Of a DNA stretch of 24,159 nucleotides, positions 1 through 24,159 are shown piece by piece. Below the pieces are notes generated by a model. That model was not told the DNA's origin, did not search any database, and was given only the letters and a program-made list of their open reading frames with translations. Where the stretch lies: the IMG/VR virus record IMGVR_UViG_3300028812_000145, positions 1-24,159 of that record. One strand, written 5' to 3'. The stretch is from a virus. Each line of letters begins with the position of its first letter. The first letter of the stretch is position 1. A program made the position numbers and the translations under genes.

Positions 1-1
1 G

Positions 2-364
2 TTCCACACGAACGCAGGTCTGCGACACGTCGTGTGGGCGGATTACACGGATGCGTTGCAGGACTTCGAGACGCAGCACATACCTGAGGGAACGACGCAC
101 GCACCATGGATGTTCTCGGTGCTGGTCCCCAAGGGTATTGACCGTGACACCGTCATGCGTCGCTTGGATCAGCGTGGCATTGAGACGCGTCCGCTGTTCC
201 CGCCGATTCCATCTCTGCCACCTTACGTGGCTTATGGTCTGACTCCTCCGGTGACTGAGGACTTGGCCATGCGCGGTATCAATCTCCCGACGCATCCAGG
301 ACTCACGCCACCAATGGTGAAGGTGATTGCTAACGAGTTCAAGGAAGCGGTGAAACGTGGCTAG
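2..364 (+). CDS. DegT/DnrJ/EryC1-type sugar aminotransferase, C-terminal fragment
   Basis: The 5' end is cut by the window; the frame is open from base 2 and gives the last 120 residues. The family is PLP-dependent and transfers an amino group to a keto-sugar nucleotide, giving an NDP-amino sugar in the cytoplasm. The small C-terminal domain is recognisable: WMFSVLVPKG, then RLDQRGIETRPLFPPIPSLP with a Pro-Tyr shortly after, and the closing block INLPTHPGLTPPMVKVI. The PLP-binding lysine would lie upstream of the window and cannot be checked. A GTG at 32 is only an internal codon, because homology-like sequence (FHTNAGLRHVV) precedes it. The stop overlaps the next gene by 8 bases. It heads the visible part of a sugar modification cassette. 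Family call is confident; substrate is unknown. Confidence 0.85.
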   Translation, partial: FHTNAGLRHVVWADYTDALQDFETQHIPEGTTHAPWMFSVLVPKGIDRDTVMRRLDQRGIETRPLFPPIPSLPPYVAYGLTPPVTEDLAMRGINLPTHPGLTPPMVKVIANEFKEAVKRG

Positions 365-1034
365 CATCATTGAGGCACAGAGACTTCCTGCATGTGACAA
401 CATGGAAGTCGTCAACTACATTGGAAGCGGAGACGCTCCCGGCTGGTATGTCGAATCCACTGTCCGCAGTGGTCGTCTTGCTGGCCCATTCCAGACGCCG
501 GAAGAAGCCTGTCGCGAAGCGCTCTGGATTCGCGGCATGGGCTGTCATCAGTATGACGTGGCGGAACGACAGAACGCGCAAGTGCAGCGTGACTGCATCG
601 CTCTCGTGAAGCATCTCATTCGCGTGCATCCAACGGCTCGGATCGACTCGTGGGTGAAGCTGGAGGGAGCCGGAAGGATCTACATTGGAGAGCACGTTCA
701 CATCGCCTCTTTCTGTCACATTGGTATCGGCGGTGGCCTCGTGCTACTCGAAGCTGGATCATCCTTTGGCAGCGGTGCCAAGGTTATCAGTGGATCCAAC
801 GTTGTCGGCTACGGTCATGGCTGTTCCGCTATCGCTCCCGACGCGAAGTTCGAACGCAGCTTCGTGCACGTCAAGCGCAATGCCGTGATGTTCGCTGGCA
901 GCATCGTCCTTCCCGGTATCACCATCGGAGAGAACGCGGTCGTCGCTGCTGGTGCTGTCGTCACGAAGGATGTTCCCGACTTCGAAATCTGGGCAGGCGT
1001 TCCGGCGAAGAAGAGAGGGAACGTTCGCCCGTGA
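357..1034 (+). CDS. Left-handed beta-helix (hexapeptide) acyltransferase
   Basis: A 225-residue protein starting at GTG, with AAGGAAG about 11 bases upstream. Residues about 94-220 carry imperfect hexapeptide repeats ([LIV]-G-x4 type, e.g. IGEHVHIASF and ITIGENAVVAAGAVVTKDV) ending in IWAGVPAKKRG, the usual closing motif of WbbJ/maltose O-acetyltransferase-like enzymes. Such enzymes act as trimers and move an acetyl or other acyl group from acyl-CoA to a sugar hydroxyl or amine. A His in VGYGHG (about residue 153) is a candidate catalytic base. The first 60 or so residues (GWYVESTVRSGRLAGPFQTP) are an extra domain I do not recognise. Sitting directly behind a sugar aminotransferase, it may N-acylate the new amino sugar, as PglD- or FdtC-type enzymes do; that is inference. 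The stop overlaps the next GTG in GTGA. Confidence 0.85.
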   Translation: MASIIEAQRLPACDNMEVVNYIGSGDAPGWYVESTVRSGRLAGPFQTPEEACREALWIRGMGCHQYDVAERQNAQVQRDCIALVKHLIRVHPTARIDSWVKLEGAGRIYIGEHVHIASFCHIGIGGGLVLLEAGSSFGSGAKVISGSNVVGYGHGCSAIAPDAKFERSFVHVKRNAVMFAGSIVLPGITIGENAVVAAGAVVTKDVPDFEIWAGVPAKKRGNVRP

Positions 1035-1735
1035 ACATCGCGATCGTCTCAGCATGGCGCGATAGCGCTCACAACGTTCGACGCTACATGGCGCAAGCTG
1101 TCGCGCTGCAGAAGCACATTGGACCGTCGCACACCGTGAGCGTGATCGCCGTGGAGGGAGACTCCACTGATGCCACGCAGGAGACGCTCCAGCGCGAAGG
1201 CGAAGCAGCGCACGCGCGTGCGGGCGTGCACACCTACACGTATGAGTTCGACCAGCACACGCCACGCTTCGGTAGCACGGAGGCACCAGAGCGGATGGCT
1301 GCACTCAGTCAGCTTGGCAATGCCATGCTGGACTGTGTGCAGGAACAGCATGACGTCGTGGTCTACGTGGAGAGCGATCTCCTGTGGAACGCGCACACGA
1401 TCGGTTCGCTGGCAGACATCGCGAACGAACAGCGGGATGGCGTTGACGTCGTAGCACCAATGGTCATGGCAGGCGATTGCTTCTACGACATATGGGCGTT
1501 CAGAGGACTCGACGGCAATCGGTTCTCTCCGTTCTATCCGTTCCATCCTTCACTCAACTTCCAAGGTCCGACACCAGTCAACAGTGTTGGCTCGTGCCTT
1601 GTCATGAAAGGAGACGTGGCCCGTAACAAGAAGAATCGAATGGTAGATGGTGCGTTGGTCCAGTGGTGCGATACGGCTCGCTCCAACGGCTACCGCATTG
1701 CGGCACATGCTAACTTCAAGGTGACACACCCATGA
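1031..1735 (+). CDS. GT-A-like glycosyltransferase
   Basis: Starts at GTG 1031 (GTGA overlap with the preceding stop); the open frame upstream to 650 is only the shadow of the acyltransferase gene. The 234-residue product begins with a beta strand (NIAIVSAWRDS), carries VEGDSTDAT at about 41-49, and VVVYVESDLLW at about 109-119, where E-S-D takes the place of the metal-binding DxD of GT-A enzymes. FYDIWAFRG near 151-159 recalls Anp1/CAP59-type and related GT-A families. It would transfer a sugar from an NDP-sugar to an acceptor; donor and acceptor are not readable. It is shorter than many GT2 enzymes and has no membrane segment, so a cytoplasmic enzyme is expected. The end overlaps the next gene as ATGA. 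Confidence 0.72.
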   Translation: MNIAIVSAWRDSAHNVRRYMAQAVALQKHIGPSHTVSVIAVEGDSTDATQETLQREGEAAHARAGVHTYTYEFDQHTPRFGSTEAPERMAALSQLGNAMLDCVQEQHDVVVYVESDLLWNAHTIGSLADIANEQRDGVDVVAPMVMAGDCFYDIWAFRGLDGNRFSPFYPFHPSLNFQGPTPVNSVGSCLVMKGDVARNKKNRMVDGALVQWCDTARSNGYRIAAHANFKVTHP

Positions 1736-2601
1736 GAGTATACGTCAAGGCTCCCACGTTGTCGATGAGTCTGACACGAGTGCAAGCGATGTTGGAGCGC
1801 TATGCGCCAACGACCGTGCAGTTCGTGAACAACATTCTCGACGCTGACCTAGTGGTCGTGCACGCCATCGGTTTCCACGATGTGAAGGAATACATCAAGG
1901 ACATCGTTGACCACGGACAGAAATACGTCATCGTCCAATACTGCTTTCGGTCCACTGCGGGCAATGCGCTCGACTGGCTCCCTATGTGGGAGGACGCGCA
2001 ACTCGTGTGGTCCTATTACGACCTTCCGGCTGCACTCGCAGCGGACTCGAAGGGCAAGAAGTCTGCGGACTTCCACTTCTATGAGTCTCCGCTTGGCGCT
2101 GATGGAGACGTGTTCAAACCGTCGCCACGTCGTCGGCATTACCTGATTGCCACCAGCGGATACGTAGCTGAGACCGAAGGCGTCAACGAGTGTGCCGCAG
2201 CAGCGCAGCGCATCAACCGTCCAATGTTTCACCTTGGACCGGAGATGAATCTCAAGGGCGTGACTTGCTCCCTCGGAGTCAACGACGTCACGCTGGCGCG
2301 CATGTATTCCGAGTGCGAGTTCGTAGCGGGCCTCCGTCGTTGCGAAGGCTTCGAACTTCCTGCGGCCGAAGGACTGCTCTGCGGTTGCCGTCCTATCGTG
2401 TTCGACGCGCCACACTATCGCAAGTGGTATGCGGACTTTGCGGAGTTCGTTCCTGAAGGCACGTTCGACGTTACGACAGATGCACTCGAAGCGGTCTTTC
2501 GCGCGGGCGCGCGTCCGGTCACGCCCGATGAGCGTGCGCATGCAGTCGAGTTCTTCAACTGGCAGACGATCGTCACACGGTTCTGGGAGCGTGCGTTGTG
2601 A
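1732..2601 (+). CDS. GT-B glycosyltransferase, GT4-like
   Basis: A 289-residue protein with ATG in an ATGA overlap and AAGGTGA about 8 bases upstream. The C-terminal half carries the retaining GT4 signature EX7E: E205 and E213 in CEGFELPAAEG, followed by LLCGCRPIVFD. The N-terminal domain is short (DADLVVVHAIG, then YVIVQYCFRST and SYYDLPAAL) with a PLGADGDVFKP hinge-like segment typical of GT4 enzymes ("GVD...F.P"). At 289 residues it is smaller than the usual 350-400, mostly through a reduced N-terminal domain. Role: sugar transfer from an NDP-sugar. It sits between two other glycosyltransferases without any gap, so the three probably build one glycan in sequence. Acceptor unknown. Confidence 0.8.
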   Translation: MRVYVKAPTLSMSLTRVQAMLERYAPTTVQFVNNILDADLVVVHAIGFHDVKEYIKDIVDHGQKYVIVQYCFRSTAGNALDWLPMWEDAQLVWSYYDLPAALAADSKGKKSADFHFYESPLGADGDVFKPSPRRRHYLIATSGYVAETEGVNECAAAAQRINRPMFHLGPEMNLKGVTCSLGVNDVTLARMYSECEFVAGLRRCEGFELPAAEGLLCGCRPIVFDAPHYRKWYADFAEFVPEGTFDVTTDALEAVFRAGARPVTPDERAHAVEFFNWQTIVTRFWERAL

Positions 2602-3806
2602 GACGCCTGCTCTGGGTCGGTGATGCTGTCGTTGCCAGTGGGTTCGCGAAGGCCACGCACAAGACGCTCGAAGCGTTCCATAAGTCGGGAGAGTGGGACG
2701 TCGTGGTCTGCGGGATCAACTACTACGGTGATCCCCACGAGTATCCATACCCGATCTTTCCAGCGAATCCCGGTGGACATGACGCGTATGGTGTCCACCG
2801 CACAGCGCAACTCGTCGGCGCATTGCAGCCTGACGTCGTGATCATTCAGCAGGATCCGTGGAACTTCGCGGAGTATCTGAAGCGCATTGGTGGATCGACG
2901 CCTGTCATTGGCGCAGTTGCCGTTGACGGAAAGAACTGCCGTGGCAACGAACTGAACGGTCTGTCACACGCGATCTTCTGGACTGAGTTCGGTCAGTTCG
3001 AAGCGAAGCGTGGAGGCTTCACTGGAACGTCGTCCGTGATTCCGCTTGGTGTGGATCTGGACATCTACCGTCCGGTGATGCAGGCTGAGGCACGGTGGCG
3101 CGCTGACTTCCCCGACGCGATCCGTGATCGCTTCATCGTGGGCAACGTCAATCGGAACCAGCCACGCAAGCGTCACGACCTGACGATCAGCTACTTCGCG
3201 GAGTGGGTCAAGGAGTATGGCATCAAGGACGCCATGCTCTATTTCCACATCTGTCCAACAGGTGAGGACGCCTACGATGCCAAGCAACTGGTGAAGTATT
3301 ACGGTATGAAGGGTCAGTTCATCATCTCTGATCCTGACAACATCGGATACGGTCTGCCAGAGCGCAGCATGCCGACGGTCTACTCCTGCTCTGACGTCAT
3401 GTTCTCCACGACGCAGGGTGAAGGATGGGGATTGCCGCATATCGAGAGTATGGCGTGTGGCGTCCCACAGATCGCGCCTGATTGGAGCGCACTGGCAGAG
3501 TGGACTGTGAACAAGCAGGGTGAGGACTGTGCCTACCTTGTTCCGTGCACGTCTATTGCCTGCACCACGTCCGGTGTCAACACCATCGGCGGGATCATGG
3601 ATCGTGAAGCTGGCATCCGTGCGCTCGACACGATGTATCGTGATCACGAGATCCTCATGCGCTACAAGCAGCGTGGGCTGGCTCTCGTTGAAGAGGATCG
3701 CTTCCGCTGGGAGAACATCGGCGCACGGTTCCTCGAAGTTACCGACGCTGTGCTCTCATCACCGTCCGCGAAGCTGCCAGAAGGCGATCGTGTGGTGCGT
3801 CAATGA
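2598..3806 (+). CDS. GT-B glycosyltransferase, GT4 family
   Basis: Starts at GTG 2598 in a GTGA overlap, with GGGAG 8 bases upstream. The 402-residue length is normal for GT4. Seen: N-terminal Rossmann-like start (RLLWVGDAVVASGFAKATH, matching the glycine-rich acceptor loop), DVVIIQQDPW near 79-88, the hinge segment SVIPLGVDLDIYRP (146-159), then the donor-binding motif with E275 and E283 in EGWGLPHIESMACGVP. A cysteine-rich insert follows (CAYLVPCTSIACTT, about 311-324). The protein is a confident NDP-sugar glycosyltransferase; donor and acceptor are unknown. Its stop overlaps the ATG of the tail completion gene in ATGA, so the sugar cassette and tail genes are probably on one late message and translationally coupled. 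Confidence 0.88.
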   Translation: MRRLLWVGDAVVASGFAKATHKTLEAFHKSGEWDVVVCGINYYGDPHEYPYPIFPANPGGHDAYGVHRTAQLVGALQPDVVIIQQDPWNFAEYLKRIGGSTPVIGAVAVDGKNCRGNELNGLSHAIFWTEFGQFEAKRGGFTGTSSVIPLGVDLDIYRPVMQAEARWRADFPDAIRDRFIVGNVNRNQPRKRHDLTISYFAEWVKEYGIKDAMLYFHICPTGEDAYDAKQLVKYYGMKGQFIISDPDNIGYGLPERSMPTVYSCSDVMFSTTQGEGWGLPHIESMACGVPQIAPDWSALAEWTVNKQGEDCAYLVPCTSIACTTSGVNTIGGIMDREAGIRALDTMYRDHEILMRYKQRGLALVEEDRFRWENIGARFLEVTDAVLSSPSAKLPEGDRVVRQ

Positions 3807-4198
3807 ATGCCGTCAAGAGCTTCCAGTGGTCTGGCAGTAAAGAGATGCGTGCGAATCTCCGTAAGGTGAAAGCGCAACAGCGTCGTCAAGTCGGACAGGG
3901 ACTGGCTGCTTTCGGAGAGGCAGTCATTGACGATGCGAAGCAGCCGGATCAAACGCCCGTCATGACGGGAGCGTTGCGTAATACGTTGTCTATCGAAGGT
4001 CCACTCTGGCGCGATAAGGACGTATCCATCCGTATCATCGCTGGTGGCCCATCGGCTCCTTATGCAGTGAAGGTTCATGAAGACTTGAACATGAACCACC
4101 CGAACGGAGGTAAAGCGAAGTTTCTGGAAGATCCGCTTACTGAGAAGTCAGCGGAAGCCATGGACATCATTGGGCAATACGTCACCCTACAGGACTAG
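3803..4198 (+). CDS. HK97 gp10-like tail completion / head-tail joining protein
   Basis: A 131-residue protein at the usual place, just before the tail terminator and tube genes. The family signature is visible: a basic helical N-terminus (MRANLRKVKAQQRRQVGQG), TPVMTGALRNTLSIEG at 51-66, and YAVKVHEDL (87-95) followed by a charged segment with KAKFLEDPL. Proteins of this family (HK97 gp10, SPP1 gp16/17-like neighbours) act where the tail attaches to the head connector. ATG 3803 is in an ATGA overlap with the upstream glycosyltransferase; no strong Shine-Dalgarno is seen, which fits coupled translation. A few bases separate it from the next tail gene. The family call is good; the precise joining step is inferred from order. 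Confidence 0.8.
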   Translation: MNAVKSFQWSGSKEMRANLRKVKAQQRRQVGQGLAAFGEAVIDDAKQPDQTPVMTGALRNTLSIEGPLWRDKDVSIRIIAGGPSAPYAVKVHEDLNMNHPNGGKAKFLEDPLTEKSAEAMDIIGQYVTLQD

Positions 4199-4203
4199 GT
4201 CAC

Positions 4204-4644
4204 ATGTTTCTCGACGATCTCGTCTCCCTCCTCGTGACTCGTGCCGGTATTCCACTGGCACGCATCCGAGCGTCCTCTCAAGCAACGGTGCCTCCGGTTC
4301 CGCCTGCTGACGGGATAGTGCACCTTCGGCAGTATGGGGGATTGGAGCCTGAGAGAACACAGAATGCGGTCACGCGAGATGGAGATCGTGTGGTAATCTC
4401 CGCGCGTCCGGCATGGCAGCGACCAAGTTGTCAGGTCACTGCCAGCGCTCCTACGTTCAAAGCTGCGGAGGCACTGGCATACAGCGCCTATTACGCTTTG
4501 GTTGGCGTCCGTAATCTCGTCGTTAGCGGCGGCGTTCGCTACCGAGAGATCGATGCAATACAGGAACCGTTCGACAACGGTCCTGACGGGAATGGACACG
4601 CGAAGGTCGTGTTCAACATTCGAGCAATCAAGACACCTTCCTAA
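4204..4644 (+). CDS. Probable tail terminator / minor capsid-like protein
   Basis: A 146-residue protein lying between the gp10-like gene and the tube gene, where siphophages encode the tail terminator (lambda gpU-like) or the related minor capsid/DUF3168-type protein. Features consistent with that: an N-terminal helix with LLVTRAGIPL, an alpha/beta segment with VTASAPTFKAAEALAYSAYY (a helix packing on the sheet), and a C-terminal strand pair RYREIDAIQEP and KVVFNIRAI that ends the protein, as terminators do. No catalytic motif. It would cap the tube and set the end of tail assembly. I rely on position and fold pattern rather than a diagnostic motif. Six bases after the previous stop. Confidence 0.62.
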   Translation: MFLDDLVSLLVTRAGIPLARIRASSQATVPPVPPADGIVHLRQYGGLEPERTQNAVTRDGDRVVISARPAWQRPSCQVTASAPTFKAAEALAYSAYYALVGVRNLVVSGGVRYREIDAIQEPFDNGPDGNGHAKVVFNIRAIKTPS

Positions 4645-4656
4645 AGGAGTAGAAGG

Positions 4657-5112
4657 ATGAGCGAGGGAATTTCCGCACAAGGAACTATCATCGAGAGGTC
4701 GATCGATCCCGCGTGGCCACGCAACGATCCGCAGGGTGGCCCGATCGTCTTCAACGAAATCGGTGAGTTGCGCGACATCACGCCACCAGCGTTGACGCGC
4801 AATGAGATCGAGCTCACGACGCACAACGAGGAAGACGACGACTACATCGTCGGCATTCGTCGGCATGGGCCGATGAACTTCAACGTCAACTTCGTGCCCG
4901 GACTCGCAGCCCATGACCACCTCACTGGTCTTCAGCAGGCGTGGTTCGACGGCACGCGGGATATCTACCGTCTCACGTATCCGGATGGCACCGCGTGGGT
5001 GTTCTCTGGCTTCGTGAGCAACATTGCTCCGAGTGCTCCGGTCGATGATCGGCTCAGCGCGGACATCACGATTCGTCCTACCGGCAAGCATGCGTGGGTT
5101 GCCGCCCCATAA
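4657..5112 (+). CDS. Major tail tube protein
   Basis: A 151-residue protein with the strongest Shine-Dalgarno so far (AAAGGAG at 4644-4650 plus AAGG close to the ATG), as expected for a highly expressed structural gene. It lies between the terminator-like gene and the chaperone pair, the fixed place of the tube protein. The sequence alternates beta strands (IELTTHNEEDDDYIVGIRRH, NFNVNFVPG, IYRLTYPDGTAWVFSGFVSN) and closes with SADITIRPTGK, matching the two-sheet tube fold in which subunits stack as hexamer rings. The phrase DGTAWVFSGFVSNIAP is typical for siphophage tube proteins. Function is inferred from order and pattern. It is followed by an unusual 122-base structured intergenic region. 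Confidence 0.78.
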   Translation: MSEGISAQGTIIERSIDPAWPRNDPQGGPIVFNEIGELRDITPPALTRNEIELTTHNEEDDDYIVGIRRHGPMNFNVNFVPGLAAHDHLTGLQQAWFDGTRDIYRLTYPDGTAWVFSGFVSNIAPSAPVDDRLSADITIRPTGKHAWVAAP

Positions 5113-5234
5113 GTGCGATGCTAGAGCCGAGCGCATCCTAGGAGGTAGTCACCCTTCTGATGGATGCGTCTGAGAGCAGGAACGAAGGCAGGGTCTGTAT
5201 CGGCCTAGACCCTGCCACTACTTAGGAGAAGGTA
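5113..5234 (+). promoter_or_regulatory. Structured intergenic region with two hairpins and a possible 21-codon leader ORF
   Basis: This is the only sizeable gap in an otherwise packed tail operon. Hairpin 1: GCGCATCC (5131-5138) pairs with GGATGCGT (5162-5169, one G-U), enclosing AGGAGGT (5140-5146), which can itself pair weakly with CCTTCT. Hairpin 2: GGCAGGGTCT (5187-5196) and AGACCCTGCC (5207-5216) are perfect complements with a 10-base loop. No U-tract follows, so neither is a standard rho-independent terminator. An ATG at 5160, 13 bases after AGGAGGT, opens 21 codons that end at TAG 5223-5225, just before the chaperone start. A role in lowering chaperone output after the abundant tube gene is inference. 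Confidence 0.5.
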
Positions 5235-5738
5235 ATGGCAAAAGACAGCAAGGTGACAGACAGCATCAGTGAGACCGACGCACTCTTCCCACCGACGCAG
5301 GTGGGTGTGGCAGTTCCGGCTCCGGCGGAAGTGAAACCGGAAGCGAAGATACCGAAGTATCTGACGGCCGACGAGATTCTCGACACGGATGACGTCGATT
5401 ACACGACGGTCGATTGCCCCGAATGGGGAGGCACGATCCGCCTTCGCACGCTGACGGGATACGACGCTGTCGTGTTCTCCAACAGCGTGAAGACAGAGGA
5501 CGGCAGGAACAAGGCGATGATCCGTATCATCGCGATGTGTGCGTGCGACGCCGAAGGCAAGAAGATCTTCTCGCCCGAGAACGTCATGGCGCTCATGAAG
5601 AAGAATCTCCGTGTGATCAATCGCGTGCAGAAGGCAGCGATGGAACACAACGGTTACACAGGAGATGGTGAGAAGAAGGAGGACCCTACAAAGACCGACT
5701 TCGACAAAGTGATGGCAGGCGGTTCGCCTTCCGTCTAG
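5235..5738 (+). CDS. Tail assembly chaperone (gpG-like, pre-frameshift product)
   Basis: A 167-residue protein with GGAGAAGG just upstream of the ATG. It follows the tube gene and precedes the tape measure gene with a second frame between them, the classical lambda G/GT arrangement. The N-terminus is a disordered Pro/Ala stretch (VAVPAPAEVKPEAKIPKYL); the core has WGGTIRLRTLTGYDAVVFSN (about 64-83), a family-like beta-to-helix unit, then helices (NKAMIRIIAMCA, FSPENVMALMKKNLRVINRV) and a charged tail (GDGEKKEDPTKTDFDKVM). These chaperones coat the tape measure protein during tail assembly and leave the finished virion. The short form is made by normal termination at 5736-5738; a longer form by shifting into the next frame. 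Confidence 0.8.
   Translation: MAKDSKVTDSISETDALFPPTQVGVAVPAPAEVKPEAKIPKYLTADEILDTDDVDYTTVDCPEWGGTIRLRTLTGYDAVVFSNSVKTEDGRNKAMIRIIAMCACDAEGKKIFSPENVMALMKKNLRVINRVQKAAMEHNGYTGDGEKKEDPTKTDFDKVMAGGSPSV
5672..5738 (+). other. Probable -1 programmed frameshift window (chaperone G to GT)
   Basis: The downstream frame is -1 relative to the chaperone frame and is open from 5672 (an in-frame TGA at 5669-5671 closes it upstream), so a shift must occur between 5672 and the zero-frame TAG at 5736. The -1 frame here reads GRRFAFRLALKLGYVDVDAM across the zero-frame stop, which looks like the natural start of a T domain. No canonical X-XXY-YYZ heptamer is present. The best simple slip is A-AAG at 5690-5693, where tRNA-Lys can re-pair on AAA. 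The joined product would be about 280 residues. The exact site is uncertain. Confidence 0.65.
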
Positions 5739-5740
5739 CG

Positions 5741-6082
5741 TTGAAGCTCGGTTACGTTGACGTCGATGCGATGTTACGTGAGATCAGCGTGCACCAACTC
5801 CGTGAGTGGCGTGCATACAGCGATCTCGAGCCGTGGGATGAAGTCAGAGCAGACTATCGCTCAGCACAGATCGTCACGGCGCTCGTCAACATCAATAGAT
5901 CGAAGGGAACTTCAGCACGACCAGTGAGCGATTTCGTCATGCCGTTCGGAGACCTGAATCCGCCACGTCCTCAGATGGATTGGAAGCAGATGAAGGCAAT
6001 CGGACACGCGGCATTCATAGCGAGCGAGAAGGCAAGGCAGCGTCCAACTAGCGGCGGTAGAAGGGAACGGCAGCGTGTCTGA
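5741..6082 (+). CDS. Tail assembly chaperone T-domain (frameshift extension)
   Basis: The listed start is a TTG with no Shine-Dalgarno; the real product is probably the C-terminal extension of the preceding chaperone made by -1 frameshifting, since meaningful sequence (FAFRLALKLGYVDV) runs back through the upstream stop region. The core LREISVHQLREWRAYSDLEPW is the recurring T-domain pattern of siphophages (helix, then "L.EW.AY...EPWG"), followed by DYRSAQIVTALVNI and a basic tail. In lambda, the T domain binds tube subunits and recruits them to the chaperone-coated tape measure protein. The end overlaps the tape measure gene by 8 bases. The order G, T, tape measure gives high confidence in role; the mode of expression is inferred. 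Confidence 0.75.
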   Translation: MKLGYVDVDAMLREISVHQLREWRAYSDLEPWDEVRADYRSAQIVTALVNINRSKGTSARPVSDFVMPFGDLNPPRPQMDWKQMKAIGHAAFIASEKARQRPTSGGRRERQRV

Positions 6083-9000
6083 CGTAAACATTGGGACTCT
6101 CAGCGGTCTCATCCAACTGACGGACGAGTTCTCACCTGTCTTAGACAAGGCAGACATGAGGCTCGAGTCGTCAGCGAAATACGCTGAGAGTCTCGGTAAT
6201 TCCTTCTCCTCTGCTGGTCGTTCGCTGCTGCCCTTCTCGGCAGGTCTCGGTCTCGTAGGTGGCGCAGCCATCAAGATGGCAACGGATCTCAATGAGAACC
6301 TTGCCAACGTCTCGGCGTTGCTGACGGACTTGTCAGGCACAGAGCTTGACAAGGTCGTCGGCAGCATGCGTGAAGGTGTCCAGAAGCTTGCCGTCGATAT
6401 GGGCAAGTCAAGCTCGGACATCAGCGGCGGTCTCTACGAAGTCATCTCGTCCCTCGGTTATACGGACGACACATTTGGTCAGCTTGAGATCTCAGCGAAG
6501 GCTGGTGCTGCTGGTCTCGCGTCCACCCAGGAAGCGTTCAAGTTCCTCAGCGCTGTTACGAAGACCTACGGTGACACCAGTGAAGGAGCCTTCAAGAAGG
6601 TCGCGAACCTTGGCTTCCAAGCGGTCAACTTAGGACAGACCACATTCCCCGAACTCGCTGCCTCTATCGGTGGTGTGGCTCCTATCGCGAAGACTGTTGG
6701 CGTCTCCATGGAGGAGATGTTCGCGATCATCGCCACGGCCACCGGTGTCACGGGCAACACGAACGAAGTCATCACGCAGATGGCGTCGGCTATCTCCGGT
6801 CTGATCACTCCTAACAAGGAGATGACCACAGCGCTGGAGGCTATGGGTGTTGCCTCAGGCAAGGCACTCATTCAGGAGAACGGTCTCGTTGGTGCACTGC
6901 AGAAGCTCACCAAGTATGCGGAGGGCGCAGGCGTCGAAGTCGCGGAGCTCCTTGGCCGTAAGGAAGGATACATCCTCACGTCCGCACTCGCGGGCGCGCA
7001 GGCGGAGGACTTCGGCAAGAAGCTCGGTAAGATGGGCGAGGCTGCGGATAAGAACGCGAACATCGTAGGTGACGCGTTCCAGAAGCAGACACAGGGAGTC
7101 AACTCCGCTGGCTTCGCGTGGAAGCAATTCCGTGCGGAGATGGGCACGGTATTGGAGGACTTGGGACAGGAACTGATCCCCGTTCTCCATGACGCGTTCA
7201 AGGCTCTGCGTCCGCTGTTCGATCTGCTGAAGACTGGCCTTCAGATCTTCTCGTCGTTGCCTCAGCCTATCAAGACGTTCGCTATCGCGCTGGCTGGTAT
7301 CGCGGTCATTGCGGCTCCTACGTTGCTATTCTTCGGCAGCTTGTCCACTGGCCTTGCCAGCTTCATCACGTTGGCAGGCAAGATCGGACCTGCGGCCACG
7401 ATGATCACCACTGCACTCAAGGGAGTGCAAGGAGCGAAGACCGCACAAGCAGCCACGTCGTTCGGCACGGACATCATTGGCGGGATGTCGAAGAGTGGGA
7501 ACGCTGTCGGCGGCGTCCTCCGTAATTACGATGTCGTGGCGAAGGGCATGTCTGATGCAGCCACGAAGATTGGTGCGAGCACAGGCCAGATCAACAAGTA
7601 TACCGGCGACATGATCAAGGGTATGTCCGCTGCAGGACAAGCAGCAGCCGGACAGACCAGCATATGGACCAAGTTCTTCACGGCAATTAGTGGAGGCTTC
7701 GCGACCATAGGCGGATGGATCACCAAGATCTTCCCGTCGTTCACCGGATTCTTCACGACGATCGGCGGATGGCTTGCACGCATCATCCCGATGTTCACGT
7801 CGTGGTCTGGCGTCATGACGATTCTCACGCGCGTATTCGCGGCCGTGCGCGTGGGTCTTGCTGCGTTCACTGGCCCGATCGGTTGGATCATCACTGCCGT
7901 CACACTCCTCGTTCCGCTGCTCTACAAGTGGATTGGAGGATGGGAGGGAATCAAGGACATCGCTGGCAGGGTATGGAAGGTTCTGGAAGCAGGCTGGCAG
8001 GTCGTCAAGGATCTGACCACGGTTCTATCGTGGCTGGCTGGCGAAGTTCTCAAGGGTCTCTATGACAGCTTCATGGAGATCGTGGGCTACGTTGCAGCGA
8101 AGGTTGCACCAGCGTTCGAGTGGATCAGCGAACTTGTGGGCGACGCAGGCACGGCCATCATGCACTACGGTGGCATTGCCCTTGAGTGGCTGATCATGCC
8201 GTGGCAGAAGTTCGCATCCTTCCTCTACAACAATCTGCCCGGTGTCAAGACGTTCGTAGACGCGATCTTCGGTGGTGTCGGTGGAACGATCCAAGGCATC
8301 ATGAATAAGATCGGCGCATTGGTCGATTGGGCGCGTGACAAACTCACGTGGCTCCACAATGCAGCCGAAGCGATTCGTGGTGGACAAGGCGAATTACCAG
8401 CGCTCCCGCCAGTGCCGGGTAGCACGCTGCCCAAACCATTCATAGGACCGCAGGCTCCTATGGGCCCGTTCGAAGGGCCCACGATTAAGTCGCCATCAAG
8501 CAATACGAACATGATGGTGGATGAACTGAACAAATACAAGGCTGCACTCGCTGGCTTGAAGCCGGAAGTTCGCGCGAACATCCAGGCCGGTCTCGAGATG
8601 GGCATGTCCCATGATGCTATCGCGAAGAAGTTGAACATCGCGGAGCCTGTGGTTGATATGTTCGCGAAGAGCGTGTCTGCTAGTGGCAAGGCAGCGAAGC
8701 AAGCAGCGAAGGACTTCGACGAATACACTGGCGCAGCAGCGATGAAGGATGCGAGTGAGCTCGCTACTGCGCTTGGCTCAGGCAAGTTGGAATTAGTCCG
8801 CATGACCGAGGAGCAACAGCGACGTGTCGCTGATGTCTTGGCCAAGGGCAGCGCTGCGTGGACGGCTGCGGGCAAGGTCGTGCCTGCCAGCGTCAACAAG
8901 CAGATCGACGCAGTCACGAAGCTGCGGATCATTCCCGACATGCTGGAGAAGGGGAATGAGTTCGCGCGCGACTCACAGAAGAAGCTCGTTGACGACTTCC

Positions 9001-10871
9001 TCAAGCAGAACGAGAGGCTTGTCGAAGCACGAATGGAAGCGTTCAAGGAAGCGGTCTTCGCTGCGGACGACATCACGCAGGAATACAAGCGTAGCTTCAT
9101 GTCAGCGAGTGAGCTCGCGATTGACGACGCGGAACGGCTGCGTGACGAACTCCTGAAGAGCATCGAGCCGTTGCGTGGCAGTGCACTGTTCGATCCGGCA
9201 CTCATCGCTATCTGGGACACGTTCAACAAGAAGCTCTACGCCATCAAGGATCCCGTCAACTTCGCGAAGGAGAAGTTCGAAGAACTCCGAGACTCCGGTA
9301 AGGCATCCGCTGAGGAGATACGTGATGCGTGGGAGGACTGGTTCGAGTTGATGTTCCAGGCCAAGTTCCCATGGATGGACAAGCTACGCCATGACCTTGG
9401 TAATCTGACGTATGCGTTCGACACGCTGGCTGATGCCGTCGGTGGATCGTTCGGTGAGATCCTCCGTGACTTAGGAGACTTCAATCGCGCCATGGATCTT
9501 GGACTCGGTGGGTTCAAGGACATGGCGAAGGGTGTGGAGCTCTATAAGTCTGGCGACAAGATGGGAGGCATTGCACAGACTGCGAGTGGTGCATCCTCTA
9601 TCTACGCGGGCATGATGCAGGCCACGCCTGCCGGTGGGAACTCCGCAGCGAACATCGCTAAGGGTGCAGGCTATGGTGCCATGCAAGGCATGATGGTCGG
9701 TGCCATGTGGGGCAAGGCTGCCGGTGCGTGGGGTATGGCAATAGGCGCAGCAGCCGGAGCCGTCGTTGGCTTCGTGCGTTCGCGCATGGTCTCCAAGGAG
9801 GAGAAGGAAGCACGCAAGACGTATCACGAGTGGGAGGACATGATCGCGGACTCCCTCACGTGGGGACAGGCTGCAGAAGCGCAAGGTCGTAAGTGGGCAG
9901 CCGTCAACATCAGTGTTCGCGATTCCTACCTAGCGGTCGGCTACTCGGAGGAGCAAGCGATGGCTGCTCTCGAGAAGCTGAATGCAGCGACGCACATTAG
10001 TTCGGAAGCTGTCGCAGAGGAGATGCGCAAGATCAACAACGTGCGTGAGGAAGCCATCCGTGATCAGGAGCGACTGACGAAGGCAGTCGAGAAGTATGGC
10101 TTCACGATGGAAGAAGTTGGCGCAGTCATGCGTCAACAGCAGATGCACGCCACTGCGGTGGATCTCATCGAAGACTGGCGTGTGCTCGTCAATAGCGGAA
10201 TCAACTTCGCTCTCGTCAACGAGCGGATGGCTGACGCTATCAACGAATACTTCCACATGGCGCTCAAGACTGGCGCCGAAGTGCCTGCTGCCTTCGAGCC
10301 TATCCTCCGCAAGATGGTGGAGACGGGCGATCTCACGAACCTGAACGGCGAAGCGATCACCGATCTCAATTCTGTGTCGATCACTTGGGCGCGGACGATG
10401 GGCCAAGAGTTCGATCGCATGATCGAGAAGATGGAGCAGATGTTCGAGCGCGTGTTCGGTGTCACGGACGCGATCAACGACATCCCACGCACGGTGAACG
10501 TGGACATCAATTACAACGTCCGCACGCCAAGCGAAGACGCACTGCCAACAGGATGGGTGGCACAGCCACGCAGTCCGAGTGATGAACCGGGAGCGCTGGC
10601 TGGTTACGCGCGTGGCACGCAAGGTCAGTATCTCGACTTCGGTGCAGGCACTCCCGTTGTGCTCCATGGTCGTGAGCGTGTCTCGACATGGGGTGAAGAT
10701 GAGATGGAGGGTGGCGGTCTCACGATCGTCAACAACATCACGGTCAACGCGTATAACGAAGGTGACTACGAGCGAGCCATCCGTGAACACACGACACCTG
10801 TCTTGGTGGATGCAGTGCTGCGGCATAACGTCGCGAACTCACGCGACAAGCTTCGTCGAGGGTTGAAGTAA
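6075..10871 (+). CDS. Tape measure protein
   Basis: The longest gene, 1598 residues, GTG start with AAGGGAA about 8 bases upstream. Residues about 60-360 match the TP901-type tape measure core: GLVGGAAIKMATDLNENLANVSALL, KSSSDISGGLYEVISSLGY and VSMEEMFAIIATATGVTGN (given as separate segments). Hydrophobic segments lie at about 397-430 and 589-620, and a glycine-rich zipper-like stretch at about 1195-1235 (AAGAWGMAIGAAAGAVVGFV). Much of 830-1160 and the C-terminal third is helical and charged. The C-terminus has GYARGTQGQYLDFG and VVLHGRERV, common in tape measure tails. It sets tail length by spanning the tube and may take part in DNA entry. Using the rule of about 0.15 nm per residue, a tail of roughly 240 nm is expected. 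I see no peptidase or lysozyme motif in it. Confidence 0.95.
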   Translation: MSDVNIGTLSGLIQLTDEFSPVLDKADMRLESSAKYAESLGNSFSSAGRSLLPFSAGLGLVGGAAIKMATDLNENLANVSALLTDLSGTELDKVVGSMREGVQKLAVDMGKSSSDISGGLYEVISSLGYTDDTFGQLEISAKAGAAGLASTQEAFKFLSAVTKTYGDTSEGAFKKVANLGFQAVNLGQTTFPELAASIGGVAPIAKTVGVSMEEMFAIIATATGVTGNTNEVITQMASAISGLITPNKEMTTALEAMGVASGKALIQENGLVGALQKLTKYAEGAGVEVAELLGRKEGYILTSALAGAQAEDFGKKLGKMGEAADKNANIVGDAFQKQTQGVNSAGFAWKQFRAEMGTVLEDLGQELIPVLHDAFKALRPLFDLLKTGLQIFSSLPQPIKTFAIALAGIAVIAAPTLLFFGSLSTGLASFITLAGKIGPAATMITTALKGVQGAKTAQAATSFGTDIIGGMSKSGNAVGGVLRNYDVVAKGMSDAATKIGASTGQINKYTGDMIKGMSAAGQAAAGQTSIWTKFFTAISGGFATIGGWITKIFPSFTGFFTTIGGWLARIIPMFTSWSGVMTILTRVFAAVRVGLAAFTGPIGWIITAVTLLVPLLYKWIGGWEGIKDIAGRVWKVLEAGWQVVKDLTTVLSWLAGEVLKGLYDSFMEIVGYVAAKVAPAFEWISELVGDAGTAIMHYGGIALEWLIMPWQKFASFLYNNLPGVKTFVDAIFGGVGGTIQGIMNKIGALVDWARDKLTWLHNAAEAIRGGQGELPALPPVPGSTLPKPFIGPQAPMGPFEGPTIKSPSSNTNMMVDELNKYKAALAGLKPEVRANIQAGLEMGMSHDAIAKKLNIAEPVVDMFAKSVSASGKAAKQAAKDFDEYTGAAAMKDASELATALGSGKLELVRMTEEQQRRVADVLAKGSAAWTAAGKVVPASVNKQIDAVTKLRIIPDMLEKGNEFARDSQKKLVDDFLKQNERLVEARMEAFKEAVFAADDITQEYKRSFMSASELAIDDAERLRDELLKSIEPLRGSALFDPALIAIWDTFNKKLYAIKDPVNFAKEKFEELRDSGKASAEEIRDAWEDWFELMFQAKFPWMDKLRHDLGNLTYAFDTLADAVGGSFGEILRDLGDFNRAMDLGLGGFKDMAKGVELYKSGDKMGGIAQTASGASSIYAGMMQATPAGGNSAANIAKGAGYGAMQGMMVGAMWGKAAGAWGMAIGAAAGAVVGFVRSRMVSKEEKEARKTYHEWEDMIADSLTWGQAAEAQGRKWAAVNISVRDSYLAVGYSEEQAMAALEKLNAATHISSEAVAEEMRKINNVREEAIRDQERLTKAVEKYGFTMEEVGAVMRQQQMHATAVDLIEDWRVLVNSGINFALVNERMADAINEYFHMALKTGAEVPAAFEPILRKMVETGDLTNLNGEAITDLNSVSITWARTMGQEFDRMIEKMEQMFERVFGVTDAINDIPRTVNVDINYNVRTPSEDALPTGWVAQPRSPSDEPGALAGYARGTQGQYLDFGAGTPVVLHGRERVSTWGEDEMEGGGLTIVNNITVNAYNEGDYERAIREHTTPVLVDAVLRHNVANSRDKLRRGLK

Positions 10872-11680
10872 TGCCACTGACATTGTATGCACGACCGGAT
10901 TGGAACGTCATCGCTGACGCCACCCTCTCGTGGGTCGTCGGTGGCGAAGACTCCGACTACCCGGTGATCAACGCGAAGACCTTGGAGAGTGACACGGTCG
11001 CGAAGGCGTCAGCCACGACAGCGACACTGCGTGCTACCCTCGGTGGTCCCGTGCGTCTCTATGGCGTCGCTGCCATCAACACGAACTGGCCCGGACTGAA
11101 TCCACTGCTGACGAACGGTGGTGCAATGTCGGCTCAGTCCGTCGTTGGTGGCACGGTCGTGGAGCCAGAGGATGATCTCTGCGTGAACTGCTGGTGGGAT
11201 CTGGAGAACGTCTCGGACGCGCTAGCTACGTCGAACGTCTGGAACATCGCGGTAGCAGGCACTCCCACGAACGTGGCTATCGGCCACCTTGCTCTGCTCA
11301 CCGAGTTCGGATGGCTGCGTCTGGATTGGAACATTGAGCTTGCCGAAGTCGTGCCTAACATCGAGAAGCGCACGGGCGTCGGCAAGCGGAAGCAGTATCG
11401 TATTCCCGTGCGCGTGCGTGAGTTCACGGGCACAGCGCTCAAGAGTGAAGATCGTGACGAACTCCTGTCACTGAGACGCGCAGCGCAGAGCACGATCCTT
11501 CCGTGGATCCTGATCCCTGAAGCAGAGGATCCCGACGTGCTGCTTGTGCAGTTCGCAGACACGCGTCAAAGCACGCGGCAGATCTATTACCGTGGTGCGT
11601 TCCACACGAACGCAGTGGTCGGTAAGATGAACATGGAGATCAAGGCCGAGGAAGTGAACGCAGGGTATTCACTGGTATGA
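10871..11680 (+). CDS. Distal tail / minor tail protein
   Basis: 269 residues; ATG overlaps the tape measure stop by one base (TAATG), with GAGGG 8 bases upstream. First gene after the tape measure, the place of the distal tail protein (Dit-like) or lambda gpM/gpL equivalents that join the tube to the tip. The N-terminus (TLYARPDWNVIADATLSWVVGGEDSDYP) and the block TLRATLGGPVRLYGVAAINTNW recall minor tail proteins with a beta-sandwich. The C-terminal part (KQYRIPVRVREFTGTAL, LPWILIPEAEDPDVLLVQF, MNMEIKAEEV) fits a second beta domain. No enzyme motif. Role is by position; its partners would be the tube and the following tip proteins. Confidence 0.65.
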   Translation: MPLTLYARPDWNVIADATLSWVVGGEDSDYPVINAKTLESDTVAKASATTATLRATLGGPVRLYGVAAINTNWPGLNPLLTNGGAMSAQSVVGGTVVEPEDDLCVNCWWDLENVSDALATSNVWNIAVAGTPTNVAIGHLALLTEFGWLRLDWNIELAEVVPNIEKRTGVGKRKQYRIPVRVREFTGTALKSEDRDELLSLRRAAQSTILPWILIPEAEDPDVLLVQFADTRQSTRQIYYRGAFHTNAVVGKMNMEIKAEEVNAGYSLV

Positions 11681-12699
11681 GCGTCCTTCTCTTGGTGAAC
11701 CCGGATCGCTACGACACGTCCAAGCTGTCGCGCTATTGGCACGACGACTTGGATGTGGATGTAACGGCATCTGGATACGAGGGTAGGCCAGGATGGATTG
11801 GCACCAGTGAAGACGCATACGTGGTGCGGATGGTCCGTCCGAGTGCGGATCAGAGCTTCGTCATGGGCGCACGCTTCAAGGTTGATGCGCTTCCTGTTGC
11901 AGACAAGATCCTGTTGGCAGCAGTGGACGACGACCAAGCCATCCAGGTCTGTGTCGTGCTGAAGACGACTGGCTTGCTGGCGCTCTATCGTGGAGACATG
12001 GTGGATCTGCTCGCCACGTCTGTCGTCACGGTGAATGGCGGTGGTGCGTGGAATCGGATCTCATGGAAGGGCACGATTGATCGCACGGCTGGTTCCATGG
12101 AGTTGCAGCTTAACTCCACGCGCACGAACACGTATATCGTAGCCACGGTCGTGGGCGAGAACACAGCACCTGAAGATTCCCGTCGTTGGGGCGGAGCGTA
12201 TCTCGGTGTCACAGACCAGATTACCGCGGCTCACCTGTATGTGTTGGATGGAGCAGGCACACAGAACCAGATCATACCTGATGCGATCGTAACACCGATG
12301 GTGGCGAACGCTGATGGCACGTTCACGGAGTGGACACCGAACTCTGGCACGACACGCTACACGCAGATCGACGATGCGTCACCGGACGACAGCAGCACAT
12401 TCATCAAGGCCACGATTCCGGATGACGACTTCTCCGTGGAAGTCGAGGAGCTCGATGAAGCAGCGACAGCCGGGATCATCGCGGCGCAGATCACGATCAT
12501 GGCGCAGAGCACGGTCACGCCACAGCGTCGGCTGCGCCCGTTCGTCGTGGTCGATGGCGTGCAACGGTTCTACAGCGAGCAGGCGATTCCTTCGTCCTAC
12601 GCTGCAATGATGGTAGTGTCGCCTGTCAATCCGGCAACAGGATTGCCGTGGAAGGTGACAGACATTAACGACGTGGAGTGGGGAGCGCGACTGCGCTAG
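11677..12699 (+). CDS. Lectin-like minor tail protein, paralogue 1
   Basis: 340 residues, ATG in an ATGA overlap with the preceding gene. The N-terminal 200 residues look like a jelly-roll domain of the concanavalin A/laminin G type: FVMGARFKVDAL, ISWKGTIDRTAGSMELQLNS, and a strand ending AAHLYVLDGAGTQN. The C-terminal 130 residues begin ANADGTFTEWTPNSGT, then IDDASPDDSSTFIKATIPDD, and end with PATGLPWKVTDINDVEWGARL, a pattern shared with the next two genes. It is the most diverged of three tandem paralogues. Such modules are common in siphophage tail tips and likely bind carbohydrate on the host or hold the tip together; ligand unknown. Confidence 0.65.
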   Translation: MSVLLLVNPDRYDTSKLSRYWHDDLDVDVTASGYEGRPGWIGTSEDAYVVRMVRPSADQSFVMGARFKVDALPVADKILLAAVDDDQAIQVCVVLKTTGLLALYRGDMVDLLATSVVTVNGGGAWNRISWKGTIDRTAGSMELQLNSTRTNTYIVATVVGENTAPEDSRRWGGAYLGVTDQITAAHLYVLDGAGTQNQIIPDAIVTPMVANADGTFTEWTPNSGTTRYTQIDDASPDDSSTFIKATIPDDDFSVEVEELDEAATAGIIAAQITIMAQSTVTPQRRLRPFVVVDGVQRFYSEQAIPSSYAAMMVVSPVNPATGLPWKVTDINDVEWGARLR

Positions 12700-12707
12700 G
12701 AGATCCT

Positions 12708-13763
12708 ATGTCCGTTCTCTTTGTAGATTCGTTCGATCATTACGCCACGGCCGACTTCGCCCAGAAGTATGACATGCTCGGCGTCAACCACATGTCTATT
12801 ACAGCGACAGGACGTTGGGGCAGTAACGCGTTCCATTGCAGTGGAGGCAACGCCTATCTTCGTAAGGGCGTGAATCCTGGAAGTCAAGTTGCAATCGTCG
12901 GCTTCGCTGTGAAGTTCAACGCGACCGGACAATACGCGTTCTGCGAGACGTTCTCCTCGGTAATTGACGAACGTCCAATGGTGTTGTTCACGAAGAACTC
13001 GAACGGCAGCATCTCCGCGTGGCGCGCCAGTGACAGCACGGGATCGTCCGGCTCCATGTCGCACGCGTTCTGCACTCTCCTCGGCAGCACGCCAGCGGGC
13101 ATCGTGAACAACGGCACGTGGAACTACATCGAGCTCAAGGTCGATCACGACAACGCTGGCACGGTGGAGATCGCCGTCAATGGTAACGTGGAGCTCAGTG
13201 AAGTAGGCACCGTTGACACGCTGCCGACAGGTCGCATCTATGACGCGATTGGTTTCGGTCTTGCCACATCCAGCGGCTCTGTGGACTTCGACGACTTCTA
13301 CATCGCCGACGATCAAGGCGCGGACGTCAACGACTTCGTTGGTGACTCTCGTATTGAGGCAATCTACCCGGAGTCGGATGGCACACATCTCGATTGGACG
13401 CCGAGCACTGGCTCACCTCACTGGAGTCTCGTAGATGAGACTACGCCGAACGGAGACACGGACTACGTGTCTACCACGGCTCCCGGCAATCAGGACTCCT
13501 ACAACTATCAGACCGTCAGTGGTGCCGGTGACATCATCGCGGTGCAGGTGAACATCGTGGCGCGCAAGGAAGCGAGCGGCACGAAGAAGGTCAAGGCACT
13601 CGCGCGTGTGAGCGCTGCCGATTTCCTATCGACAGAGGAGCACGCTCTGGCGATGGACTACAAGGATTACCGCGCCATCTACACGAACAATCCGGACACG
13701 GCTGCGCCATGGAGCGCTGCGGAAGTCAACGCGTCTGAGTTTGGAGTGGAGGTCACGCTGTAA
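12708..13763 (+). CDS. Lectin-like minor tail protein, paralogue 2
   Basis: The start is ATG 12708, preceded by AGGAGAT, rather than the earlier GTG inside the previous gene. The 351-residue product begins MSVLFVDSFDHYATADFAQK. A laminin G-like domain follows (VAIVGFAVKFNATGQYAF, GTWNYIELKVDHDNAGTVEI, then AVNGNVELSE) closing with SVDFDDFYIADDQGADVNDF. The C-terminal module has THLDWTPSTGSPHWSLVDET and ends NNPDTAAPWSAAEVNASEFG. It closely resembles paralogue 3 and less so paralogue 1, so the set arose by duplication or repeated acquisition. Probable structural tail protein exposed at the tip and a candidate host-glycan binder. Confidence 0.68.
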   Translation: MSVLFVDSFDHYATADFAQKYDMLGVNHMSITATGRWGSNAFHCSGGNAYLRKGVNPGSQVAIVGFAVKFNATGQYAFCETFSSVIDERPMVLFTKNSNGSISAWRASDSTGSSGSMSHAFCTLLGSTPAGIVNNGTWNYIELKVDHDNAGTVEIAVNGNVELSEVGTVDTLPTGRIYDAIGFGLATSSGSVDFDDFYIADDQGADVNDFVGDSRIEAIYPESDGTHLDWTPSTGSPHWSLVDETTPNGDTDYVSTTAPGNQDSYNYQTVSGAGDIIAVQVNIVARKEASGTKKVKALARVSAADFLSTEEHALAMDYKDYRAIYTNNPDTAAPWSAAEVNASEFGVEVTL

Positions 13764-14824
13764 TGGCTCTCCGGTTCTGCGACTCGTTCGACCATTACGC
13801 TACGGCGGACTTCGCCTTGAAAGGCTGGACTACCGGCGGTGGTTTCGGTAGCGGTCCACAAGTTGTTGCGGCTGCTGCACGAACGGGAACAAATGGGGTC
13901 CGCAGTAACTCCGCCAGTGCCGCGCAAACCTTCATGATTCGAAGTGTAAGTGCAGCCAGCGGGACCACCGCCATCATCGGGTATGCACGCAAATACGCGA
14001 CAGTTGCTGTTCAGGAGTTAATGTTCTCGTTTCGCCTAAGTGGAACGGTTCAGTTCACGCTCTACCAGAACACCGACGGCTCGATGACGGCGTATCGTGG
14101 TGGCGGCGAAGCGAGCACGCCAAGCGGTGGAACGTCTTTAGGAAGTTCTGCTGCAAGTGTTCTTACGACAGGGTCACAGTATATCGAGCTGAAGGTCGTT
14201 ATCGATACCGGCACGAGCGGAAGTTTTGAAGTCCGCATCAACGGAGCGAACGTCCTTTCTGCAACCGGCATCAACACCGCGGGAGCAGGTTCGTCGGGAT
14301 GGAATAGTTTTCGTCTAGGTATCTTCGGCAGCGCGGCTGGTGACGGCTTAGACGACTTTTACGTGTGCGACGGTTCAGGGTCGTACAACAATGACTTCCT
14401 CGGCGACATCAAGGTCGAATGCAAAGTCGCATCAAGTGGTGATGGAAGCAACGCGGACTGGACTCCTTCCACCGGCACCGACAATGGGGCAATGGTCGAT
14501 GAAGCGTCCTACGACGGCGATACAACTTACAACTCCTCCAGCACCGTCAGTCAGAAGGACACATACAATTTCGCAGCACTATCCTCCACTGGCGCGGTGA
14601 AGGCGGTTCAGCACGGGACCTTCGCGCGCAAGACCGACGCAGGACTACGGGCCATCTGCAGTGTAGCGCGCCACAGCGGTGTGGATTACGACGGCTCAAA
14701 TGTCTATCTTGGAACCACTTATACCGCGGTTCTACGCGTGATGGAAGAGAACCCAGGCACAGCGGCACCGTGGACTATTGCCGGTGTGGATGGCGCGGAG
14801 TTCGGGCAGAAAGTCACAGTCTAG
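13763..14824 (+). CDS. Lectin-like minor tail protein, paralogue 3
   Basis: 353 residues; ATG shares a base with the preceding stop (TAATG), GGAGG about 10 bases upstream. The opening CDSFDHYATADFALKG repeats the paralogue 2 start, and the 36-base stretch 13781-13816 differs from 12726-12761 at four positions. The middle domain is richer in Gly/Ser/Ala than its neighbour (e.g. GGEASTPSGGTSLGSSAASV) but keeps YIELKVVIDTGTSGSFEVRI and LDDFYVCDGSGSYNNDFLGD. The C-terminal module is NADWTPSTGTDNGAMVDEAS through NPGTAAPWTIAGVDGAEFG. The loops between conserved strands have changed far more than the frame, as in receptor-binding modules under selection. Function inferred as tail-tip carbohydrate binding. 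Confidence 0.66.
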   Translation: MALRFCDSFDHYATADFALKGWTTGGGFGSGPQVVAAAARTGTNGVRSNSASAAQTFMIRSVSAASGTTAIIGYARKYATVAVQELMFSFRLSGTVQFTLYQNTDGSMTAYRGGGEASTPSGGTSLGSSAASVLTTGSQYIELKVVIDTGTSGSFEVRINGANVLSATGINTAGAGSSGWNSFRLGIFGSAAGDGLDDFYVCDGSGSYNNDFLGDIKVECKVASSGDGSNADWTPSTGTDNGAMVDEASYDGDTTYNSSSTVSQKDTYNFAALSSTGAVKAVQHGTFARKTDAGLRAICSVARHSGVDYDGSNVYLGTTYTAVLRVMEENPGTAAPWTIAGVDGAEFGQKVTV

Positions 14825-14827
14825 TCC

Positions 14828-17800
14828 ATGCCGTCGATTACTGGGACATCTACCGGAGCTCGAACTACCGCCGTATCGGCGAGTCTCACGTTCAGTCATA
14901 CGACGAACGGAGACCCGCTTTACGTCCTGGTGTTCTTGCAGGACGCCGGTGTGATGACGTCCACCGTGACGTTCAACGGAACAGACATGTTCCGTATGGA
15001 CTCCTCGGGGGATCTCGGTCAGCGCTACTTCCAGCTTTGGTTTCTTCCGAATCCGGGATCTACAACCGCAAACGTCGTCATTACACCCAACATTAGCACC
15101 GAGATTGTTGCAGGTGCTCTCAACGTCAATAACCCAGATCTCGACAGACCGTATGAGAACCTGGTATTCCAGCAGGTTACGAGCACTACACCGTCGCTGA
15201 ACGTAACAAGCGCCACTGGAGATCTTGTCGTTGACTTCATTGTCACGGACGGCAACAATCAGGTCTTCACCGAAGGTGCTGGGCAGACTGCTCTCTTCAA
15301 GCAGAGCAGCATTGCAAACGCTCTTGAGAAGGGCGCAATATCCACTGAGGCTGGTGGTGCTACGGTTGCGATGTCGTGGGGCCTCACTGTCAGCGATATC
15401 ATTACACAGGCCGGGTTTTCTATTCCCGATGTGGGAACAGTCGCCGATGTCGCTGCACGAGCCACGCAGTCATTCATTGAAGCTGTCATTGCGCCTGATG
15501 TCATTCCGACGCGGGTCTCGCAGTCCTTCATTGAAGTCGTCATCGGTGCGATTACCGAGGTAGAAGTTCCTGACATCGTTGGTGAGACGCAGGAGGACGC
15601 TGAAGACTTAATCACCGGAGCCGGTCTTACTGTCGGTGATGTCACGACCGCGTGCGACGACGAAGTTCCTGCTGGCAGCGTCATCTCGCAAGATCCTATT
15701 GCTGGCACCGAGCTAGATCCGGGTGAGCCTGTAGACTTCGTCGTATCCACAGGACCTTGCCCGGTAGCAGTCCCGGATGTAGTCGGTGAGACCGAAGGAG
15801 ACGCGACAACCATCCTGACAGGCGACGGCTTCACGGTCACAGTTGTCTACGCAAACAACGCAGCGCCAGTCGGAGAGGTATACGATCAAGATCCTGATGC
15901 AGCCACGATGGTTGCACCGGGAAGTGACGTCACGATCTATGTCTCGCTTGGTATCGATGGGCCAATCAGAGTTACGACGACTGCCTTAGAGGTTCCCTAC
16001 TATGGTGACTCTGATACGACACCGATACGTGTGTCAGGAGAGCCGGTAGAAGTCGTCACGCAAGACGATCCTCCTATTCGTGTCAGTGGTGAGCCGGTCG
16101 AAGTATGGACGCAGCCAGATCCCGCCATCCGGATGTCTGGCATCCCGGTGGAAGTGTGGACCAAGGTCACACCACTGCTGGAGCTCACCGAGATGCACAT
16201 CGATGTGCTGACAGGTGAGGACGCCGATCAGGAAGTCGAGGACACGCCGGAGGTAGAAGACTGCACTGGCTCTGGCCTAGTGGCCGAAGGCATCAATCCG
16301 CCTGCGGGCCTCTCGCCTGCTCTCGCGACGGAGCCAGTGCTGTGGGTGGAGATCACCATTGACGAAGACGTGTATCGCTTCGCGAAGGCTGGCGTCAACT
16401 TCGGTATGCCGAAGACGGGCAACGTCGTCCGCTTCGGTAAGCTGCGTCGTTCGCTGACTGACAACGGTGGCCCGAAGGGATCACAGATCACCACACGCTT
16501 CGCGGACACAGACCGCACGCTGCGAGATCTTGCTGAAGCGAACGTCCTCAAGGGAGCGCTGGTCGAATACTACATCCTCGACTACCCGGTGATGAAGGTC
16601 ACGGGAGATGCGAACGCGTTCCGGAAGTTCCGTGGTCGTATCTTCAACCACAAGGAGATCAACGATCTCGACTTCGACATCACGGTGGAAGACGAGCTCA
16701 CGTCACGGCTCACGAGCGCAGACGCGAAGGATCTGCTGGTCCCACGCAACACGATCGACACCGAGATCTCGACGCTGGAAGCTCCATACGAGAAGAACAA
16801 GGATAAGCCAATCCAGAGTGGCTACGGTAAGCTGTCGGACGAAGTGCTGTTGGCTGCGGCCGAAGGCACCGTCCAACTGAAATACATCGGCCAGCAGAAC
16901 ACGTCCGAGCTTGGCATCTCACTGCCTATCTCCGTCGTGGACGTGTATCTCGCGATGGGCCACGCGTGTCAGTTGGTGCAGAACATCTACGGTGCCGACT
17001 ACCAGACTGGTGGCGAGTCACCCACGACACGCGCGCGTATTCCCGAGAGCGCGTATGGCCAGTTTATCTGGTCTCCGTTCAAGCCTAACTGGCCCGGAGG
17101 CACGACTGTCCCATACAGCGTCATCGGCACGGATCCGCAGCGACTGACGTTGGTCCTGCTCGATCCCACGCACATCGTCTCGAAGCTGGCACGCGAGAAC
17201 CGGATCCCGATTACGGGCAACTTCTGTGCGACGGAAGAGAAGGGCGACGGCTCGCTCTTCATGATCAACAATCCTGCACTGGCCTTCCTGCACTGGTATA
17301 ACAACCGGATCGCGCAGGAAGCGTCAGAGGATTGGTTGCCGATGGCCGACTTCGGTGGCTACTCTCTGTTCGATACCGACACGTTCTATGAGGTAGCGGA
17401 GCTCCTCGAAGAACTCGGATGGGACATCGAGGGTATGCTCGGCTTCGACTCCCAGATCTCATGGCGTGATTCCGTGTTCGAGTTCATCCGGAATTACAAC
17501 ATGGACAGTGGCCCGAACCGCCACGGTCAGACGATCTGCGTGAAGCTGAACCGAACGAATCCACACTCGGATGCGCCCGTATTCGACGAGACGCTGATTC
17601 TCGAGGGTGGCGTGCATACCAATGCGCGCGCGGACGCAGTCGCGAATAAGGTGTGGTATCAGAACACGAAGAACTACCTGAGTGCCTTGCAGGGTGTAAC
17701 ACCGAATCCGGGTGAGCGTGATTGGCGCGAACCATTCGACGGTGCTTACAAGTCTGGCGTGCGCTCAGTTCAGAACGATATCTCGATAGCGGCCCTAAGT

Positions 17801-18133
17801 CATGATGGCGACTTAGAGACAGGGATTCGTAACTCCGACATGCTGGAGTTCAATCTCATACGTAACGATACGACTGCACTAGAAGTGGCCGAGGAGTTCC
17901 GTGATCTGTGGTCGGTGCCTGAAGGCCGATTGGAGCTCACGTTCGATCTGTGGATGTCGGACGGCTTCGCGTTGGAACTTGGCACCGTGATCAAGCTGCG
18001 CCACCGTGATACACGATGGGCACTCGACGAGACGCGGCGCTGCCAAGTGCGCGAGATCGAGGATGACTTCGACAGCTTCGTAATAACCCCAACTGTGCGG
18101 GATGTGGAGGACTTGCTTCCTGCAGAGGTGTGA
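14828..18133 (+). CDS. Tail hub / tail-tip protein with two PASTA domains
   Basis: 1101 residues, mosaic. Residues 1-205: beta-sandwich (VSASLTFSHTTNGDPLYVLV). 208-242: two short strand repeats (ARATQSFIEAVI, TRVSQSFIEVVI). About 247-311 and 313-375: two PASTA domains, each starting VPDIVGET/VPDVVGET and ending with a DFVVSTG- or IYVSLG-like strand. 378-463: four to five 17-residue repeats of the form PIRVSGEPVEVVTQDDP (51-base period). An acidic linker follows, then a long tail-hub region, about 500-1101 (VLWVEITIDEDVYRFAKAGV, FRKFRGRIFNHKEINDLDFD, LELTFDLWMSDGFALELG). PASTA domains in other proteins bind peptidoglycan stem peptides or muropeptides, so this tip may touch the cell wall. The C-terminal region probably forms the central hub below the tape measure. 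No Shine-Dalgarno is obvious. Confidence 0.75.
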   Translation: MPSITGTSTGARTTAVSASLTFSHTTNGDPLYVLVFLQDAGVMTSTVTFNGTDMFRMDSSGDLGQRYFQLWFLPNPGSTTANVVITPNISTEIVAGALNVNNPDLDRPYENLVFQQVTSTTPSLNVTSATGDLVVDFIVTDGNNQVFTEGAGQTALFKQSSIANALEKGAISTEAGGATVAMSWGLTVSDIITQAGFSIPDVGTVADVAARATQSFIEAVIAPDVIPTRVSQSFIEVVIGAITEVEVPDIVGETQEDAEDLITGAGLTVGDVTTACDDEVPAGSVISQDPIAGTELDPGEPVDFVVSTGPCPVAVPDVVGETEGDATTILTGDGFTVTVVYANNAAPVGEVYDQDPDAATMVAPGSDVTIYVSLGIDGPIRVTTTALEVPYYGDSDTTPIRVSGEPVEVVTQDDPPIRVSGEPVEVWTQPDPAIRMSGIPVEVWTKVTPLLELTEMHIDVLTGEDADQEVEDTPEVEDCTGSGLVAEGINPPAGLSPALATEPVLWVEITIDEDVYRFAKAGVNFGMPKTGNVVRFGKLRRSLTDNGGPKGSQITTRFADTDRTLRDLAEANVLKGALVEYYILDYPVMKVTGDANAFRKFRGRIFNHKEINDLDFDITVEDELTSRLTSADAKDLLVPRNTIDTEISTLEAPYEKNKDKPIQSGYGKLSDEVLLAAAEGTVQLKYIGQQNTSELGISLPISVVDVYLAMGHACQLVQNIYGADYQTGGESPTTRARIPESAYGQFIWSPFKPNWPGGTTVPYSVIGTDPQRLTLVLLDPTHIVSKLARENRIPITGNFCATEEKGDGSLFMINNPALAFLHWYNNRIAQEASEDWLPMADFGGYSLFDTDTFYEVAELLEELGWDIEGMLGFDSQISWRDSVFEFIRNYNMDSGPNRHGQTICVKLNRTNPHSDAPVFDETLILEGGVHTNARADAVANKVWYQNTKNYLSALQGVTPNPGERDWREPFDGAYKSGVRSVQNDISIAALSHDGDLETGIRNSDMLEFNLIRNDTTALEVAEEFRDLWSVPEGRLELTFDLWMSDGFALELGTVIKLRHRDTRWALDETRRCQVREIEDDFDSFVITPTVRDVEDLLPAEV
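15959..16216 (+). repeat. 17-residue (51-base) strand repeats in the tail hub gene
   Basis: In-frame imperfect repeats, clearest at 16022-16072, 16073-16123 and 16124-16174, encoding P-I-R-V-S-G-x-P-V-E-V-[VW]-T-x4. Flanking diverged units are IRVTTTALEVP before and LLELTEMHIDVLTGE after. The same R-x-[ST]-Q-x-x-I-E-V core occurs at 15449-15553, before the PASTA domains. Similar ARVSQxxVEVL repeats are frequent in phage tail proteins as short spacer strands. The DNA copies differ at many third positions, so they are not recent duplications. Confidence 0.75.
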
Positions 18134-18136
18134 CCC

Positions 18137-18556
18137 TTGTCGGATGTAGCTGTGACCCAGATAGTCCTACTCGTCACGACGATTGTCACGCTGGTATACC
18201 AGCTATACCGAGATAAGCGTGACCGTCGATGGCGGAAGGAAGACGCAGAGGAGAAGAAAGAGATCGTTCAGTTCCAAAGTGAGATGCGTCGGAACCACAC
18301 GCGTCTCCAAAGCGATCTCAATAAGAACACGCAGATCAGCGAGAAGGCGTTCAAGGAAGCGAACGACGTGAACGTCAAGATCCTGGCGGTGAACACTGAG
18401 CTCTTAGCAACACGGTCCATCGTGAAGCAGATCGCTGAGCGTCCGATTGTGCCAGCGGTCATTCCGATCCGTGTTGAAGATGCGGAGGCAATACTCGCAC
18501 AGCGCGATCACCCTCCGCAGACCATGAAGCGGCGAAAGGAGGATGACACCAAGTAA
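18137..18556 (+). CDS. Small membrane-anchored coiled-coil protein
   Basis: 139 residues, TTG start with AGAGG (18123-18127) at good spacing. Residues about 6-23 form one hydrophobic helix (VTQIVLLVTTIVTLVYQLY) followed at once by a strongly basic stretch (RDKRDRRWRKE), which by the positive-inside rule puts the long C-terminal part in the cytoplasm. Residues 37-100 are heptad-like and charged (coiled coil), then a proline-containing RPIVPAVIPIRVEDAEAIL and a basic end. It follows the hub gene and precedes the lysis region, so a holin-like or holin-accessory role is possible, but a phage membrane scaffold is equally possible. I do not recognise a named family. Confidence 0.6.
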   Translation: MSDVAVTQIVLLVTTIVTLVYQLYRDKRDRRWRKEDAEEKKEIVQFQSEMRRNHTRLQSDLNKNTQISEKAFKEANDVNVKILAVNTELLATRSIVKQIAERPIVPAVIPIRVEDAEAILAQRDHPPQTMKRRKEDDTK

Positions 18557-18576
18557 GTTCCACTGAGAGGAGTGGT

Positions 18577-19059
18577 ATGCAGTTCCCAATTCACATTCAT
18601 GTAACAGGTCCGATCAACATCACGGTGGTGTCTGACGCGGACTTGCAGCAGATCATCAAGACACAGCAGACGCTTCTAGAGAACGTCAGCAGCTTGATGA
18701 TCACAGGAGACAAGCTAATGGCAAAGGGAGACGCTCTCCAGGCATCGCTCTCGCAGATCGATGCACTCACCAATCAGCTCGCCACGGTCCTTCAGTCCGT
18801 CGTGACCAACGAGCAGAACCAGATCGCGCTGATCAATCAGCTTCGCGCTGAAGTGGCAGCCGGTGGTCCTGCGGCGCAGCTTCTCGATCAACTCGATGCG
18901 AGCTCCGCGTCACGCGTGACGGCACTGCAGGCAGTGGCCGATGCGCTGGTGCCTCTCGCGTCGGATCCGTCGAACCCGGTTCCCGATCCGAACCCGGAGA
19001 TTCCTCCGGTGGAGGGTGGCGAAGGCGGCGGCGAAACCGGCGGCGGCGATCAGGTCTAG
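18577..19059 (+). CDS. Coiled-coil protein with Pro/Gly-rich C-terminus, unknown function
   Basis: 160 residues, with GAGAGGAG about 6-13 bases before the ATG. It opens with beta-rich PIHIHVTGPINITVV, runs through a long amphipathic helical region, about 20-125 (QQIIKTQQTLLENVSSLM, SQIDALTNQLATVLQSVV, QIALINQLRAEVA), and ends in a flexible, acidic tail rich in Pro, Gly and Glu (NPVPDPNPEIPPVEGGEG). No signal peptide or membrane helix. The design, a helical trimer-like rod with a disordered end, would suit a fibre, a linker or a scaffold, but no family is recognised. It lies behind the membrane-anchored coiled-coil gene and ends just before a hairpin terminator. Confidence 0.6.
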   Translation: MQFPIHIHVTGPINITVVSDADLQQIIKTQQTLLENVSSLMITGDKLMAKGDALQASLSQIDALTNQLATVLQSVVTNEQNQIALINQLRAEVAAGGPAAQLLDQLDASSASRVTALQAVADALVPLASDPSNPVPDPNPEIPPVEGGEGGGETGGGDQV

Positions 19060-19069
19060 CAACACTTGG

Positions 19070-19100
19070 TGGGCATTCGAAAGGATGCCCATCTATTTCT
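19070..19100 (+). terminator. Probable rho-independent terminator
   Basis: TGGGCAT (19070-19076) and ATGCCCA (19085-19091) form a perfect 7-bp stem with an 8-base loop (TCGAAAGG), followed by the T-rich TCTATTTCT. It comes right after the stop of the coiled-coil gene and 14 bases before the next start codon. The stem is short and the T-tract is interrupted, so termination may be partial. Confidence 0.55.
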
Positions 19101-19105
19101 AACCC

Positions 19106-19309
19106 ATGGCCCAACGTGCGACGGTAGAACGATTTCCGCTTCCAGAGATCGACTTTCATATCTGGATCGATGGCAAGTATCACGGCGTGTATTCATTCCC
19201 GTCGCACGCGCTGGCAGTCCAGTGGGTAGAAGCACGATGGCGAGACACCGTGGAGTTCGAGATCTACCGAGCAACGAAGATCACTTGGAATGAAACGTTA
19301 CATTCCTAG
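19106..19309 (+). CDS. Small protein of unknown function (67 aa)
   Basis: ATG 19106 has no recognisable Shine-Dalgarno and lies 14 bases after the hairpin terminator. The 67-residue product is aromatic-rich and compact (IDFHIWIDGKYHGVYSF, then ALAVQWVEARWRDTVEFEIY), consistent with a small alpha/beta fold. It overlaps the next gene by 20 bases. A competing frame beginning at TTG 19066 gives a less protein-like, Arg/Ser-rich product and was set aside. It is the first gene of a possible three-gene group with the Fis-type and thrombospondin genes. No family recognised; no function offered. Confidence 0.5.
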   Translation: MAQRATVERFPLPEIDFHIWIDGKYHGVYSFPSHALAVQWVEARWRDTVEFEIYRATKITWNETLHS

Positions 19310-19589
19310 CACGCGTGAAGCTGAATTACTGGCGCTGTTGGACGCAGCACTGAACGTCATCGAGGAACTCTCGCGAGAGCGCCCGCGTCACGTATACGAC
19401 GTGCCTGATACTCCGGAGATGAGCGCACTCGAGATACAAGAGCGCGACCTACTGGTAGAAGCGCTCGAGTCCACGAACTGGCGACAGAAGGAAGCAGCCA
19501 GCAAGTTAGGCATCTCGCCACGGGTGTTGAACTACAAGATGTCCCAATGGGGATTACGACCGAAGGATCGTGTCAAGAGGACAGCATGA
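19290..19589 (+). CDS. Fis-type helix-turn-helix DNA-binding protein
   Basis: 99 residues. The C-terminal half (about 49-90) is the Fis/NtrC-type HTH: ALEIQERDLLVEALESTNW, then RQKEAASKLGISPRVLNYKM and WGLRPKD. The pattern "E...L..AL....N...AA..LGISPR.L.YK...WGL" is the HTH_8 signature at the end of sigma54 activators and in Fis. The N-terminal half is a short helix (REAELLALLDAALNVIEELS), perhaps for dimerisation; there is no AAA+ or receiver domain. So this is a stand-alone DNA-binding protein, a candidate regulator of late phage or host genes, or a nucleoid-type factor. Its stop overlaps the next ATG (ATGA), which binds it to the secreted thrombospondin protein gene. Confidence 0.82.
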   Translation: MKRYIPSTREAELLALLDAALNVIEELSRERPRHVYDVPDTPEMSALEIQERDLLVEALESTNWRQKEAASKLGISPRVLNYKMSQWGLRPKDRVKRTA

Positions 19590-20302
19590 GATTCATTGCG
19601 TTCGTATCTGCGCTGCTGCTGGCTACCGTCACCCTCGTAGGACAGCAGGTGCAAGTAGGCCAGTCATTCACGATGGCAGCGACACCAGACCGCACGGCTG
19701 GATTGCCACAAGGTTATCGCTGGAAGATCAACAATCAAGTCGTGTTAGAGATTCCGGAAGCGAACCAGCCGGACATCTTCATGACGACGACCATTGCTGC
19801 TCCCGGTGATATCTCCATCACGGTCGAAGCCTACAACGAAAGCGGAGCGGCAAGCACACCTCCATTCATCGTATCTGTCCTTCAGTCCAATCCGCCGATC
19901 AACTGTATCGTGTCGGAGTGGTCAGCGTGGTCCGAGTGGACGACCGTGAGCCCAACGCAGGAGACGCGCACGCGCACGCGCACGGTTCTCACGCAGCCAG
20001 CGAACGGTGGCACTGCCTGTCCTAATCTGATGGAGACGGAAGTGCGGACGATCATTCCTCCTCCGGTCGTTCTGCCATGTCCCTATGTCACGCCCACGGG
20101 CACGAGCGCTCCCGTGGCTGTTGGTGGTGTCGTGCAGGGATGGAATACCTACAACTACGATAAGCTCGCAGACGTGCAACGGTTCGCCGCGCGCGTGGCA
20201 CAACTCACGTCGTGGAAGTTCAGCGTGCAGATCACGCAGATCAACAAGCAGAAGTTTCAAACCTATCTAGTTGCCACATGCACGGGTGTGGTCGTTCCAT
20301 AG
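19586..20302 (+). CDS. Secreted protein with a thrombospondin type 1 domain
   Basis: Start chosen at ATG 19586 (AAGAGGA just upstream, ATGA overlap) because it puts a signal peptide at the N-terminus: MRFIAFVSALLLATVTLVGQ, cleavage likely after residue 19-21; no lipobox cysteine. Residues 22-100 look like an Ig/FnIII-like beta domain (YRWKINNQVVLEI, GDISITVEAYNESG). Residues 107-155 are a thrombospondin type 1 repeat: C107, VSEWSAWSEWTT, TRTRTRTV, then NGGTACPNL with C145. The region after it (180-238) has another short domain with C232. TSP1 repeats mediate extracellular binding, often to glycans or matrix. A signal-peptide-bearing protein in a virion/late region is unusual; it may be exported by the infected host or act at lysis. 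Function unknown. Confidence 0.78.
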   Translation: MRFIAFVSALLLATVTLVGQQVQVGQSFTMAATPDRTAGLPQGYRWKINNQVVLEIPEANQPDIFMTTTIAAPGDISITVEAYNESGAASTPPFIVSVLQSNPPINCIVSEWSAWSEWTTVSPTQETRTRTRTVLTQPANGGTACPNLMETEVRTIIPPPVVLPCPYVTPTGTSAPVAVGGVVQGWNTYNYDKLADVQRFAARVAQLTSWKFSVQITQINKQKFQTYLVATCTGVVVP

Positions 20303-20314
20303 GAGGGTAGCGGC

Positions 20315-21889
20315 ATGAAGGACTACGAGTATGTGCTCCAGCAACTGAACGCGTCAGTTGCTGCGGCAGCAGCAGCGAAGGCGGCATTCCAATCCGAGTA
20401 TCCCGAGGGTGGAGACGAGAACATCCCGGTGCAGAAGGTCGTCTACATCAACGCGGGCGGGGACCTGCAAGCAGCGCTCGACGCGGAGCCTGTCAACACG
20501 AAGTTCGTGTGCGAGCCGTTCGACTACGGCAACATCCGTCCACCAGACAAGCCAGGATGGGGACAGAGCGAGATCACGTCGTCCCTCGACACTCCGTTCG
20601 GCTGGAACAAGCTGCGTGCATTCCCGATGCCACGCATGCAGATGGTGCACTTCGCACCACGCTCGCACGATTGGAAGATCACTGGCTTCCGGAGCGACAC
20701 GCCCGATCACCTGAACGAAGGTCGATGGAACGTGGGCACGTCGCAAGAGACCACGCCCGATGATCTGCCACGGAACATCACGTTCGATCGCTGCTACCTC
20801 AGAGCGGATCCCGCGAAGGGTGGACACCGTGGCATCGCTGCCAACGGAAGGAACGTCAAGTTCCTCAACGGTGTCATCGAGGGATTCTGGCAGGAGAAGC
20901 GAGACAGCCAAGCGATTGGTGCGTGGTGGTCTCCTGGTCCGTGGACCATTCACAACTCCTATCTCGAAGCCACGGGCGAGAACGTGATCTTCGGTGGGCA
21001 AGGTGGCACGACACCGGATGCGTTCGTCCCACGCGGTCTCATGATGACGCGGTGCCATCTCCGCAAGCATCCGTCGTGGAAGCCAGTGTGGTTCGTCACT
21101 GATCCGAACGCACCTAACTTGCCAGGCAGCAGCTACAACTACGACTATGGCACGCTGGAGAACATCACGTGGGTGAGTGGCAAGCACTACGCGTCGAAGA
21201 ATCTCTTCGAGCTCAAGGCGATGCTTGGCTGGACGGTCGAAGACTGCATCCTCGAGAACTGCTGGCCTGATGCGCAGGACGGTGATGGCGTGCTGCTCAC
21301 TGCACGCGAGGCGCTGCTCAGCGACGGCTACTTCCGTCGGAACATCCTGCTCAACGTTCAAGGCTTCGCCTTCCGCACGCTGTCACAGAACGATGGTGGC
21401 AATCCCGGCACGGTTGGTAAGTCACGTAACCTGCAGATCGAGGACAATCTGTTCTGGAACGTGGACTCCGGGATGTTGATCAACAAGGGATGGGATCAAC
21501 TGGCTGTTCGCCGCAATACGTGGAACCGGCTGCATGGCAACTCGATTCTGAACTTCTCTGGGCAGGCCAACGACACGGTGGATATGGTCGAAGGACTGGA
21601 ATACGTGGACAACATCCAGGACTGCGGTGAGTATTACATCACAGGTCCTGGTCTCGGCACTGGCTTCCCAGCGTTCAACGCGTTCGTCAAGCCGGGATAC
21701 GTGATGAAGGGCAACACGTTCGGGCGTCATATCCAACCGGGACGCTCGACCGATCAGTTCCCGGACAACACGTATATCGATGGCTGCGTGGCAGACTTGC
21801 TCAACGCTGATGGCAGCGTGAAGAGTGGCAAGGGTGGCGCGAACATCGCAGCGCTGAAGGCAGCGAACGCGTGGTTCAAGTGGTATTGA
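20315..21889 (+). CDS. Right-handed beta-helix protein, candidate tail spike or polysaccharide-active protein
   Basis: 524 residues with a very strong AGGAGGG (20302-20308) 6 bases upstream of the ATG. A short helical lead (VLQQLNASVAAAAAAKAAF) precedes a beta-helix domain of about 40-480 made of pectate-lyase-like coils: NITFDRCYLRADPAKGG, WTIHNSYLEATGENVIFGG, LMMTRCHLRKHPSWKP, LFELKAMLGWTVEDCILENC, then LQIEDNLFWN and VRRNTWNRLHG. The LFELK...VE.CILEN.W...Q segment resembles beta-helix proteins I associate with environmental bacteria. The fold is that of tail spikes and polysaccharide lyases; no catalytic residues can be assigned. No signal peptide is seen, which favours a virion component over a secreted enzyme. 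The C-terminus (about 490-524) is a short helical end. Confidence 0.75.
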   Translation: MKDYEYVLQQLNASVAAAAAAKAAFQSEYPEGGDENIPVQKVVYINAGGDLQAALDAEPVNTKFVCEPFDYGNIRPPDKPGWGQSEITSSLDTPFGWNKLRAFPMPRMQMVHFAPRSHDWKITGFRSDTPDHLNEGRWNVGTSQETTPDDLPRNITFDRCYLRADPAKGGHRGIAANGRNVKFLNGVIEGFWQEKRDSQAIGAWWSPGPWTIHNSYLEATGENVIFGGQGGTTPDAFVPRGLMMTRCHLRKHPSWKPVWFVTDPNAPNLPGSSYNYDYGTLENITWVSGKHYASKNLFELKAMLGWTVEDCILENCWPDAQDGDGVLLTAREALLSDGYFRRNILLNVQGFAFRTLSQNDGGNPGTVGKSRNLQIEDNLFWNVDSGMLINKGWDQLAVRRNTWNRLHGNSILNFSGQANDTVDMVEGLEYVDNIQDCGEYYITGPGLGTGFPAFNAFVKPGYVMKGNTFGRHIQPGRSTDQFPDNTYIDGCVADLLNADGSVKSGKGGANIAALKAANAWFKWY

Positions 21890-21890
21890 G

Positions 21891-22397
21891 ATGATCCGAC
21901 CGATCAACAAGCGCGGCGTCGAACTCGTCAAGTCGTTCGAGGGTCTGGAGGACGGCGATCCTACGACCGTCAACTTAGATCCCTACATGGATCCCGTAGG
22001 GATCTGGACGATCGGATGGGGACACGCCATACGCTACAAGGGAAAGTTTCTGCGTGGCAAGGAGAACCGGATGCTGGCTCGCAGCCTGTATCCGGGTGGC
22101 ATCACGACGTTCCAAGCGGAGGATCTGCTTCGCGCTGATCTCCTCGATGCCTGTCGAGACGTGGAGCACATGCTGAAGATCGGTGTGACGGACAATCAGT
22201 TCGCCGCACTGGTCAGCTTCGCGTTCAACGTGGGTGGACCGAGCTTGGAGCGCTCCACACTGCTGCGGAAGCTCCACGTAGGCGACATCAGCGGTGCCTA
22301 CGAGGAGTTCCCACGGTGGAACAAGAGTGGCGGGAAGATCTTGAACGGTCTCACGCGTCGGCGTGAGGCAGAGCGGAAGCTGTTTGTAGCGGCCTAG
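21891..22397 (+). CDS. GH24 (T4-type) lysozyme, phage endolysin
   Basis: 168 residues, one base after the beta-helix stop. It cleaves the beta-1,4 bond between N-acetylmuramic acid and N-acetylglucosamine in peptidoglycan. The GH24 catalytic triad is visible: E17 in KSFEGL, D34 in DPVGIWTIGWGH and T40, with the E. coli phage T4 D-to-T spacing of six. The E-to-D gap is longer (17 versus 9 in T4 lysozyme), an insert of about 8 residues. Later motifs DNQFAALVSFAFNVGG and NGLTRRREAERKLF match the family C-terminus. No signal or anchor sequence is present, so release through a holin is expected; candidates for that partner are the membrane proteins at 18137 and 22628. Confidence 0.93.
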   Translation: MIRPINKRGVELVKSFEGLEDGDPTTVNLDPYMDPVGIWTIGWGHAIRYKGKFLRGKENRMLARSLYPGGITTFQAEDLLRADLLDACRDVEHMLKIGVTDNQFAALVSFAFNVGGPSLERSTLLRKLHVGDISGAYEEFPRWNKSGGKILNGLTRRREAERKLFVAA

Positions 22398-22405
22398 CGG
22401 CCTCA

Positions 22406-22427
22406 CTGGCGCACGATCGTGCGCCAG
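22406..22427. terminator. Perfect 22-bp palindrome between convergent genes
   Basis: Arms CTGGCGCACGA (22406-22416) and TCGTGCGCCAG (22417-22427) are exact complements with no spacer. It lies between the rightward lysozyme gene (stop 22395-22397) and the leftward cysteine-rich gene (stop near 22446). Neither side has a T-tract. A bidirectional terminator is the simplest reading; an operator for a dimeric protein is an alternative. TAGCGGCC is also repeated in tandem at 22387-22402. Confidence 0.5.
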
Positions 22428-22445
22428 CCTCTACCTCACCCTAGC

Positions 22446-22631
22446 CTAGTGGCGCTCGATCGCCTGCTGGAGCCGTGCGCGTTCTGAGAGGGTATACGCC
22501 GTGCGTGGACCTTCAAGGAGACGCTCAGGATGCTCTAGCAGGCAGTCGCCACAGAGCTTGGGTGCCACAGGCTCAGACGGATGTCGCTGCACCACGCAGC
22601 CGCACGGACAGCGCACAAGTTGATCCTTCAT
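22446..22631 (-). CDS. Small cysteine-rich putative zinc-binding protein (61 aa)
   Basis: ATG at 22631 (leftward) is chosen over an upstream in-frame start because it has GGAGGGAGAG just upstream and overlaps the preceding stop as ATGA. The product begins MKDQLVRCPCGCVVQRHP and has CGDCLLEHPE, giving a C-P-C-G-C...C-x2-C arrangement of a zinc ribbon, then a helical end (LSERARLQQAIERH). It looks like the many small zinc-ribbon proteins of phages, roles mostly unknown. It is the last gene of a short leftward group with the one-helix membrane protein and the metallopeptidase-like protein. No function is claimed. Confidence 0.65.
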   Translation of the reverse strand: MKDQLVRCPCGCVVQRHPSEPVAPKLCGDCLLEHPERLLEGPRTAYTLSERARLQQAIERH

Positions 22632-22801
22632 GCTGCTCTCCCTCCGTCCTTCCAGCGGTCCCACTTGGCTTCGTCCTGCTCGACTTGCCGACGACGCACG
22701 AGCAGATACACCAGCACGACACCAAGGACGCAGCCCACAACCATGTGGACTGCGCCGATGATGTCGAGCATTCCCTGAACGCCCTTGATGATCTCTTCCA
22801 T
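22628..22801 (-). CDS. 57-residue single-helix membrane protein, holin-like candidate
   Basis: A 57-codon leftward gene, start ATG at 22801, stop overlapping the next gene. The product is MEEIIKGVQGMLDIIGAVHM followed by a hydrophobic helix, about residues 13-36 (VVGCVLGVVLVYLLV), then RRRQVEQDEAKWDRWKDGG. The basic cluster after the helix suggests the C-terminus is inside. Size and topology fit a small one-helix (class III-like) holin or an accessory membrane peptide. Opposite orientation to the lysozyme but only about 230 bases from it. Upstream Shine-Dalgarno is weak (TTAGGT). It sits 18 bases after a strong hairpin. A role in lysis is inference. Confidence 0.6.
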   Translation of the reverse strand: MEEIIKGVQGMLDIIGAVHMVVGCVLGVVLVYLLVRRRQVEQDEAKWDRWKDGGRAA

Positions 22802-22819
22802 GACCTAACCTATCGGCAC

Positions 22820-22845
22820 GCGTGGACTACCGCAGTAGTCCACGC
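22820..22845 (-). other. 11-bp perfect hairpin across the end of the metallopeptidase-like gene
   Basis: GCGTGGACTAC (22820-22830) and GTAGTCCACGC (22835-22845) pair perfectly with a 4-base loop. The leftward stop codon (22827-22829) lies in the stem, and the next leftward start is at 22801. No T-tract follows in the leftward direction (CGTGCCGATAGG), so it is not a standard terminator; an mRNA stability or partial attenuation element between the two genes is more likely. Confidence 0.55.
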
Positions 22846-23987
22846 TTGCCAGTGCTGCCACCAGTGACAGCCTTCCGGCCAATCGCCATCCGGTCGGCTG
22901 CTGCTCGTCCTGCTTCACGTCCTCCGGCATGGCTCCCACGCCCGATGCCGAGACCGCTGACGCCACCACGCTTCGAACTGAACTTGTCGTCGATGTAGTT
23001 CCGAACCTTGACCAGCGCTCCGTTGAGACGCACGAGTGCCACGCTCTGCGCTCCAGCGGGAGCCGGATGCTCCGCATCGAACTGAGCGACGGCTGCTCTG
23101 CGTGCTTCGTCGAAGCGCTCGCCAATGCGAATGATGAACGATCCGATCCACGACTCCTTGTATCCCTTGGTGTCACGCGTGTGACCTACTTCACGCTTCT
23201 GAGCGAACCAGTAACGGCAGTATTCCTGATGCGCCATCTTGTCCACGGCTGCAACGAGGATGCCATACGTGTATTCTGCCACCATCGCGTGTGACCGCGT
23301 GCCGACGAACCAGATGTCGTTGCGACCTTGCGAAATCAGGTGAGTGCAGAGATGCGCTTCGGCGACCTTGCGAGCGAGCGTCTCCTGCCATGCAATGCGA
23401 CGCTTCTTGCGCTCGATCTGATACTTGCTCAGGTCTACGCGAATCTCCACGACGGGATCGTTGTCTGAGGCACGCGCGAAGTCGAGATCCGAGGGATGGA
23501 GCTCATACTCGATGAGCATCCGGTTGATGGCTGCTGCGAACGCTTCGGCTGCTTCCGCATTGCCAAGTGCTGCCTCTCCATCCTTCTGCGCTTGCATCTT
23601 CACCAGCTTGCGCACGATCTTCTCTCGGTGTGACTCCTGCTGATTGACCAGCGCTTCGTGGAGCTCCAGCGCCAGAGCGTTCCACTCGGTGCCATGATTC
23701 ATGTAGCGCAGGTGTGCCAGTTCGTGCGCTGCGGTCTCCCAGATCTTCGCTGGTGTCCGTGGCTCCTCCACCCATGCACCGTCCACGGTCGCACGCATGA
23801 CGATGCGGATATCACCAGTCCCGGAGCAGTCGCCCAAGCGATCCGCCTGTGAACGCGTCGGCATTGGGAGCGGTTCGACACTCCGCAGTGGAAGGTCATA
23901 CTGCGTCGCCACGCGACGCATGGCCGCACGCACTTCCTCGAACAGCAGCAGGTCGTCAGGATGGAGCAGAGCGATCGTTGGTGTCAT
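22827..23987 (-). CDS. HExxH metallopeptidase-like protein fused to DUF2786/DUF7168-like regions
   Basis: 386 residues; ATG at 23987 with GAGGG just upstream. Residues 1-115 form a zincin-like domain: H88-E89-x-x-H92 in TAAHELAHLRYMNHGTEW, with H98 as the probable third zinc ligand, resembling SprT/YgjP-type "HELxHLxxxNH" proteins. Residues about 119-170 (EKIVRKLVKMQAQ, EAAEAFAAAINRMLIEYELH) fit DUF2786, and about 200-330 (LARKVAEAHLCTHLISQG, RSHAMVAEYTYGILVAAVDK, WIGSFIIRIGERFDE) fit the DUF7168-type partner often found with it. The last 50 residues are Gly/Arg-rich and probably disordered, possibly nucleic-acid binding. A zinc peptidase or DNA-associated role is possible; the real substrate is unknown. 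It heads a leftward group with two small genes. Confidence 0.75.
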   Translation of the reverse strand: MTPTIALLHPDDLLLFEEVRAAMRRVATQYDLPLRSVEPLPMPTRSQADRLGDCSGTGDIRIVMRATVDGAWVEEPRTPAKIWETAAHELAHLRYMNHGTEWNALALELHEALVNQQESHREKIVRKLVKMQAQKDGEAALGNAEAAEAFAAAINRMLIEYELHPSDLDFARASDNDPVVEIRVDLSKYQIERKKRRIAWQETLARKVAEAHLCTHLISQGRNDIWFVGTRSHAMVAEYTYGILVAAVDKMAHQEYCRYWFAQKREVGHTRDTKGYKESWIGSFIIRIGERFDEARRAAVAQFDAEHPAPAGAQSVALVRLNGALVKVRNYIDDKFSSKRGGVSGLGIGRGSHAGGREAGRAAADRMAIGRKAVTGGSTGKRGLLR

Positions 23988-24019
23988 GGTCCCTCACAGT
24001 CAAACAGTCAGACGGTATT

Positions 24020-24157
24020 CTACTCCACCAGGAGCTTGACGCGCAAGTCTGGGTGAAAGTTCTGGTGCTGTCCGCAGCCGTAGGCTTGAGCCGTCTCGAG
24101 CCACGAACCTGGGACACGCGTCTTGGTCCACGTGATGCCGTTCGCGTGGAAGCGCTG
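24020..24157 (-). CDS. C-terminal fragment of an unrecognised leftward gene
   Basis: The window cuts the 5' end; 45 residues and the stop (24020-24022) are seen: QRFHANGITWTKTRVPGSWL, then an Ala-Tyr-Gly-Cys-Gly segment, and a hydrophilic close RVKLLVE. The composition is protein-like in this frame and not in the others, and it lies about 32 bases upstream of the metallopeptidase-like start, so probably one operon. No family recognised from this end. Confidence 0.45.
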   Translation of the reverse strand, partial: QRFHANGITWTKTRVPGSWLETAQAYGCGQHQNFHPDLRVKLLVE

Positions 24158-24159
24158 TC

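Follow-up and report, generated by a model that had tools for sequence, protein, structure and literature searches.

The window, that is, the whole stretch of DNA analysed here (a virus record of 24159 bases), encodes on its minus strand a 386-residue protein in which an N-terminal zincin domain of predicted Wss1-like fold is joined to a DUF2786-DUF7168 module and a basic tail. This architecture recurs in other phage contigs, usually near DNA-replication genes, with four motif residues invariant throughout. We propose, at a probability of roughly 45%, that the fusion acts as a zinc protease tethered to DNA, where it would remove bound or crosslinked proteins while the phage replicates. The features of the gene are as follows.

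22827..23987, minus strand: whole gene, 386 amino acids plus stop; WLM/YgjP-type zincin, divergent DUF2786, DUF7168 and basic tail
23634..23987, minus strand: N-terminal zincin domain, residues 1-118; predicted Wss1-like fold
23712..23726, minus strand: HELAH putative metal-binding motif, residues 88-92; invariant in 12/12 distinct fusion proteins
23694..23696, minus strand: His98 in NHG, third predicted zinc ligand of HExxH-x5-H; aligns with the equivalent His of Wss1
23499..23633, minus strand: DUF2786-like helical region, residues ~119-163; from hhalign, blank in Pfam
23067..23417, minus strand: DUF7168, residues 191-307, from Pfam; KH-like beta-alpha-beta-beta-alpha core at ~176-247
22830..22979, minus strand: basic Gly/Arg-rich C-terminal tail, residues 337-386; net charge +9; partly of low confidence in the models
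23988..23997, minus strand: SD-like GTGAGGGACC immediately 5' of the ATG, read by eye

The fusion recurs with invariant motif residues

An earlier note, made from the letters of the window, had described a HELAH with a downstream NHG, a Gly/Arg-rich basic tail, and a zinc-peptidase-like domain with a possible zinc site (H88, H92, H98). The motif is present as described in this open reading frame, and the tail contains 14 Gly and 8 Arg. Searches of viral contigs, together with one search of genome contigs, recovered the fusion of zincin and DUF2786-DUF7168 in 12 distinct proteins from environmental phage or phage-like contigs, and the architecture is thus not a one-off. With identical or near-identical proteins entered once, these comprise the window protein (together with L002, which is 99.85% identical to the window across 7185 bases), L008, L009, L014, L015, L016, L018, L054, L063, L064, L066, and L068. 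The contig that carries L018 is 54 kb long and comes from a MAG labelled Sulfuricaulis; judging from its size and gene content, it is probably a phage contig binned into the MAG. The distribution of the fusion is patchy, and searches of named phages and plasmids with the window protein found nothing at an E of 1e-3 or better. Two of the fusion genes, L009 (~4190-4400) and L064 (~4600), contain frame breaks, possibly from sequencing error.

Loss of H88, E89, or H92 in close homologues was what the earlier note had set against a zinc site. These residues, as well as H98, were kept in 12/12 distinct fusion proteins, namely the 10 aligned full-length proteins, the N-terminal piece of L009, and L064 (the last read by eye). 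Because composition-preserving shuffles of the window protein gave HExxH in 3.4% of cases and HExxH-x5-H in 0.13%, the motif alone is only suggestive; it is the conservation across the distinct fusion proteins that establishes HExxH-x5-H as real. The two halves of the protein have diverged equally, with mean identities of 52.5% in the zincin half and 53.7% in the C-terminal half (45 pairs).

A WLM/YgjP-type zincin of predicted Wss1-like fold forms the N-terminal domain

An AlphaFold2 model built from 10 alignment rows had a mean pLDDT of 75.6 and a pTM of 0.50. With this model, the top five Foldseek matches were all Wss1 (prob 1.00, but E only 0.03-0.14), and VIA placed Wss1 (5xbn) at Z 12.6 with an rmsd of 2.8 over 110 residues, the next unrelated rows being near 7; that the VIA lists lack other folds was not counted as evidence. 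Wss1 chains were also the best matches when a profile of 10 fusion proteins was compared with PDB sequences, at E values (0.12 and 0.18) that are weak alone, and the Wss1 alignment obtained from the family profile pairs the three His and the Glu of the motif. Among the 10 full-length members, all match the Pfam YgjP-like family at E up to 1 (best 5e-6) and eight match WLM at E up to 1 (best 4.6e-6). For the window protein, Pfam returned nothing for WLM up to an E of 10 and a weak match to YgjP-like, which aligns ~20 residues and stays under the curated cut-off. Since only 3/15 records exceed the WLM curated cut-off, we use the label WLM/YgjP-type and not strict WLM membership. On the evidence of the models and profiles, the domain is a WLM/YgjP-type zincin whose predicted fold is closest to Wss1, which supports the zinc-peptidase-like domain of the earlier note.

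The SprT-type analogy drawn at the outset fared less well, and Wss1/WLM fits in its place: the SprT-like Pfam family reached only E 0.091 in the window domain (13.1 bits versus a cut-off of 25.6) and matched 1/10 members, at E 0.35, and we rejected this assignment in favor of WLM/YgjP. WLM alone is no marker for the fusion gene, because cellular WLM matches, found in 153/398 genomes at E up to 0.001 (41 above the cut-off), are mostly short and lie around the active site. An NCBIfam search gave nothing useful. Our literature search on the WLM domain in bacteriophages found only work on an algal virus, and one that combined Wss1 and SprT with their evolution in phages and prokaryotes found nothing.

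The C-terminal part belongs to a widespread, normally stand-alone phage family

The DUF7168 assignment of the earlier note is significant in Pfam, with 38.8 bits versus a cut-off of 25.5 (E ~9e-10) in the window protein, and the family was matched in 10/10 full-length fusion members. In PHROGs, residues 118-377 match phrog_421 at E 8e-23. The DUF2786 assignment stood only in part: the window protein is blank for this family in Pfam up to an E of 10, and DUF2786 is missing from the 17 families that the 10 full-length members hit at E up to 1, the region being too divergent, whereas a profile-profile alignment supports the relationship. In the latter (hhalign, on residues 112-386), 11 fusion C-termini aligned with 31 stand-alone DUF2786-DUF7168 proteins across columns 11-178 (97.6%, E 4.4e-12), a span that takes in the helical region where DUF2786 sits. 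Modelled alone from 44 rows, the C-terminal part reached a pLDDT of 86.8 and a pTM of 0.75. Its DUF7168 core matched many KH entries among known structures, although weakly, with Z at ~5-7 and Foldseek E values above 0.4. KH domains are known to bind single-stranded nucleic acid. By eye, residues 176-200 hold a basic ERKKRR stretch and no GXXG loop.

A stand-alone DUF2786-DUF7168 protein is encoded in 371 of 600 pattern-matched viral stretches, among the matches listed. In the best 80 of these 371 phage loci, HExxH occurred in none of the stand-alone phrog_421 proteins (0/80), and the flanks of their genes showed no zincin pattern. Likewise, a pattern search of 30 cellular loci found no separate zincin gene beside a stand-alone DUF2786 gene; only the known fusion L050 showed a zincin. 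In the phylum of G001, the genome from which L018 comes, the DUF7168 cut-off is exceeded in 31/398 genomes, and the open frames of these matches, among those listed, are mostly 230-304 aa long, with G001 as the only fusion. By sequence, the C-terminal part belongs to phrog_421, whose members normally stand alone. The closest relative without a zincin, L067, is sister to the fusions in our tree, in which the 11 fusions form a clade with support 77, a position that suggests a single gain of the zinc domain; a loss could also account for it. The C-terminal tails of the fusions carry a mean charge of +8.3 (n=11) versus +2.7 in the stand-alone proteins (n=31), 2/31 of which fall inside the fusion range, and L067 has a tail of +6 despite being without a zincin.

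In the literature searched, we found no mention of DUF7168, and DUF2786 is mentioned in five papers. In a Mu-like phage and in a jumbo phage, the stand-alone module has DNA-metabolism genes nearby. In Bacillus phage AR9 (L005, 1879-3100), the stand-alone DUF2786 gene adjoins a DprA-like gene and lies near SbcD-like and DnaB-like genes. Three candidate relatives were set aside: (i) mycobacteriophage Fibonacci, considered as a split fusion, in which gene 85 looks like a stand-alone DUF2786-type gene and gene 86 is without HExxH; (ii) Thermus phage TSP4, where the annotated gene at the match reads as transposase-like and is no relative; and (iii) Inquilinus limosus (L019), where the match is a chance one to an ankyrin-like open reading frame.

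The fusion gene usually lies in a replication context

A PolA gene is present in 11/15 records, downstream of the fusion gene and on the same strand in all 11, at a distance of 2.1-8.1 kb in 10 records and of 42.6 kb in one; the protein is identical in two of the 11, G408 and G411. PolA was not found in the window, L002, L063, or L067, none of which exceeds 24.2 kb. A VapE/Prim-Pol-type gene occurs in 10/15 records (nine above the cut-off), and in five of them it lies upstream within 6 kb on the opposite strand. The window and L002, both fragments, contain neither PolA nor VapE, and the replication-context argument rests partly on fragmentary records. Upstream of the fusion gene, on the same strand, L002 encodes a DnaQ-type exonuclease and an SNF2 helicase. 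A TAGT glycosyltransferase was found in 4/15 records. In the window, the fusion gene is near lysis and tail genes, on the strand opposite to the structural genes.

Several other open frames were noticed in these records. L057 (4184-7813) contains a single 1210-aa frame that combines a TET-associated glycosyltransferase with DNA polymerase A, and the G407 record (14969-18310) likewise holds a glycosyltransferase and DNA polymerase A in one open frame of 1242 aa. A conserved 230-aa neighbour in L056 (7811-8518), with homologues in L053 and L055, is blank in Pfam. Within the window, a phage open frame at 19547-20302 matches a spondin-like TSP1 domain (E 6.4e-10; 39.6 bits, slightly under the cut-off of 41), a 1101-aa frame at 14828-18133 has two PASTA stretches (E 2.5e-31), a 99-aa frame at 19290-19589 matches the Fis-family helix-turn-helix HTH_8 (E 1.3e-13), and the adjacent frames at 12678-13763 and 13763-14824, both blank in Pfam, look paralogous by eye (SFDHYATADFA motif).

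Proposed function and alternatives

Because the gene is usually near DNA-replication genes, we favor a role in clearing proteins off phage DNA; the substrate is inferred, as are proteolysis and the binding of zinc and DNA. In this model, His88, His92, and His98 would hold the zinc and Glu89 would act as the catalytic base; the protease would be kept on phage DNA or at the replisome by its DUF2786-DUF7168 module together with the basic tail; and the enzyme would cleave proteins that block, or are crosslinked to, the DNA, which could let the phage fork proceed, like Wss1 in yeast. The idea, already raised in the earlier note, that the DUF parts direct the protease to DNA gains indirect support from the replication-gene context, the basic tail, and the weak KH-like fold of DUF7168. 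Several observations count against the protease model, namely the ArdC precedent (below), the blank WLM result for the window protein and the small share of records above the WLM cut-off, the weakness of the KH-like matches and their missing GXXG loop, the overlap of some stand-alone tails with the fusion range, the charged tail of L067, and the partly fragmentary context. Wss1 is recruited by SUMO and ubiquitin partners that, to our knowledge, bacteria do not have, which also counts against a Wss1-like model. Substrate cleavage by Wss1 and SPRTN is DNA dependent (PMC5128726), and their proteolysis is described as replication coupled (PMC6219452). A closer equivalence, in which the fusion is a Wss1-type replication-coupled crosslink protease in phages, with the KH-like DUF7168 of phrog_421 supplying ssDNA binding, appears doubtful to us.

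The same DNA-tethered protease might instead cut a DNA-bound host protein, such as a restriction subunit, a nuclease, or a repressor, in anti-defence or host takeover. Zincins of jumbo phages (SprT-like and ArdC-like) are patchy in distribution, as is our fusion with its 12 distinct proteins, and are proposed to target host proteins (PMC7824862); it is because of this suspicion that we keep the anti-defence reading in view, along with the antirestriction that ArdC confers (PMC7213743). The identified neighbours, however, are replication genes and no known anti-defence genes, and PADLOC gave no strong match (1/10 members, at E 0.016), so that the anti-defence protease put forward in the earlier note found no direct support and is, in our judgment, unlikely. 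The ArdC precedent bears on catalysis as well, since its antirestriction reportedly worked without protease activity (PMC7213743), and the zincin could by analogy be a binding or regulatory domain whose protease activity is dispensable. The invariance of the catalytic Glu and of the ligands suggests that catalysis matters, and we regard a dispensable activity as quite improbable.

Two further readings would assign the domain to other substrates, and we give both very little weight. YbeY has three His in an H-x3-H-x5-H spacing, and its presence in the VIA list (Z 5.9 over 106 residues) would fit an RNA-directed metal hydrolase, with the KH-like part guiding a metallo-RNase similar to YbeY. Against this, Wss1 is far ahead in the same comparison, the Pfam families are YgjP-like and WLM, and E89 is invariant in the fusion proteins, while YbeY has a Gly at the equivalent position. 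A maturation protease for phage structural proteins would suit the lysis and tail genes near the fusion gene in the window, and maturation has been proposed for some jumbo-phage zincins (PMC7824862); however, the gene lies on the strand opposite to the structural genes and near replication genes in relatives, and the fused module occurs alone near DNA-metabolism genes, as in the Mu-like and jumbo phages above.

The zinc-protease fusion offers a rare functional handle on the widespread DUF2786-DUF7168 phage proteins. If the closer equivalence to Wss1 held, with DUF7168 supplying ssDNA binding, these proteins would take on a role as replisome-associated DNA-binding factors. Should the fusion degrade proteins on DNA, phages would possess a Wss1-like system that could serve as a compact model of crosslink proteolysis, and an orphan module would gain a testable DNA-binding role.

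Comparison with known systems

Wss1, the yeast DNA-protein-crosslink protease with a WLM domain, shares with the fusion (i) the HExxH-x5-H motif and the predicted fold, (ii) a protease domain joined to a possible DNA-binding part, and (iii) a likely replication link. It differs in having its own tail in place of the DUF2786-DUF7168 half, and identity in the structural alignments is 16-17%, the window protein being without a Pfam WLM match. The YgjP-like bacterial metallopeptidases (PF01863) match around the HELAH in 10/10 members at E up to 1; they lack the DUF2786-DUF7168 half, and the match in the window protein is short and below the cut-off. Stand-alone phrog_421 proteins, for example Bacillus phage AR9 g005, are homologous to the C-terminal part of the fusion but are without a zincin, and DUF2786 is divergent in the fusion.

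SprT-like proteins have been reported in mycobacteriophages (PMC12363180). With SPRTN and the SprT-like proteases, the fusion shares the idea of a DNA-directed zincin protease, whereas its SprT-like Pfam score is poor and its closest fold is Wss1. ArdC likewise joins a nucleic-acid-binding part to a metalloprotease part, but its N-terminal ssDNA-binding domain precedes the metalloprotease, an order that is reversed in the fusion; its metal ligands are His, His, and Glu (PMC7213743) versus three predicted His in the fusion, and the window protein has no Pfam match to the ArdC domain at E up to 10. Finally, Kaya_018, a stand-alone SprT-like protein of a Septimatrevirus (by Pfam at E 6.2e-5, slightly under the cut-off), is without DUF2786-DUF7168 but has a similar N-terminal domain (29% over 93 aa), and its gene adjoins a primase/helicase gene.
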